A DNA stretch of 64,000 nucleotides. Source: Herbihabitans rhizosphaerae. Lineage in GTDB: Bacteria > Actinomycetota > Actinomycetes > Mycobacteriales > Pseudonocardiaceae. A model generated the notes under the pieces. It searched no databases and was not told the origin of the DNA. It saw nothing but the letters and a program-made list of their open reading frames with translations. Position 1 is the stretch's first letter. Each line of letters opens with the position of its first letter. Below, piece after piece: positions 1 through 64,000 of this stretch. The translations under genes and the position numbers were made by a program. Where the stretch lies: contig NZ_SGWQ01000005.1 in NCBI RefSeq assembly GCF_004216555.1, positions 62,001 to 126,000 of the forward strand, given 5' to 3'.

Positions 1-1124
1 AAAGCCCGATACCCCAACGGTTCCCCGATGTCGGCACCGGACAGCAGCGCGCCCCACATGTAGGCGCCAGAGTCCCCGAAACTCTCCATGTCGACGTCCA
101 CCTCGACGTCCGCGCGCGGCACCGAGATCACCTCGGTCCTGCGCACCAGCGTCAGGTCGGCCAGCCACGCCCTGGCCAGGCCCACCGCGTCGGTCAACGG
201 CATGCCGACCAGCTGCACGCCGAGATCGTCGTGCGGGTCGATCGAGGCCAGCTTGTCCACTGTGGACACTCCGATGTCGCGCAGCAGACCGGCGTCCTCA
301 CCGCGCACCACCAGGCTCACGTCGCGCGTGGCCAGCAGCGCCGCCTCACACGTCGGCCACCACGGACAACCGCGGCACTCCACGATCCTGGACGGCGCGG
401 CCAGCGGCTCGGCACCGGTCACCGCCGCCGTGGCCACCGCCAACCGGTCGGCGAAACGCGCGTCGTACTCCTGCATCGCGCTGCGGCCACCCGGCCAGGT
501 CGGCGCGTCGAGGTCGTGCCACACCACGACATCGGCGTCCAGCCCGATCACGCCGCCGATCGCCTCGCGCACGGCGTACCCGGCCGTCTGCAGCATCCGG
601 CGCGTGTGCGCCAGCCGGAGCTGATCACGCGGCTGCGGGCGGACCTTGCGCTGATCGTCCTCCGTCGCCGCGCTCGGGCGCGGATCGTTCAGCGGCGAGG
701 TGCGCGCGCCCGCACCGGGATCGCTGACCTTGTGCCGGACCACGAGCAGCGGCACGTACCCGCCGTCCACCCGCACCAGCAGGTCGATCCCGCCGCGCCG
801 GCCGCCCTCGCGATCCTGCGGCAGGCGGGGCGCCCAGATGAAGTCCGCACCCGCACGGAGCGCGGCGATCGTGGCGTGCTCCCGGTCGGAGCCGCGGATC
901 TCCGGGCCCTTCTCGATCTCCGTCCAGGTGGTGCCGGCGCGCCGCAGGCTGGCCAGCGTGTCGGCGACGACCCGGCGATGCGCGGTGGCGTCGGCGATCC
1001 GCTGCTCGGCGGCCGGGTCCGGAGCGGCCATCGGCGCGTCGGTCATCGCCGGGTCGTGCTCCAGGTGGACCCGCCGCCGGCAGCGGCTCACCACGCGCGC
1101 GTCGAGCAGCACCGAATCGGTCAC
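1..1124 (-). CDS. RecB-like (TM0106-type) nuclease, 3' part cut by window edge
   Basis: The reverse strand stays open from the left edge to a GTG at 1124; another in-frame GTG lies at 1145 and neither has a clear Shine-Dalgarno. The translation carries a PD-(D/E)XK-type core (GGRRGGIDLLVRVDG followed by PLLVVRHK) and a later cysteine-rich patch (CRGCPWWPTCEAAL), as in the TM0106-type RecB-like nucleases of actinobacteria. The family is assumed to act on DNA, but a precise substrate is not known. The C-terminus lies outside the window, so length cannot be judged. Naming rests on motif recognition only. Confidence 0.7.
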   Translation of the reverse strand, partial: MTDSVLLDARVVSRCRRRVHLEHDPAMTDAPMAAPDPAAEQRIADATAHRRVVADTLASLRRAGTTWTEIEKGPEIRGSDREHATIAALRAGADFIWAPRLPQDREGGRRGGIDLLVRVDGGYVPLLVVRHKVSDPGAGARTSPLNDPRPSAATEDDQRKVRPQPRDQLRLAHTRRMLQTAGYAVREAIGGVIGLDADVVVWHDLDAPTWPGGRSAMQEYDARFADRLAVATAAVTGAEPLAAPSRIVECRGCPWWPTCEAALLATRDVSLVVRGEDAGLLRDIGVSTVDKLASIDPHDDLGVQLVGMPLTDAVGLARAWLADLTLVRRTEVISVPRADVEVDVDMESFGDSGAYMWGALLSGADIGEPLGYRA

Positions 1125-1204
1125 ATAGGGCAGCGTAAGGGACACCCACGACACACAGGGCACACCGACGTGCCGCCACCCGATCGCACCAGTAGGTTTC
1201 AGGA

Positions 1205-1702
1205 GTGGCACTCAGGAAACGCAAGTCGGGCGACAAGGCGGCGACGAAGGCCGCCAAGCACGTTGGCGAGCCCAAGATCACCCCGAAGAAGGCGAAGAAC
1301 GCCCTCGGTGTGGCGAAGGTGCTCGGCCCGACCGTGATCCCGGTCGTGGCGCCGCTCGCGGTGAAGGCGGCCGACGCGGTGCGTGAGCGGTTCGAGCGGC
1401 GACGCGCGCACAAGCTCGGCATCGCGGTGGACGACCTGCCGCAGTACTCGGGCCGCGGTGGGGCGCTGCACGCCAGGATCTCCGGCGCCGCGTCGTCGAT
1501 CAACGAGTTGCGCGGCAAGGACGGCACGACCGACGACGACCGCGCGTTCGCCGACGAGGCCGACATCAAGCTGCGCCAGCTCGCCGCCGCCGTGCGCGCG
1601 GCCGAGCGCATGCCGACCGCGCGCCGCAAGGCCGCGCACCGCGCCGTGGCCACCGAACTCGACCAGATCGAGCAGCGCCTGTTGCACCGCCTCGGCGTCT
1701 GA
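1205..1702 (+). CDS. DUF6474-like conserved actinobacterial protein
   Basis: A 165-residue protein of unknown function. It has a basic lysine-rich N-terminus (residues 1-35), a short hydrophobic stretch (about 40-55, LGPTVIPVVAPLAV) and an acidic/basic helical C-terminal half rich in Arg and Ala. I recognise the DUF6474 style of protein from Pseudonocardiaceae; no catalytic motif is visible. The start is a GTG at 1205. The AGGA just before it sits too close to be an ideal ribosome site, so the start is provisional. It is probably co-transcribed with the next gene, 5 bp downstream. Confidence 0.75.
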   Translation: MALRKRKSGDKAATKAAKHVGEPKITPKKAKNALGVAKVLGPTVIPVVAPLAVKAADAVRERFERRRAHKLGIAVDDLPQYSGRGGALHARISGAASSINELRGKDGTTDDDRAFADEADIKLRQLAAAVRAAERMPTARRKAAHRAVATELDQIEQRLLHRLGV

Positions 1703-1707
1703 GGCGC

Positions 1708-2139
1708 GTGCGGGACGGCAACTGGTGGCTCGGCGTCATCCAGAGCGCCACCCACCCCGCGACCCAGGACGGCCCGCACCGCGCGCACTGGGCACGATTC
1801 GTTGCCGCAGCACTCGCCACGGCGCGCGCCACCGGAGAGCTCGACGAGCGTGAAGTCCTTGTGCGCCAAGCGAACCTGTGCCTGGTGCTGGCGCGGGACG
1901 GGCGGCTGGAGGAGATCGCCGACACGCTTCGGCCCGACGACGCCGCCCGCGACTGCCTCGCCTATGCCGCGTCGATCTCGGACGATCCGCCGGCCACCGA
2001 CAAGATCGAGGCGATGCGGCGGCTGCGACGGATCCGCAACGTGATGGCGCCGGCCGTCGCACTCGTCGATCACGTCACCGACGATGATCTTCGAGATCAG
2101 CTCGCCGGCTGGACGAACGTGCTGCCGGGGCTGCCGTGA
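1708..2139 (+). CDS. hypothetical protein
   Basis: A 143-residue soluble, mostly helical protein with no motif I recognise. It starts at a GTG only 5 bp after the stop of the upstream DUF6474-like gene, so the two are likely translationally coupled. The sequence is Trp-rich near the N-terminus (DGNWWLGVIQ) and ends by abutting the convergent methyltransferase remnant. Function unknown. Confidence 0.65.
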   Translation: MRDGNWWLGVIQSATHPATQDGPHRAHWARFVAAALATARATGELDEREVLVRQANLCLVLARDGRLEEIADTLRPDDAARDCLAYAASISDDPPATDKIEAMRRLRRIRNVMAPAVALVDHVTDDDLRDQLAGWTNVLPGLP

Positions 2140-2669
2140 TCAGACCGCGCGCGCCGCGCCGACGAACACCATGCCGCCGACCCGGTTCCGGATCTCCGCG
2201 GTCGGCGCGAGGCCGTTGCGCACCAGCTCGACCGCGAAGTCGTCCGCCTCGAACCGGTCGTCGCGCGGGTGGTCGGTGAACGTGCGGAACGTCCAGCTGT
2301 CGAGCACCCGCCGGGGCACCTCCTCGAACAGCAGCACGCCGCCCGGCCGCAGCACGCGCGCCACCTCGGCGATCGCCCGCCGCCAGTCCGGCACGTGGTG
2401 GATGATCCCGAAGTCGGCGACCGCGTCCACGCTGTGGTCGGGCAGGTCGATCGCGCAGACGTCGCCGACCGACAGGTCCACCGACGCCGGATCGCGATCG
2501 CGCAGCCGCCGCCGCGCTCGCGTGATCATGGCCGGGTCCAGGTCGAACGCGGTCACTTGGGACGCGCCCAGCCGGTCGAGCAGAGGAACCAGCCGGCCTC
2601 GCGGTGGTGCTGGTGCGCGGCCCGCACCGGGTTGTTGACGAACGCGCGCTCCACCGAGTTGAGCTTCAT
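2140..2669 (-). pseudogene. class I SAM methyltransferase, SAM-binding motif I deleted and frameshifted
   Basis: Two frames together make a decayed methyltransferase. From an ATG at 2669, preceded by GGAGG at good spacing, the protein opens MKLNSVERAFVNNPVRAAHQ and reaches REAGWF, then runs into a stop near 2563. The rest of the family fold resumes in another frame (LLDRLGASQVTAFDLDPAM) and continues to 2140 with motifs such as FGIIHHVPDWRRAI and VLRPGGVLLFEEV. In relatives a segment of roughly 25 residues carrying the glycine-rich VLEVGCGxG loop lies between these parts. Here it is missing, which also shifts the frame. The surviving 138-residue open frame starts inside the fold and should not bind SAM. 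Confidence 0.75.
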
Positions 2670-2677
2670 CGCGACCA

Positions 2678-2711
2678 CCTCCGCGAGTTAGGCTACCCTA
2701 ACTCGCGGAGG
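2678..2711 (-). terminator. 15-bp perfect hairpin between BCCT gene and methyltransferase remnant
   Basis: Arms 2678-2692 and 2697-2711 are perfectly complementary over 15 bp with a 4-nt loop (CTAC). It lies 8 bp after the stop of the BCCT transporter gene, on whose transcript it can act as a terminator, although no T-run follows. The distal arm contains the GGAGG ribosome site of the downstream methyltransferase remnant, so the folded hairpin would hide that site. The TTAGG-CTAC-CCTAA core resembles half-sites of DtxR/IdeR boxes, but the spacing is not canonical. Confidence 0.6.
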
Positions 2712-2718
2712 CCGGCGG

Positions 2719-4473
2719 TTACTCTTTTCGTCGCGTGGAATCGTCGCCGTCCGGCGTGTCACCATCCGAATCGCCGTTCGGCACCCGGAGCGCCGCCGCC
2801 CCGGGACCGTCGTGCGCGGTGGCCTCGTCGAGCACCTCGGCGATCCGCTTTTCCTTGTGCACCAACGGATCGCTGCGCAGATCCTTGGCAAGCGCGACAC
2901 ACAGCAAGATCATCACCACGGCGAACGGCGCGGCCGCGATGATCGTCAGGTTGCGGAGGCCGGTAAGCGCGCTCTTGCCTTCGTCGAGCCCGCCGACGAG
3001 CAACATCACCGCGGCCACCGCACCGGTGAGCACGCCCCAGAAGATCACCACCGGCCTCGACGGCGCGATGCTCCCGCGCTGCGACAGCGTGCCCATCACC
3101 ACCGACGCCGCGTCCGCACCGGACACGAAGAAGATCGCCACCAGGATCACGACCAGAACGGCCAGGATCGTTGTATACGGCTGGAAGTCCTCCAGCAGCA
3201 CGAACAGCGTCTTCTCCGGCGTGTTGTACGGATCGCCGCGCTGCGCGAGGTTGTTCACCCGCTGCTGGTGCAGCGCCGCGCCGCCGAAGATCGCGAACCA
3301 GACCAGGCTCACGACGCTCGGCACCGCGATCACGCCGCCGATGAACTGGCGGATCGAACGGCCGCGGCTGATCCGCGCGATGAACATGCCGACGAAGGGC
3401 GTCCAGGAGATCCACCACGCCCAGTAGAAGATCGTCCACTCGCCGAGCCAGGCGTCCATCGACTGGCCGGTCGCGGACGTGCCACCGGTGGCGCCGGTGC
3501 GCGCGGCCATCTCGCCCATGTCGCGGACGTAGTTGCCGAGCGCGGTGGGCACCAGGTTCAGGATCAGCACGGTCGGGCCGATCACGAAGATCGCGAACGC
3601 CAGGATCCCGGCCAGCACCATGTTGATGTTGGACAACCACTGGATGCCTTTGGCCACACCGGAAACGGCGGACGCGACGAACGCGATCGTGAGCACCGCG
3701 ATCACGCCGACCAGCAGCGAGACGCCGAGTTCACCGACCCAGCCGACCGCCTGCAGGCCGCTGCCGATCTGCAGCGCGCCGAGACCCAGCGATGCCGCCG
3801 AGCCGAACAGCGTCGCGAAGATCGCCATGATGTCGATGCTCTTGCCGAGCGGCCCCTCGGCCACCCGCTTGCCGAACAGCGGAGCGAACGCGGAGCTGAT
3901 CAACTGGCTGCGGCCGCGGCGGAAGGTGCCGTACGCGATCGCCAGACCGACCACCGCGTAGATCGCCCACGGGTGCACCGTCCAGTGAAACAGCGCCGTG
4001 GCCATCGCGTTGGACAGCGCCTCGTTGCTCTGCGGCGTCGGCCCGCCCGGTGGCGGGCTCACGAAGAAGTTCAGCGGCTCGGCGGCACCGTAGAACATCA
4101 GACCAATGCCCATACCGGCGCTGAACATCATCGCGACCCAGGAGACGGTCTTGAACTCCGGCTTCTCGTCGTCACGGCCGAGCGGGATCCGCCCGTAGCG
4201 GCTGCACGCCAGGTAGATCGCGAACACCACGAAGCCGGAGGCGGCCAGCACGAACGCCCATCCGGTGTTCGTCGTGATCCACTTCAGCAGGTCGCTCGAC
4301 ACCGACTTCAACGACTTGGTGTCGATCACGCCCCAGAGCACGAAGGCCAGCGCGATCAGCGCGGCGACGCTGAACACGACGACGTCCGTACCGCGTCGTC
4401 GCTCGGCCTGCAGCACCGGTTGATCTTCCGTGTCCTCGCTGGTCACGGACGTTTCGTCGATCTGTTCGGCCAT
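2719..4473 (-). CDS. BCCT-family glycine betaine/choline/carnitine transporter
   Basis: A 584-residue polytopic membrane protein with about 12 hydrophobic segments. Recognisable BCCT signatures include the glycine-rich segment MMFSAGMGIGLMFYGAAEP and the tryptophan-rich WTVHPWAIYAVVGLAIAYGT. The family imports quaternary ammonium osmolytes with Na+ or H+. I start it at ATG 4473, which has a strong GGGGAGG ribosome site, rather than at the longer in-frame start at 4515. The C-terminal tail (about 60 residues) is charged and cytoplasmic, as in osmosensing members. It is transcribed alone, with a hairpin after the stop. Confidence 0.93.
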   Translation of the reverse strand: MAEQIDETSVTSEDTEDQPVLQAERRRGTDVVVFSVAALIALAFVLWGVIDTKSLKSVSSDLLKWITTNTGWAFVLAASGFVVFAIYLACSRYGRIPLGRDDEKPEFKTVSWVAMMFSAGMGIGLMFYGAAEPLNFFVSPPPGGPTPQSNEALSNAMATALFHWTVHPWAIYAVVGLAIAYGTFRRGRSQLISSAFAPLFGKRVAEGPLGKSIDIMAIFATLFGSAASLGLGALQIGSGLQAVGWVGELGVSLLVGVIAVLTIAFVASAVSGVAKGIQWLSNINMVLAGILAFAIFVIGPTVLILNLVPTALGNYVRDMGEMAARTGATGGTSATGQSMDAWLGEWTIFYWAWWISWTPFVGMFIARISRGRSIRQFIGGVIAVPSVVSLVWFAIFGGAALHQQRVNNLAQRGDPYNTPEKTLFVLLEDFQPYTTILAVLVVILVAIFFVSGADAASVVMGTLSQRGSIAPSRPVVIFWGVLTGAVAAVMLLVGGLDEGKSALTGLRNLTIIAAAPFAVVMILLCVALAKDLRSDPLVHKEKRIAEVLDEATAHDGPGAAALRVPNGDSDGDTPDGDDSTRRKE

Positions 4474-4627
4474 GGCTCCTCCCCGACGTCGACGAGCCAA
4501 CAGCAGGCTTTTCACATCCGGCCAGCCGTTGATGTTGCCGCCTAACCTTTCTTACTGGGTGGTCGGATGGCAAGCCGACCTGCTCGTGGCGCGGGCCACC
4601 GGAAGCCGTCACCTACTCTGTTCAACC

Positions 4628-5173
4628 GTGTCATGCAGACGGCGGACCCCACCCCGTGCGCAGCGGTTATGGCGCGGCGGGGTGCTGGCGAGCTGCTCTG
4701 CCGCACTGGCCGTCGCGGCGCACGGCGTCGCCAGCGGGCACGCGCCGAACGCGGGCGTGACGATCGGCGTGGCGCTGCTGGTCGGCTGGGCCGGGACGTC
4801 GCTGGCCGGCGCGCGGCGCGGGATGCCGGCCGTGCTCGGAATTCTCGGGGTCGCCCAGCTCGCCCAGCACACGCTGCTGACCTTTCTCGCCGAGCACGGC
4901 GAGCCGGCGCGCTTCGGCGGCTGGCTCATGCTCGCCGCGCACGCGATCGCGGTCGGTGTCACGGCGTGGCTGCTGACCAGGGCGGACACCGCGTCCCGGA
5001 CCGCGTCCTCGGCGGTGTCGCTGCTGGTCGGCTGGCTGGCCAGGGTGTGCCTGACCGTGCCGGCGCCGGCCTTCACCGCCGTCGCGCCGCCCGCTCCGAA
5101 CCGACCCGGCCGGCTGGTCGAGGTGCTGTTACGCCGGGTGCACGGCCGGCGCGGACCACCCGTTCTCTCCTGA
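4628..5173 (+). CDS. small membrane protein upstream of copper cluster
   Basis: About 181 residues, Ala/Leu/Val-rich, with four to five predicted membrane helices (for example near LLVGWAGTSLAG and FGGWLMLAAHAIAVGVTAWLL). I chose GTG 4628 because the frame upstream overlaps the divergent BCCT promoter and reads poorly. No ribosome site is seen, so it may be leaderless. It contains histidines facing the loops and lies 58 bp before the ycnI-copC-copD genes, which suggests a role in copper handling. No family name is certain. Confidence 0.65.
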   Translation: MSCRRRTPPRAQRLWRGGVLASCSAALAVAAHGVASGHAPNAGVTIGVALLVGWAGTSLAGARRGMPAVLGILGVAQLAQHTLLTFLAEHGEPARFGGWLMLAAHAIAVGVTAWLLTRADTASRTASSAVSLLVGWLARVCLTVPAPAFTAVAPPAPNRPGRLVEVLLRRVHGRRGPPVLS

Positions 5174-5231
5174 CCTCAACTCACGCGAGCCACTCGGCTC
5201 GTAGCCCATTCATGTCAGGAGACTTATCTAC

Positions 5232-6005
5232 ATGTCGACAAATCGTTTTGTCGCCCGTGCTGGGGTCGTCGTGGCCGCCGCGGGCATCGCCACCGCGTTC
5301 GGCGGCGGCATCGCGTCCGCGCACGTCACCGCGAAGGCGCTCGGCGAGCCGGCGCAGCAGGGCGGGTACACCAAGATCACCTTCCGGGTGCCCAACGAGG
5401 ACAACACCGCCGGCACCGTGAAGCTGTCCGTCACGCTGCCGCAGGAATACCCGCTGACCTCGGTGCGCACCAAGCCGACCGACGGCTGGACCGCGGAGGT
5501 CGTGAAGGCCAAGCTGGCCAAGCCGGTCGAGTCGCACGGCAGCCAGATCACCGAGGCGGTCAGCGTCGTGACCTGGACCGCCAAGCCGGGCACCCGGATC
5601 GGCCCCGGCGAGTTCGCCGAGTTCGAGCTGTCCGTGGGCAAGCTGCCGGAGACCACCGACCAACTGGTGCTCCCGGCGACGCAGACCTACGACAACAACA
5701 AGGTCGTCGAGTGGAAGGACGCGCCGCCGGCCGCCGGTGCGCCCGAGCCCGACCGCCCGGCGCCGGTGCTCAAGCTCAGCAAGAAGGGCGCCGGCGACCA
5801 CGGCAGCGCCGCGCCGGCCGGCAACCCGACGGCGGACGCCAAGGCGGCCGGTGACCACACCGCGGCGAAGGCCGAGGACAACACGGCACGCTGGCTCGGC
5901 GGCGGCGGTCTCGCGGTCGGGGCGCTCGGCCTCGGCATCGGTGCCGGCGCCATTCTGCGATCCCGTCGCACCGGCGGCGCTCCGAAAACGGGCGAGCGGG
6001 AATGA
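5232..6005 (+). CDS. YcnI-like (DUF1775) copper-binding membrane-anchored protein
   Basis: A 257-residue exported protein. A signal peptide (residues 1-30) ends before a His (SAHVTA), the conserved N-terminal copper ligand of YcnI proteins. The DUF1775 beta-sandwich follows (TKITFRVPNED, WTAKPGTRIGPGEFAEFELSVG). A Pro/Ala/His-rich linker and a C-terminal transmembrane anchor (about 223-245) complete it. YcnI proteins bind Cu(II) outside the membrane and are thought to pass it to CopC/CopD. The stop overlaps the next start by ATGA, so it is coupled to copC. Confidence 0.9.
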   Translation: MSTNRFVARAGVVVAAAGIATAFGGGIASAHVTAKALGEPAQQGGYTKITFRVPNEDNTAGTVKLSVTLPQEYPLTSVRTKPTDGWTAEVVKAKLAKPVESHGSQITEAVSVVTWTAKPGTRIGPGEFAEFELSVGKLPETTDQLVLPATQTYDNNKVVEWKDAPPAAGAPEPDRPAPVLKLSKKGAGDHGSAAPAGNPTADAKAAGDHTAAKAEDNTARWLGGGGLAVGALGLGIGAGAILRSRRTGGAPKTGERE

Positions 6006-6565
6006 GGCGGCTGTTCGCCGTGCTCGCGCTGGCCGGCCTCACCATGGTGGGGCTGGCCACGCCGGCACTCGCGCACAACACGCTGATCGGCAGCACCCCG
6101 GCCAACGAGTCCACTGTGGACACCGGTCCGCAGTCGATCGAGCTGAAGTTCGACCAGCCCGTACAGGGCGGGGACGACCTCAACACGGTCGTGGTGCGCG
6201 GCCCGAACGACGACCGCTGGGAAGGCGGATCGGTGCGGGTCAGCGGCAATGTGGTGACCATGCCGCTGCGCCAGCTCGGCCCGGCCGGCGTCTACACGAT
6301 CGGCTACAACATCGTGTCCAACGACGGGCACGCGGTGCGCGGCCAGGTCAAGTTCACGCTGTCCAAGCCGGGCGGCGGCGCACCGGCGGCACCCGATGCC
6401 GGCAAGCCGGAGTCGTCCGCGCCGAGCGGACAGGCCCAGCCGGACTCCGGCGCCGCCGACGGTGACAGCGGCGGCGGCGCGCCCGTGTGGGTGTGGATCG
6501 CCGGCGCGGTCGTGCTGCTCGGCGCCGGACTCGTGCTCGCGTTGAGGTTGGGCAAACAGCAATGA
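6002..6565 (+). CDS. CopC-domain copper resistance protein
   Basis: 187 residues: a signal peptide (1-24) cut before AHNTLIGSTPAN, giving the mature N-terminal His of CopC copper sites. The CopC/YobA fold follows (IELKFDQPVQGGDD, YTIGYNIVSNDGHAVRGQVKFTL), with the conserved NDGHxxxG near its end. After a Gly/Ala-rich linker there is a C-terminal membrane helix (VWVWIAGAVVLLGAGLVL). It overlaps ycnI by ATGA and the next gene by 4 bp, making a tight three-gene operon. Confidence 0.92.
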   Translation: MRRLFAVLALAGLTMVGLATPALAHNTLIGSTPANESTVDTGPQSIELKFDQPVQGGDDLNTVVVRGPNDDRWEGGSVRVSGNVVTMPLRQLGPAGVYTIGYNIVSNDGHAVRGQVKFTLSKPGGGAPAAPDAGKPESSAPSGQAQPDSGAADGDSGGGAPVWVWIAGAVVLLGAGLVLALRLGKQQ

Positions 6566-7581
6566 CCGAAGCCCGGACCACCGCGGTTCCCCGGCACCAC
6601 CTGGTGACGATCCTGGTCGCGTCCTCGATCGTCGGGGTGCTGCTCGGTCTCGCGATCACCGCGACCGAGCAGATCCCCGGGTTGCCGGAGCCGGGTGCGG
6701 TGGTCCGGGTGGGCATCCCGATCACCCGGGTGCTGCTGGACATGGCGGCGGTACTCACCGTCGGCCTGTGCCTGCTGCCCCTGTTGATCGGCTTCGACCG
6801 GCCGAAGCTGGCCGAGCCGGTGCTCGCCGTGTCGCGCCGGCTGGCCGTGGCCACCTCGCTGGTGTGGACGGTGTGCGCGCTGGTCGCACTGGTGCTGCAG
6901 ACCGCCGAGATGCGGCCGGGGCGGGACGTGTCGCTCGGCTCGATCGGCGAGTACGTGAGCGCGTTCGGCTCGGGCAAGGCGCTGCTGTTCGTGGCGGTGT
7001 TCGCGCTGATCAGCTGCGGGTTGTCGGTCGTGGCGATCCGGATCGGCGAGAAGTTGCCGGCCGAGCTTCGGGTGGCCGTGGCGTTGTTCGCGCTGCTGCC
7101 GCTGCCGGTCACCGGGCACGCCACCAACTGGCGGTGGCACGACTTCACGATGATCTCCATGGAGCTGCATGTGATGGGTGCGGCCACCTGGACCGGCGGG
7201 CTCGCCGTGCTGCTCGCGCTGGCCGCCGCGAACCGGGGGCTGCTCGCGCACGCGCTGCCCCGGTTCTCCAAGCTCGCCACGGTCTGCCTCGTGGTGGTCG
7301 CGGCGAGCGGTCTGTTCAACGGGCTGGCCGAGGTGCTGGTCACGCCGGGCAAGGACCTGTTCGACGGGCTGTTCGGCACCGACTACGGCGTGCTGGTGGT
7401 CGCGAAGATCCTGTGTGTCGCGGCGATCGCGCTACTCGGCGCGAAGATCCGGTGGCGGCTGCTGCCGTCGATCGCCAGGCACGGCCGAACCGCACTGGTC
7501 GGCTGGGCGGCGCTGGAGATCGCGGTGATGGGACTGGCGTTCGGCTTCGCCGTCGTCCTCACCCGCGCACCCGTCGCCTGA
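6562..7581 (+). CDS. CopD-family copper transport membrane protein
   Basis: 339 residues with eight or nine membrane helices. Recognisable CopD features are LPLPVTGHATNWRWHDFTMI and SMELHVMGAATWTGGLAVLL, which place conserved histidines in or near the membrane. CopD is thought to bring copper across the membrane with CopC. The ATG at 6562 overlaps the copC stop (ATGA). The gene ends directly before a ~290-bp dispersed repeat that contains hairpins and could act as a transcription terminator. Confidence 0.92.
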   Translation: MTEARTTAVPRHHLVTILVASSIVGVLLGLAITATEQIPGLPEPGAVVRVGIPITRVLLDMAAVLTVGLCLLPLLIGFDRPKLAEPVLAVSRRLAVATSLVWTVCALVALVLQTAEMRPGRDVSLGSIGEYVSAFGSGKALLFVAVFALISCGLSVVAIRIGEKLPAELRVAVALFALLPLPVTGHATNWRWHDFTMISMELHVMGAATWTGGLAVLLALAAANRGLLAHALPRFSKLATVCLVVVAASGLFNGLAEVLVTPGKDLFDGLFGTDYGVLVVAKILCVAAIALLGAKIRWRLLPSIARHGRTALVGWAALEIAVMGLAFGFAVVLTRAPVA

Positions 7582-7596
7582 CCGGACAACGGCGGC

Positions 7597-7880
7597 CCAC
7601 CTACCCCTCGGCCCACCTACCCACCTACCCGACTTCACGCAGCCGGGTGTGTTGACCGCCCCGATCGAAAGCCCGCTGAGGTCGCCCTCATTGTCGAGGG
7701 CGGTCGCCCCTACGACGCCGGAGCGACAGCGGGCGAGGAACGAGCCCGCTGTCGTGGAGGTGGCGTGGCTGGACCACCCCATCAACCCAGCCACCCACAC
7801 TCGGCACCCAGCCACCCACCCAAAAAGACCACAACCCCGTTCGGCGAAGCCGAACCAGGCGACCTTGCCCTCGATAAAAA
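7597..7880 (-). repeat. dispersed repeat, copy 1 (inverted relative to copy 2 at 12656-12949)
   Basis: The reverse complement of this stretch matches 12656-12949 almost base for base, with scattered single differences. Shared landmarks are the T-rich start TTTTTATCGAGGGC, a GTTCGGC-TTC-GCCGAAC hairpin, GGTCTTTTTGGGTGGG, an imperfect CAGCGGGCTCGTTCCTCGCC palindrome, and a tail of GTAGGTGGG units. Both copies start at the 3' end of a gene (here copD). Short open frames inside are not credible genes. Confidence 0.85.
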
Positions 7881-7919
7881 ATACCGTCCCAAGTGGACAG
7901 TGGGCCGCGCGACGAACGG

Positions 7920-8261
7920 TCAGTCTGTGTCGGTGAGCTGACTCGCGGGGGGTTCGGCCCGACGGAGCTGTCCGAGCCGCTGAACGGTGACCAGCCCCCG
8001 ATGATCGAGATCACGTTTGCTGATCCAGCCCGCCGCGTAGTGCCGGTACGCCTGCGCCAGCAGCACCAGCTCGGCGAGATAGTCCCCCGCGCGGTGCCGG
8101 CTCTCCTCCGGGAGGTGCGCGACCAGCGTGAGCTGCTTCTCCACGACGTCGTCGAGCACCTGCGCCGACTGCAGCGCCCGCCTGGCACGACGGCCAGGAC
8201 GAGTGTGGCTGCTCGTCAAGCGGAACACGGGTTCGATCACCTCATCGTGGGACCGGGTCAC
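7920..8261 (-). CDS. hypothetical protein
   Basis: 113 residues from GTG 8261, Arg- and Leu-rich, soluble and helical (ARRALQSAQVLDDVVEKQLTL, DYLAELVLLAQAYRHYAAGW). No recognised domain. It lies downstream of the APH-like kinase on the same strand, separated by about 130 bp, and ends next to the dispersed repeat. Function unknown; codon use looks coding. Confidence 0.55.
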   Translation of the reverse strand: MTRSHDEVIEPVFRLTSSHTRPGRRARRALQSAQVLDDVVEKQLTLVAHLPEESRHRAGDYLAELVLLAQAYRHYAAGWISKRDLDHRGLVTVQRLGQLRRAEPPASQLTDTD

Positions 8262-8388
8262 TGGTGCCCACTCACGGTAGCGTTCAGAGCAAGCCTAGTG
8301 AGCCGTTACGCCGTTGTCGCCCCTGGGGTCGCACCGACCCGCCTCAGCGTTACCGGTTCCAGTCCACAAAGGACGGCGAACGCGCTCG

Positions 8389-9309
8389 TCAGGCGTATCT
8401 CCGCCAGCGTGCCGAGATGTCTCCGTTACGAAGATCATCGAGCCTGCTGAGCAGCTCCGGACGGATCGACGGGTTGCTCACCATGATCGGCAGCACGCTC
8501 GTGACGATCTTCAACTCGCGCAACTTTCGCAGGACCGGGAATCCACTCCAACGAGTGACATCGACACCGTACGTCCGCACCAGCTCGCGGTACCGGTCCA
8601 CCGGATCACCGAACCGGATCGTGGCCACCGCGAGCGGCGTGAGGTCCAGCTCCGGCGGGCCGACACAGGTCGCGTCGAAATCGCACAGCACCGGGCCGTC
8701 CGGCGTGGGGATCAGGTTGCCCAGGTGCGCGTCGCCGTGCACCACGCTGGTCGGGAGCTGGAACTCCAGGACCTCCAGCGCCTCCCGCACCTCGTCGCAC
8801 TGGTCCAGCAGGAACAGCCGGCTCGCCTCGTCGAGGCCCTCGGCGTCGCCGATGCGCCTGCGCACGTCGTCCACCGGATCCCACACGGGCAGCTCGAACG
8901 GCGGCAACGGCAACGAGTGCACCTGGCGCAGCAATCGGCCCAGGTCAGCGCCGCGTGGGGCCGGACCGTCCCCCGGCTCGGCCTCCCAGACGGTGGCCGT
9001 GAACCCGCCGACGCGCACCGGCTGGTCGATGTGCGGCACCAGCCGGACCGCCGGCACGCCGTGCTCGGCGAACCAGGAGGCCACCCGGACCACCTTCTCC
9101 ACCCGGTGCCGCAGCGCCGAGGAGCCCAGGATCCGCACCACGACCGGCTGCCGCTCCAGCCGGAACACCGCGTTCGCGGTGAACTTCAGCAGTCGGGCAC
9201 CCCGGTGGTCGAGGCCGAGGCGCTCGCACACCGTGGCGAGGACGTCGGCCAACCGCTCACTGGTGAGTCGATCGCCGACGCCCACATCGCCCGCCTGCCC
9301 GGCGGTCAC
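8389..9309 (-). CDS. aminoglycoside phosphotransferase (APH)-fold kinase
   Basis: 306 residues of the APH/choline-kinase fold. The catalytic loop VVHGDAHLGNL has HGD at about 191-193 with the conserved Asn, and CDFDATCVGPPELDL supplies the metal-binding Asp. These enzymes phosphorylate small molecules or act as regulatory kinases; the substrate is unknown. The GTG start overlaps the stop of the upstream XRE/TPR regulator (GTGA), so the two are translationally coupled. This pairing suggests a regulatory module rather than an antibiotic resistance gene. Confidence 0.88.
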   Translation of the reverse strand: MTAGQAGDVGVGDRLTSERLADVLATVCERLGLDHRGARLLKFTANAVFRLERQPVVVRILGSSALRHRVEKVVRVASWFAEHGVPAVRLVPHIDQPVRVGGFTATVWEAEPGDGPAPRGADLGRLLRQVHSLPLPPFELPVWDPVDDVRRRIGDAEGLDEASRLFLLDQCDEVREALEVLEFQLPTSVVHGDAHLGNLIPTPDGPVLCDFDATCVGPPELDLTPLAVATIRFGDPVDRYRELVRTYGVDVTRWSGFPVLRKLRELKIVTSVLPIMVSNPSIRPELLSRLDDLRNGDISARWRRYA

Positions 9310-10697
9310 CCCGTGAGTGTGTTCGGCCCGCGGAACTTCGCGATGATCTCGGCGAGGTCACGCGCGTCGCTGCTGTTCCTGCGCTTGGCCGCCTCGATCT
9401 GCAGGGGCTCCATGCGGTCCTTGGCCCGCACCGACTTCAGGTCGCTGGCCAGGTCGATCGCGGTGCGGCCCAGCTTGGCGCCATGATCGACGTCGCCGTC
9501 GAGCAGGTGGTTGGTGGCCAGCAGGCTCAGCCCGAAGGTCTTGCTGCGCGTCATTTCCTCGCCGTACAGGTCGATGCACCTGGTCAGCGCCGGGATGGCG
9601 AACTTGGTGTGCTCCGGGTGCTCGCCCTGGGCCAGGACGGTGTGCACGGTGCCGATCATCCCGTACACGTCGGTCTCGCCGAAGAAGCGGACCCAGTCCT
9701 CGACCTCCTTGCCCTGCGCGCGCTGCCACTCGTCGCGGGTGCGCCCGACCAGCTGCATGGCCATGTCCTTGTGACCCATCATCGCGTAGGCCCACGCCTG
9801 GTTCGCGCAGATCACCGCGACGGCCAGCTCCGAGCCGGACTCCTGCGCGGCGATCTGGCCGAGCTGCAGCATCTTCAGCGCCTCGTCGGGCGCCTTGGTG
9901 TGGATGTACACGCGGCCCATGCGGTACAGCACGTTGGCCACGAGCTGCTCGTTGCCGCCCTCCTTGGCCAGCTCCAGCGCCTTGCCGAAGTGGGTGCGGG
10001 CGGCGTCGTGCAGACCGATGTCGTGCGAGGTCCACCCGGCCAGGCTGTGCAGGTCGGCCAGCGCGATGTGCAGCTTCTGCTTCACCTGGTCGCTGGCCGT
10101 CGAGCCGAGCATCTGCCGGCCCCAGGACAGTTGGGCCACCACGGCGTCGCGACACGCGCCGCCGCCGTAGCGATAGTCGAGCGCGCGTAGCGCCTTGGTA
10201 GCCGCCTCGATCTGGCGGACGTCTGTCATGCCGATGCGGTGTGGTGCTGGCGTCTGGGCGGCATGCGCCACCCAGGACCCCGGCTCGGCGATGCCGAGCA
10301 CGTTCGCGCCGACCGTCACTGCCGCGGCGTGGGCGAGGAATTGCCGACGTTTCATCGACTCGTCCTCCTCCTCCGGCTCCGTGACCTCCTTCGAACCGGC
10401 CACCCGAACCGCGGTGACGTCGTCGTAGGCGAGGCCCATGTATCCCCTCGGGACACCCAGCCCGCCGGCGATCCGCACGAGTACGTCGTAGGCCATGACC
10501 TGACGACCCTTGAGGATCTCCGACACCTCTGACTGTGACTGGCCGGTCATCGCGGCGATCTGCCGCTGTGACACGCCGTGGCGGCGGAGCAGTCGGTAGA
10601 CCGCGCTGACCTCCCGCGCCACGAGCGCGTCTCGCATCTCGGCCTCTTCCCACACCTCAGGTGGTATCGAAGAGTCCGGCGATCCGATGGAGTTCAT
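9306..10697 (-). CDS. XRE-family regulator with TPR-like sensor domain
   Basis: 463 residues. An XRE helix-turn-helix spans about 33-85 (QRQIAAMTGQSQSEVSEILKG). An acidic linker (PEEEDES) then leads to an odd internal segment KRRQFLAHAAAVTVGANVLG (116-135) that looks like a twin-arginine signal. The remainder is a helical TPR array (DAARTHFGKALELAKEGGN, LYRMGRVYIHTKAPDEAL). The design matches Streptomyces-type developmental or antibiotic regulators with C-terminal TPRs. It is coupled to the APH-fold kinase downstream. Confidence 0.85.
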   Translation of the reverse strand: MNSIGSPDSSIPPEVWEEAEMRDALVAREVSAVYRLLRRHGVSQRQIAAMTGQSQSEVSEILKGRQVMAYDVLVRIAGGLGVPRGYMGLAYDDVTAVRVAGSKEVTEPEEEDESMKRRQFLAHAAAVTVGANVLGIAEPGSWVAHAAQTPAPHRIGMTDVRQIEAATKALRALDYRYGGGACRDAVVAQLSWGRQMLGSTASDQVKQKLHIALADLHSLAGWTSHDIGLHDAARTHFGKALELAKEGGNEQLVANVLYRMGRVYIHTKAPDEALKMLQLGQIAAQESGSELAVAVICANQAWAYAMMGHKDMAMQLVGRTRDEWQRAQGKEVEDWVRFFGETDVYGMIGTVHTVLAQGEHPEHTKFAIPALTRCIDLYGEEMTRSKTFGLSLLATNHLLDGDVDHGAKLGRTAIDLASDLKSVRAKDRMEPLQIEAAKRRNSSDARDLAEIIAKFRGPNTLTG

Positions 10698-10911
10698 CCC
10701 GCCCCCTCACAGTCGCTGGGCGCTAGCCGCAGAGTAAGTGCACTTCACACGCCTAGAACAGTATGGATCGGCGAACCTGATCGGCCCTGCCGAAGTGGGC
10801 TGACCGTTCACCGTCGAGCAATAGCCGATGGGCGCTCCAAACTCCCATGACCCTTCCACGAGGTCCAATCTAGTTTGCTGTAAGCGTTCGAGCACGGAGG
10901 GAATTCACCAC

Positions 10912-11190
10912 GTGGACGCGATCGGCTCGGCAGTGGCTCAGATGGACCCGGTGACGCCTGCTCGTGCAGAGGCCGCTCACGAGACCATCCACGGCTCGAC
11001 GAGTGGCCGCCGCGTCTGGCGCATCTCCTGTGGTGACGTGATCAATCGCGACAGATTCCTCACCGTGCTTGTCGAACGGAACCGAGTGGTCCTGGTAGGG
11101 CCTCCCGGCGAAACCGCGGTCCTGTCGGCCGGCCAACTCGGCCAGCTGCGAACCGCGCTACGAGAAGCCGCCGAATTGGCGGAAAGGTAA
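10912..11190 (+). CDS. small conserved Pseudonocardiaceae protein
   Basis: 92 residues. I chose GTG 10912, preceded by GGAGGGAATT, over the longer in-frame start at 10828. The C-terminal half (RDRFLTVLVERNRVVLVGPPGETAVLS) reads as beta strands followed by a helix (GQLGQLRTALREAAELAE). No enzymatic motif. It is followed 13 bp later by a small zinc-ribbon-like gene on the same strand. Its position divergent from an XRE regulator suggests it may be regulated by it; function unknown. Confidence 0.65.
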   Translation: MDAIGSAVAQMDPVTPARAEAAHETIHGSTSGRRVWRISCGDVINRDRFLTVLVERNRVVLVGPPGETAVLSAGQLGQLRTALREAAELAER

Positions 11191-11203
11191 CGGTGACGTT
11201 CAG

Positions 11204-11554
11204 GTGGACGAGATTCTCGGCCAGGTACTGCGCAACGCGGTGTGGGAGCGTCTGGACATGCTCTCCGAGCTCGCCAGCCGCGCTGACGCGCCGTCGCTGC
11301 TGTCCGTCGCCCGCTCGGAGCTGCCCCGGCTGACGGAGGGCTGGCGGGCCATGCTCGCCGCCCACGAGCCGGACGAGCGCGGCAACTGCCCCGCGTGCTC
11401 CTCGCGGTGGCGTCAGCAGAAGGCGCCGTGCACGGTGTGGCGCGCTGCCCACGAGCACCTGGTGGTCGGCGGACTGGCCCCGCTGCCCGCCGGACGTCAC
11501 GCACGACAGGTCACCGTCCCGTCCTCCCGCAGGGCAGTGGCCACCACCAGGTAG
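11204..11554 (+). CDS. small protein with cysteine motif
   Basis: 116 residues from GTG 11204. The N-terminal 60 residues form helices (VWERLDMLSELASRADAPSL). A CPAC...PC motif (CPACSSRWRQQKAPCTVWR) follows, consistent with a zinc-binding knuckle, then a basic tail. The gene follows the preceding small gene by 13 bp, probably in the same transcript. I do not recognise a named family. Confidence 0.6.
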   Translation: MDEILGQVLRNAVWERLDMLSELASRADAPSLLSVARSELPRLTEGWRAMLAAHEPDERGNCPACSSRWRQQKAPCTVWRAAHEHLVVGGLAPLPAGRHARQVTVPSSRRAVATTR

Positions 11555-12045
11555 AACCGACGACCTCGGGCGCCCGTTTTCCCCGGACGGTGAGCGGTCG
11601 AGGCGTCACCCCAGCCGGCGGTCCGGTTCGTCCGTCCCCCCGAACGAGACGACTCGGACCGCCGGCCCCTAAACGACAGCGACAACACAACAGAGACTCC
11701 GCGGACCGGTGCTGTTGCACTCCCCTCCCCCGACCAGTGCCGGTCCGCGGCCCCACTCGGATGGGAGAAGTGTGCTCGCGGAGAGCGCTCGCGGATCCGA
11801 GTGGTGTGTTTGTGGGGGCGAAGCCCCCACGCCCCACCCGGGGGCAAGCCCCCGGACCCCCGTAGGTGGGCCGCCGTGGACGTGGTGGCCCACCCCAAAG
11901 ACCCGGCGTTGGTGTCCGTTTCCCCGGACGGGCACCAACGCCGTCCCAACTTTCGCTGTCCTGTCCGGGTGAATCAGCGGGCGCGACGAACAAGCTTCAC
12001 CGGGACCAGGCAAGATAGAGGTGACCGACGTTCGAGGAGTCGCCC
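11555..12045. other. ~490-bp gene-free region with four hairpins
   Basis: No convincing gene. The stretch holds GTGGGGGC-GAA-GCCCCCAC (11812-11830), CCGGGGGC-AA-GCCCCCGG (11838-11855), and a larger stem with arms 11905-11914 and 11933-11942. It also has imperfect copies of a CTCGGATnnG-type sequence flanking 11755-11800. The motif TTCCCCGGACGG occurs twice (about 11579 and 11919), and one GTAGGTGGGC unit links it to the dispersed repeat family. Likely roles are termination of the small-gene transcript and the TetR promoter near its right end. Confidence 0.55.
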
Positions 12046-12654
12046 GTGGCCAGTCCCACACCGCTTCGCCGCCAGCCCGTCCAGCAGCGCAGTGCCAGAC
12101 GCGTGGAGAAAATGCTCCAGGCGTGCGCCTCGCTGATCGATGACCTCGGCTACGACGGTGTGACCACCACGCTGATCGCCGAGAAGGCCGGCGTGGCCGT
12201 CGGTTCGCTGTACCAGTTCTTCCCGGACAAGCGAGCCGTCGTGCAGGCGCTCACCCAGCGCAATCTGGATCACTACATCCGCACCACCAGCGAACGGCTC
12301 GACACCATCGAGCTGGAGCACTGGTGGGACGCGGTCGACGTGTGCCTGGACGCCTACGTCGAGCTGCACCGAACCGTCCCGGCGTTCGCCCGCATCCGCT
12401 TCGGTGACGTGGTCGACCTGCGGCTGATCGACGAGGAGCGGGAGAACAACACCGTCGTCGCCGACCGGCTGATCGAGCTGCTGGCCACCCGGTTCAACGT
12501 GCCGCGCGAGGAGGTCGCCACCCAGATGGCGGTCGCCGTGGCCGTCGCCGACGGCGTGTTGAACCTGGCGTTCCGCGATCACGTGCTGCCGGAGGACACC
12601 GTGGTCAACGAGACCAGGAAGATCATCCGCGCGTACCTGTCCGGCCAGCTCTGA
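12046..12654 (+). CDS. TetR-family transcriptional regulator
   Basis: 202 residues with a typical TetR N-terminal helix-turn-helix (about 17-65: MLQACASLIDDLGYDGVTTT, AEKAGVAVGSLYQFFPDKRA) and a helical ligand-binding C-terminal domain. GTG 12046 has a GAGGAG ribosome site. The next genes are the divergent PLP-enzyme / lactone-oxidase pair, whose intergenic region carries palindromes suited to a TetR dimer. That makes them plausible targets, but this is inference from position. The stop touches the second copy of the dispersed repeat. Confidence 0.9.
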   Translation: MASPTPLRRQPVQQRSARRVEKMLQACASLIDDLGYDGVTTTLIAEKAGVAVGSLYQFFPDKRAVVQALTQRNLDHYIRTTSERLDTIELEHWWDAVDVCLDAYVELHRTVPAFARIRFGDVVDLRLIDEERENNTVVADRLIELLATRFNVPREEVATQMAVAVAVADGVLNLAFRDHVLPEDTVVNETRKIIRAYLSGQL

Positions 12655-12655
12655 A

Positions 12656-12949
12656 TTTTTATCGAGGGCAGGGTCGCCTGGTTCGGCTTCGCCGAACGGG
12701 GTTGTGGTCTTTTTGGGTGGGTGGCTGGGTGCCGAGTGTGGGTGGCTGGGTTTCGTGGGTGGTTCAGTCACGCCTCCTCCGAGACAGTGGGCTCGTTCCT
12801 CGCCCGCTGTCCCTCCGGCGTCGTAGGGGCGACCGCCCTCGACAATGAGTTTCGACCTCAGCGGGCTTTTGATCGGGGCGGTCAACACACCCGGCTGCGT
12901 GAAGTCGGTAGGTGGGTCGACGACGGTAGGTGGGCCGGGGGTAGGTGGG
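12656..12949 (+). repeat. dispersed repeat, copy 2 (inverted relative to copy 1 at 7597-7880)
   Basis: Begins with TTTTTATCGAGGGCAGGGTC two bases after the TetR stop. It continues with the same hairpin, T-run, palindromes and GTAGGTGGG units as copy 1. It fills the space between the TetR gene and the convergent PLP-enzyme gene, so it could terminate transcription in both directions. Copy 2 differs from copy 1 mainly in the middle (about 12750-12785) and near the GTAGGTGGG tail. Confidence 0.85.
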
Positions 12950-14179
12950 TCAGCCGAAGGACTGGCCTTCGCCGCGGTAGGTGGGGACTGTGCGTTCGAG
13001 GCGCTCGCCGGTCAGTACGTGGTAGTCGGTGAACCGCTCGGCCAGCTCGCCGGCCTTGGCGTGCCGCAGCCACACGCGGTCGCCGACGCGCAGGCCGTTG
13101 GCCGCCTTGCCGACCACCGGCGTCTGCACCTCGCCGGCGCCCTCGAACGGCAGCAGCCGCAGGCCCGCCGGCAGGTACGGCCGCGGCTGGCGATCCTGAC
13201 CCACCGGCCCGGAGGCGATGTAGCCACCGCTGAACAGGGTGGCGATGCCCCGTCCCGGCCGCCGGCCGACCGGCAGCGCGAACAGCACGGCCGGTTTCGG
13301 CGCGAACCGGCTGTAGTTGTCGAACAGGGTCGGGCCGATCAGCCCGGAGCCGGCCGCCACCTCGGTCACCGACGCGTCCGCGACCGTGGTCTCCACGCTG
13401 CCGGTGCCGCCGCCGTTGACGAACTCCAACTCGGTCAGCTCACGCACCGCGGACACCGCGGCGGACCGGCGCGCGGCCAACTCCTCGCTGGAGTTGCGCT
13501 GCGCCCACCGCAGCAGGGCGCCCACGAGCGGTTTGCCGGCCGGCCGGTCGCCCAGCCCGGCTATCTGTCCCTCGTAGCCCATCAGGCCCACCAGGCGGAA
13601 ACCAGGGCGGCGCAGGACCACCTTCGCGACCTCGACCGCCTCCTTCGGGGTGAACACCGGCGAGCGGCGAGTTCCGACGTGCACAAGGCCCCGTCCGAGC
13701 AGCGGCCGCCACGACACGTCCAGCTCCAGGCACACCCGGATCTCCGGGTGGTCGGCGCCGAGTGCCGCGTCGATCAGGTCCAGGTGCTCGACCGAGTCGA
13801 CGATCACCGACGTGTGCTCGCGCGCCCGGCGGTCGGCGGCGAGCCGGCGCAGCGCGGTGTGGTCCACCGTCGGGTAGGCGACCAGCAGGTCGGTGTCCGC
13901 CAGGCCGGTGTCCGCCCAGCGCTCGGACAGCCAGAGCGCCTCCGGCAGCGAGTAGCACATGACGCCGGCGAATCCCGGCTGGCCGAGCACCCGCTCCAGC
14001 AGATACCGGCAGCGGATCGACTTGCTGGCCACCCTGATCGGGCGGCCGGCGGCGCGGCGCACCAGGTCGACGGCGTTGGCGTCGAACGCGTCCAGGTCGA
14101 CAGCGGCGAGCGGCGCCTCGAGGTGCTTGGTCGCGACGTCGAGGCGCGGGAGCATGGTCGACCTGATCACGGATCTCAC
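12950..14179 (-). CDS. fold-type III PLP enzyme (amino acid deaminase/aldolase-like)
   Basis: 409 residues; in-frame ATG 14155 is an alternative start giving 401. The alanine-racemase N-terminal fold is visible, with the PLP lysine in RVASKSIRC (K53), the phosphate-binding end EFVNGGGTGS, and a C-terminal domain like D-threonine aldolase/D-serine dehydratase proteins. Such enzymes act on D- or beta-hydroxy amino acids; the substrate here is unknown. It is divergently transcribed from a sugar-lactone oxidase gene, a pairing I recognise from other actinobacteria, and shares an operator-like region with it. Confidence 0.85.
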   Translation of the reverse strand: MRSVIRSTMLPRLDVATKHLEAPLAAVDLDAFDANAVDLVRRAAGRPIRVASKSIRCRYLLERVLGQPGFAGVMCYSLPEALWLSERWADTGLADTDLLVAYPTVDHTALRRLAADRRAREHTSVIVDSVEHLDLIDAALGADHPEIRVCLELDVSWRPLLGRGLVHVGTRRSPVFTPKEAVEVAKVVLRRPGFRLVGLMGYEGQIAGLGDRPAGKPLVGALLRWAQRNSSEELAARRSAAVSAVRELTELEFVNGGGTGSVETTVADASVTEVAAGSGLIGPTLFDNYSRFAPKPAVLFALPVGRRPGRGIATLFSGGYIASGPVGQDRQPRPYLPAGLRLLPFEGAGEVQTPVVGKAANGLRVGDRVWLRHAKAGELAERFTDYHVLTGERLERTVPTYRGEGQSFG

Positions 14180-14204
14180 CGTACGCCAGAAATCGTTGAA
14201 ACGC

Positions 14205-14232
14205 GAACAGTGTTCACGTATGTTTCGTGAAC
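14205..14232. promoter_or_regulatory. palindromic operator between divergent PLP-enzyme and oxidase genes
   Basis: Two overlapping palindromes: GAAC-AGT-GTTC (14205-14215) and GTTCACG-N7-CGTGAAC (14212-14232, perfect 7-bp arms). They sit 25-50 bp upstream of the oxidase start and 26-53 bp upstream of the PLP-enzyme start, as expected for a repressor controlling both. Size and symmetry suit a TetR dimer, and a TetR gene lies 1.5 kb away. Confidence 0.6.
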
Positions 14233-14257
14233 GTCACCCGATAGGAAGGCGGGACGG

Positions 14258-15586
14258 ATGAGCGAGCGTCCCTGGCACAACTGGGCCCGCACGGTCTCGT
14301 GCACGCCGGCACGGGTGGCCCGGCCGGAATCGGTCGCCGAGATCGCCGAGACCATCGCCGGCGCCCGCCGCGACGGGCTGGCCGTCCGGCCGCGCGGCAG
14401 CGGACACTCGTTCACGCCGGCCGCCGAGGCACCCGGCGTGGCCGTGGACCTGTTCGGCTGGCGCGGCCTCGAATCCGTCGAGCGCGACACCGGACTGGTG
14501 ACCGTGCGCTCCGGCACCACGATCCGCGAGCTGAACGCCGAACTGGACCGGCACGGGCTCGCCATGACCAACCTCGGCGACATCGACAAGCAGACGATCT
14601 CCGGCGCGATCTCCACCGGCACGCACGGCACCGGCGCGCAGCTCGGCGGGCTGGCCACTCAGGTCGCGGCACTCGAACTGGTGCTCGCCGACGGCTCGGT
14701 GGTCACCTGCTCGGCCGGCGAGCGGCCTGACCTGTTCGCGGCCGCCCGCGTCGGGCTCGGCGCGCTCGGCGTGATCAGCCGGGTGACGCTGCGCTGCGAG
14801 CCGTCGTTCGTGCTGGCCGCGGAAGAAGTGCCGGTGCCGGTCGACGAGGTGTTCGAGCGATTCCACGAGGAAGCGGCCGCCAACGACCACTTCGAGTTCT
14901 ACTGGTTCCCCGGCGGGGGGCGGACCGCGCTCGTGAAGCGCAACAACCGGCTACCGCTCGGCGCGCCCGCACGACCGCTCAGCCGCGCACGGCAGTTCGT
15001 CGAGTACGAGATGGTGGAGAACCGCCTGTTCAACGCGGTGTGCGCGGTGGGTCGGGCCGTGCCGCCACTGGTCGGGCCGATCACCGAGGTGTTCTCCCGC
15101 ACGCTGTCCCCGAGGACCTACAGCGACACGTCCCACCGGGTCTTCGTGACCAACCGGAACGTGCGCTTCGTGGAGTCGGAGTACGCCGTGCCGCGCGAGT
15201 CCATTGTGGACGTTCTGCGCGAGCTTCGCGCGCGGGTGCCGAAGCTGGCGCACCCGGTGATCTTCCCGGCGGAGGTCAGGGTTGCCGCGGCGGACGACAT
15301 CTGGCTTTCCACGGCCTACCTTCGGAATTCGGCGTACATCGCGATCCACCAGTACACCGGAATGCCGTTCGTGGAGTACTTCCGGCTGTTCTCGTCGATC
15401 GTCGGCGAGGTGGGCGGGCGGCCGCACTGGGGCAAGATGCACCTGCTGGACGCGGAGAGACTGCGCGAGCGGTACCCGAGGTTCGACGACTTCCTGCGCG
15501 TTCGGTCCACTGTGGACCCGGACGGCGTGTTCGCCAACCCGTACACCGACCGCGTCCTCGGGCCGGCGAAAACCCTTGCGGCGTAA
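14258..15586 (+). CDS. FAD-linked D-arabinono-1,4-lactone oxidase-type enzyme
   Basis: 442 residues of the vanillyl-alcohol-oxidase/aldonolactone oxidase fold. The FAD-binding half shows RPRGSGHSFTPAAEA, where the His is the usual covalent flavin site, and TISGAISTGTHGTG. The ALO C-terminal half ends with GGRPHWGKMHLLDAE and the typical YPRFDDFLRVRSTVDPDGVF. Members oxidise sugar 1,4-lactones in ascorbate-like pathways. ATG 14258 has a GGAAGG ribosome site. It is divergent from the PLP enzyme and ends 6 bp from a convergent gene. Confidence 0.92.
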   Translation: MSERPWHNWARTVSCTPARVARPESVAEIAETIAGARRDGLAVRPRGSGHSFTPAAEAPGVAVDLFGWRGLESVERDTGLVTVRSGTTIRELNAELDRHGLAMTNLGDIDKQTISGAISTGTHGTGAQLGGLATQVAALELVLADGSVVTCSAGERPDLFAAARVGLGALGVISRVTLRCEPSFVLAAEEVPVPVDEVFERFHEEAAANDHFEFYWFPGGGRTALVKRNNRLPLGAPARPLSRARQFVEYEMVENRLFNAVCAVGRAVPPLVGPITEVFSRTLSPRTYSDTSHRVFVTNRNVRFVESEYAVPRESIVDVLRELRARVPKLAHPVIFPAEVRVAAADDIWLSTAYLRNSAYIAIHQYTGMPFVEYFRLFSSIVGEVGGRPHWGKMHLLDAERLRERYPRFDDFLRVRSTVDPDGVFANPYTDRVLGPAKTLAA

Positions 15587-15592
15587 GGGGAA

Positions 15593-16216
15593 TCAGTCGG
15601 TGGTTGCGAGTAGCTGCTCGTAGACCATCTCGTGGATCCAGCGGGCCTGGGCGTCGCGCTTGGGGCAGTCCCGATCGACCGCGGGACGGCCGGGCAGGTC
15701 GAGATCGATGTCGCCGCTCGGCTCGGCGGCCACCACGGTGACGCCGTACGTGCGCGCCCTCGGCAGACACTCGATGAGGTAGTCGCGGGTGAGCACGGCC
15801 GAGGTCGGCACCACCATCGCGATGTCGGCCACCCTGGCGAACGGGACGGCGAACGCGAGCGCGGTGCGCCAGTGCTTGGCCGCCGACAGGACGCCGACGA
15901 TGCGCACGGCCGGATCGGGGACGCGGCCGGCCATCTCGGGCCAGGTCCACGTCGCGACCGACTGCCGGTCGGTGACCGGCGCGGCGTTGAAGCAGATGCG
16001 CTCGGCGTGCACGTCCGGCAGCAGCTCGGCCACGACGGCGACGCGGCGGCCCATGATGCTCATCTCGGGGAGCACCACGCCCTCCCAGCCGAGCTGGCGC
16101 GCCGCGGCGGTGGCGAGATCGTCGGTGGTGCCCGGCAGATCGTCCAGCAGCACCGGCCCAGCCGGCAGTACGCCGATGTGCTCGCTGAGTGCCGTGTGCC
16201 CTGGTGTGCCGGTCAC
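15593..16216 (-). CDS. hypothetical protein
   Basis: 207 residues from GTG 16216, chosen because of a GAGGAGG ribosome site; the frame continues upstream without coding character. It looks alpha/beta (GVVLPEMSIMGRRVAVVAEL, FARVADIAMVVPTSAVLT) and ends with CPKRDAQARWIHEMVYEQLL. No family recognised. It is divergent from the Bell-like gene (about 290 bp apart), so it could belong to the same locus, but nothing in the sequence proves it. Confidence 0.6.
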   Translation of the reverse strand: MTGTPGHTALSEHIGVLPAGPVLLDDLPGTTDDLATAAARQLGWEGVVLPEMSIMGRRVAVVAELLPDVHAERICFNAAPVTDRQSVATWTWPEMAGRVPDPAVRIVGVLSAAKHWRTALAFAVPFARVADIAMVVPTSAVLTRDYLIECLPRARTYGVTVVAAEPSGDIDLDLPGRPAVDRDCPKRDAQARWIHEMVYEQLLATTD

Positions 16217-16508
16217 GAGGTCCTCCTCGAAGCCGCCTGTCGCGGTCGGCCCAATGAAATGCTGCGTCGGTCGATTACTGGAGTACCAGGTACAGCCCGC
16301 CGCTTCGCCGGGCTGGGCGGATTCGTGCGACCGACGGCGCGCCTGCATCGGTGACCGGTCGATAAACGGTAATGAGACTTCGGCCCAACCATGCGGCCGT
16401 CCGGGTGAGCCCCTACCGCCCGGCTTGACCCCCACGCTACCCACAGTAGAGCCCCGGCCACCGCCCGCAGTGCTAACGTCGGGAGACCGCTCGACATCAG
16501 GGGGAGAA

Positions 16509-16853
16509 ATGCCGGATCCGTTCCTCGTCGCCGTCGCCGCCGCATTGACCGGCAAGGCCGCCGCCTCGGGCGCTTCCGCCCTCGGCCGGCTGTTCAAACT
16601 CGTGAAGAACAAGCTGTCCGGCGACCAGGCGCTCACCGACGAGACGCTGCCCGAGCAGGAGCGCACCGCACAGCTCGCGTCGGCGCTGGAAACCGCCACG
16701 ACGGCCGACCCCGCGTTCGCCGAGTCGGTGCGCACGCTGTGGCGCGAGCACGAGGCCGAAGTGCACAACGAGATCTCCGGCGAGGTACACGGAAACGTCG
16801 TCCAGGCTCGCGACATCAGCGGCAATATTTCATTCGGCGGCTCACCCCATTGA
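16509..16853 (+). CDS. Bell-like helical protein with C-terminal RHIM-like/BASS amyloid motif
   Basis: 114 residues from ATG 16509 (AGGGGGAG ribosome site). The N-terminal 84 residues match the pattern I know from bacterial HeLo-like Bell domains: a hydrophobic first helix (DPFLVAVAAALTGKAAASG), a basic helix (LGRLFKLVKNKLSG) and the TADPAFAESVRTLW helix. The C-terminus (85-109) reads HNEISGEVHGNVVQA then RDISGNISF, the G-x-VVQA pattern of RHIM-like bacterial amyloid signalling sequences. The nearby NLR-type protein starts with almost the same motif. The likely role is a membrane-damaging effector triggered by amyloid templating; this is inferred from family knowledge, not shown. Confidence 0.8.
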   Translation: MPDPFLVAVAAALTGKAAASGASALGRLFKLVKNKLSGDQALTDETLPEQERTAQLASALETATTADPAFAESVRTLWREHEAEVHNEISGEVHGNVVQARDISGNISFGGSPH

Positions 16854-16892
16854 GCGATGGAATGATTCACGTCGGTCAATTAGTATGAGAAT

Positions 16893-16992
16893 GGAAAGCC
16901 GGAAAGCCGGAAAGCCGGAAAGCCGGAAAGCCGGAAAGCCGGAAAGCCGGAAAGCCGGAAAGCCGGAAAGCCGGAAAGCCGGAAAGCCGGAA
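16893..16992 (+). repeat. 8-bp tandem repeat (GGAAAGCC, 12 full copies plus 4 bp)
   Basis: Twelve uninterrupted perfect copies of GGAAAGCC run from 16893 to 16988, followed by GGAA. The tract starts 8 bp after an ATG (16885) and lies directly before the GT-B-like open frame. Because 8 is not a multiple of three, each gain or loss of a copy changes which frame an upstream start feeds into. In the forward direction all three frames of the tract are stop-free. Confidence 0.97.
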
Positions 16993-17068
16993 GTGGGATA
17001 CGGTTTCGGTCGAGCGTGAGGTTCTCGTCGTAGCCCGCACGGTCACCACGCTCACCCGCATTCTCGAC

Positions 17069-18628
17069 GTGCTCGACATCTTCGATGACGACATGCGCGT
17101 GCAGGTGCGTTTCACCGTCGTCCCCGGATCGGCGTTCACCGAGGGCACCGCCGAGTTCCTCGCCGACATCGAGGGGCCGGTCATTCCGTGGCACGAAGCC
17201 GAACAGCGCCCGTTCGCCCTCGCCATCGCCGCGAGCGAGAACGGCGATCTGCACCGGCTGAACGCCCCGCTGATCGTGCTGCCACACGGCGCGGGGCGAA
17301 ACAAGTTCGCCAAACCGATCGGCGGCAGGCCCCCGGAAGTCTCCGGATTCACCAGAAGACAACTCGTACGCGCCGGGCGCGTGGTGCCGGACGCGCTGGT
17401 CGTGTCGCACGCCAACCAGCTTCGACAGCTCGCCGAGCAGGTGCCCGAGGCGCACGACCGCGCCGTGGTCGCCGGCGATCCGTGCTACGACCGCATTGTC
17501 GCGAGTATTCCGAACCGACTGGAATACCGGGAATCGATCGGCATTTCCGACAAGCAACGACTCGTCGTGGTCAGTTCGACCTGGGGCGGCTATTCGCTGC
17601 TGGAGCACCTTCCCGAGCTGCCCGCCCGTCTGCTCGCCGAACTTCCGTCCGACGAATTTCAGGTCGCCGCGATTCTGCATCCCGCGATGTGGCACCGGCA
17701 CGGGCCGTGGCAGGTCAGGAAATGGCTGCGCACCGCGCGCGAATCCGGCCTGCAGCTCATTCCACCGCGTGAGGGCTGGCGCGCGTGCGCCATCGCCGCG
17801 GACTGGCTGATCGGCGACCACGGCTCGGTCACGCTGTACGGCGCGGCCACCGGGGTGCCGCTGCTGCTGGCCGGATTCGGCGACCACGAGGTGGTTCCCG
17901 GCACGCCGATGGCCGACCTGGGAGCGACGGCGCCCCGCCTCGACCCGACGACCGAGCTGCGCCCCCAGCTCGAAGCGGTGGCCGACGCGCACCGGCCCGG
18001 CCGCTACGACCCGGTCGTCCGCGACGCCTTCGCCCTGCCCGGGGAGTCCGCGCTCGCGCTGCGTGCCCTGGCGTACCGGCTGATGACCCTGGCACCGCCG
18101 CCGGGTGCGCCCGCGGTGCGCATCGTCCCGCCGGCCCAGCCGGAGGCCACGCGGGTGACCGCCCACCTGGTGCACACCGACGTCCGCGACCGCGAGATCC
18201 ACCTGCGCCGCTACCCCGCCGCACAGGCCGACGCGGGCGCCACCGACTCGTGGCGACGGCACCTCGCCGTCCACGCGGACGAGACGGACGCACGGCTGGC
18301 CGAGACCGCGACCGTCCATCTGGGACGGTGGGCCGCCGACCGGCTGCGGTCCTATCCCGGCGCCCGTCTCGCCGCCGCTCCGGTCGCACCTCGCTCGTGG
18401 CAGATCCACGTGCGGGACACCGGATCGCTGCGCCTGGACGTGCACGGCGACGTCGACCCGGCCATCGGCCCGTCAGCGGTCCACGCCTGGCTCACCGCCC
18501 ACCGCGACCTCGGCTCGCTCGACGGCGTCGAAGTCGTGCTCGGTACCCGACGAGCGACGTTGCGCGTCACCTACCGATCGAGCAGCGCGCGCATCTCGTC
18601 GGCCTTCGGGTCGCCGAGCACGACGTAG
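17069..18628 (+). CDS. GT-B-like protein of unknown function (often misnamed IF-2), possible phase-variable start
   Basis: The open frame is stop-free from 16889 to 18628, but the first ATG/GTG/TTG in frame is GTG 17069, which has no ribosome site. The residues before it (VLVVARTVTTLTRILDVL) read as the first strand and helix of a Rossmann half, so the natural start should be upstream. ATG 16885 would be in frame with 13 or 10 copies of the 8-bp repeat, not with the 12 present. Inside are PLIVLPHGAGRNKF and WLIGDHGSVTLYGAATGVPL, reminiscent of CDP-glycerol transferase/epimerase-type GT-B folds. The 3' end overlaps the convergent NLR gene by 58 bp. Exact function unknown. Confidence 0.75.
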   Translation: MLDIFDDDMRVQVRFTVVPGSAFTEGTAEFLADIEGPVIPWHEAEQRPFALAIAASENGDLHRLNAPLIVLPHGAGRNKFAKPIGGRPPEVSGFTRRQLVRAGRVVPDALVVSHANQLRQLAEQVPEAHDRAVVAGDPCYDRIVASIPNRLEYRESIGISDKQRLVVVSSTWGGYSLLEHLPELPARLLAELPSDEFQVAAILHPAMWHRHGPWQVRKWLRTARESGLQLIPPREGWRACAIAADWLIGDHGSVTLYGAATGVPLLLAGFGDHEVVPGTPMADLGATAPRLDPTTELRPQLEAVADAHRPGRYDPVVRDAFALPGESALALRALAYRLMTLAPPPGAPAVRIVPPAQPEATRVTAHLVHTDVRDREIHLRRYPAAQADAGATDSWRRHLAVHADETDARLAETATVHLGRWAADRLRSYPGARLAAAPVAPRSWQIHVRDTGSLRLDVHGDVDPAIGPSAVHAWLTAHRDLGSLDGVEVVLGTRRATLRVTYRSSSARISSAFGSPSTT

Positions 18629-20600
18629 AGCTGCTCGGCCCGGCGCAGGAACCGCCGCCTGGCCGTCTCGTCGTCGGCGATCTCGGCCAGCGCGCGCACG
18701 TAGCGCACCTCGTACACGTGGGCATCGCCGCGCTGCAGGATGGCGACGGCGTCGAGCAGTGCCCGCGCGGCATCGGCACGGCGGCCCAGCCGGGCGTAGA
18801 CCTCACCGAGGCCGCCGAGGGCCAGCGCCTTGTTGTGCGTCTCCTGGTCCAGCGCCTGGATTCGGTCCAGCGCGTCGGTGAGCCACGACAGGGCCTCGTC
18901 GAGCCGGCCCGCCTCCAGCAGCGTCTCGCCGACGAAGCGGGTCTGGACCGCGATTCCGCGCGCCCGGCGGATCTCGGTGAACAGGTCGAGCGCCCGCCTG
19001 CCCCAGTCGATCGCCGCGTCGAACTCGCCGCGCGCACGGTGCGCCTTGCCGTGAACTCGTAGGTCGAGGCCAGCATCGCCGGCTCGCCCTGCTCCGCGGC
19101 CGCCCGCGCCGCGTCGAGCTGAGTGAACGCCGGGTCGAACGAGCCGCGCTCCCACAGCGCCCTGGCGAGCAGCGCACGCATCCGCGCCTCGGCCCGCTTG
19201 TGTCCACAGTGGACGGCCGAGTCGACGGCCCGCTCGCACAGCGCCGTCCACAGATCGTGCGGCGCGCGCTTGAGGAACCAGCTCGAGCACGAGTCCACGA
19301 TCCGCCACGCCAGGTCGTGCCAGCCGCGTTCGTTGGCCGCCGTGACCACGGCGAGCAGGTTCGCCCGCTCGCTCTCGAACCAGGCCAGCGCCTCGACGTC
19401 GGTCGCGAAGACCTGTCGCGCGTCGTCCCGGTCCACCGTCAGCTCGCCGGCGCGCAGGCGCTTCGGCGGCATGATCATCACGTCGGCCAGCGTCGCGGTC
19501 GAGCGGTACCACTCGGCAGCGGCGCGCAACACCGCGTCCTGGCGCGCGATCTCGTGGCGAACGAGGTCACGCGCGAATCTCTCGACCAGTCCGCGATAGG
19601 CGAAGCGCCCGTCCGGCGTCTCGTCGATCAGGTACACGTCGGCGAGCTCGTTGACGATGTCCTGTGCCGTCGCCTGGTCGACACCGAGCACGGCGGCCGC
19701 GAGCGGTATGTCGAAGTCCGTGCCCGGTAGGGCGACCAGGTCGCGCAGTGCCTGCCGGTCACGCTCGGGGAGGTTGTCGTACGAGCCTTCGGCGTGCTTC
19801 GTGGCGTAGGCGATCGCGCCGCCGCCGAGAGGTTCGCTGGCCAGTTCGGCGAGCGTGAGGCCACGCACGCGGCGCAGCCGACGGCCGGCGAGCTTGATGG
19901 CGTCCGCCATCCGGTCGCACAGCTCGATCACGGTGCTCGCGAGATGACGTTCGTCCTCGGCCCACTCCTCGCGGCCACTCGCGTCGGCCAACAGCCGCAG
20001 CCCGTGCTCCGGGTCGAGGCGGCTGACGGTGACCTCCACGGCGTCGTCGAGATCGTCCCGCGCGCGGCGGCTCGTGACGATCAGCGCGCTGTCGTCGGAA
20101 GCCGGCACGAACTGTTCTATGTCGATGAGGTCGCCGACGTTGTCCAGCACGATCAGCCACGCGCCGGTCTCCACCTTGGTCGCGTACAGCTTCGCGCGAC
20201 CGTCCAGCGTGTCGGGGACGAGCTCGGGGTGCACGCCGAGGGAATGCAGCAGGCGGGCGAACACGTCGGTCGCCTCGACCCCGTTGTCGCCTCGGTACCG
20301 GTCGACGTCGACCACGATCTGCCCGGCGGGGAACCGCTCCTTGTGCCGGTTGCCCCAGTGCTGGGCGAGCGCCGTCTTGCCGCTGCCTCTCGGCCCGGTC
20401 ACCACCGCCGCCCGCGGTCCACTCTCCAGCAGCCGGTCGAGCAGTCCCAGTTGGGGAGCCTGGTTGATCAACGTCCTGGACGGGCCGAGTTCCCTCGGCG
20501 GCTCCGGTGCGCGTACAGCGACCGCGTTCACCGTCAGTTGATTGATCACCCCGGCCTGCACGAGGTTGCCGAAGACCTCGCCCGACATCTCGTTGTGCAC
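18571..20600 (-). CDS. NLR-type NB-ARC/TPR ATPase with N-terminal amyloid motif, frameshifted near 19050
   Basis: Starts at GTG 20600 with HNEMSGEVFGNLVQA, nearly identical to the C-terminal motif of the Bell-like protein. An NB-ARC core follows: Walker A GPRGSGKT (69-76), Walker B LIVLDN (149-154), sensor ALIVTSRRA, then a winged-helix region (PERDRQALRDLVALPGTDFD). TPRs form the C-terminal part. Near 19050 the frame shifts: adding one C turns EFTARRTV into EFTGKAHRARGEFDAAIDW and gives good TPR sequence to the stop at 18571. Without the fix the frame stays open to 18567 but the last ~160 residues are nonsense. Either a sequencing error or a real mutation. STAND ATPases of this type sense infection or stress and oligomerise. 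Confidence 0.85.
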
Positions 20601-20785
20601 AGAACCCCCAGCGCGCTGGCACCCAGTAATCGATCACCCACCATACGCGACTGGCCCCTCCACTGCTCCGATCCGGTGGTTCGACAGGGCCATCCGGTTG
20701 ATCGAGGCGTCCCACGCTCGCATTCACCAGACCGTGTGGCTTCTACTCGGTCATCTGGGGTTGGAGCCGACCTGGGGGTGGCGCC

Positions 20786-21448
20786 ATGGTCAAAGTCCGT
20801 GCGTACACGAAAAGCGACGGGACGAAGGTTCGCAAACACACGCGGGGAGCGCCCAAGGCCGCGGCTGTCATCACCGCGGGTGCTGTCGGCGTGGTGGCCA
20901 TCGGCAGCGGCGCGGTCGACGTGTCGCTGTTCGGCGGCCGAGCGGCGCAGAGCGCGAAGAGCGCCAATCCGGCGCGGAGTGGTGCCACGGCAGCGCGCGG
21001 AGCCACTCTCCGTTTGAAACTCCGACTTCAGCAGCGCGGCCACCGAGTGGAGATGACCGAGCAGACCGATGTCGGCCTGTGCGACCGTCGCGCCTACGGG
21101 CGAGCTCGAGGATTTCTGCGGCAGCACCCGTGCGAGTCCTTGCACCGAGCACTGCTCGAGGTTCGTCACAAGGACGGCTACGCGATCCTGATCGTCCTGG
21201 CCGTCACCGAACTGCGAGACCTCGCTGCCGCGAACGAATTCAAGACGCTCGTCGACACCCATGGCACGGGCAATGTGACCGAGTTGTCGAAGGAGATCCG
21301 CAAGTACCAGCGCGTCGACATCACTGGTCACAACTACCGCTCGCATCAGGAAGGCACCACGGTCACCAACGTTCAGGCGGAACCCCTGGCCCGAGGCGTG
21401 AAGGCCACAGTCCTCACCGAACTGGCCACCCTCGCCACCACCGGCTGA
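20786..21448 (+). CDS. hypothetical membrane-associated protein
   Basis: 220 residues from ATG 20786. A basic N-terminus (VKVRAYTKSDGTKVRKHTRG) is followed by one hydrophobic segment (about 24-48, AAVITAGAVGVVAIGSGAVD), an Ala/Ser-rich linker and a C-terminal alpha/beta domain (GYAILIVLAVTELRDLAAANEF, KEIRKYQRVDITGHNYRSHQ). The KVRxYTrxDGTxVRxHxR start is shared by a group of actinobacterial proteins of unknown role. It is convergent with a serine hydrolase gene, with a strong hairpin between them, and starts 185 bp from the divergent NLR gene. Confidence 0.65.
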   Translation: MVKVRAYTKSDGTKVRKHTRGAPKAAAVITAGAVGVVAIGSGAVDVSLFGGRAAQSAKSANPARSGATAARGATLRLKLRLQQRGHRVEMTEQTDVGLCDRRAYGRARGFLRQHPCESLHRALLEVRHKDGYAILIVLAVTELRDLAAANEFKTLVDTHGTGNVTELSKEIRKYQRVDITGHNYRSHQEGTTVTNVQAEPLARGVKATVLTELATLATTG

Positions 21449-21463
21449 ACGCGGGACTCGCCG

Positions 21464-21492
21464 GTGCAGGGCGCGGGACTCGCGCCCTGCAC
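21464..21492. terminator. bidirectional hairpin between convergent genes
   Basis: Perfect 12-bp stem (21464-21475 with 21481-21492) and a GGACT loop, midway between the stops at 21448 and 21500. No T-run on either side, as is common in high-GC actinobacteria. The loop and flank contain the GCGGGACTCGC motif that recurs around 22740-22775. Confidence 0.8.
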
Positions 21493-21499
21493 GGACCAG

Positions 21500-22681
21500 T
21501 CAGCGCGTGGTCTGCCCTCGGCAGAACACCGCCTTGAAGAGCTTGTCCAACGCCGCCGGGAAGACCTTCTCGATGTCGATCGGAGCGTCCCCGGTGGTGA
21601 TCGACGCGGTCATGGTCTTCTTGCCGTCGGGCGTGCTGTACATCAGCGCCCCGTAGCCCACGTTGCTGCCGTTGTGGAACAGGAAGGTGCCACCGCAGTC
21701 CGGGCCCGCGTCCTGCACGCGCACCCCCAGGCCGAAGCCCAACGTGTTCGGATGCGTCCTGCGCATCTCGGCCAGCAGCGCGGCCGGCACGAGCTTGCCG
21801 CTGTTCAGCGCGGAGAAGAACGTGTGCAGATCCCGCGTCGTCGAGATCATGTCCCCGGCCGCGGGCACCATCGACGGGTTCTGCCGGGTGACGTCGATCG
21901 TCTTCCACTGCCCGGCGTCCTCATACCGGTAATACGCGTGAGCGTGCGGCCCGGGAATCCCCGTCCGCGCGCCCGGCACCTCAGTGCCCCACAACCCCAG
22001 CGGCCACAAGATCCGCCGCCGCATCTCATCGGCATACGAGTGCCGAGTGACCTTCTCGATCAGCAGCCTGGCCAGCGTGTAGTTGACGTTCCCGTAGCTC
22101 CAGCCCGCCCCCGGCTCGAACTTCATCGGCTTGGCCAACGCGATCCGCACCAACTCCTCCGGCCGGTACGTATGAAACCGGTTGTCCACCCACTCCTTCC
22201 CCCGCGACGGCACGACGCCCCCAGCCGGATGAGTGTCACCCGTGTAGTCGTACAACCCACTCGTGTGCCCCAACAGCATCCGCACCGTGATCCGCCGGTC
22301 CAACCCGAACTCGGGCAGATACTCGGCCACCGAGGCGTCCAACCCAACCGCCCCCTCAGCCACCAACCGCAGCACCAAGGTCGCAGTAAAAGTCTTCGTG
22401 TTGCTGCCTATCCGAAACAACCCATCCGTCGACGGCCTGGCAGCCTGCCCCAGCTTCCGCACCCCAGCACTACCGACCCATTCCCCCCGCTCGTCATGCA
22501 CCCGCATCTGCATCCCAGCGACCCCGACATCCACGAACGCCTGGATCGCCTCCCGCAACCCCGGCCGATCCCGCCCACCACCATCAGCATTGGCCACCCC
22601 GCACACCCCCACCATCGCGGCCGCCAACACCACCCCAACCAGCCGAATCCGGCCCCTACCGCTCTTCTCTGAAGTGATCAT
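21500..22681 (-). CDS. secreted serine hydrolase (class C beta-lactamase / D-Ala-D-Ala carboxypeptidase fold)
   Basis: 393 residues from ATG 22681; the frame extends to GTG 22711. A signal peptide (RLVGVVLAAAMVGVCGVANA) is followed by the SxxK nucleophile in RIGSNTKTFTA, the YxN element WSYGNVNYTLA, and an LLGHTSGLYDYTG segment typical of the family. These enzymes hydrolyse D-amino-acid peptides, esters or beta-lactams outside the membrane. It is convergent with the preceding gene. The 5' part has more A/T in third positions than its neighbours, which may reflect a different origin. Confidence 0.9.
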   Translation of the reverse strand: MITSEKSGRGRIRLVGVVLAAAMVGVCGVANADGGGRDRPGLREAIQAFVDVGVAGMQMRVHDERGEWVGSAGVRKLGQAARPSTDGLFRIGSNTKTFTATLVLRLVAEGAVGLDASVAEYLPEFGLDRRITVRMLLGHTSGLYDYTGDTHPAGGVVPSRGKEWVDNRFHTYRPEELVRIALAKPMKFEPGAGWSYGNVNYTLARLLIEKVTRHSYADEMRRRILWPLGLWGTEVPGARTGIPGPHAHAYYRYEDAGQWKTIDVTRQNPSMVPAAGDMISTTRDLHTFFSALNSGKLVPAALLAEMRRTHPNTLGFGLGVRVQDAGPDCGGTFLFHNGSNVGYGALMYSTPDGKKTMTASITTGDAPIDIEKVFPAALDKLFKAVFCRGQTTR

Positions 22682-22734
22682 GACGACCACGATCACCGCC
22701 CGCCCTGACACACCCCAGTCACCGCCCTGACACG

Positions 22735-22775
22735 GTGCACAGCGCGGAACTCACCAGTGCACAGCGCGGAACTCG
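22735..22775. repeat. short direct repeats GTGCACAGCGCGGAACTC
   Basis: Two tandem copies of GTGCACAGCGCGGAACTC, 23 bp apart start to start, just upstream of the serine hydrolase gene. Relatives of this unit (GTGCAGGGCGCGGGACTCGC) lie at 21464-21485 at the other end of the same gene, so the gene is bracketed by the motif family. Confidence 0.6.
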
Positions 22776-22850
22776 CGCCCACGAAGGCGCGCAGCGCCTG
22801 AGTAGGGCGCACAACAGCGAAAGGTGACCCGGTAGGAACGTGGGGGGTCT

Positions 22851-22925
22851 GGGGGGCTCGGCCCCCCAAAATAAAGACGGGCGACGCGGTCCGCGCTTTC
22901 CGCGGACACACGTCGCCTGAGACCG
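22851..22925 (-). terminator. hairpin element trailing tRNA-Leu
   Basis: Immediately 3' of the tRNA on its own strand. First a 7-bp stem (22901-22907 with 22889-22895) with a GAAAG pentaloop, then a short T-rich stretch (GTCTTTATTTTGG), then a GGGGGGC/GCCCCCC stem (22851-22867). A closely similar element follows tRNA-Ala at 57.7 kb. It likely serves transcript termination or 3' processing. Confidence 0.7.
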
Positions 22926-23008
22926 TGGGCGAGGGGGGAGTTGAACCCCCACGTCCTTTCGGACACACGGACCTGAACCGTGCGCGTCTGCCATTCCGCC
23001 ACTCGCCC
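22926..23008 (-). tRNA. tRNA-Leu (CAG)
   Basis: The reverse strand folds as a class II tRNA. GGGCGAG pairs with CTCGCCC at the acceptor, the D-arm is GGCGGAATGGCAGACGC, the anticodon loop reads TTCAGGT (anticodon CAG), and there is a long variable arm (GTGTCCGAAAGGACGTG) and a T-arm with GGTTCAACTCC. The discriminator is A; CCA is not encoded. 83 nt. It lies upstream of and divergent from fhaA. Confidence 0.95.
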
Positions 23009-23133
23009 GAAGTGACGACGCAGCCTAACACGCCTCTTGAGACCCTCCTGTCACCAGGTTGGCACATCCCGGTGTCGAAGAGGCCAAGCACGGATACGAT
23101 CGACAGAGGAGCACACGAGGGAAGGGGTGAACC

Positions 23134-24225
23134 ATGGGACTGGTACAGCGCTTCGAGCGCAAGCTTGAGGGCATCGTGGGGAACACCTTCGCGCGTGTGT
23201 TCGGTGGCAATGTCGTGCCGCAGGAAGTGGCACAAGCGCTACTACGTGAGGGTGAGGACAACGTTCGTGAGCTGGCAGGCGGCCGTCTCCTGGCGCCCAA
23301 CCACTACATCGTGGCGGTTGGACCAAAGGATCACGACCAGCTCGCCGGCGACGACGAGGTCCGCATCTCAGCGTCACTCGCGGACTGTGTGGCGGAACAT
23401 CTCGCCGAGCACGGATGGGACACCTATGGTGACGTCGTAGTCTCGCTGGAGCGCTCCGACGCGCTGCACACCGGACAGTTCCGAACCCGCTCGGCCGTCG
23501 ACCCTGACGTCAAGGCAAACCGACGGTCAGCATCACCTCGCAACGCAGGAGACCGATCCATGAGCCAGCCTCCCGGCTACGGCCAAGATCCGTACGGACA
23601 GCAGGGCCAGTACGGATACGGCCAGGGCCAGTACGGCAACGATCCAAACTACGGCCAGCAGGGCTACGACCAGGGTTACGGCCAGCAGCAACAAGGTGGC
23701 TACGACCAGGGCTATGGCCAGCAAGGTGGCTACCAGCAGGGCTACGACCAGGGCGGCTACCAGCAGGGTTACGACCAGGGTGGCTACCAGCAGGGCGGCT
23801 ACCAGCAGGGTTACGACCAGGGCGGCTACCCGCCGCAGGGCGACCCTTATGGCCAGCAGGGTGGCTACCCGCCGCAGGGCGACCCGTACGGCCAGCAGGG
23901 CTACGCCCCGCCCGCCGTGCAGACCGGCAACCGCCAGCTGTCGGCCAGCCTCCAGCTCGACGACGGCTCGAACCGCAACTACTCGCTCAAGCAGGGCGGG
24001 AACGTGGTGGGCCGCGGCCAGGACGCCGACTTCCGTCTCCCGGACACCGGCGTCTCCCGTCGTCACCTGGAGATCACCTGGGACGGGCAGAGCGCGACCC
24101 TGGCTGACCTGGGCTCGACCAACGGCACGACGGTGAACGGCACCCCGGTGCAGACGTGGCAGCTCGCGGACGGTGACGTCGTCCGGATCGGCCACTCTTC
24201 GCTGGTTTTCCGCACCCAGGGCTGA
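23134..24225 (+). CDS. fhaA: FhaA: DUF3662 and FHA domain protein
   Basis: 363 residues. The N-terminal DUF3662 domain (about 1-125) opens MGLVQRFERKLEGIVGNTFA. A low-complexity Gln/Gly/Tyr linker (about 140-270) is built on GGYQQGYDQ-like units. A C-terminal FHA domain follows (about 265-362, VGRGQDADFRLPD, GVSRRHLEI, GSTNGTTVNG). In mycobacteria FhaA binds phosphothreonine on kinases and MviN and tunes peptidoglycan synthesis. Strong GAAGGGG ribosome site. First gene of the fhaA-fhaB-pstP-rodA-pbpA-pknA-pknB cluster. Confidence 0.95.
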   Translation: MGLVQRFERKLEGIVGNTFARVFGGNVVPQEVAQALLREGEDNVRELAGGRLLAPNHYIVAVGPKDHDQLAGDDEVRISASLADCVAEHLAEHGWDTYGDVVVSLERSDALHTGQFRTRSAVDPDVKANRRSASPRNAGDRSMSQPPGYGQDPYGQQGQYGYGQGQYGNDPNYGQQGYDQGYGQQQQGGYDQGYGQQGGYQQGYDQGGYQQGYDQGGYQQGGYQQGYDQGGYPPQGDPYGQQGGYPPQGDPYGQQGYAPPAVQTGNRQLSASLQLDDGSNRNYSLKQGGNVVGRGQDADFRLPDTGVSRRHLEITWDGQSATLADLGSTNGTTVNGTPVQTWQLADGDVVRIGHSSLVFRTQG

Positions 24226-24307
24226 GGGCCGAGCGCGCACCGGGCAAGATGCACCCGAAGTGCCATCGCGTCAGAAGTCTCGACAGTGGCGGGAGCGTTC
24301 ACTACCG

Positions 24308-24766
24308 GTGCCAGAGCTGGTGATGCAGCTGACCAGAGCAGGGTTCCTCGCCCTGCTCTGGCTGTTCGTGCTGGCCGCGCTCCGCGTGGTTCGCTCCGAT
24401 CTGTACGCCGCGTCGGGGTTGCGTGTCGCGATGCCCGGGTTCCGCAAGGGCTCGGCCAAGAAGAACCGTGGAAAGGCGGCTCGGCAGTTGGTGGTGACCC
24501 ATGGGGCCCTCGCCGGCACGCGGATCGCGCTGGACGGTAGGCCGATCATGATCGGCCGCGCGGACGACTCCACACTCGTGCTCGATGACGACTACGCCTC
24601 GACCAGGCACGCGCGAATCGGCCTCCGGGGTACGGACTGGTATGTGGAGGATCTAGGCTCCACCAACGGCACGTACCTCGATCGGGCGAAGGTCACGGCT
24701 CCCCTGCGGGTGCCGCTCGGCGTTCCGATCCGAATCGGCAAGACGGTGATCGAGCTGCGCTCATGA
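24308..24766 (+). CDS. fhaB: FhaB/FipA: membrane-anchored FHA protein
   Basis: 152 residues. I use GTG 24308 so that the protein begins MPELVMQLTRAGFLALLWLF, which lines up with mycobacterial FhaB. One N-terminal membrane helix (about 8-27) is followed by an FHA domain (GRADDSTLVLDDDYASTRHA, DLGSTNGTYLDRAKV) with the phosphothreonine-binding Arg, Ser and Asn. It links the Ser/Thr kinases to division and elongation proteins. The stop overlaps the pstP start by ATGA. Confidence 0.95.
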   Translation: MPELVMQLTRAGFLALLWLFVLAALRVVRSDLYAASGLRVAMPGFRKGSAKKNRGKAARQLVVTHGALAGTRIALDGRPIMIGRADDSTLVLDDDYASTRHARIGLRGTDWYVEDLGSTNGTYLDRAKVTAPLRVPLGVPIRIGKTVIELRS

Positions 24767-26145
24767 CCCTCGTCCTCCGCTATGCAGCCCGCAGCGACCG
24801 GGGCCTGGCACGTTCGAACAACCAGGACTCCGTGTACGCGGGTCCCCGCCTGCTCGCACTCGCCGACGGCATGGGTGGCCATGCCGCCGGCGAAGTCGCC
24901 AGCAAGGTCGTCATCGCGGCCCTCGCGCCGCTGGACGACGACGAACCCGGCGAGGATCTGCTCAGCCAGCTGCACGAAGCCACGCTCGCCGGTAACCAGG
25001 CGATCGCCGAGCTGGTCGCCGGCGACCCCGATCTCGACGGCATGGGCACCACGCTCACCGCCGTGCTGTTCGCCAGCAACAAGATCGGCATGGTGCACAT
25101 CGGCGACTCGCGCGCCTACCTGCGCCGCAACGGCCAGTTCAGCCAGATCACCCATGACGACACGTTCGTCCAGTCGCTGATCGACGAGGGCCGGATCACC
25201 GAGGAGGAGGCGGCGACGCACCCTCAGCGGTCGCTCCTGCTCAAGGCGCTCACCGGCAACGACGAGGTGCAGCCGAGCCTGACGATCCGCGAGGCCCGCG
25301 CCGGCGACCGGTACCTGCTCTGCTCGGACGGCCTGTCCGGCATGGTCAGCGACGAGACGATCGCCGACGCCATCCAGATCCCCGACCCGCAGCAGTGCGC
25401 CGATCGCATGATCGAGCTGGCGCTCAAGGGCGGCGGGCTGGACAACGTCACCGTGGTGATCGCCGACGTGGTCGACGTCGACTACGGCGAGGACGCCCCG
25501 ATCGTGGGTGGCGCCGCCGGCAACGGCCAGGACGAGTCGAGCCAGGGTGACTCCCCCGCGGCCAGGGCCAGCGCGATCACCGCGCCGAAGCCGGACCCGG
25601 TGCGGATCGAGGCGGCCGAGGAGCGGCCGGACCCGAGGGTCAAGCGCCGCAAGCGGATCCGGATCGCGGTGTGGACCCTGGTGGTCCTCGTCGTGCTCGC
25701 CGCCGGCCTGCTGGTGACCAGATTCCTGGTGAACCAGCAGTACTACGTCTCCGAGGGCACCGACGGCGAGGTCACGATCTTCCAGGGCGTGCGCGGCAGC
25801 TTCCTCGGCATCGACCTGCACTCGCAGGTCCAGGGCTCGTGCCCGCCGGACAACGCGGCGTGCGGCAAGCTGTTCGTGCGTGACCTGAACCCGGCTCTGG
25901 CCGACCAGGTCAGGACCGGCAGCGACTACTTCGAGAACCTCAAGAAGGCGCAGGACCACATCGGCACCCTGCGTCAGCGCAACAGCGGCAACGAGACCCC
26001 ACCGACACAGACGCCGACGCCCGAGCCGCCGCCCACCGGGCAGCCGACCACGGGTGGCGGACTGCCCCAGCCGAACCCACAGCCGAATCCACTGCCGACC
26101 GGCGAGACGCCGCCGCAGTTCGGGGAACCCGGAACGGGCGGCTGA
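24763..26145 (+). CDS. pstP: PstP: PP2C-type Ser/Thr protein phosphatase
   Basis: 460 residues. The catalytic PP2C domain (1-240) carries the metal-binding motifs RSNNQDSVY, LALADGMGGHA, IGMVHIGDSRAYL and GLDNVTVVIADV. One membrane helix (about 299-322) leads to an extracellular Pro-rich tail. It removes phosphates from PknA, PknB and their targets. The domain order and length match mycobacterial PstP. It follows fhaB by ATGA overlap and ends 2 bp before rodA. Confidence 0.96.
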   Translation: MTLVLRYAARSDRGLARSNNQDSVYAGPRLLALADGMGGHAAGEVASKVVIAALAPLDDDEPGEDLLSQLHEATLAGNQAIAELVAGDPDLDGMGTTLTAVLFASNKIGMVHIGDSRAYLRRNGQFSQITHDDTFVQSLIDEGRITEEEAATHPQRSLLLKALTGNDEVQPSLTIREARAGDRYLLCSDGLSGMVSDETIADAIQIPDPQQCADRMIELALKGGGLDNVTVVIADVVDVDYGEDAPIVGGAAGNGQDESSQGDSPAARASAITAPKPDPVRIEAAEERPDPRVKRRKRIRIAVWTLVVLVVLAAGLLVTRFLVNQQYYVSEGTDGEVTIFQGVRGSFLGIDLHSQVQGSCPPDNAACGKLFVRDLNPALADQVRTGSDYFENLKKAQDHIGTLRQRNSGNETPPTQTPTPEPPPTGQPTTGGGLPQPNPQPNPLPTGETPPQFGEPGTGG

Positions 26146-26147
26146 CC

Positions 26148-27623
26148 ATGGCTCAACCGGTTAGCGGCGACTCGGCGGGGCAGCAGCCGAATCCCGGGGC
26201 CGGGCATGGCGCCACAACCCCCGAGGCCCCGACCAGGCGTGGCACCGAGCTGGTCATGCTCGCCTTCGCCGCGTTGCTGGTGACCGGTGCGCTGATGCTG
26301 GTCGAGGCGAACCAGGAGCAGCAGCTCACGGCCCGAATCGTCTACTACGGGCTGGCCTACCTGGCGCTGTTCGCGGTGGCGCACGTCGCGGTCCGCAGGT
26401 TCGCGCCCTACGCCGACCCGCTGATCCTGCCGTGCGTCGCGCTGCTGAACGGGCTCGGGCTGGTGATGATCTACCGCCTGGACCTGGCCTACGACGAGCG
26501 CGCGATCCAGACCGGCCGCGACATCGAGGACGCCGTGCCGAAGCAGATCATGTGGACCGCACTGGCGCTGGTGCTGTTCCTGGTCGTGCTGACCGTGGTG
26601 AAGGACCATCGCACGCTGACCAAGTACGGCTACACGTTCGGGCTGGTCGGACTGGGTCTGCTGGCCCTGCCCGCGGTGCTGCCGGCCGAATTCTCCGAGG
26701 TCAACGGCGCCAAGGTGTGGGTGCGTCTGGGCAGCCTGTCGATACAGCCGGGCGAGTTCGCCAAGATCCTGCTGATGGTGTTCTTCGCGTCCTTCCTGGT
26801 CGCGAAGCGGGATCTGTTCATGGCGGCCGGGCGGCGAGTGCTCGGCATCGACCTGCCCCGCGCGCGCGACCTCGGGCCGATCCTCGTCGCGTGGGCAGTC
26901 TCGATCGCCGTTCTGGTCGCCGAGAAGGACCTGGGCAGCTCGCTGCTGTTCTTCGGCATCGTGCTGGTGATGCTGTACGTGGCCACCGAGCGGGCGGTCT
27001 GGGTGGTGGCCGGGCTGACCCTGTTCGCCGGCGGGGCCTTCGTCGCGTGGTCGCTGTTCGACCACGTGCGGACGCGCGTGGACGTGTGGCTGGACCCGTT
27101 CGCGGACTACGAGCACGGCGGCTTCCAGATCGCGCAGGGGCTGTTCGGGTTCGCCACCGGCGGGGTCGGCGGCACCGGGCTGGGCGCCGGCCGGCCGGAC
27201 GTGGTGCCGTACGCCAACTCGGACTTCATCACCGCGGCGATCGGCGAGGAGCTCGGGTTCATCGGTTTGGCGGCGCTGCTTCTGGTGTACACCGTGCTGG
27301 CGATGCGCGGCATGCGCAGCGCGCTGGCGGTGCGTGACACGTTCGGCAAACTGCTCGGCGGCGGCCTGTCGTTCGCGCTGATCATGCAGGTGTTCGTGGT
27401 GGTCGGCGGCGTGACCAAGCTGATCCCGCTGACCGGCATCACCGCGCCGTTCATGTCCGCCGGCGGCTCGTCGCTGCTGGCCAACTACATCCTGGTGGCG
27501 CTGCTGCTGCGGATTTCCGACGCGGCGCGCCGGCCGACCAGCTCCGGCGGGTCGAAGCCGAGGGTCGCGCCCAAGACGCCGATCGCGGAGGCGCACACGG
27601 TGATGGTGGAGCGGCCCTCATGA
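26148..27623 (+). CDS. rodA: RodA/FtsW/SpoVE-family peptidoglycan polymerase
   Basis: 491 residues with about 12 membrane helices. SEDS landmarks include NGAKVWVRLGSLSIQPGEFA, AEKDLGSSLLFFGIVL, NSDFITAAIGEELGFIG and MSAGGSSLLANYILV. It polymerises lipid II for side-wall growth together with the class B PBP encoded next. The last bases overlap the pbpA start (ATGA), coupling the synthase pair. Confidence 0.96.
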   Translation: MAQPVSGDSAGQQPNPGAGHGATTPEAPTRRGTELVMLAFAALLVTGALMLVEANQEQQLTARIVYYGLAYLALFAVAHVAVRRFAPYADPLILPCVALLNGLGLVMIYRLDLAYDERAIQTGRDIEDAVPKQIMWTALALVLFLVVLTVVKDHRTLTKYGYTFGLVGLGLLALPAVLPAEFSEVNGAKVWVRLGSLSIQPGEFAKILLMVFFASFLVAKRDLFMAAGRRVLGIDLPRARDLGPILVAWAVSIAVLVAEKDLGSSLLFFGIVLVMLYVATERAVWVVAGLTLFAGGAFVAWSLFDHVRTRVDVWLDPFADYEHGGFQIAQGLFGFATGGVGGTGLGAGRPDVVPYANSDFITAAIGEELGFIGLAALLLVYTVLAMRGMRSALAVRDTFGKLLGGGLSFALIMQVFVVVGGVTKLIPLTGITAPFMSAGGSSLLANYILVALLLRISDAARRPTSSGGSKPRVAPKTPIAEAHTVMVERPS

Positions 27624-29092
27624 ACACTCCACTGCGCAGAGTCAGCCTGGCCATGCTCGCGATGATCGTGCTGCTGCTGGCCAACGCCACCTACATCCAG
27701 GTGGTGGAGGCGGACAGCTACCGCACCGACCCGCGCAACCAGCGCGTGCTGTTCGAGGAGTACTCCCGCCAGCGCGGGCAGATCCTGTCCCAGTTCGGCG
27801 GCTACATCATCGCCAACGTCGAGGAGACCAACAACCGGCTGCGCTTCCTGCGCAAGTACACCGACGGCCCGATGTACGCGCCGGTCACCGGGTACTACTC
27901 GGTGCGCTACGGCGCCGGCGGGCTGGAGCGGGCCGAGGACTCGGTGCTCAACGGGTCCGACGACCGGCTGTTCGTGCGGCGGCTGTCCGACCTGATCACC
28001 GGGCGCGACCCGCGCGGCGGCAACGTCGAGGTGACCGTGCACCCGAAGGCCCAGGAGGCCGCGTACAAGGCGATGACCGCCAAGGGGCACACAGGTTCGG
28101 TGGTCGCGCTGAAGCCGCAGACCGGCGAGATCCTGGCCATGGTCAGCACGCCGTCCTACGACCCGAGCCGCCTGGCCGCACACAACGCGGACGCGCAGCA
28201 AGAGTCGTGGAACGAGCTGATCAAGGACAAGGGCGAGCCGATGGCGAACCGGGCGATCTCCCGGACCTATCCGCCCGGCTCGACGTTCAAGCTGGTCGTG
28301 GCGGCGGCCGCGCTGGAGGCCGGGGAGACCAAGGACACCCAGTTGACGGCGGCTCGCGAGATCAAGCTGCCGAAGACCAACACCACGCTGGAGAACTTCA
28401 ACAACAACCCGTGCGGCGGCGGGTCGACGGCGTCGCTGGAGACCGCGGTCCGACTGTCCTGCAACACCGCGTTCGCCGAACTGGCCGGCAAGGTGGGCAC
28501 GCAGAAGCTGACCGAGCAGGCCGCGAAGTTCGGCATCGGGCAGACCGACCTGCAGATCCCGATGCGGGTCGCGGCGTCCGGCCTCGGGCCGATCGCGGAC
28601 GAGGCGGCGCTGTACCAGACGGGGATCGGCCAGCGCGATGTCGCGCTGACCCCGCTGCAGGACGCCGTGGTCGCGGCCACGATCGCCAACGGCGGGGTGC
28701 GCATGCTGCCGCAGCTGGTGAAGTCGATCAAGGCACCGGACCTGGAGGAGATCTCGGGCTTCGACCCCGACGAGGTCGAGCGGGCGATGTCGCGTAGCAA
28801 CGCGGAAGCGCTCCGTGACATGATGATCAAGTCGGAGGAGAACACCCAGGGCGATGGCAAGCGCAGCGACCTGACGATCGCGTCGAAGACGGGCACGGCG
28901 GAGCACGGCAACGATCCGAAGCGCACGCCGCCGCACGCGTGGTACGTCGCGTTCGCGCCCGCGGACAAGCCGGAGATCGCGGTGGCGGTGCTCGTGGAGA
29001 ACGGCGGTGACCGTGGCCTCGCGGCGACCGGCGGCAAGGTGGCGGCCGGCATCGGGCGTGCCACGATGAACGCCTATCTGGGAGGCCGGTGA
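27620..29092 (+). CDS. pbpA: PbpA: class B penicillin-binding protein (transpeptidase)
   Basis: 490 residues. An N-terminal membrane anchor (about 10-30) is followed by a dimerisation region and a transpeptidase domain with the three active-site motifs: STFK (S221-K224), SCN (S280) and KTG (423-425, SKTGTAEHG). It cross-links peptidoglycan and partners RodA. The pknA start follows one base after the stop, so expression is tied to the kinases. Confidence 0.96.
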
Positions 29093-29093
29093 C

Positions 29094-30497
29094 ATGCTGA
29101 CGTCGGGGCACCTGCTGGCCGACCGCTATCGGCTGGAGCGCAGGATCGCCGTCGGCGGCATGGGCGAGGTCTGGGAGGCCGCCGACACCCGACTGGACCG
29201 GGCGGTCGCCGTGAAGGTGCTCAAGCCGGAGCTGTGCGGGGACGCGGAGTTCCTGCACCGGTTCCGCACCGAGGCCCGCACCACGGCGTCGCTGAACCAT
29301 CCCGGTATCGCGGCCGTGCACGACTACGGCGAGACCTCGGCCATGCCGGACGGCCCGAAGGACACCGCCTACCTGGTGATGGAGCTGGTCGAGGGCGACC
29401 CGCTGGCCGCGATCCTGGCCAACGAGGGGCGCATCCCGGCGGACATGACGCTGGACATCCTGGAGCAGGCCGGCATCGCGCTGCAGGCCGCGCACGAGAG
29501 CGGGTACGTGCACCGGGACGTCAAGCCGGGCAACATCCTGGTGCGCCGCGAGCCCAACGGCAGCCTGGTCGTGAAGCTGACCGACTTCGGCATCGCGAAG
29601 GCCGCCGACGCCGCGCCGGTGACCCGGTCCGGCATGGTGATGGGCACCGCGCACTACATCGCCCCGGAGCAGGCGCTCGGGCACGAGGCCGAGCCGGCCA
29701 GCGACGTGTACTCGCTGGCCGTGTGCGGGTACGAGTGCCTCATGGGGCACCGCCCGTTCCTGTCCGAGAACGCGGTCACCGTCGCGATGATGCACATCAA
29801 CGAGGTGCCGCCGCCGCTGCCGCCGGACGTGCCGCAGGGCGCCCGCGCGGTGATCGAGGCGACGCTGGTGAAGGACCCGAGGCAGCGCTACGGCAACGGC
29901 GCGGAGTTCGCCGCCGCGGTGGCGGCGGTGCGAGCCGGCCGTCCGCTGCCGGTGCCGGTCGGTCCGGCGTTGGCCGCCGCCAGTGGCGGGACCACGGTGC
30001 CGGCGCCGATCCCAAGCGAGACGGCGGACACCGGTCCGGACACCGGCCCGATCGGCATTCCCATCCAGCACTCCGCGTCGGTGACCGGCCCGATCCCGGT
30101 CCTCGGTCCGCAGATCGGCCCGCACACGCCACCGCCGACCTCACCCGGTGCTCCGCCGCACCGCCACCGCACGGGGCTGTGGGTGCTGCTCGGCGTGCTG
30201 CTGACCGCGCTGGTCGTGATCGCGGCGTTCCTGGTGCCGAAACTGTTCGACTCCGGCGACTCACCGAGCCCGTCGCGGCCGGGCGGCCCGCCGCCGAGCG
30301 GACCGGGCATCATGCCGGAGGATCGCGCCCGCGGCGGCGTGCTGCCCGGCGAGGAGGAGTTGCCCACAGGTGCCGTGACAGCGGCACTGCCGGGCGAGGA
30401 TCATCGAGCCGGCAACCAGCCGGCCCACCTCCGCGTGGTGCTACCGGACAACCAGCGCGGCCGATCGGCTCTCACCGCGAGTCGATTCACGGCATGA
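29094..30497 (+). CDS. pknA: PknA: Ser/Thr protein kinase
   Basis: 467 residues. The kinase domain (about 10-275) has the Gly loop [21 protein letters not shown], catalytic HRDVKPGNI (H140-D142), DFGIAKA and an activation loop with the APE-like APEQ. A Pro-rich juxtamembrane segment precedes one membrane helix (about 361-383, [20 protein letters not shown]) and a short extracellular tail without PASTA domains, as in mycobacterial PknA. It regulates cell shape and division with PknB. Confidence 0.95.
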
Positions 30498-30534
30498 TGG
30501 GCACACAGCTGACAAGGAGCGAGACGGCGCGCAG

Positions 30535-32538
30535 ATGACCACACCGAGACTGCTCTCCAACCGCTACGAGCTGGGCGAGACGCTCGGCTACGGCGGTATG
30601 TCCGAGGTCCATCGGGGCCGCGACGTGCGACTCGGGCGTGACGTGGCGGTGAAGATCCTGCGCGCCGACCTGGCCCGTGACGCGACGTTCCAGGAGCGCT
30701 TCCGCCGCGAGGCGCAGAACGCCGCCGCGCTGAACCATCCCGCGATCGTGGCCGTGTACGACACCGGCGAGACCCGCACGGAGTACGGCCCGCTGCCGTA
30801 CATCGTGATGGAGTACGTCGACGGGCGGACCCTGCGCGACATCGTGAAGACCGAGGGCCCGCTGTCCGGGCAGCGCGCCATGGAGGTCATGGCCGACGTC
30901 TCCGCCGCGCTGGATTTCAGCCACCGGCACGGGATCATCCACCGCGACGTCAAGCCGGCCAACGTGATGATCACCAAGACCGGTGCGGTCAAGGTGATGG
31001 ACTTCGGCATCGCCCGCGCGCTGGCCGACGGGCAGGCCGCGATGACGCAGACCGCCGCGGTGATCGGCACCGCGCAGTACCTGTCGCCGGAGCAGGCGCG
31101 CGGCGAGGGCGTCGACGCGCGGTCGGACGTGTACGCGTCCGGCTGTGTGCTGTTCGAGCTGCTCACCGGCGAGCCGCCGTTCACCGGTGACTCGCCGGTC
31201 GCGGTGGCCTACCAGCACGTGCGGGAGGACCCGAAGCCGCCGTCGGCGCTGAACCCTCGGGTGGTGCCGCAGCTGGACGCGATCGTGCTGAAAGCGATGT
31301 CCAAGGGCCCGGCGAACCGGTACCAGTCCGCCGCCGAGATGCGCGCCGACCTGGTGCGGGTGCTGTCCGGTCAACGGCCGTCCGCGCCGATGGTGATGAC
31401 CGACGAGGACCGCACGTCGATGATGGCGGCGGGGCGGGGCACCGATACCCGTGGCCGGCACCGCCCGGTACCGCCGGACGAGTACGACGACGAGCCGTAC
31501 GCCGACGAGGGCGGCCGCAAGCGCAAGGGCTGGCTGATCGCCGGCGCCGTGGTGGCGATCGCCGCGATCGGCCTGTTGATCTGGCTGTTCACCCGGGACT
31601 CGGGTTCGCAGAACGCCGGCCCTGAGCAGCTCACGGTGCCGGAAGTCCTCGGGCTGGACGAGAACGTGGCCCGGAACAACCTGCTGGACGCCGGGTTCCG
31701 GCCGAACGCGGTGCCCCTCGAGTGCGGCATCCCGTCCGTCGACGGGCAGCCGACATGCAGCCCTGACCTGATCGGCCGGGTCGTCAGCACCGACCCGCCG
31801 GGCAAGGCGAAGGCGGCCAAGGGTGCGGCCATCACCATGCGGGTGGGCCGCGCGCCGGGTACCACGAGCGTGCCGGACCTGTCCGGCAAGACCCGCGAGG
31901 AGGCCGCCGCGGAGCTGGCCCGGCTGGGTCTCGTCCTCGGCACCCCGGACCTCAAGCCGACCGACACCGAGGACCCGAACCTGGTCACCAAGGTGCACAC
32001 GCAGAAGCCGGAGACCGGCACGTCGATCACCAAGGGCGGCAAGGTCCAGATCGGTCTCGGCAAGCTGATCGAGAAGGTCGCCGTGCTGGACGTGATCAAC
32101 CAGTTGCAGGACCAGGCGACCAGGAATCTTCAGCAGCAGGGCCTGAAGGTGTCCGCGCGGCAGGTCGATTCGGACAAGCCGCTGGGCACCGTGGTGAAGC
32201 AGACGCCGGCCGCAGGCGAGCGGGTGCTCAAGAACTCCACGGTCGTCATCGAGGTCTCGAAGGGCCCGCAGGCCAACGAGATCACCGTTCCGGATCTCGA
32301 AGGCAAGACGGTCAGCGAGGCCGAGGCGATACTGCGGGGGATGGGCTGGACCGGCACGTCCTCCACACAGGACGTGATGACCGCTGACAGGGACAAGGAC
32401 GGCCGGATCGCCCAGCACATCCCGGACGCCGACGCCAAGATCGCCAAGAACGGCACCATCCAGCTACTGGTGTACAGGTTCCCCGGCGGCGGATCGACGA
32501 CCACGCGGCCGACCTTGCCGTGGCCGCCCAACCAGTAG
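30535..32538 (+). CDS. pknB: PknB: Ser/Thr protein kinase with four PASTA domains
   Basis: 667 residues. The kinase domain (about 8-280) has LGYGGMSEVHRG, K40 in VAVKIL, HRDVKPANV (H136-D138) and MDFGIARAL. A membrane helix (WLIAGAVVAIAAIGLLIWLF, about 327-347) is followed by four extracellular PASTA repeats that bind peptidoglycan fragments or lipid II. It is the main growth kinase of actinobacteria and closes the cluster. An AAGGAG lies 16 bp before the start; the stop is 3 bp from the convergent trpG/pabA gene. Confidence 0.97.
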   Translation: MTTPRLLSNRYELGETLGYGGMSEVHRGRDVRLGRDVAVKILRADLARDATFQERFRREAQNAAALNHPAIVAVYDTGETRTEYGPLPYIVMEYVDGRTLRDIVKTEGPLSGQRAMEVMADVSAALDFSHRHGIIHRDVKPANVMITKTGAVKVMDFGIARALADGQAAMTQTAAVIGTAQYLSPEQARGEGVDARSDVYASGCVLFELLTGEPPFTGDSPVAVAYQHVREDPKPPSALNPRVVPQLDAIVLKAMSKGPANRYQSAAEMRADLVRVLSGQRPSAPMVMTDEDRTSMMAAGRGTDTRGRHRPVPPDEYDDEPYADEGGRKRKGWLIAGAVVAIAAIGLLIWLFTRDSGSQNAGPEQLTVPEVLGLDENVARNNLLDAGFRPNAVPLECGIPSVDGQPTCSPDLIGRVVSTDPPGKAKAAKGAAITMRVGRAPGTTSVPDLSGKTREEAAAELARLGLVLGTPDLKPTDTEDPNLVTKVHTQKPETGTSITKGGKVQIGLGKLIEKVAVLDVINQLQDQATRNLQQQGLKVSARQVDSDKPLGTVVKQTPAAGERVLKNSTVVIEVSKGPQANEITVPDLEGKTVSEAEAILRGMGWTGTSSTQDVMTADRDKDGRIAQHIPDADAKIAKNGTIQLLVYRFPGGGSTTTRPTLPWPPNQ

Positions 32539-32541
32539 TGG

Positions 32542-33192
32542 TCAGGTGGTCGCGGCGGCTTCGGTGAGGGTGCGCATGGAGCGCTCCAGGGCGGACACGG
32601 TGGGTTCCGGCACGACGTGACCGCAGGTGGCGAGCCAGTTCGCCAGCATGCGGTGGCCGCCCTCGGTGAGCACCGACTCCGGGTGGAACTGCACACCCTC
32701 GATCGGCAGCTCGCGGTGCCGCATGCCCATCACGATGTCGCCGGTGCGCGCGGTGACCGTGAACTCGGCCGGCACGGTCTCGGCGAACACGGTCAGCGAG
32801 TGGTACCGGGTCGCGGTGATCTCCTCGGGCAGGCCGGCGAACACGCCCGCCCCGTCGTGCCGCACCCGGCTGGTCTTGCCGTGCATCAGCTCGGGCGCGC
32901 GGTCGACGGTCGCGCCCCAGGCGACGCCGATCGCCTGGTGGCCGAGGCACACGCCGAGCACCGGCACCCGCGCGTCGGCGCACCGCTTGACCAGCTCGAT
33001 GCTGGCGCCGGCACGTTCCGGGGTGCCGGGGCCGGGGCTGATCAGCACGCCGTCGATGCCGTCGAGCACGTCCGGCGCGGACAGCGCCGGCTCGTCGTTG
33101 CGCCACACCACGCACTCGGCGCCGAGCTGCGCGAGATACTGGACGAGGTTGTAGACGAAGCTGTCGTAGTTGTCGACGACGAGAATCCGCAT
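32542..33192 (-). CDS. trpG: glutamine amidotransferase, anthranilate/aminodeoxychorismate synthase component II
   Basis: 216 residues of class I glutamine amidotransferase: DNYDSFVYNLVQYL, SPGPGTPERAG, the nucleophile in GVCLGHQ (C82) and the His/Glu pair in VQFHPES. It supplies ammonia from glutamine for anthranilate (tryptophan) or aminodeoxychorismate (folate) synthesis. A protein of this type sits next to pknB in Mycobacterium too. It could equally be called pabA; no partner component I gene lies in the window. Confidence 0.93.
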   Translation of the reverse strand: MRILVVDNYDSFVYNLVQYLAQLGAECVVWRNDEPALSAPDVLDGIDGVLISPGPGTPERAGASIELVKRCADARVPVLGVCLGHQAIGVAWGATVDRAPELMHGKTSRVRHDGAGVFAGLPEEITATRYHSLTVFAETVPAEFTVTARTGDIVMGMRHRELPIEGVQFHPESVLTEGGHRMLANWLATCGHVVPEPTVSALERSMRTLTEAAATT

Positions 33193-33205
33193 GCCGACAG
33201 CCTAG

Positions 33206-33376
33206 ATCCTGCCCGGGGACAGCGGCGGCCCGCTGATCGTCGGCGACAAGATCGTCGGCGTCGCGTCGTGGAGCGAGAGCAAGTGGCAGTGGTACAGCAT
33301 CTACGGTCGGCTCAACAGCGAAGCGGATGACTGGGCCGTCCAGCAGACCGGCGACGGCCGGTCAATCGTCGGCTGA
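33206..33376 (+). pseudogene. C-terminal remnant of an S1 (trypsin-like) serine protease
   Basis: A 57-codon open stretch encodes PGDSGGPLIVGDKIVGVASW and continues SESKWQWYSIYGRLNSEADD before ending in SIVG and a stop. The GDSGGP motif contains the catalytic serine of chymotrypsin-fold proteases. A TAG lies just upstream in frame and there is no start, so the N-terminal two-thirds with His and Asp are gone. The remnant overlaps the 3' end of the convergent frameshifted gene by 15 bp. Confidence 0.8.
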
Positions 33377-34289
33377 GTCCAGCGCGGCGAGACGCCGCTC
33401 CTCCGCGTCCGCGACGGTGGCGATGTCCGGCTCGGCGACCGCGGCCAGCAGGTGGTACTCCTCGGCGAGGCTCCGGTCGGGACCGTCACCCCGGATCACC
33501 CCCGCGGAACCCAAGGCGCGCAAGGCATCCGCGTGTGCGCCCGCCTTCCGGTGCATCTCGGCCAGCCGGATCAGAGCCATGCCCTTGAGGAACGAGTCGG
33601 TGATCAGCTCGATTTCCTCGGCCGTCGCCCTGGCCGCCTCGGCGTGCTCGCCCAGCTGGGCCAAGGTGCGCGCCAGCACGCCGAGCGTCGACTCGTCCCG
33701 GTCCCGCGCGGCGGCCCACGCGTCGAGGTATCGGCGGGGCCGCCGCGGTGTCGCCGATCAGCATGGCCCGGTCGACCCACACGTACGGATCCTCGTCGGC
33801 GGGATCGGCCGGGAACCACTCCCCGCGCTCGGCGAGGAACTCGTCCACTTCGGACTGGTCGACGCCGTCCAGCCGCTCCAGCAACTCGTCGCGCCGCTCA
33901 TGCTCGGACGCGCGCACGTGCGCCACCGTCTCGGCCACTCCGGCGGCGAGCACGTAGCCGATGTCGTAGCTGGTGCCCGTGTCCATGTTGGTCATCTTGA
34001 GCCCGTAGTGCACCCAGACGTCCTCGACCCGCCCGTACTGGGCGAGCAGGAACCCCGCCAGCTCGGCCTCCTCGCCCATGCCCACGTCCGGATCGTCCGC
34101 GCAGTGCTTCGCCGCCAGGCCGACGAGGTGGCGCACCAGGTCCTCGTCCTCGGGCCGCTGGTCGTACCGCAGCGCCCAGAGGACCCGCGCACGCGCGACC
34201 GGGTCGTCCAGCCACTGCCACTCCTGGTCGCGGCGCGCCCTGTCAAGCGCTTGTGCCGCTGCTTCCATCACGGGCACAGCATGCCTCAT
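33362..34289 (-). pseudogene. hypothetical TPR-like helical protein, frameshifted near 33735
   Basis: The upstream part (ATG 34289 or 34268) reads well as a helical protein (QRPEDEDLVRHLVGLAAKHC, YVWVDRAMLIGDTAAA). It then goes out of frame at a C-rich run. The continuation is in another frame (RRYLDAWAAARDRDESTLGV, LARTLAQLGEHAEAARATAE) to the stop at 33362. Deleting one C from the CCCC run near 33735-33742 restores one open frame of about 309 residues. A homopolymer sequencing error or a real mutation are both possible. Function unknown. Confidence 0.7.
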
Positions 34290-34333
34290 CGGGCACTACA
34301 GTCGTTGCGAGACAAGCGAAGTCGGGGGGAATC

Positions 34334-35572
34334 GTGAACACGGCGAACGGCAGGCTCGCGCGCCGGCTCGGGCTGGTCGACGCGACCGCCATCGGGCTCG
34401 GCTCGATGCTCGGCGCCGGTGTGTTCGCCGCGTTCGCCCCGGCGGCGGCCGCGGCCGGCAGCGGGTTGCTGCTGGCGCTGGTGCTCGCCGCGTTCGTGGC
34501 CTACTGCAACGCCTCGGCGTCGGCACAGCTCGCGGCGGTGTACCCGGCGTCCGGCGGCACGTACGTCTACGGGCGGGAACGGCTCGGCGAGTGGTGGGGG
34601 TTCACCGCCGGTTGGGGCTTCGTGGTGGGCAAGACGGCGAGCTGCGCGGCGATGGCGCTCACCTTCGCCGCGTACGCCGCGCCGGGCTGGGAGCGCCCGG
34701 CCGCCGTGCTGGCCGTGGTCGCGCTGACCGTGGTCAACCTGCTCGGCGTGACCCGCACGGCCACGGTCACCAAGATCCTTCTGGCGATCGTGCTCGTGGT
34801 GCTGATCGCCGTGATCGTGGTGTCCACTGTGGACGGTGAGCCGGCGCGGCTGGGTGAGCCGTGGTTCGACGGTGGGGTGCTCGGCGTGCTGCAGGCGGCC
34901 GGTCTGCTGTTCTTCGCGTTCGCCGGGTACGCCCGGATCGCGACACTCGGCGAGGAGGTGCGCCGGCCCGGCCGCACGATCCCGCTGGCCATTCTGGGCG
35001 CGCTGGCCGTCGCCGTGGTGATCTACCTGCTGGTCGGGATCGCGCTGCTGATGGCGCTCGGCCCGCAGCGGCTGGCGGCGACCGGCGCACCGCTGGCCGA
35101 GGCGCTCGCCTCCGCTGGAGTACCCGGCTGGCCGGCCAGGGTGGGTGCGGCGGCGGCGAGCCTCGGCGCGTTGCTCGCGCTGATCGCCGGGGTCGGGCGC
35201 ACGACCTTCGCGATGGCCGGAAACCGTGATCTGCCAACGGTTCTGGACGCGGTGCACCCTCGGCTCAAGGTGCCGCACCGGGCGGAGATCGCGGTCGGCG
35301 TACTCGTCTGCGTCATTGTGTCCACTGTGGACATTCGAGGCGCGATCGGGTTCTCGTCGTTCGGTGTGCTGGTGTACTACGCGATCGCCAACGCGGCCGC
35401 GTACACCCAGCCGCCGGCCGTGCGGAAGTGGCCGCGCGCGCTGAACGTGGCGGGCCTGGCCGGTTGTGTGCTGCTGGCCGCCACACTGCCGTGGCAGTCG
35501 GTACTGGCCGGTCTGGCGGTGTTCGCCGTGGGCCTGGCCGGTCGGGCGATCGTGCTGCGCACCCGGCGCTGA
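34334..35572 (+). CDS. APC-superfamily amino acid permease
   Basis: About 412 residues from GTG 34334 (GGGGGGAA ribosome site). Twelve hydrophobic segments; the first carries the APC unwound-helix motif AIGLGSMLGAGVFAAFAP. Others include NASASAQLAAVYPASGGTYV and LLFFAFAGYARIATLGEEVR, typical of cationic or neutral amino acid transporters. The substrate is not predictable from sequence. Two copies of the GTCCACTGTGGAC palindrome lie inside the gene. Confidence 0.93.
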   Translation: MNTANGRLARRLGLVDATAIGLGSMLGAGVFAAFAPAAAAAGSGLLLALVLAAFVAYCNASASAQLAAVYPASGGTYVYGRERLGEWWGFTAGWGFVVGKTASCAAMALTFAAYAAPGWERPAAVLAVVALTVVNLLGVTRTATVTKILLAIVLVVLIAVIVVSTVDGEPARLGEPWFDGGVLGVLQAAGLLFFAFAGYARIATLGEEVRRPGRTIPLAILGALAVAVVIYLLVGIALLMALGPQRLAATGAPLAEALASAGVPGWPARVGAAAASLGALLALIAGVGRTTFAMAGNRDLPTVLDAVHPRLKVPHRAEIAVGVLVCVIVSTVDIRGAIGFSSFGVLVYYAIANAAAYTQPPAVRKWPRALNVAGLAGCVLLAATLPWQSVLAGLAVFAVGLAGRAIVLRTRR

Positions 35573-35576
35573 ACGG

Positions 35577-35819
35577 TCACTCCTCGCTGTCGGCCATGTC
35601 GACGTAGGCCTGCGCGACGGCGGCGTCCAGCGCTTCGCGGAACTCGCGGATCTGTTCGTAGGACAGCGACAGCAGTGTGTCCTCGTCCACGTCGGTGAAG
35701 GTGATCATGCCTCCACGCGTGGAGATCGCACAGACACCCAACTCCGATACGGTGTCCTCGCATCGCACCAGCCACTCGCGCTTCACAGCGATCGGTTCCG
35801 CGACCTTGGCAGTGGTCAT
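35577..35819 (-). CDS. small conserved protein next to XRE/DUF397 cassette
   Basis: 80 residues from ATG 35819 (GGGGAGGG ribosome site), which I prefer to the longer starts. Beta-rich centre (VSELGVCAISTRGGMITFTD) and a C-terminal helix (YEQIREFREALDAAVAQAYV). It is divergent from the XRE-DUF5753 regulator with about 120 bp between them, an arrangement common for small partners of WhiJ-like loci. Function unknown. Confidence 0.7.
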   Translation of the reverse strand: MTTAKVAEPIAVKREWLVRCEDTVSELGVCAISTRGGMITFTDVDEDTLLSLSYEQIREFREALDAAVAQAYVDMADSEE

Positions 35820-35941
35820 AAGCCCTCCCCGTCCGATGTTCACGTTGCCCATCAATTACGCAAGCTTGCGTTTCTTTTATCAATAGCTCGATCGGGTGAT
35901 GTTCCTGTCGATGACGGGTGCAATCGTTCTACCGTGAAGTC

Positions 35942-36796
35942 ATGGCACGTCGCGCTGGACCATCCGTCCGATCCCGAAGGCTCGCTGTCGAACTGCGCAA
36001 GCTGCGGCAGAAGGCAGGCATGACCGGCGACGCGCTGGCCAAGGCGGTCGGCATGTCGCCGAGCAAGGTCAGCCGCGTCGAGCACTGCGAGGCAGGAATC
36101 TACCTGGACGAGGTGGAGAAGCTGCTCGACTTCCACCGCGTGTCCAAGCGCAAGCGCGTCGAACTTCTGGACATCGCCCGGCACGCACAGGAGCGCGGCT
36201 GGCTGCGGGTGAACAACCCGAGCCTGCCCAAGGATTGGCAGGCGTGGCTGGACTTCGAGGCAGAGGCCAATGCCCTGTCCATGTACACCCCACTCACGAT
36301 CCCCGGCCTGCTGCAGACCTCCGAGTACGCCAGGGCGATCATAGAGGCCACCGGAACGTGGTTGTCCGACAACGAGATCGACGCGATGGTCGCCAGCAGG
36401 ATGAGCCGCCAGGGCCTGCTAAGCCGGTCCACGCCACTGAGGTTGGACACGGTCATCGAGGAGAGCGTGCTCACCCGGCCGCTGGGCGATCCCGAGATGC
36501 AAGCCAGGCAACTGCGGCACCTGGTCAACTCCGCTCACCGGCCCAACATCACCATCCGGGTGTTGCCGCACGCCGCCGGCCTGCACGCCGGGCTCAACGG
36601 CCCGTTCGTGATGCTGGACTACGATGACGAGACCAGCCTTGTCCTGGTGGAGACCAGGGTGTCCAGCCTGTTCCTCGACGAGCAGGAGCACATCGACGAC
36701 TACGAGGCAGTCTGGCACCAGCTCAGCGACCTCGCCTTCGACCTGGGCGAGACGACCGAGTTCCTCAGGAAAGCCGCCGACCGGCTCGCCCTCTGA
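35942..36796 (+). CDS. XRE-family regulator with DUF5753 domain (WhiJ-like)
   Basis: 284 residues from ATG 35942. The N-terminal helix-turn-helix spans about 12-65 (LRQKAGMTGDALAKAVGMSP, SKVSRVEHCE). The DUF5753 C-terminal domain contains TIPGLLQTSEYARAII and VLPHAAGLHAGLNGPFVML. These regulators control sporulation and antibiotic production and are usually paired with a DUF397 (BldB-like) protein, encoded 17 bp downstream here. Confidence 0.92.
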   Translation: MARRAGPSVRSRRLAVELRKLRQKAGMTGDALAKAVGMSPSKVSRVEHCEAGIYLDEVEKLLDFHRVSKRKRVELLDIARHAQERGWLRVNNPSLPKDWQAWLDFEAEANALSMYTPLTIPGLLQTSEYARAIIEATGTWLSDNEIDAMVASRMSRQGLLSRSTPLRLDTVIEESVLTRPLGDPEMQARQLRHLVNSAHRPNITIRVLPHAAGLHAGLNGPFVMLDYDDETSLVLVETRVSSLFLDEQEHIDDYEAVWHQLSDLAFDLGETTEFLRKAADRLAL

Positions 36797-36813
36797 CGTG
36801 ACATCATGGCGGC

Positions 36814-37065
36814 GTGATCGCCTACGACCTGTCCCGTGCCGCGTGGCGCAAGAGCAGCTACAGCGAAAGCACCGCCAACTGCGTCGAAGTCGCGTTCGTG
36901 GACGCCGCGTGGCGCAAGAGCAGCTACAGCGCGGATACAGCCACCTGTGTCGAGGTCGCCGTCACCCCGGCGGCCGTGGCCACCCGCGACACCAAGAACC
37001 CCACCGGCCCGGTGCTCACCTTCCCCGTGTCCGCGTGGCACACCCTGGTGTCCACAGTGGACTGA
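36814..37065 (+). CDS. DUF397 (BldB-like) protein with duplicated signature
   Basis: 83 residues from GTG 36814. The DUF397 signature AAWRKSSYS...NCVEVA occurs twice in tandem (about residues 9-30 and 31-52). At DNA level the 28 bp at 36838-36865 are identical to 36904-36931, a 66-bp spaced duplication. Normal DUF397 proteins have one signature, so this gene has an internal duplication. Likely the partner of the upstream XRE regulator. Its stop coincides with a GTCCACAGTGGAC palindrome. Confidence 0.88.
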   Translation: MIAYDLSRAAWRKSSYSESTANCVEVAFVDAAWRKSSYSADTATCVEVAVTPAAVATRDTKNPTGPVLTFPVSAWHTLVSTVD

Positions 37066-37067
37066 TC

Positions 37068-37271
37068 GTCCGCCGGCCTCGCCGGACTGACCCTCACCGC
37101 CGTCCCCGCGACGGCGTCCACCGATCCCATCCGTGCGCGGGAGCGACCCAGCGCTGTGACGGGACCGTCGAGGTGCCGCTGGACTGGTCGAACCCGAGCG
37201 GCGAGAAGATCACCGTCGCCGCGCGGTGCCGGCCGTTCGAGGCGCGGGACGTGCCGGTCGTCAACGGGTGA
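37068..37271 (+). pseudogene. N-terminal remnant of secreted alpha/beta hydrolase
   Basis: Two short in-frame pieces: a signal-peptide-like stretch (SAGLAGLTLTAVPATASTDP) and, in another frame, CDGTVEVPLDWSNPSGEKIT, the start typical of TAP-like secreted alpha/beta hydrolases. It ends in VPVVNG and a stop. The catalytic region is absent. It lies directly behind the DUF397 gene and abuts the convergent NTF2-like gene. Confidence 0.65.
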
Positions 37272-37727
37272 TCAGCCCCAGCCGCCCTGGACCATCGTCT
37301 GGAACTTCCACTCGCCGCCGGAGCGCACGAGCAGGTCGCCGTAGCGGACGGTCTGCTTGTGCCCCTCGACGGTGAACGTGGCGTCGGTGATCACGAAGAC
37401 CAGGTTCTGACTGAGGAAGTGCGGCGTACGCGTGGAGTCCATCTCCACATCGCCGGCGCCGCCCATGATCTCGGTCATCTTCTGGACGAAGGTGGCGCGG
37501 TCCCAACTCTCGGCCGCGCCGGTGCCGTCCGGCCCGGTGCTGACCGTGTTGATCGGGAACAGCGCCTTGTCCGCCATGCCCTCGACGTCGACCTTCCCGG
37601 CGAGCGCGTCGTAGTCGGCGAACCAGGCCAGGACGCTGGCCACGTCCTGCTCGCTCGGCGTGAATCCGGCACCGTCGGTCGGTAGCTGCGTCAAGTTCGA
37701 CTCCGTTCTGTTTGCTTCTTCGTACAT
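37272..37727 (-). CDS. SnoaL/NTF2-like protein
   Basis: 151 residues from ATG 37727. The cystatin-like NTF2 fold is recognisable from the helix SEQDVASVLAWFADYDALAG, the pattern NTVSTGPDGTGAAESWDRAT and the C-terminal strands (FVITDATFTVEGHKQTVRYG, LLVRSGGEWKFQTMVQGG). Such proteins are isomerases, hydrolases or ligand-binding domains; here it is unassigned. No ribosome site precedes the ATG, so the message is probably leaderless. A CGTAC-N3-GTACG palindrome lies 5 bp upstream of the start. Confidence 0.8.
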   Translation of the reverse strand: MYEEANRTESNLTQLPTDGAGFTPSEQDVASVLAWFADYDALAGKVDVEGMADKALFPINTVSTGPDGTGAAESWDRATFVQKMTEIMGGAGDVEMDSTRTPHFLSQNLVFVITDATFTVEGHKQTVRYGDLLVRSGGEWKFQTMVQGGWG

Positions 37728-37732
37728 TGTAC

Positions 37733-37745
37733 CGTACGCTGTACG
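37733..37745. promoter_or_regulatory. palindrome at the NTF2-like gene start
   Basis: CGTACGCTGTACG (CGTAC-N3-GTACG), embedded in a run of four GTAC tetramers between 37720 and 37746. It overlaps the place where the -10 region (TACGGT on the reverse strand) of a leaderless promoter would be, so a bound regulator would block transcription. The regulator is unknown. Confidence 0.5.
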
Positions 37746-37883
37746 GAGATACAAGAGGTATTTCGGTTGCGGTGATCCCGGCACGCGTTGCACGATGTTC
37801 GGGCACTGCTGTCGCACCAGCGGAGGTTCAGGTGTTCCTGACGAGCGCTCACCAGGTCATGTACCCCAGCGCTCAGGAGCACC

Positions 37884-39515
<1,632 letters not shown>

Positions 39516-39553
39516 GTGAACCAATCCCTTAAACGGCCTGGTCAGTGCCCCGC

Positions 39554-39581
39554 AACGGGATCGAGCCCGCTGAATCCCGTT
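39554..39581. terminator. hairpin between convergent ABC-F and sortase-operon genes
   Basis: AACGGGAT (39554-39561) pairs with ATCCCGTT (39574-39581) across a 12-nt loop. It lies between the ABC-F stop at 39515 and the stop of the small membrane protein at 39587, so it can serve both strands. Confidence 0.55.
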
Positions 39582-39586
39582 CGGGT

Positions 39587-39745
39587 TTACGGGGTCGTGG
39601 TGACGTTGTTGAAGGGCAGCTTCGGCTCCACCCACGGGAACACCACGAACATCAGGAGCGCGATCACGCCGAGCACGAGCACGGTCGCCTCGAGGACCTT
39701 CACCGCGGTCGGGCCGGGCAGCTGCCGCCAGATCCAGCCGTACAT
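39587..39745 (-). CDS. small membrane protein coupled to class E sortase
   Basis: 52 residues. The protein opens MYGWIWRQLPGP, has one membrane helix (ATVLVLGVIALLMFVVFPWV) and ends in EPKLPFNNVTTTP. The ATG overlaps the sortase stop by one base. The MYGWIWRxLPG start and FPWxEPxLPF end are shared by small proteins that follow class E sortases in actinobacteria. Role unknown, possibly a partner of the sortase. Confidence 0.85.
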   Translation of the reverse strand: MYGWIWRQLPGPTAVKVLEATVLVLGVIALLMFVVFPWVEPKLPFNNVTTTP

Positions 39746-40635
39746 CAGCTTGTCTCCGTGAACTCGGGCGGGCGGATGCCCATGGACTTGGGGATCTCGC
39801 TGGTCATCACCGCGTGCACGATCAGCCGCTGCCGGTCGGAGAACCGAGGGTGACACGTGGTGAGGGTGAGCAGTGACGCCAGCGGGCCGAAGCTCGGCTG
39901 CACCGACGGGCAGTGCGGCACCGGAGAGATCACCGACCCGTCCTCCGGGCGGACGATCTCCTGGCCGACCGTGTCGCGGTACCAGTACTTCTGGCCCAGC
40001 ACCGGATCGCAGCGCTTGTTGTTGGCCAGCGAGCGGTCCCAGAGCGGCTCGACGTCGCGGCACTTCGGCCGGCGCTGGTCCTTGGCCGGCCAGCCGGCGA
40101 CCTCGTCGGCCTTCGGCAGCACGCGGTAGACGAACCAGCTCGCGTGCGTCTCCACGATGATCGCGTCGCACGAGTTGAGCAGGTCGATGTCGTTGAACGG
40201 CGCGCCCTTGCCGACCCGGTGGCCGGCGATGGCGAAGTTACCCGGCAGCCCGGGAAGCGCGGTGCCCTTGTAGTGCCCCGGCCCGATCTCCAGCGACTTG
40301 TCGTCGGTGCCCTCGAGGATCGCGAACTGGTAGTCGGCGCCGAAACTCGGCACGTACATCCGCGCGAACGCCTCGCCGTCGGTCACCTCGATACGCCGCG
40401 AGCGCTCCGGATCGGGCGGCGCCTTCCAGCGCTCCTCCAGCGCGGCGTTGGCGTCGCGCTGCTTGCCGGCCGAGAACCAGTCGGTGACATAGACCTCGTA
40501 GACCACGAACAGCAGGACCACCAGTCCGAGGGTGATCAGGACCTCGCCGATGGTGCGCACGACGGTCCGCCCTCGGCTGTCCCGCTCCGGCGGCGGTGGC
40601 TGCTCTGGGGCGGCTGGCGACACTGCTGTGTCCAC
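39745..40635 (-). CDS. srtE: class E sortase
   Basis: 296 residues. A cytoplasmic Pro-rich N-terminus, a membrane helix (about 30-50, VLITLGLVVLLFVVYEVYV) and a catalytic domain with the sortase His in GNFAIAGHRVGKG, nucleophile C261 in LTLTTCHPRFSD and the Arg just after it (SDRQRL). Class E sortases anchor surface proteins, usually with LAxTG signals, in actinobacteria. It is divergent from crgA and coupled to the small membrane protein downstream. Confidence 0.93.
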   Translation of the reverse strand: MDTAVSPAAPEQPPPPERDSRGRTVVRTIGEVLITLGLVVLLFVVYEVYVTDWFSAGKQRDANAALEERWKAPPDPERSRRIEVTDGEAFARMYVPSFGADYQFAILEGTDDKSLEIGPGHYKGTALPGLPGNFAIAGHRVGKGAPFNDIDLLNSCDAIIVETHASWFVYRVLPKADEVAGWPAKDQRRPKCRDVEPLWDRSLANNKRCDPVLGQKYWYRDTVGQEIVRPEDGSVISPVPHCPSVQPSFGPLASLLTLTTCHPRFSDRQRLIVHAVMTSEIPKSMGIRPPEFTETS

Positions 40636-40772
40636 CGGGCGCTCCTCTCCGGGAGACTGGTGGTCGGTCGGGGTGTTCGGTTACGTTAACGTGTCGAGCC
40701 TGGAGTGGTTGCGCCCGAGGGAGTAACCACCGCGGCCGCTGTACCCGTGCTCCACGTCAGGCGAGGACTCCG

Positions 40773-41042
40773 ATGCCTAAGTCCAAGGTCCGCAAGAAGG
40801 CCGTCTACACGGCGCCGGCGGACAAGCGCACCCCGGTCAAGATCAAATCCGCCGGCCCGTCGCATCCGATCTACGTGATCGTGATGCTCGGCCTGATGGT
40901 GCTGGGATTGGCCTGGCTGGTCGTGCAGTACATCGCCAAGGAAGACATCCCGGTAATGCGTGACCTCGCGGACTGGCACAACTTCGCGATCGGGTTCGCG
41001 CTCATGATCGCCGGCCTGCTGATGACCATGCGGTGGCGCTAG
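40773..41042 (+). CDS. crgA: CrgA cell division protein
   Basis: 89 residues. A basic N-terminus (PKSKVRKKAVYTAPADKR) and two membrane helices (about 33-53 and 68-86), with NFAIGFALMIAGLLMTMRWR at the end. CrgA helps build the division septum, interacting with FtsZ and PBPs. Its position near pknB/trpG and the sortase is conserved in actinobacteria. Confidence 0.95.
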   Translation: MPKSKVRKKAVYTAPADKRTPVKIKSAGPSHPIYVIVMLGLMVLGLAWLVVQYIAKEDIPVMRDLADWHNFAIGFALMIAGLLMTMRWR

Positions 41043-41115
41043 GTCGGGGCACCGGCACCGATTGTTCATCATGACTTCGCGTCGTGATCGGTTGAATACC
41101 GCTGTTCGGCCCAGA

Positions 41116-41171
41116 GTGGTTGAACCACATGGCTGTAACTCATCCCCATTGTGGATAACTGCTGTGGACAA
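41116..41171. promoter_or_regulatory. two consensus DnaA boxes and a palindrome upstream of PH-domain gene
   Basis: On the reverse strand, 41150-41158 reads TTATCCACA and 41163-41171 reads TTGTCCACA: the classic and the actinobacterial DnaA-box consensus, same orientation, 13 bp apart. A perfect GTGGTT-G-AACCAC palindrome lies at 41116-41128. They sit between crgA and the PH-domain gene. Confidence 0.55.
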
Positions 41172-41174
41172 CTC

Positions 41175-41576
41175 ATGAGGCACACCTGGGCACCGCCCGC
41201 CGCACTGGTCGGCATGGCGTGGGTACTGGCCGCGGGCGCCGGCGTGTGGGTGGCACTGTCCGAGGATCCGCGCGGGCAGGTCCTGATCGCGGTGGCCGCC
41301 GCCGCGCTGGTGCTCCTGGCGCTGTCCGGCACCCTGGCCCGACCGAGGCTCGCCGCCGACGCCGACGGCGTCACCGTGCGCGGGCTGACCCGAACCCGGC
41401 ACTGGTCCTGGGCGCAGGCCTCCGTCCGGCTCGCCACCCACCGGCGGCTCGGGCGGGAGCAGCCGGTGGTGGAGATCGACGTGCACGACAGGGACGATCT
41501 CGTCGTGCTGGGCTGGCTGGACCTCGGCGAGGACCCGCGAGACGTGATCGAGTCCATCGCCGCACTCCGCACCTAG
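41175..41576 (+). CDS. small PH-domain membrane protein
   Basis: 133 residues from ATG 41175 (GTG 41151 is also in frame but overlaps the DnaA-box-like sequence). Two membrane helices (about 8-28 and 34-54) precede a bacterial PH domain (ADADGVTVRGLTRTRHWSWA, VVEIDVHDRDDLVVLGWLDL). Similar proteins occur near crgA in mycobacteria. Role unknown. Confidence 0.8.
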   Translation: MRHTWAPPAALVGMAWVLAAGAGVWVALSEDPRGQVLIAVAAAALVLLALSGTLARPRLAADADGVTVRGLTRTRHWSWAQASVRLATHRRLGREQPVVEIDVHDRDDLVVLGWLDLGEDPRDVIESIAALRT

Positions 41577-41645
41577 GGCCCGCCACAACGGCCGGTTTGC
41601 CGTCGTTGCGGACATCCCGAACCCGGGTTTGTGGGTCTTGAAGAC

Positions 41646-42587
41646 CTACAAACGCATGCAGTCCGGCTGCGGCTCGAACCAGCACACGATGTCGCCCAGC
41701 CTCGTCACCTCGCCGAACTGCGCGTCCCGGACCAGGATCAGCCCGGCGAGCACCACGACCACCGCGACGATCGCGCCGGCCTGCCAGTTGTTGCGCGATC
41801 GCATCGGCGCGTACACCAGTGCCATCGTGGTGAGGCCGCCGACGACCAGACCGCCGAGGTGGCCGAGCAGGGAGATGCCCGGCAGCGTCACGCTGATGAA
41901 CAGGTTGATCGCGATGACGCCGATCGCCCCGGACGGGTTCAGCTTCAGCCGCAGCACGATCACCGCGAGCGCGCCCATCAACCCGAACACGGCACCGGAC
42001 GCGCCGGCGACCATCGCCTCCCGCGCGCCGAACAGGAACACCGCCGCGCCGCCGCCGAGCAGCGAGACCAGGTACACGGCGGTGAACCGCACCCGGCCGA
42101 GCACCGGCTCGAGGTCCCGCCCGAGCACGAACAGCGCCAGCATGTTCATCAACAGGTGGATCGGGCCGTAGTGCAGGAAGCCCGAGGTGATCAACCGCCA
42201 CCACTCGCCGTACGCGGTGATCGGCGGCCACAGTCCCCACTGCCGGAACAGCTCGCTGGCCTCGTTGTGCGCGATGTCCTTGGCCTCGTAGGCCGTGTAG
42301 GCGAACACCGCCACGTTCAGCGCGATCAGGATCGGCACGACCAGCAGCCGCCGGGCGGTCTGCCCGGCCTGCGCGCCGGCCACGGTCACCGGCTGCCGGG
42401 TGGTGCGCGCACCCTCGTTCACGCAGTCGACGCACTGGTAGCCGACCGACGCCTCACGCAGGCACTCCGGGCACGCCGGACGCTCGCAGCGCACACAGCG
42501 CAGCCCGGTCGGCCGGTCTGGATGCCGCACGCATCCGGGGAGCTGCTGTTCCTGCGGACGCGGCGGCGGCTCCGGTGGGGTTGTCAC
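41646..42587 (-). CDS. rhomboid-family intramembrane serine protease
   Basis: 313 residues. The N-terminal zinc-binding region has paired CxxC-type cysteines (CVRCERPACPECLREASVGY). The six-helix rhomboid core has HLLMN (N148), catalytic GASG (S197) and the His in LLGHLGGLVVGG (H243). A seventh segment and a short tail follow. It cleaves substrates within the membrane; targets unknown. It lies 10 bp downstream of the cyclophilin gene on the same strand, probably in one transcript. Confidence 0.94.
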   Translation of the reverse strand: MTTPPEPPPRPQEQQLPGCVRHPDRPTGLRCVRCERPACPECLREASVGYQCVDCVNEGARTTRQPVTVAGAQAGQTARRLLVVPILIALNVAVFAYTAYEAKDIAHNEASELFRQWGLWPPITAYGEWWRLITSGFLHYGPIHLLMNMLALFVLGRDLEPVLGRVRFTAVYLVSLLGGGAAVFLFGAREAMVAGASGAVFGLMGALAVIVLRLKLNPSGAIGVIAINLFISVTLPGISLLGHLGGLVVGGLTTMALVYAPMRSRNNWQAGAIVAVVVVLAGLILVRDAQFGEVTRLGDIVCWFEPQPDCMRL

Positions 42588-42597
42588 AGCCTTGCCG

Positions 42598-43149
<552 letters not shown>

Positions 43150-43232
43150 CCGGTCATCGTGCCATCCACGGCGAGATCCGTCTGGAAGGGGCAGGATGGG
43201 AATGGTCAGGTGCACGAGCCTTTGGAGCGACT

Positions 43233-44120
43233 ATGGACGAGGTGAAGGCGATGGCCAAGGCCGGAGAGACCGTCGGCAGAGCCGTCGGCACCGGCCTGCT
43301 GGTGGTACGTCGGAGTGCGGTTCGCGCAGGTCAGCTGGGTGCCGCCGCGGCGAAGCGGGCTGGCGGAGCAGCGGAGCGCAAGCTCACCGAGCACGGCGCG
43401 AACCCGCAGCAGATGGCCTCCGCGCTGACCGAGGGTGCCGAGGTCGCACGTGAGGAAGTCGCCAGGACGACCCGCCGCACACGCCGGAAACTGGCCAGAA
43501 AGGCGAAGGCGGCACGCAGAGATCTGGCAAAGTCGGCTGCGAAAGCCAAGCAAGAGGCGGAGAAGAGCAAACCTGTGAAGGAAACCAAGAAAGCTGCCAA
43601 GAAGGCCAAGCTGGAAGCCAAGCGCGCGGCGGTCACCGCGACGCACGAGCTCAAGCGTGAGGCACTGCGGAAGCGGGACGACGTGAAGCGTGCGGCGTCC
43701 GAGGCTCGCGAAGAGGCCGCGAAGCAGTCCAGGCGGGCCGCCAAGAAGGCGCGCAAGAAGGCCGACAAGCTGGCCGCGAAGTCCGGTGGCACCGAGAAGC
43801 CCAAGCGCAAGCGCCGCAAGCTTCCGTTGCTGCTGGCCGTCGTCGCGGCCGGTGTGGCCTACGTGGTGAAGTCGAAGTCGTCGTCCGCGCCGGCGCAGTC
43901 CGCGTCGCCCCAGACGCCGCCACGGCCCACCCCGGCGCCGGCACCGAAACCGGCCGCCAAGCCGGCGGCGGCGCCGAAGCCCACCGCGGCGAAGGAGTCG
44001 AAGCCGAGCCCGGCTCCGCACGCCACCACACCCAAGGAAGCGGGCGCCAAGCACGCGGCGGACAAGCCGGCCAGCAACGGCCAGCAGGTGTCCGACCAGG
44101 CGTCCTCGGAGAAGAAGTAG
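43233..44120 (+). CDS. Lys/Ala-rich (histone H1-like) membrane-anchored protein
   Basis: 295 residues. An amphipathic N-terminus (about 1-75) precedes a very Lys/Ala/Arg-rich helical region (about 76-195) with KKA/AKK repeats like histone H1 or HupB tails. One hydrophobic segment (LPLLLAVVAAGVAYVV) is followed by a Pro/Ala/Lys tail. It may bind nucleic acid or envelope polymers; both are guesses from composition. GGAG ribosome site before ATG 43233. Confidence 0.75.
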   Translation: MDEVKAMAKAGETVGRAVGTGLLVVRRSAVRAGQLGAAAAKRAGGAAERKLTEHGANPQQMASALTEGAEVAREEVARTTRRTRRKLARKAKAARRDLAKSAAKAKQEAEKSKPVKETKKAAKKAKLEAKRAAVTATHELKREALRKRDDVKRAASEAREEAAKQSRRAAKKARKKADKLAAKSGGTEKPKRKRRKLPLLLAVVAAGVAYVVKSKSSSAPAQSASPQTPPRPTPAPAPKPAAKPAAAPKPTAAKESKPSPAPHATTPKEAGAKHAADKPASNGQQVSDQASSEKK

Positions 44121-44124
44121 CGAG

Positions 44125-44685
44125 CTACAAGCGCAGGGTCGACACGATCTGCTCGACGATTCGCCGAGCCTTGATCGTCTGACCCTGGTTGGTACTCACG
44201 ACGACGGCGGTGCCGCCCTTCGCCACGGCGTAGACGGCACCGCCGTTCGTCGTCTGCGAACCGCCCTTCCACCCGGCCGGCGTCTCCTCCGGGTTCGAGG
44301 TGGCGATCGGTGCCGCCTGGTCCACGACCGCCTTGGCCACCGGCGGCTCCCCCACGAACACCCGCACGGACAGCTGCGTCGTGCCGTCGCCGCGCAGGAA
44401 GAAGCACGCGGGGTGCGGCTTGTCCGCGGACAGGCGCACCCTGCTCACCCGCTGCGCGTTGGCCTGCTCGACGACGGCGGTGGCCAGGTACGGACAGCGC
44501 CCGTCGGTCACCGGCTGCGGCAGCGGCGGGGCGGCGACCGGCGGCGGCGGTGCGGGCGCGGTGGACGGCGGCTGAGCCGATGACTGGGTCGATGTCTGGG
44601 CCGGTGGCTGTTGCTCGCCGGAGCACGCGGCGAGCACGGCGAGAACGGGTACGGCGAGCGCGGCGAGTCGTCTCATGGCGCGCAC
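44125..44685 (-). CDS. DUF2020-type lipoprotein
   Basis: 186 residues. A signal peptide ends in the lipobox VLAACSG, followed by a Pro/Ser/Thr-rich linker and a domain with CPYLATAVVEQANAQRVSRV and PACFFLRGDGTTQLSVRVFV, which I recognise as DUF2020. An extracytoplasmic lipoprotein of unknown role. Convergent with the Lys-rich gene, 4 bp apart. Confidence 0.82.
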   Translation of the reverse strand: MRAMRRLAALAVPVLAVLAACSGEQQPPAQTSTQSSAQPPSTAPAPPPPVAAPPLPQPVTDGRCPYLATAVVEQANAQRVSRVRLSADKPHPACFFLRGDGTTQLSVRVFVGEPPVAKAVVDQAAPIATSNPEETPAGWKGGSQTTNGGAVYAVAKGGTAVVVSTNQGQTIKARRIVEQIVSTLRL

Positions 44686-44847
44686 AAGTCAACCAGATGC
44701 TTACCGACGAAGTGCGGTGTCGCCCGCGTCACAACGTGAACCACGATTACTCCCGGCGCGTAAGGGTTAGCACGCCGTCAACGTAGGACGGCGCTGACGC
44801 CACTCCCACCCGTCACCGCTGACCCCTGCTACGGACGGAGTACATCT

Positions 44848-45279
44848 ATGCAGTTACTGGACCGAGGCCGCGACCACGTGCTCGCGGTGTTCCGCGTGGT
44901 GATCGGCCTCCTGTTCGCCTGCCACGGAGCGTCCAAGCTCTTCGGCATCCTCGGACGGAAGTCACCGACGGCTCCCGAATTCGGCTCCTGGCCGGACTGG
45001 TGGGCCGCGGCGATCGAGTTCGGCGGCGGCACCCTCGTGCTGCTCGGGCTCGGCACCAGGGTCGCCGCGCTGATCTGTTCCGGCGCGATGGCCTACGCCT
45101 ACTTCGTCGTACACCAGCCGGTCGCGTTGTGGCCGCTGGAGAACAAGGGCGAACTGGCCGCGGTGTACTGCTGGGTCTTCCTGCTGATCGTGTTCTTCGG
45201 ACCGGGCAAGTGGGCACTCGACTCGCTGCTGTCCAAGTCACGCTCGGGCGACTCGACGGAACCGAGTATGGCCAGGTGA
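44848..45279 (+). CDS. DoxX-family membrane protein
   Basis: 143 residues with four membrane helices. FRVVIGLLFACHGASKLFGI at the start and IEFGGGTLVLLGLGTRVAAL are typical of DoxX. In mycobacteria a DoxX relative forms a complex linked to redox stress. Preceded by about 160 bp without genes. No partners seen here. Confidence 0.88.
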   Translation: MQLLDRGRDHVLAVFRVVIGLLFACHGASKLFGILGRKSPTAPEFGSWPDWWAAAIEFGGGTLVLLGLGTRVAALICSGAMAYAYFVVHQPVALWPLENKGELAAVYCWVFLLIVFFGPGKWALDSLLSKSRSGDSTEPSMAR

Positions 45280-45325
45280 CACCCGTGCGGGGCGGCCCCC
45301 TGGTCCGCCCCGCACGTCGTCCCCC

Positions 45326-46528
45326 TCACTTGATGAAGCCCACGTCCGGGTACGCCGGCGACTCGCCGTTGAGCAACCCCGAGTCCTTGTGCCGCAACCA
45401 CTTGTCGAAGAAGGCGACCGTGTAGTCGCGGGTGGCCGCGAACGCGCGGGCCGGATCGACCGTGCCGATCTCCTTGCTGATGTCGCCGATGTCGACCTGC
45501 CTGTCAATCTGCGGCAGCAGTACGGCCGACTCGGTGAAGGTCATGTGCTCGGCGCCGCGCAGGTGCAGATCCCGCTTCCAGGTGCGGGAGTTGTTCCACA
45601 GCTCGCCCCACGAGTAGCGCGCGTGGTGCCCGCCCTCGGTCCTGCCGAACAGCAGGTACGGCCGGCGCAGCCCGTTCGCCGCGACGGGTGACAGCTCGAT
45701 GCCCGGCACGTCGCGCGGCGCGATGCCCACGGTGCCGTCCAGGTTGACCCCGACGCCGATCCTCGGGTCGTCGTACATCGTCTGCAGGCCGGTGAACCCG
45801 CCGGCGGAGTGTCCGACCATCCCGACCCGGTGTGTGTCGGCGGTGGCCAGCGCGCCGGATTCCTTGCGCCGTAACCAGTCCAGCACGAACCGGGTGTCGG
45901 CGACGCGCGTGTTCAGAATCGTGCGCAGCAGTTCGGGCGTGGGCTGCTGGTCGAACAGCACGCTGCGGGCGACCCGGCCGCCGGGGAACTCGACGGCGGC
46001 GGCCTCGTAGGTGTGGTCGATGGTCACCACGACGTAGCCGCGGCTGGCCAACTCCTGCACCAGCGTGGTGTTCCAGGTGCGCGGATCACCGAGGCCCGCG
46101 GAGTACAACAGCACCGGACGGTGGCCGCGCCGGTCCGGCGGCGCGTCGAGGTGCCCGCTGGTGCGGGTGGCCGCCCAGTCCACCAGTCCCCTGGGTACGC
46201 CCCGGTTCGGAGCGAGCAGCTCGTCGAAAACGTTGGCAGCGCCCGGTTCCATGTGGCGTGCGGTCGGCCGGCCTGCGGTGTCCCGCGCCGGGTACCAGAC
46301 GCTGACCATCAGCTCCCGGTACGGCACCTCGGGGCGCAGCGGGTCGCGGCGTGAACGGTCCACCAGGTGCACCGAGGTGGTGCCGACCTGGTGCGGGCCG
46401 GTGGGCGGAGGCAGGCTCAGCTCGGGTGCGCCCCGCTCGGGTGCCGCCGAGGCGGTGCTCACCCCCACGGTGACGCTCGCCGCGGTCACCACGCCCAGTG
46501 CGGCGAGCGCCAACTTCGTTGTACGCAA
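45326..46528 (-). CDS. secreted PAF-acetylhydrolase-like lipase/esterase
   Basis: About 400 residues. I favour TTG 46528, preceded by GGGGAAG, because it gives a clean signal peptide (RTTKLALAALGVVTAASVTV...ASAAP); GTG 46549 is an alternative. The alpha/beta-hydrolase nucleophile elbow is MVGHSAGGFTGLQ, with LYSAGLGDPRTWNTTLVQEL and GYVVVTIDHTYEAA upstream, as in bacterial PAF-acetylhydrolase/lipase proteins. It probably hydrolyses esters outside the cell. A GTCCACTGTGGAC palindrome lies just upstream of the start. Confidence 0.85.
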   Translation of the reverse strand: MRTTKLALAALGVVTAASVTVGVSTASAAPERGAPELSLPPPTGPHQVGTTSVHLVDRSRRDPLRPEVPYRELMVSVWYPARDTAGRPTARHMEPGAANVFDELLAPNRGVPRGLVDWAATRTSGHLDAPPDRRGHRPVLLYSAGLGDPRTWNTTLVQELASRGYVVVTIDHTYEAAAVEFPGGRVARSVLFDQQPTPELLRTILNTRVADTRFVLDWLRRKESGALATADTHRVGMVGHSAGGFTGLQTMYDDPRIGVGVNLDGTVGIAPRDVPGIELSPVAANGLRRPYLLFGRTEGGHHARYSWGELWNNSRTWKRDLHLRGAEHMTFTESAVLLPQIDRQVDIGDISKEIGTVDPARAFAATRDYTVAFFDKWLRHKDSGLLNGESPAYPDVGFIK

Positions 46529-46700
46529 GACTTCCCCTTTGTCCACTGTGGACTGATCGGCCCGGACACAGTCGACGCTAGGGCAGTCGCGCACTCGCCG
46601 GAATCGGGTGACTCACCCATTCCCGCTCAGGGTCACCCCGATGGCGGACCGTCGAAGATTCTCCTTGACAGCCTGTAACCGGTGAGCGATTGTCGGGGAT

Positions 46701-48179
46701 CTACGAGCTGTGGGCGTGGGTCTGACCGACTGAGCCCGACGGGTGCCCCACCGAGGGGTCGGGGCACCCGTCCTTTCGGGGCACCCGCACGAAAGCCAGG
46801 CCGGCCAGCGCGATCGCCAGCGCGGTGGCGAACGCCGCGATGATCTGGTGCTTCACGTTCTCGATTCCCTCGGCCAGCCCGCCGACCAGGAACTGCGCCA
46901 CCGCGACACCGAGCAGCATCAGCAGCACCACGCCGATCTCCCGACGATGCCCTCGCCACGCGCGCACCGCCACCCAGCCGATCGCCAGCCACAGCGGCGC
47001 CAGCAGGTAGATCCCCAGCGGTGACACCAGGTTCAGCACGCCGGACACCACCGGCACCCGGAATTCCTTGGCACGCGGGGCGAAGCCGGTGTTCGCGCTG
47101 AAGTTGCCCTGCCGCTCCTGGCGCATGGTGAGCAGGTCCGACGCCGCGCGGTTGAGGATCTGGCCGGTGCGTTGCGGGTGCGTCGCGTAGTACTCGGCCA
47201 GGTTGCGCCCGCTGAACAGATGCCGGTACTTCGGCCACTCCGGATCCTGTGTGGCGTTCACCGGGCCCCAGTACAGCGTGCCCTGGTACTTCGCATACGA
47301 CGCCGGAAGCCCAAGCGCGGCAAGGTCTTCCGCGCTGTCGTGCTGACCGTCCACAATGGAGTGGAACACCGCGTGGTAGGCGTTGATCACCCGCGTGTCG
47401 GCGCCCGGCGCCTCGCTGGAGTAGGACAGCTGCAGGAACCCGGTCACGCCGCTGACGATCACCGCCACCACCGCGGGGAGCGCCCAGCGCCGCACGCCGG
47501 TCACCCCGTTCGGCCGGGTGAACACGAGCGCGAGCACCAGCAGCGGCAGGATCAGCACCGCCTGCGCCTTCGCGTTCGCCGCGACGATCCCGCCGAATAC
47601 GGTGACCACGGCACCCGCGTACCGCCAGCGGCCCTCCCGTCCCATCAGCAGCAGGCCGCCGACGGTGAGCGTGATGCCGAGGAACGCCGCGCCCTCGGTG
47701 GCCACCGACGCGAAGAACGGGAAGAACGCCGAGTCCGCGACCACCAGCAGGAGCACGGCCGCCGCCACGATCCGCCAGCGAGTCGACAGCCGAAGGCCCA
47801 GCACGATCGCGGTGACCGCGGCCGCCGCGACCGCGCTCTCCACACAGCCGACCAGCACCAGGTTCAGCGCCGCGTCCGACCCGATCAGATCGCCGAGCCA
47901 CTGCCCGAGCTTGGCGAACCACACCTGGCTGGCCACATAGTCCACGCCCGAGCAGTCAGGCCCGGACTGGTACAGGAAGCGCACGAAGTCGTCGGTGGAC
48001 GGTCCGCCCAACTCGTTCGCGCCGACCTGGCACAGCAGCCGCCAGCCGTCGCCGTTGTCGGAGTAGCCGACCGGACGCGGCACCAGGAACCGCAGCAGGA
48101 GCAGCACCAGCGAGCCGGCGAACACGCCGCCACCCAAGATCAGCTCACGCCGTCGGGACGGCTCCACTCCGGTCAGCAC
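46701..48179 (-). CDS. polytopic membrane protein, WsfD/GT-C glycosyltransferase-like
   Basis: About 492 residues from GTG 48179. Eleven or so membrane helices, with an early periplasmic loop containing GYSDNGDGWRLLCQVG. The NDGD acidic motif and layout recall GT-C glycosyltransferases and WsfD-type hexose transferases; a large loop around residues 275-370 follows. It could add sugars from lipid-linked donors to envelope polymers. The frame upstream of 48179 overlaps a carboxylesterase remnant and is not used. Confidence 0.7.
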   Translation of the reverse strand: MLTGVEPSRRRELILGGGVFAGSLVLLLLRFLVPRPVGYSDNGDGWRLLCQVGANELGGPSTDDFVRFLYQSGPDCSGVDYVASQVWFAKLGQWLGDLIGSDAALNLVLVGCVESAVAAAAVTAIVLGLRLSTRWRIVAAAVLLLVVADSAFFPFFASVATEGAAFLGITLTVGGLLLMGREGRWRYAGAVVTVFGGIVAANAKAQAVLILPLLVLALVFTRPNGVTGVRRWALPAVVAVIVSGVTGFLQLSYSSEAPGADTRVINAYHAVFHSIVDGQHDSAEDLAALGLPASYAKYQGTLYWGPVNATQDPEWPKYRHLFSGRNLAEYYATHPQRTGQILNRAASDLLTMRQERQGNFSANTGFAPRAKEFRVPVVSGVLNLVSPLGIYLLAPLWLAIGWVAVRAWRGHRREIGVVLLMLLGVAVAQFLVGGLAEGIENVKHQIIAAFATALAIALAGLAFVRVPRKDGCPDPSVGHPSGSVGQTHAHSS

Positions 48180-48205
48180 GGGACAACGATTCCATCCCCG
48201 GGTGA

Positions 48206-48487
48206 TCAGCCGCGCAGCGACCGCCAGAACTCGTCGTGGTGCTGGCGGGTGAAGCTGAACGGCCGGACTCCGCCGGGCCCGATGTCGAGCCGCTGGGCCA
48301 CCCCGGGCAGCCACGGCGGCGAACCCGGCCCGTTCGGGTCACCGGTCCGCGCGAACGCCGTCCAGTAGCGGACCATCTGCTCTGCGAGCCGGCGCTGCTC
48401 CGGGGTGCGCGGGCCGGGGTATTCCTTGGCGTGGAACAGGTACCGCAACGCCGACGCGTTCAACGAAGCCTGCCGCAGGTACGGCAC
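48206..48487 (-). pseudogene. C-terminal remnant of a type B carboxylesterase
   Basis: About 93 codons that match the end of type B carboxylesterases: PGPRTPEQRRLAEQMVRYWT, FARTGDPNG and a final HHDEFWRSLRG. The catalytic Ser and His regions are missing, and the sequence upstream (48488-48511) does not continue the fold. It lies between two intact genes on the same strand. Confidence 0.7.
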
Positions 48488-48511
48488 ATACGTATCGCGT
48501 CACGCTCTCCT

Positions 48512-49021
48512 CTAGTCGGCCAGTCGGAAGGCCAGCTCGGTCTCCCACTTCGCGGTGTCCGGCTCGACTAGCGGGTCGGTCCGGTAGAACTCCAGCCGGC
48601 ACCCCCAGCGCTCACCGTCGGCCGAATCGCTCCGGTCGAACACCAGCCCGCGCTCGTCCGCCCAGGCCAGCAGCGCGGCGTTCGCACCGAACAGCTCGCT
48701 CGGCGGCCCGATGTGCGTGGCCGTCAGGAATTGCCCGGCGGGCAACATATCGGCGATCACCGACGAGTCCGGCTCGACCGCGGCCGGCACCGGCACGCCG
48801 GCCTCCACGTCCAGTTCCCGCTCCATGTGAATGCGCCGGTACCGGAAGAACGGCGGGCCGGCGGCCTCGATCCCGCGCTCGTGCAGCCAGCCGTACACGG
48901 CCTGCAGCCGGTCGCCCAGCGTGTGGATCGTGTGCATGGTGACCGGCCCGCCGATCGCCACATACGGCTGCTCCTCGCGGTGGACCACCTGGGGCCCGAC
49001 CGGCTTTCGCGTTGACGTCAT
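48512..49021 (-). CDS. GyrI-like / effector-binding domain protein
   Basis: 169 residues from ATG 49021. The GyrI-like small-molecule-binding fold shows in EEQPYVAIGGPVTMHTIHTL, GPPFFRYRRIHMERELDVEA and the GQFLTATHIGPPSELFGANA segment. No DNA-binding domain is attached. Such stand-alone domains bind or hydrolyse hydrophobic ligands. It ends just upstream of the carboxylesterase remnant and is divergent from a lipoprotein gene. Confidence 0.82.
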   Translation of the reverse strand: MTSTRKPVGPQVVHREEQPYVAIGGPVTMHTIHTLGDRLQAVYGWLHERGIEAAGPPFFRYRRIHMERELDVEAGVPVPAAVEPDSSVIADMLPAGQFLTATHIGPPSELFGANAALLAWADERGLVFDRSDSADGERWGCRLEFYRTDPLVEPDTAKWETELAFRLAD

Positions 49022-49114
49022 GCGGGGTAGACACCTCGGCGCGCCGAAAATCATCGCGCGGCTACGCTGCGATCCGGGCGGGCGGGAAAATTCCCCACGA
49101 TTCGAGGCGAGGAC

Positions 49115-50182
49115 ATGTCACGACCGACCATGCGCGCACTCGGTGCCGCACTCGCCACCGGGCTCGTGGTGCTCGCCGGATGCGCGAGCACCGTGTCCGG
49201 CCAGGGCAGTCCGGCCGACGGCGGGGCACCGCGGCCGGGCGGTCCTTCCGGCGAGGCGCCGAAGCCTGGCGAGAACAAGCCCGCGTACATGAAGGAGGCC
49301 GAGCAGGTGGCGGCCGCGCTGCCGGCCACGCGCGGCTGGGACGTGTGCGCCATGCACGACCTGCCCGCCCTGCAACGCGCCAGCCAGGGCACCGCGGCCT
49401 GGATCGCGCCGCTCAGCTCGGTCAGCTCGTGCGACGTCTCCCTCCGCGACGGCGCGGGCAAGGAGACGATCACCGCCAAGCTCGAGGTGAAGGTGGAGCT
49501 GACCGGCGACTGGGAGACCGGCAAGATCAACGGCGTTCCGGTGTTCCGCGCGAAGCCGGTGCCGGGCGCGCCGGCGTTCGGCGTCTCCTGCCCGCACGCG
49601 TTCCCGGTCAAGGCGCCGCTGGTGGTCAAGCTGGACATCACCTCGGTGAGCAACCCGCCCCGGGACGCGATGTGCACGATGACCGAGAAGTACTTCACCG
49701 ACCTGCTCCCGACGCTGCAAAACCCGCCGGCCGCCGGGTCGAGCCAGCCGCGAATCTCCTTGTACGGCAAGGATCCCTGTGCCGCGCTGGCCCCGATCGC
49801 CGCCGTCGCGCCGGTCAGTCGCAAGGGCGAGCCGAGGTTCCTGGTGCCGACCGCGGCCTACGCGTGCGAGTGGCGCACCAAGAGCGAGCCCGGCTACGTC
49901 TCGATCGAGTTCAGCAGCCTCATGGACGAGGGCGGGCAACGGGTGCGGTTCGGCAACCTCACCGGATTCCGCAAGCCGGGCGGCATGGACTGCGAGTACC
50001 GCGTCCCGGTGGACCCGCCGATCAACTTCAAGCCGGGCCAGTCGCCCATCGAGCTCGGGATCACGATCAAGATGGAGAAGTGCGACGACGCGGCCGCCGG
50101 CCAGGCGGTGGCCTCGGTGGTGTCACAGTCACCGGCACCGTCGACCGGACAGGCCAAGCCGGTGCGGCTCGGCGCCCTGTAA
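49115..50182 (+). CDS. large DUF3558-like lipoprotein
   Basis: 355 residues. A signal peptide ends at the lipobox VVLAGCAS and is followed by a Pro/Gly-rich linker. Two repeated-looking domains each have a WDVCAMHDL or DPCAALAPI start and a CDVS/CEWR cysteine pair. This layout fits two DUF3558-like domains in one protein, but I am unsure of the family. Extracytoplasmic, role unknown. Confidence 0.7.
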   Translation: MSRPTMRALGAALATGLVVLAGCASTVSGQGSPADGGAPRPGGPSGEAPKPGENKPAYMKEAEQVAAALPATRGWDVCAMHDLPALQRASQGTAAWIAPLSSVSSCDVSLRDGAGKETITAKLEVKVELTGDWETGKINGVPVFRAKPVPGAPAFGVSCPHAFPVKAPLVVKLDITSVSNPPRDAMCTMTEKYFTDLLPTLQNPPAAGSSQPRISLYGKDPCAALAPIAAVAPVSRKGEPRFLVPTAAYACEWRTKSEPGYVSIEFSSLMDEGGQRVRFGNLTGFRKPGGMDCEYRVPVDPPINFKPGQSPIELGITIKMEKCDDAAAGQAVASVVSQSPAPSTGQAKPVRLGAL

Positions 50183-50224
50183 ACGGTTCGCGGCGGGCCC
50201 GCTCCTCGGGTGATACTCGGCGCC

Positions 50225-50920
50225 ATGCGGTTCACCGACTTCGACACCCGCGGCTACCCGACCGTCGACGTGCGCACCGGGTACGCCGGCTGGGTCGGCA
50301 CGTACGAGGACACGGTCCAGGACGCGATGGACATCGCGCTGCTCGACCGGCTGAGCGAGCCGTCGTGGTCCACCGTGGACAGAGCGGTCGACCTCGGCTG
50401 CGGCACCGGGCGCACCGGGAAGTGGTTGCGGGACAACGGGGTTCGGGCGATCGACGGGGTCGACCTGACGCCGGAGATGCTCGCCGTGGCGGCCGGTCGC
50501 GGAGCGCACGACAAGCTCGTCGAGGCGGACGTGACCGACACCGGCCTGCCCGCCGGCGGCTACGACCTGCTGATCGCCTCGCTGGTCGACGAGCACCTCG
50601 ACGACCTGCGGCCGCTGTACGCCGAGGCGGCCCGGCTGGCCGCGCCCGGCGCGGTGTTCGTGCTCGTGGCGTTCCACCCGCAGTTCATGATGGTGAGCGG
50701 CATGCCGACGCACTACACCGACGAGGGCGGCGAGCACGTCGCGATCAGCACGAACGTGCACCTGGTCAGCGACCACGTGACGGCCGGGCTGGCCGCCGGG
50801 TGGCGGCTCGCCGAGATGCGCGAGCGGCTGATCGACGAGGAGTGGGTCGCACTCAAGCCGAAGTGGCGCCGCTACGCCGGCCAGCCGGTCTCGGCCGCCT
50901 ACGTGTGGCGCCGCGTTTAG
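50225..50920 (+). CDS. class I SAM-dependent methyltransferase
   Basis: 231 residues from ATG 50225. The SAM-binding motif I is AVDLGCGTGRTGKWL, followed by GVDLTPEMLAVA and the motif II region DLLIASLVDEHLDDL. Complete, unlike the decayed copy at 2.1-2.7 kb. The substrate is unknown. The last 4 bp overlap a convergent small membrane protein gene. Confidence 0.9.
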   Translation: MRFTDFDTRGYPTVDVRTGYAGWVGTYEDTVQDAMDIALLDRLSEPSWSTVDRAVDLGCGTGRTGKWLRDNGVRAIDGVDLTPEMLAVAAGRGAHDKLVEADVTDTGLPAGGYDLLIASLVDEHLDDLRPLYAEAARLAAPGAVFVLVAFHPQFMMVSGMPTHYTDEGGEHVAISTNVHLVSDHVTAGLAAGWRLAEMRERLIDEEWVALKPKWRRYAGQPVSAAYVWRRV

Positions 50921-51129
50921 GCCGATTCCCTGGTGCGCGCGTTGCCGATCGCGACGGCGGCGACGCCGAGCACGATCAACGCGGCGGACGCGGCGACCTC
51001 GTAGCCGTCCAGCACGGTCAACAGGCGCACCAGGAACGAGCCGTCCAGCCAGCCGAACCACTCGTGCACCAGGCCGGCGCCGCCCTGGATCACCATGATC
51101 GAACCGAGAATCTCCAGCACTACCCACAT
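50917..51129 (-). CDS. small membrane protein
   Basis: 70 residues with two hydrophobic segments (LEILGSIMVIQGGAGLVHEW and AASAALIVLGVAAVAIG) separated by a short loop. It overlaps the methyltransferase 3' end by 4 bp. No family recognised, but the two-helix design and codon use support a real gene. Confidence 0.65.
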   Translation of the reverse strand: MWVVLEILGSIMVIQGGAGLVHEWFGWLDGSFLVRLLTVLDGYEVAASAALIVLGVAAVAIGNARTRESA

Positions 51130-51206
51130 GTTCGGTGACGCTAGGGCTGGACGGCCTCAGCACTCGTCCGCCTTCGGTTGGCCCGCGCGATCATCCTCAG
51201 GTCTGA

Positions 51207-53495
51207 TCAACCAGCAGGAGCGACCGACTCGATGCTGCCGATGGTGAAGTCACGCTGGCCGTTGCGCAGGTGGCACCACGAGTCCAGCCACCGACCGTAG
51301 ATCGACTGTGGCTGGATCGTCCGAATCGAGCGGCTGCCGTTCTTGTCCCGGTAGCTGATGCGAACGTGCGTCTTGTGGTCCACGGCCTCGGCCAGCATGG
51401 TCACCTCCGCCTCGTCGAGGTGGTGATTCAACTGGGTGAGCAGCATGAAGGTCTCGGTCTGCTCAGCGGCCGCCGCACCATCCGGGTCGGCCATCAACAT
51501 CCGTGCCAGCTCCGGCGCGTCCAACCGCGACGGCGCCGCGAACACCACCTGCTGCGCGTCCGGCGCCTGATGCTCGTCGCTTCCCTCGACGATCTTCTCG
51601 CCGGAGTCGTCCTCGGCCACGGGCGACAGGCCGGCGTCACGCAGCCGCGACAGGACGGTGTCCAGATCGAAGGGGCCGCACAGCACGGTCGGCGCGATCG
51701 CGCTCAGTCGCAACGACCGCAACGACCGGTCGGCAAGGATCTCCTTGATCAGCGTCGCGTCGGCACGAAGACAACTGCGCGCGCCGCGCACCCGCACCTG
51801 CCCGTGCCGCCTCGCCACATCGTTGACCAGGTAATCCAGCGGCTGCGGCACCTGGCTCGCCGAGATCTCGGCCAACTCGGCGAGCAACTGGTCGGCCTCC
51901 CATCCGGCATCGAGCGCCGCCCGGACGCTTGCCGGTCCGAATCGCCAGACCTCGGCGCTGCCACGGCCCTCGTTCACGGCCGCCACGGCGAGCAGGCGCG
52001 CCACCCGCGCACTCGTGCGGCCGGACACCACCGCGGTGAGATCGGACTGCAAGAGCACCCGGCACGGGGTGTCCGGCAGCAGCGGCGCGCACAGCTCGGT
52101 CAGTTCGCCGGCATCGGCGGCCAGCACGTGCTCACCGAGTTCGGTCAGCCGGTCGGCCGTCATGATCCCGAGCAACTCGGCTTCCCGGACACAGGCGGCG
52201 ACCGTCTTCGCGCGCCCGTCGGCGTCGTAGTCGTGGAACGGGCAGAACCAGTCGATCTCAGCCGCCGCGGCGGACACCGTGGCGCCGGCGCTCGCCGTCA
52301 GCAGCGCGCGACGCACGATCCCGGCCGCCGACCCGATCGGCAGGGGCGGCGGAATCTCCTTGCCGTCCTCGATTTCCCGATTCGTCGGCGCGTGCTCCAT
52401 GGCCAACCACGCGCGGGCGATCGTGGTCCACTGCCGGGCGGGCTCGGCCGCACGCCAGTCGGCGTAGGCCGGCGTCGGCGCGTACCCGGCTTCGGTCTCG
52501 CCGAGGAGCTCGGCGGCGGACGCGAGGTCGATCCACAGTGTCACCGCGTCCACGGAAACGGACAGCCTCTTCGCGAGCCGAACTCGTTCACGCTGGCCGA
52601 CCCCGCCGCGCTTCAACCTGGCGATCGACGCGCGGGCGGCCTCGTCGAGCACCGTGGTCACCATCCGCAACGCCTCCTGAGCCGCCGCCTGAGCCGCGCC
52701 ACGCACGGCATCGGCGTCCAGCCGTGGGGCCGGCAGCCGAGGTGGCCCGGTCAACGGGCGGTCGAGACCGGCCAGCCACACGGCCATCGCGGTCTCGGCC
52801 GGCATCTCGGGCTGGTGGTTCACCTTGATCACCAAGCCGATCGACAGGAGCCGGTCGATCGCCGGATCAGTGCGGTAGCCACCGAACATCCTTCCCGGGA
52901 TGCCCTGCCCGCGCAGCGTGTCGAGCAGCCGGCGCTCCGGCCCGGCGAGGCCGGTCACGATTCTGGCCAGCGCCTTGGTGTCCGACATCGCCGTCGACAG
53001 CGCACTGATCACCTCGGGTTTGCGCAGGCGGGCCGTGTCGACGCCGAGTGCTTCCGCCGTCGCCCGCAGATCGTCCGCGTAGACGGGTCGGGCGAGGACG
53101 GCGACCGGGCGCCCGATGCCCAGCTCCGCTCTCCAGTGGTCGTGCAGCCGTTCCGGCAGCCGCACCCGCGCATCGTCGAGCCAGGCCAGGCCGATCGCAC
53201 GGAGGCGGTCCACGCACTCGCACACGATCTGCTCGTCGGCATCGAGGAGGTCGGCGATCGCGGGCACCGTCGCCGCGTCGCCGAGCACCGCCACCGCCTG
53301 ACCGGCGATCACCATGTCGCGATTCGCCGTGACCAGCGCGGTACCGAGCGACTCCGGCCCGCTCAGCCGCTGGGCGAGCTGTGGGAACCCGCGAGGAACC
53401 GGCTCGGTGCGCGCGTCGGGCCGTGCGTTCAGGACTCCGATCAGCTCCGCCTCGTCGAGACGTGCCAGGTATCCGGCGAACGATGTCGCGCTCAT
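51207..53495 (-). CDS. helicase-associated (Helicase_C_3/XPB-Ssl2 type) protein
   Basis: 762 residues, close to the mycobacterial Rv0862c type. The N-terminus opens MSATSFAGYLARLDEAELIG. There are repeated winged-helix-like parts (for example RLLDTLRGQGIPGRMFGGYR) and a C-terminal domain with RPLDYLVNDVARRHG-like sequence (here QPLDYLVNDVARRHG), then a WYL-like tail (VRISYRDKNGSRSIRTIQPQ). The family is found beside XPB-type helicases and may regulate them. It follows xthA by 26 bp in a three-gene minus-strand run. Confidence 0.85.
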   Translation of the reverse strand: MSATSFAGYLARLDEAELIGVLNARPDARTEPVPRGFPQLAQRLSGPESLGTALVTANRDMVIAGQAVAVLGDAATVPAIADLLDADEQIVCECVDRLRAIGLAWLDDARVRLPERLHDHWRAELGIGRPVAVLARPVYADDLRATAEALGVDTARLRKPEVISALSTAMSDTKALARIVTGLAGPERRLLDTLRGQGIPGRMFGGYRTDPAIDRLLSIGLVIKVNHQPEMPAETAMAVWLAGLDRPLTGPPRLPAPRLDADAVRGAAQAAAQEALRMVTTVLDEAARASIARLKRGGVGQRERVRLAKRLSVSVDAVTLWIDLASAAELLGETEAGYAPTPAYADWRAAEPARQWTTIARAWLAMEHAPTNREIEDGKEIPPPLPIGSAAGIVRRALLTASAGATVSAAAAEIDWFCPFHDYDADGRAKTVAACVREAELLGIMTADRLTELGEHVLAADAGELTELCAPLLPDTPCRVLLQSDLTAVVSGRTSARVARLLAVAAVNEGRGSAEVWRFGPASVRAALDAGWEADQLLAELAEISASQVPQPLDYLVNDVARRHGQVRVRGARSCLRADATLIKEILADRSLRSLRLSAIAPTVLCGPFDLDTVLSRLRDAGLSPVAEDDSGEKIVEGSDEHQAPDAQQVVFAAPSRLDAPELARMLMADPDGAAAAEQTETFMLLTQLNHHLDEAEVTMLAEAVDHKTHVRISYRDKNGSRSIRTIQPQSIYGRWLDSWCHLRNGQRDFTIGSIESVAPAG

Positions 53496-53521
53496 CCGGC
53501 CATCATCTCGCGCCGGTCAGC

Positions 53522-54385
53522 TCACTTCGCTTGGGGCAGCTTCTTCGAGCCGCGCTTGGCCGCCGGCGCGGACGGCGGCGGGACGACCGGTCCGATGTCG
53601 CCGTCCGGTGCCTCGTCCAGGTCGACGATCACCGGTGCGTGATCGCTCGGACCGGTGCCCTTGCGCGCGTGCCGGTCCACCCAGGTGGCCGCCACCCGGT
53701 CGGCCACCGGCGGGGTGGCGAGCATCAGGTCGATGCGCATGCCGAGATCCTGGTGGAACATGCCGGCGCGGTAGTCCCAGTAGGTGAACACGCGCTGGTC
53801 CGGCCAGCGCTCGCGCATCACGTCGCGCAGGCCGAGCGCCCGCAGGTTCGCCAGCGCCTCGCGTTCCGGCGGCGTGACGTGGGTCTGGCCGATGTAGGCC
53901 TCCGGGTCGAACACGTCCGCGTCGGTCGGCGCGATGTTCATGTCACCGCACACGATCGCGTCCTTCGGGCCGGCGCCGACCACGTCGCGCAGCGCGGCCA
54001 GCCACTCCAGCTTGTAGCGGTAGTGATCGGAGTCCGGCTCGCGGCCGTTGGGCACGTACACCGAGGTCACGCGCACGCCGCCGCAGGTCGCCGCGATGGC
54101 GCGGGCCTCCTGGTGCGGGAAACCCGGTCCGTTCGCGACGCCGGCGACCACGTCGTCCAGGCCGACCTTGGACAGGATCGCCACGCCGTTCCACCGGCCC
54201 TCGCCGTGCACGGCCAGCTCGTAACCACGACCGGCCAGCTCGTCGCCGAGCAGCTCGGTCAGCGCGTCGTCGGCGAGCTTGGTCTCCTGCAGGCACACCA
54301 CGTCCGGCTTGCGCTGCTCCAGCCACGGCAACAGCCTCGGCACGCGCTGCTTCACGGAGTTCACGTTCCAGGTCACGATGCGCAC
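53522..54385 (-). CDS. xthA: exodeoxyribonuclease III
   Basis: 287 residues from GTG 54385, which gives the standard start RIVTWNVNSVKQR. Exonuclease III motifs: CLQETKL (metal-binding Glu), GDMNIAPTDADVF, MRIDLML and SDHAPVIVDL. It repairs abasic sites and trims 3' blocked ends in base excision repair. A Lys/Pro-rich C-terminal extension (about 25 residues) is unusual but common in actinobacterial forms. It follows the PrmC-like gene by 10 bp. Confidence 0.94.
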   Translation of the reverse strand: MRIVTWNVNSVKQRVPRLLPWLEQRKPDVVCLQETKLADDALTELLGDELAGRGYELAVHGEGRWNGVAILSKVGLDDVVAGVANGPGFPHQEARAIAATCGGVRVTSVYVPNGREPDSDHYRYKLEWLAALRDVVGAGPKDAIVCGDMNIAPTDADVFDPEAYIGQTHVTPPEREALANLRALGLRDVMRERWPDQRVFTYWDYRAGMFHQDLGMRIDLMLATPPVADRVAATWVDRHARKGTGPSDHAPVIVDLDEAPDGDIGPVVPPPSAPAAKRGSKKLPQAK

Positions 54386-54395
54386 GCCGTCCACG

Positions 54396-55157
54396 TTAGC
54401 CGTCCGCACCGACACCGATCACGACTGTCGCCCCCACGTCCTCGTCGGACACCACCCGCGCGCCGAATCCGTGCCGGGCAAGGCTTTCCACGGCGGCCGG
54501 CACCTGGTGCACGCTCGTCTCGAACAGCACGTGCCCGCCGTCGGCCAGCCAGTCGGTCGCACCGGCGATCACCCGCCGGGCGACGTCCAGGCCGTCGGTG
54601 CCGCCGTCCAGCGCGGCCTTCGGCTCGTGATCGCGCGCCTCCGGCGGCATCATCGCGATCTCCTCGGTCGGCACGTACGGCACGTTCGCCACCACCACGT
54701 CCACCCGGCCGCGCAGGTGCTCGGGCAGCGGCTCGAACAGGTCGCCGACGTGCGCGTGGCCCAGTCCGGCGAGGTTGCGCTCAGCGCAGCCGACCGCGAC
54801 CGGATCGATGTCCGCGGCGTGCAGCTCGACGTCCACGCTCGCCGCCACGGCCGCACCCACCGCGCCGCAGCCGCAGCACATGTCGACCACCACGCCGCCC
54901 GGTTCGGCCAGCTCGATCGCCTGTCGCGCAAGGGTTTCCGTGCGCCGGCGGGGCACGAACACACCCGGCGCGACGATCATCCGCCGGCCGAGGAACTCCA
55001 CCCAGCCGAGCAAGTGCTCCAGCGGCTCGCCGGCGATCCGCCTGGTGATCAGCTCCTCCAGACGCGCCGGCGTCGCGGCGTCGGCGATCAGCAGCCGCGC
55101 CTCGTCCTCGGCGAACACACAGCCGGCCGCGCGCAGCCGGGTCACCACATCGTGCAC
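54396..55157 (-). CDS. putative protein N5-glutamine methyltransferase (PrmC-related)
   Basis: 253 residues from GTG 55157. PrmC/HemK-like with RRIAGEPLEHLLGWVEFLGR, a SAM motif VVVDMCCGCGAVGAAVA and VVVANVPYVPTEEIAM. The catalytic NPPY of true PrmC reads NVPY here, as in the actinobacterial PrmC-related subfamily (TIGR03704-like), so it may modify another protein. The start lies 37 bp from the divergent YdeI-like gene. Confidence 0.88.
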   Translation of the reverse strand: MHDVVTRLRAAGCVFAEDEARLLIADAATPARLEELITRRIAGEPLEHLLGWVEFLGRRMIVAPGVFVPRRRTETLARQAIELAEPGGVVVDMCCGCGAVGAAVAASVDVELHAADIDPVAVGCAERNLAGLGHAHVGDLFEPLPEHLRGRVDVVVANVPYVPTEEIAMMPPEARDHEPKAALDGGTDGLDVARRVIAGATDWLADGGHVLFETSVHQVPAAVESLARHGFGARVVSDEDVGATVVIGVGADG

Positions 55158-55194
55158 GCCGAACAGTGTCGCCTGTCGGTGGCAGACTCGGCCC

Positions 55195-55572
55195 ATGAGC
55201 CAGGACGAGCGCAAGGACGGCTGGGTGATGCGGGCGTTCGGCACGCCCCCGGCGTTCGAGGAGTGGATGGCCGCGAACCACGCCGGCGAGCCGGGGATCT
55301 GGGTGAAGCTGGCCAAGAAGAACACCGGAGTCAGCACGATCGACTACGACCAGGCCCTCGAGGTCGCGCTGTGCTTCGGGTGGATCGACTCGAAGGGCCA
55401 GCGGATCGACGACACCTACTTCGGCGTGCGCTTCCAGCCGCGCAAGCCGAAGTCGAACTGGTCGGCCCGCAACGTGGGGATCGTCGAGCGGCTGCTCGCC
55501 GACGGCCGGATGCGTGAACCGGGGTTGGCCCAGGTCGAGGCGGCGAAAACAGCGGGTCGCTGGCCGTCCTGA
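55195..55572 (+). CDS. YdeI/OmpD-associated family protein
   Basis: 125 residues from ATG 55195. The family signature shows in FEEWMAANHAGEPGIWVKLA, DQALEVALCFGWIDSKGQRI and FQPRKPKSNWSARNVGIVER. YdeI-type proteins are small cytoplasmic proteins linked to stress and antimicrobial peptide resistance; the mechanism is unclear. Divergent from the PrmC-like gene. Confidence 0.88.
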   Translation: MSQDERKDGWVMRAFGTPPAFEEWMAANHAGEPGIWVKLAKKNTGVSTIDYDQALEVALCFGWIDSKGQRIDDTYFGVRFQPRKPKSNWSARNVGIVERLLADGRMREPGLAQVEAAKTAGRWPS

Positions 55573-55637
55573 TTTCTCGGTGGCAATCTTGCCCGCCGTA
55601 CGGCATACTCGAACACACGTTCGATCAGGGAGGGATC

Positions 55638-56096
55638 GTGTGTTGGCAGTGTGACCATCCGGACGCCACGAAGGCCGAGTACCTGGAGCACATGCGCGGG
55701 CTGATCAGCCGCTACGGCTGGGCCGTGACGGCGATCGAGCCCGACTCGCTGCGCCCGGCGTGGGCCTACACCGTCGGCCTGACCGCGCACGGGCGTGCCG
55801 AGCTGGTGATCAGCGGCCTGCCTCAGGATCGCGCCGGCACGCTGTTGAACGATGTCGCCGAACACGTGTTACACGCCGAGGAACCCGTTGCCGGGGAACG
55901 GATTTCGCTCCGTGACGGGCCGCTGATCGAGGTCGTCAGGCTGGCGGTGCCGAGCGCGCACCTGCGCGTCGTGGCGGATCTGTACGGGGAGAAGTTCCGC
56001 GCGCTGCAGCTCGTGCACGCCGACGCCCAAGGGCAGTGGCCGTGGGAAAGGGGGTTCCTGGGCGATCAACGAGTGCTCGGTCCACGCGCGGCGTGA
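55638..56096 (+). CDS. DUF4262 protein
   Basis: 152 residues from GTG 55638 with a GGGAGG ribosome site. The protein opens MCWQCDHPDATKAEYLEHMR and has PAWAYTVGLTAHGRAELVIS, the DUF4262 pattern. Cytoplasmic, function unknown; it often occurs near small stress genes. Confidence 0.88.
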   Translation: MCWQCDHPDATKAEYLEHMRGLISRYGWAVTAIEPDSLRPAWAYTVGLTAHGRAELVISGLPQDRAGTLLNDVAEHVLHAEEPVAGERISLRDGPLIEVVRLAVPSAHLRVVADLYGEKFRALQLVHADAQGQWPWERGFLGDQRVLGPRAA

Positions 56097-56155
56097 CCGG
56101 TGATCATCAGCGACATGTCAGCGCGTTGTCGGTGGTGTGCGGCACAATCGCGCAC

Positions 56156-57199
56156 GTGAGCGAGACGACCGCACCTGACACCGGCACGGCCCTGGACGAC
56201 GCCGATCTGGCACGGGCACGCGACGGTGACGACGCCGCGTTCACGCGACTGGTGGAGCCGCTGCGCCGAGAGCTGCACGCGCACTGCTACCGCATGCTCG
56301 GGTCCACGCACGACGCCGACGACGCGTTGCAGGACGCGCTGTTGCGGGCGTGGCGCGGTCTCGCGCGCTTCGAGGGCCGCAGCTCGTTGCGCTCCTGGCT
56401 GTACACCGTCGCCACCCGCACCTGCCTGGACTCGGTCGAGCGCCGGGGGCGGCGGGCGCTGCCGGTCGACCTCAGCCCGGCCAGCGAGCGCACGGTGATG
56501 AGCGACGCCCCGCTGACCGAGGTCGCCTGGCTCGGCCCGTACCCGGATGCCGGCCTGGCCGCCGGTCCCGCCGCGCCCGAGGCGCGCTACGAGCAGCGGG
56601 AAGCCGTGGAGTTGGCGTTCGTCGCCGCGCTGCAGCACCTGCCCGGCAATCAGCGGGCCGTGCTGTTGTTGTTCGAGGTGCTCGGATTCTCGGCCGCGGA
56701 GATCGCCGAGACGATGAAGACGTCCACCACGTCGGTGAACTCGGCGCTGGCGCGCGCCCGCAAGGTGCTGGCCAAGCGAGTGCCGCCGGGTACCCAGCAG
56801 CAGTCACTGCGCAAGATCGAGGACGAGCGGCTGAAGGAGATCGTCGGCGAGTTCACCTCGGCGATGGAGCGCGGCGACGCGGACGCGCTGGTCGCGCTGC
56901 TCACCGAGGACGTCACCTGGTCGATGCCGCCGCTGCCACACTGGTACACCGGCCTCGACGCGGTGACCGACTTCCTCGTGAAGGTGCCACTGGGCAGTTG
57001 CGGAAGCTGGCGGCACATCACGACCAGCGCGAACGGCCAGCCGGCCGTCGCCGGTTACCTGCGCGCCGAGGACGACGGCGAGCACGTCGGCTGGGCCATC
57101 GACGTACTGACCCTGCGCGACGGGCGGATCAGCGAGGTCACCTCGTTCATCGGCCGCGAGCACTTCGTCGCGTTCGGCCTGCCCACCTCGCTGCCCTGA
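56156..57199 (+). CDS. ECF-type sigma factor with SnoaL C-terminal domain
   Basis: 347 residues from GTG 56156. Sigma region 2 (LHAHCYRMLGSTHDADDALQ), region 4 (LPGNQRAVLLLFEVLGFSAA, EIAETMKTSTTSVNSALARA) and a SnoaL-like tail (about 225-340, PLPHWYTGLDAVTDFLV). The layout fits the SigG/SigJ-like extended ECF groups (TIGR02960-like), where the tail controls activity in place of an anti-sigma factor. It is probably leaderless: no ribosome site lies before the GTG. Confidence 0.92.
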   Translation: MSETTAPDTGTALDDADLARARDGDDAAFTRLVEPLRRELHAHCYRMLGSTHDADDALQDALLRAWRGLARFEGRSSLRSWLYTVATRTCLDSVERRGRRALPVDLSPASERTVMSDAPLTEVAWLGPYPDAGLAAGPAAPEARYEQREAVELAFVAALQHLPGNQRAVLLLFEVLGFSAAEIAETMKTSTTSVNSALARARKVLAKRVPPGTQQQSLRKIEDERLKEIVGEFTSAMERGDADALVALLTEDVTWSMPPLPHWYTGLDAVTDFLVKVPLGSCGSWRHITTSANGQPAVAGYLRAEDDGEHVGWAIDVLTLRDGRISEVTSFIGREHFVAFGLPTSLP

Positions 57200-57211
57200 T
57201 CGACGCGCCTC

Positions 57212-57535
57212 ATGCCCTGGTACACCCTCACCGGCACCCCAGGTGCGGGCAAGACAGCGGTACTGCGCCTGCTCGAGGTGCGCGGCCACGCCGATGCCGT
57301 CTACGAACCGACCGTCTTCTTCATCCGCAACCAGGGCTTCATCGCGCCGACCGCCGCCCGGCGCATCAGCCTTGAGGAGTCGCTCGCCTTCGAGCAGGTG
57401 CACGAGCTGACCTACCGAGAACTCGGATTCACTCTCCTCGACGTCCCCGCCGGCTCACTCGACGAACGCGTGGACCTGATCGAGTCGTTCACAGTCGCCG
57501 GACGCGGAGCACGCCGGTCAGCATCGGGAGGGTGA
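57212..57535 (+). pseudogene. AAA_28-type ATPase with internal deletion
   Basis: An uninterrupted 107-codon frame, but the middle of the fold is missing. It starts with YTLTGTPGAGKTAVLRLLEV (Walker A, 8-15), then jumps after RGHA straight to VYEPTVFFIRNQGF and TAARRISLEESLAFEQVHEL, the C-terminal part of AAA_28-type kinases/ATPases. About 80-100 residues, including Walker B and the substrate region, are gone in frame. It can hardly be active. It lies 12 bp behind the sigma factor gene. Confidence 0.75.
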
Positions 57536-57660
57536 ACTCGCCGAGGGCGGTCTCCGGTGTGCTCGCGAGGAAAGCGCGGATCCGGCCGAGCGTGGTCTCG
57601 TGCTATCTCGGGCGCCGCGACGTCCATGTCGAACGCAGCCGATCCGCATGTTCACAAACC

Positions 57661-57768
57661 GTCCGGGCGCCCCAGCGCCCGGACATTCGGGGGTCTGGGG
57701 TCGTCCCCCAGAAATAGTGACGAGCGACGCGATCCGCGCTCTCCGCGGACACACGTCCGCCGAGCGAG
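57661..57768 (-). terminator. hairpin element trailing tRNA-Ala
   Basis: Same design as the element after tRNA-Leu. A 7-bp stem (57744-57750 with 57732-57738) has a GAGAG pentaloop, then a short A/T stretch and a CTGGGG/CCCCAG stem. An extra perfect stem (57661-57670 with 57675-57684) follows. The first ~55 bp downstream of both tRNAs align closely, including the CGTGTGTCCGCGGA segment on the tRNA strand. Confidence 0.7.
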
Positions 57769-57841
57769 TGGAGCTAAGGGGACTTGAACCCCTAACCCCT
57801 GCCTTGCAAAGGCAGTGCTCTGCCAGTTGAGCTATAGCCCC
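57769..57841 (-). tRNA. tRNA-Ala (TGC)
   Basis: Reverse strand, 73 nt: acceptor GGGGCTA/TAGCTCC, D-arm AGCTCAACTGGCAGAGC, anticodon loop TTTGCAA (anticodon TGC), T-arm with GGTTCAAGTCC, discriminator A; CCA not encoded. The acceptor holds a G:T pair. tRNA-Ala and tRNA-Ile near gyrA is the usual actinobacterial order. Confidence 0.96.
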
Positions 57842-57875
57842 GTTCGGGTGCGACTGTGCCGCACCCACGAGCGCG

Positions 57876-58025
57876 TCAGGCCTTCTTGGCCGCGGCGCTC
57901 CCGTTGTTACCGGCCGGCGCGGTTGCCTCACGCCACAGCTCGGATTCGGCCTTCGCCGCCTTGCTGCGCTTGAGGAACACGAGAACGCCACCGGCGATCG
58001 CCCCGAGCACGAGGAGCTTCTTCAC
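57876..58025 (-). CDS. DLW-39 family small protein
   Basis: 49 residues from GTG 58025 (GGAGGG ribosome site). One N-terminal hydrophobic segment (KKLLVLGAIAGGVLVFLKRS) is followed by KAESELWREATA and an Ala/Lys tail. The E/D-L-W motif and length match the DLW-39 family that sits beside tRNA-Ala and gyrA in actinobacteria. Function unknown. Confidence 0.88.
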   Translation of the reverse strand: MKKLLVLGAIAGGVLVFLKRSKAAKAESELWREATAPAGNNGSAAAKKA

Positions 58026-58169
58026 GTTCACCCTCCTAATGAGCCTGTTGCACACCAGTCCGAACCGGCCCGGCGGCAGACCCCAAGTCTGCCACAGCGG
58101 CTACCTGCCGGTTCGCCGCCGTCTCGAATTCCGGATGCGGAGCGCCCGAGCGATGTGCTGCAGTGAGCC

Positions 58170-58988
58170 ATGCGGCTGAGCGACGAGATCGCGTCACACT
58201 ACGCACAGGGCGTCGAGCGGGACCGCCTGACGACGTGGGGCCGGCTCGAGGCACTGCGCACCCGTGAGCTGCTGGCGCGATTCCTGCCGCCCGCCCCGGC
58301 CGTCGTGCTGGACGTCGGTGGCGCCGAGGGTGCCTACGCCCTCCCGCTCGCCCAGGCCGGCTACGCGGTTCACCTACTCGATCCCGTGCCCGCCCACGTC
58401 GAGGCGGCGCGGGCAGCTTCGGCTCGGCAGGCCACCGCTCCACTGGCCGGCGCCGAGGTCGGCGACGCGCGAGAACTTCCCTTCGGTGACGGCACGGCCG
58501 ACGCCGTCCTACTGCTCGGCCCGCTGTATCACCTGATCGAGGCCGACGACCGGACACGAGCACTGGCCGAGGCACACCGGGTGCTCCGCCCGGGCGGCCA
58601 ACTACTCGCCGCCGCGATCTCCCGATTCGCGTCCACCCTCGACGGTCTGCGCTCCGGGATGATCACCGACCCGACATTCGAAGCGATCGTCGAGAACGAC
58701 CTCCACACCGGGACCCACCACAACCCCGACGTCGAGGGCCGACCCGAGTGGTTCACCCTGGCCTACTTCCACCACCCGGACGAACTCCTCACCGAAGTGC
58801 GGCACAGCGGTTTCCCCGACGCCGAGGTCCTCGCCGTCGAGGGCCCGTGCGGCCAGGCAACCATGACCATCGACCTCGACAACCCCACAGCCCGGGACAC
58901 CGCACTGCGCGCGATCGCCCGCGTCGAACGAGAACCCAGCCTCCTCGGCGCCAGCCCCCACCTCATGGCCGTGGCGACGAAGCTGTGA
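58170..58988 (+). CDS. class I SAM-dependent methyltransferase
   Basis: 272 residues from ATG 58170. Motif I is VLDVGGAEGAYALPLA, followed by HLLDPVPAHVEAA and LLLGPLYHLIEADDRTRALA, with VLRPGGQLLAAAIS later. It resembles small-molecule methyltransferases. Its stop lies 3 bp before the truncated copy of the tRNA-Ile 3' region, so it marks the left border of the DGQHR insert. Confidence 0.88.
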   Translation: MRLSDEIASHYAQGVERDRLTTWGRLEALRTRELLARFLPPAPAVVLDVGGAEGAYALPLAQAGYAVHLLDPVPAHVEAARAASARQATAPLAGAEVGDARELPFGDGTADAVLLLGPLYHLIEADDRTRALAEAHRVLRPGGQLLAAAISRFASTLDGLRSGMITDPTFEAIVENDLHTGTHHNPDVEGRPEWFTLAYFHHPDELLTEVRHSGFPDAEVLAVEGPCGQATMTIDLDNPTARDTALRAIARVEREPSLLGASPHLMAVATKL

Positions 58989-58991
58989 ACC

Positions 58992-59070
58992 AAGAAGCCC
59001 GCTGACCATGCAGGTCAGCGGGTTTGCGGTGTGGGCCTACCAGGACTTGAACCTGGGCCGTTCGTTGTCA
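58992..59070 (-). repeat. partial duplicate of tRNA-Ile 3' end and its terminator (att-like)
   Basis: 59032-59057 is identical to the last 26 nt of tRNA-Ile (3' acceptor strand and T-arm), and similarity continues weakly to about 59070 (TTCGTTGTCAG against TTCGTTATCAG). Downstream on the tRNA strand it has the same terminator stem, CCCGCTGACC/GGTCAGCGGG (58998-59007 with 59013-59022), as the true tRNA. No complete tRNA can form here. Together with 60798-60866 it brackets a 1.8-kb insert. Confidence 0.85.
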
Positions 59071-59337
59071 GAAAAACGGTACGTGTCCCGCGTGGCTCGC
59101 CAGCGATCCGGCAGTTCGACGTGACCTTGGCAAGGACGCCTCCATGCCACGTCTCGTGAATCGCAGTGCTGCACAGGGGCCTGGGTACAACTTGGCTTCT
59201 CCGCGCGGGCCCCGCGCGGGCGGTCCTATACAGGATGGCGACTCACATCATCGTGGCCAGTTTTGTTCTTTTTTCTTGATTTAATTTCTTATTTACCGAC
59301 CTACCAACTTCCGTGTTACGGTTAGCGGTAGATGATC
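59071..59337. other. gene-free part of insert, with AT-rich tract
   Basis: I see no gene here. The right part (about 59255-59300) is strikingly AT-rich for this genome (TTTTTTCTTGATTTAATTTC), which supports a foreign origin and likely carries the promoter of the DGQHR gene. A CCGCGCGGGC-type GC palindrome lies near 59200. No integrase remnant was recognised. Confidence 0.55.
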
Positions 59338-59376
59338 CCCTCCGGTAGAAGGTGGAGGGCCCCTTCTAGGAGGTAA
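59338..59376 (+). promoter_or_regulatory. leader with mutually exclusive hairpins before DGQHR gene
   Basis: CCCTCC (59338-59343) can pair with GGAGGG (59354-59359), and AGAAGG (59347-59352) with CCTTCT (59362-59367). The second stem uses the loop of the first, so both cannot form fully together. CCCTCC is also complementary to the AGGAGG ribosome site (59368-59373), 4 bp before the start. This could control translation. Confidence 0.5.
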
Positions 59377-59377
59377 C

Positions 59378-60643
59378 GTGAGCATCAACGTCGATCCGCT
59401 ACGGCTGTCCAAGCCGCAGGACTCCAGCACCTACCTGGCGATCAAGACCATCCAAGGAGGGCGCGCGGTTTACGCCACGCGTGTGCCACTCCTCGACTTG
59501 CCCACGATCCTGCCGGTCCCGGACCCGAACAACGTTGACAAGGACAACCGCAAGGTTGACCGCCTCCACGCCAAGCACTTCGGCGAGTACCTAGACACAA
59601 AGCAGGACTGGGTCGCTCCCGCCCTCTTGGCCCGCGACGGCGGGGGTTGCACCTACGAAAAGGTTGACGAACACGGCGCCGTCGGCTACCTCACGGTGCC
59701 GTGGGCTATCGGCGGCATCTCCGCCCTACGTACGATCGACGGCCAGCACCGCGTGCTTGGCGTCGCCATCGAAAAGCAGCGCATCACCGACGCAATCTCC
59801 GCCATCGACCGGGAGATGGCACGCAAGGTGAGCCCGGAAAAGGCCGCGAAGCTTCAGGCTGAACGTGAGAGGCTCGTCGGTCAGATGAACCGGTTGAAGG
59901 CCGAGTACGTCGGCCTGGACATCTACGTGGAGCCGGACCCGATCAAGGCCCAGCAGATGTTCGTCGATGTCGCGGACAATGCCAAGGGCATCAGCAGCGC
60001 CGTCCGCGCACGTTTCGACAGCTACAAGGTCGCCAATCGCACCCTGTCCGACGTCATCGATCACCCACTGCTCAAGGGCAAGGTCGACGCCGAACAGGAC
60101 CGCATGACCATAAAAAACCCCAACCTGATGGGCGCCAAACACGTCGCCGACATCACCCGCTCTGTCATCGCAGGTGCTGGTGGTCGGATCAGCAAGAAGG
60201 CCGAGCAGACCCTGACCGATGGCGAGGTCATCGAACAAGTCAAGGATTACCTTGACGTCATCTCCAACGCCTTCACGGATCTCGCCGCTATCACCGAGGA
60301 TGACCCGGAGGCGGAGCGCAAGCACGATGAGCCGACCCTGGCCCAGAAGTTGCGACGTACCTCTCTGCTCGGCTCGGTCGGCATGCTGCGCGTCCTAGGA
60401 GGGGTGTTCCGTGAACTTCGCGCGGGCGACAATCCTGCTGAACTCGACGACATCACCGAGTTCTTCAAGCGCCTCGACCCACACATGGAAGCCCCGGTAA
60501 CCGAGACCAGTATCTGGCGCACCACCGAGGCCAATGTCGATTTCGAGCTAGACGCCGGTGCACCGATCATGCGGACCCAGAACATCGTCCACCTGGTCGG
60601 CGTGATCACCAGTTGGTACAAAAAGGCACCCGCGTCCCTATAG
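59378..60643 (+). CDS. DGQHR-domain (DndB-like) protein, sole gene of tRNA-Ile insert
   Basis: 421 residues from GTG 59378 with a strong AGGAGG site. The hallmark LRTIDGQHRVLGV has DGQHR at 121-125. It is preceded by a DndB/DGQHR-type N-terminal half (RVPLLDLPTILPVPDP) and followed by a long helical region (MARKVSPEKAAKLQAERERL) and FVDVADNAKGISSAVRARFD, as in DndB-like proteins. DndB regulates DNA phosphorothioation in Dnd systems, but no dndA/C/D/E genes are here. Less GC-rich than its neighbours and flanked by tRNA-Ile fragments, it is probably horizontally acquired, perhaps a defence or anti-defence cargo. Confidence 0.88.
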   Translation: MSINVDPLRLSKPQDSSTYLAIKTIQGGRAVYATRVPLLDLPTILPVPDPNNVDKDNRKVDRLHAKHFGEYLDTKQDWVAPALLARDGGGCTYEKVDEHGAVGYLTVPWAIGGISALRTIDGQHRVLGVAIEKQRITDAISAIDREMARKVSPEKAAKLQAERERLVGQMNRLKAEYVGLDIYVEPDPIKAQQMFVDVADNAKGISSAVRARFDSYKVANRTLSDVIDHPLLKGKVDAEQDRMTIKNPNLMGAKHVADITRSVIAGAGGRISKKAEQTLTDGEVIEQVKDYLDVISNAFTDLAAITEDDPEAERKHDEPTLAQKLRRTSLLGSVGMLRVLGGVFRELRAGDNPAELDDITEFFKRLDPHMEAPVTETSIWRTTEANVDFELDAGAPIMRTQNIVHLVGVITSWYKKAPASL

Positions 60644-60797
60644 GACGGTTCTCCCGAAGGACGCCGGCCGCATCAGCAACGGCAAGGACGCAGAGCTGGA
60701 CCGGGCACACCGAAAGTGATGAGAGTGAGTGACCAGAACCGGCTGAGTGGTTCCCGGTTTGGCTACCGGCTCCCTTGCTGACAGTCCACCTGAGACG

Positions 60798-60840
60798 AAG
60801 AAGCCCGCTGACCACACTGGTCAGCGGGCTCTTTACGGGG
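60798..60840 (-). terminator. terminator of tRNA-Ile, duplicated at 58992-59030
   Basis: CCCGCTGACC (60804-60813) pairs with GGTCAGCGGG (60819-60828) across an ACACT loop, 13 bp after the tRNA 3' end, followed on that strand by CTTCTT. The stem is identical to the copy at 58998-59022 while loops and flanks differ. Confidence 0.8.
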
Positions 60841-60914
60841 TGGGCCTACCAGGACTTGAACCTGGGACCCCTTCGTTATCAGCGAAGTGCTCTAACCGCC
60901 TGAGCTATAGGCCC
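60841..60914 (-). tRNA. tRNA-Ile (GAT)
   Basis: Reverse strand, 74 nt: acceptor GGGCCTA/TAGGCCC, D-arm AGCTCAGGCGGTTAGAGC, anticodon loop CTGATAA (anticodon GAT), T-arm with GGTTCAAGTCC, discriminator A. CCA not encoded. Its 3' 26 nt and terminator are duplicated at the far end of the neighbouring insert, so this is the likely integration target. Confidence 0.96.
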
Positions 60915-60965
60915 CCGTTGGACCCGATGAGATTACCTCACCGGGCCGGGCTCTCGGCAACGGGG

Positions 60966-61829
60966 TTACTCCCGTTCCGCGAGCGTCACCTCCAGGCCGC
61001 CGGCGAGGTCGGCCGAGACGTTGTAGACGAACGCAGCCACCGTCGCCAGCGCGCTGAACAGCACGATGTTGATCGCGCCGATGATCGCCGCGACACCGAA
61101 CACCCTGCCGGCGCTGATCAGTGGCTCCTTGTTCCCGCTGTCACTCTGCAGGAACTCGCTGGAGATGCCGTTGAGCTGATCCCACACGCCCATGCCGTCG
61201 AGCACGGCGTACAGCACGCCGACCGCGACCAGCCACACGAAGAACAACGCGACACCGAGCACCAGCGACAGCTTGAGCACCGACCACGGGTCGAACCGCT
61301 TGATCTGCAGGCTGGCCCGGCGCGGACCCCGGCCCGGACGGCGCAGCGCGCTTGGCGGGGCGGTGGTGCCGGCGGTGCGAATGGTCTGCGTGGAGGCGCC
61401 GATGTTGACCGACGTGCGCGCGCCACCCGCGGCACCGGCGGCCGCGGCCTGGGCGTCGGCCGCCTGGCCGAACAGCCGAGGCGCCGCCGTCCCGCTCACC
61501 ACCGGGTGCTCCATGGCCGGCGGCTCCTCGGCCGGCGTGCTGGACGGCGGGGTCTCCGGTTGCGACTCCGTCTCCTCGCTCGGCCAGACCTGGTGCTCCG
61601 TTCGCACCGCGGCGTCGTCCTGGGTCACCCGCTGCCATGGCGGCGGCGTCGCGCTGCTCAGCTCGAGCTCCTCCGTGCTCTGTCCCGAGCCGTTGGTGGC
61701 CCGGGCGGCGTCCCTGATGTCGTCGTTGTCGTCCGGCTTGCTCGTGCCGGACGTGGCGATCACCGAGGTTCGCTCGGCGTCACGCTCCGCCTCGGCCTTG
61801 CCGCGCTCCGGTTTCTCCGGTGGTGTCAC
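60966..61829 (-). CDS. DUF3566 membrane protein
   Basis: 287 residues from GTG 61829. A long acidic, Pro/Thr-rich N-terminal half (1-160) precedes the DUF3566 domain with two membrane helices (KLSLVLGVALFFVWLVAVGV and VFGVAAIIGAINIVLFSALA), introduced by RRASLQIKRFDPWSV. Conserved downstream of gyrA in actinobacteria (Rv0007 in M. tuberculosis), where it is linked to cell envelope functions. It follows gyrA by 33 bp. Confidence 0.92.
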   Translation of the reverse strand: MTPPEKPERGKAEAERDAERTSVIATSGTSKPDDNDDIRDAARATNGSGQSTEELELSSATPPPWQRVTQDDAAVRTEHQVWPSEETESQPETPPSSTPAEEPPAMEHPVVSGTAAPRLFGQAADAQAAAAGAAGGARTSVNIGASTQTIRTAGTTAPPSALRRPGRGPRRASLQIKRFDPWSVLKLSLVLGVALFFVWLVAVGVLYAVLDGMGVWDQLNGISSEFLQSDSGNKEPLISAGRVFGVAAIIGAINIVLFSALATVAAFVYNVSADLAGGLEVTLAERE

Positions 61830-61862
61830 GAGCGATTCCCCTACATGTTCGCGTCGTCGTGC

Positions 61863-64000
<2,138 letters not shown>

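Follow-up and report, generated by a model that had tools for sequence, protein, structure and literature searches.

Dispersed repeats of about 290 bp behind genes of Herbihabitans rhizosphaerae are probably degenerate members of a lineage-specific family of non-autonomous, MITE-like elements

The window, i.e., the whole stretch of DNA analysed here, comprises 64,000 nucleotides (C5:62001-126000) of the 6.63-Mb Herbihabitans rhizosphaerae genome, which is assembled in 25 contigs. Two copies of a repeat element are found in its first 13 kb, and convergent genes flank both of them. Copy A (7594..7880, plus strand) is situated between a CopD-like gene (PF05425; 6562..7581, plus strand, start codon picked by eye) and a small gene convergent to it (7920..8261, minus strand), which is present in relatives and is without a Pfam match. 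Copy B (12656..12949, minus strand) fills the spacer between the stop codon of a TetR-family gene (12046..12654, plus strand) and that of an alanine-racemase-like gene encoding the N-domain PF01168 (12950..14179, minus strand). The TetR stop ends at 12654, 1 nt before the T-run with which copy B begins at 12656, and the alanine-racemase-like stop (12950-12952) directly abuts the other end of this copy. The earlier note on this DNA had placed the start of each repeat at a gene's stop codon; this holds for copy B, but the first GGCCCACCTACC unit of copy A, at 7594, lies 12 nt beyond the CopD stop, which ends at 7581. Six proteins are encoded between the copies, of which three have a Pfam match, none to a recombinase, and three have no match.

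The copies are 93.6% identical over 264 nt, and their inverted arms are 94% complementary over 194 nt (7687-7880/12656-12849) and 98% complementary over 56 nt (7629-7684/12853-12908), an inverted similarity that is far above chance. The near-identical inverted pair described in the earlier note is thereby confirmed, with coordinates that were correct to within a few bases, and the hairpins, T-runs, and GTAGGTGGG units that had been listed are present. With orientation A defined as the strand that reads CCCACCTAC units first and GATAAAA last, the element runs from a variable array of CCCACCTAC units (7594..7628, plus strand, in copy A), through a conserved block that begins with GACTTCACGCAGCC and ends with GCTGAGGTCG, to a long imperfect palindrome with the arms TCGAGGGCGGTCGCC ... 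GGCGACCTTGCCCTCGA and internal hairpins between them. In copy A the palindrome occupies 7694..7876 (plus strand), and its outer arms, TCGAGGGCGGTCGCC from 7694 and GGCGACCTTGCCCTCGATA up to 7876, enclose the hairpins.

When the genome was searched with copy A (query length 311 bases), at least 43 matches were found at E<=0.001, of which at least 26 span 232 nt or more of the query at 78-100% identity; these counts are lower bounds, as 40 of 101 candidates were scored. The cores of the 26 long copies, which belong to the window's subfamily of about 290 bp (family I), share 77-97% pairwise identity, with a mean of 88%. A second, divergent subfamily (family II) was reached via partial matches, and a family II query gave at least 41 genome matches, many of which are family I copies (40 of 158 candidates scored). 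The right-end motif, with at most one mismatch, occurs at 39 genome sites compared to 1 for the reversed control, and the 21 genome occurrences of GGCCCACCTACC, the longer form of the unit, all lie by position inside listed copies. Counted by eye over the combined listings, there are about 50 distinct element places, fragments included. The suggestion that the pair is part of a repeated element is thus borne out, and the many short, gene-less, dispersed copies are as expected for a bacterial MITE. In agreement with the reported lack of a gene-like open frame, the best of six frames through the core of the 26 copies is stop-free in just 15 of them. A conserved peptide was also considered and rejected, as no frame is open across all 26 copies.

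The surroundings of 42 copies were assigned with simple codon-based gene calls, a procedure that missed the small gene at 7920, and stop-to-element distances were measured from the starts of the BLAST matches. Convergent genes flank 18 of them, tandem spacers hold 10 oriented with the genes and 7 oriented against them, and divergent spacers hold 7; among the 60 gene pairs of the window, 16 are convergent and 16 are divergent, and divergent spacers account for 6150 of its 10742 intergenic bases. In family I, 17 of the 26 copies have a 5'-side stop codon at a distance of -2 to 30 nt from where the match starts.

The 5' end of family I, both window copies included, has no recognisable terminal inverted repeat (TIR), and the exact ends of this family are uncertain; a second end motif occurs further out in at least 5 of the 26 copies, 27 bp away in the four that were placed. 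In some divergent copies the ends are sharply defined, ATGTCTGAGAACTGCGCC... and ...GAGTTATCAGACAC, and the outer ends of copies containing GTCTGAGAAC are inverted repeats that read TGTCTGANAAC where intact (11-bp TIRs). Exact TGTCTGANAAC sites number 12 in the genome, 8 of which are ends of these elements, and 33 end sites of this type are found when one mismatch is allowed. Ten GTCTGAGAAC loci were examined and nine were kept as elements (L190 was dropped), with lengths of 100-186 bp, three being 186 bp long. Compared to these TIR-bearing relatives, family I has an extra internal hairpin block and the variable CCCACCTAC end array.

The 8-mers flanking the nine TIR-bearing copies at a fixed offset, which was chosen post hoc, match at 8, 7, 7, 6, 5, 4, 3, 1, and 0 of 8 positions, a total of 41 versus 29.1 in shuffled pairings (p=0.0014). 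Three of the nine thus have 7-8 matches, and three others have 3 or fewer. Two of the poor cases improve to 6/8 and 8/8 with the end shifted, an observation made by eye and left uncounted. The left target sequences mostly end in TNAG, and the stop codon of the upstream gene ends 2-6 nt before GTCTGAGAAC in seven of the nine copies. The same comparison in 35 copies of families I and II, including those of the window, gave no excess of target duplications above chance. The target-site duplications for which the earlier note had suggested looking are present in some of the TIR-bearing relatives, but not in excess in families I and II. Because the window's subfamily is without them, we infer its mobility by kinship, the internal sequence shared with the TIR-bearing copies being what would link the two.

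Spacers orthologous to those of the window were examined at 42 of 80 relative loci (L094-L135). The spacer between the alanine-racemase-like and TetR genes, which is 295 nt long here, ranges from -4 to 571 nt in 40 relative loci; the spacer between the small gene and the CopD-like gene is 338 nt long here, and measures 86-87 nt in five and 891-1185 nt in three of 8 relative loci. None of these 48 orthologous spacers contains a copy of the element, the sole BLAST match being 30 nt long (E=0.011). As expected for a MITE, the orthologous sites are empty, at the distance of other genera, and since the spacers of relatives are without a copy, it is most likely that this lineage acquired both window copies.

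Searches of other genomes were extended beyond these loci. Copy B gave a short match in 2 of 40 relatives (at most 18 candidates scored), and a family II copy gave matches in 4 of 389 other genomes of the same bacterial family, at 77-83% identity over 47-64 nt. No convincing copy was found in the 389 genomes with two candidates scored per genome, and this absence is weaker than it appears because only part of the candidates was scored. Strict pattern scans of GTDB and IMG/VR returned nothing, and BLAST searches of plasmids and phages found no copy, records near the source genome being excluded from both. These data indicate that the element family is lineage-specific, as far as the searches reach. 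Six weak BLAST matches elsewhere were considered as copies and set aside, four of them falling in called genes; the other two, L091 and L092, fall outside, and L092 (47 nt at 83%, in an intergenic hairpin behind a gene of a same-family genome) could be a remote relative of the element.

An autonomous element with matching ends was sought by exact ends, IS66, and IS256, and none was found within that scope. The four remaining exact TGTCTGANAAC sites have no element around them, an IS66 transposase was not found in the genome, and the one partial match to an IS256-type transposase has no paired ends in the surrounding 3.4 kb. A longer end pattern, which is too strict to match the source genome's own copies, gave single matches in 2 of 390 genomes of the bacterial family, both in called genes and with no partner end in the stretch examined.

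Taken together, these data argue for an old, lineage-specific element of the MITE-like, non-autonomous kind, of which the two repeats would be degenerate copies and whose target overlaps stop codons; to this reading we assign a probability of roughly 0.78. A non-autonomous mobile element had been one of the options in the earlier note, and it is the one favoured by the many copies, by spacers that are filled in this lineage only, and by the TIRs and occasional duplications of related copies. In the TIR-bearing form, which is the best preserved, TGTCTGANAAC TIRs enclose an inner imperfect palindrome, and some copies are flanked by target duplications of about 8 bp. The element would have been cut at these ends and moved in several bursts by a transposase supplied in trans, and the window's subfamily would have moved in the same mode. 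Because the left targets mostly end in TNAG, a motif that overlaps stop codons (TGA-G, TAA-G, T-TAG), an insertion there would duplicate the stop or leave it in place, so that the gene before it is spared; most of those falling within coding sequences or promoters would have been lost, with retention mainly behind genes. What is new here is an element family of a known general kind, the bacterial MITE-like repeat, and beyond its landing on stop codons it appears ordinary. A bolder version, which we consider rather unlikely, is a transposition system that favours the stop codons at gene ends and also inserts beside terminator hairpins, with the window's subfamily as a later, TIR-less expansion. 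If true, insertion by such a system would keep or duplicate the stop and thereby spare the host gene.

The palindrome also invites an explanation at the level of RNA, in which the elements are mainly functional 3'-end structures (terminators or stabilisers of mRNA 3' ends) that were multiplied by recombination and kept by selection; this we judge unlikely. The imperfect palindrome itself is real: 97% of cells in the outer, closing helix are paired across 26 copies, with little covariation, and 91.1% of cells pair in the whole structure of family I, a value reached by 1 of 500 shuffles. The inner half of family II differs in sequence yet is still able to pair (by eye). Compared to shuffles, folding is better for the orientation-A strand of copy B (z -2.82) but not for the opposite strand (z 0.25), and a DNA fold computed for a portion of a single family II copy is unremarkable (z -1.32). 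Furthermore, the gene on the 5' side is directed into the element at 28 of 42 copies, there being no such gene at the other 14, and each window copy contains one terminator-like site, on one strand, with 8 pairs of which 4 are G-C; the scanned regions hold 2 such sites versus 0.2 in shuffles and 1 versus 0.6. A terminator role of the element, as suggested in the earlier note, is possible. Selection on an RNA structure is nevertheless poorly matched by the covariation, which is weak: family I has 3 pairs with double changes versus 1.7 for the shuffled sets, 23 of 500 of which reach as many, and a covariation score of 0.035 versus 0.031 (reached by 22 of 500), with slid structures scoring up to 0.043.

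A further point against the RNA explanation is that 9 of 47 copies have, immediately beyond their GATA end, a hairpin of at least 11 bp, compared to 8 of 2209 control bins and 2 of 1500 random window bins; the cut-off had been raised from 8 to 11 bp after the 8-bp result was seen (10 of 47 copies versus 1-5 of 47 at shifted places). A strong hairpin outside these copies implies that a separate terminator-like hairpin was already there, and these outside hairpins are presumably the terminators of neighbouring genes. An Rfam scan of 7500-13000 with E up to 5 gave no match inside either repeat, its two listed matches lying elsewhere, and a known RNA family, group II introns included, was rejected on this result. 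Group II introns can target terminators.

The REP-like membership proposed in the earlier note is not supported. GTAG REPs, as far as the available text of the source describes them, are palindromes of 20-40 bp that end in GTAG (PMC3733652). The element shares with these RAYT-associated repeats its intergenic hairpins and GTAG-containing end units; however, it is about 290 bp long, its GTAG sits in the variable end array, and its units do not have the form of a 20-40 bp palindrome terminating in GTAG. An explanation by REP/BIME-type repeats whose single-strand hairpins are the substrate of a RAYT (Y1) transposase is therefore improbable, and the TIRs and partial 8-bp duplications of the relatives better fit a double-strand mechanism.

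By the parts of the literature available for comparison, YPAL/RU-2 and ERIC (PMC2229807) are the published elements nearest in kind. The YPAL/RU-2 elements of Yersinia (about 168 bp), compared here by description and not by sequence, are likewise intergenic, not A+T-rich, and endowed with internal inverted repeats, and their targets span or adjoin dyad symmetry and are duplicated; they differ in host and size, in duplications of 3 to 26 bp as opposed to about 8 bp in some copies here, and in that the present element has 11-bp TIRs in related copies and stop codons at its target. ERIC (IRU/RU-1) is similarly dispersed in transcribed intergenic DNA, with a TIR and target duplication; it is enterobacterial, 127 bp long, and has a 7-bp TIR and TA at its termini, whereas the element here ends in TGTCTGA and has a G+C content of 65-67%. 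The Tn3-derived TIMEs, in the portion of their description at hand (PMC4133298), are also non-autonomous, start at 262 bp, and have inverted repeats and a duplication, but their repeats are 38 bp long and of Tn3 type, and their duplications are 5-6 bp. No description of the present element was found in a literature search whose scope left subscription journals mostly outside. With the MITE-like reading, these repeats at gene 3' ends, in an actinobacterial genus for which sampling is thin, would be explained as miniature mobile elements. They would then provide a case, open to testing, of insertion at stop codons that leaves the gene unharmed, and a warning that 3' ends rich in hairpins may consist of mobile DNA and not of dedicated terminators.

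Finally, recombination between long inverted repeats separated by 4.8 kb is conceivable, and the earlier note had suggested that the interval between them might flip, yet an invertible switch for the APH/XRE/TetR segment is scarcely credible, given that the two repeats are two of dozens, that the three Pfam-matched proteins between them include no recombinase (three others have no match), and that the alternative orientation does not occur among the relative loci examined. Judging by gene order, the assembly shows no inversion of the interval, and since its order and orientation match those of relatives, the inversion reading is unsupported. All three of TetR, XRE, and APH were located at 31 of the 42 loci, where their orientation to the alanine-racemase-like gene is always that of the window, and in the 8 loci of the spacer comparison, from which the CopD orientation was taken, the small gene and the CopD-like gene are convergent, as they are here.

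Elsewhere in the genome, a decayed copy of the element (L203, C11:149907-149921), about 109 nt in length, lacks the usual long imperfect palindrome, and its end repeats are still recognisable. At the full copy L018, an extra inverted element end was found directly adjoining the 5' end (C6:429466-429483); this inverted second end resembles the remnant of a nested insertion.

In relatives, inspection by eye revealed other repeated motifs inside the spacer between the convergent alanine-racemase-like and TetR genes, at loci L111 and L117 in Amycolatopsis and L096 and L124 in Saccharothrix; one example lies around CCCCAATGTGGCATTGGGTGC. The spacer may be a collecting site for differing lineage-specific repeats.

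Within the window, the octamer GGAAAGCC is repeated in tandem at 16893-16988 (~12 perfect units). Two direct repeats of 96 nt each, at 22854-22949 and 57697-57792, share 77% identity and the terminal sequence TTGAACCCC, and are perhaps tRNA genes plus similar flanks.
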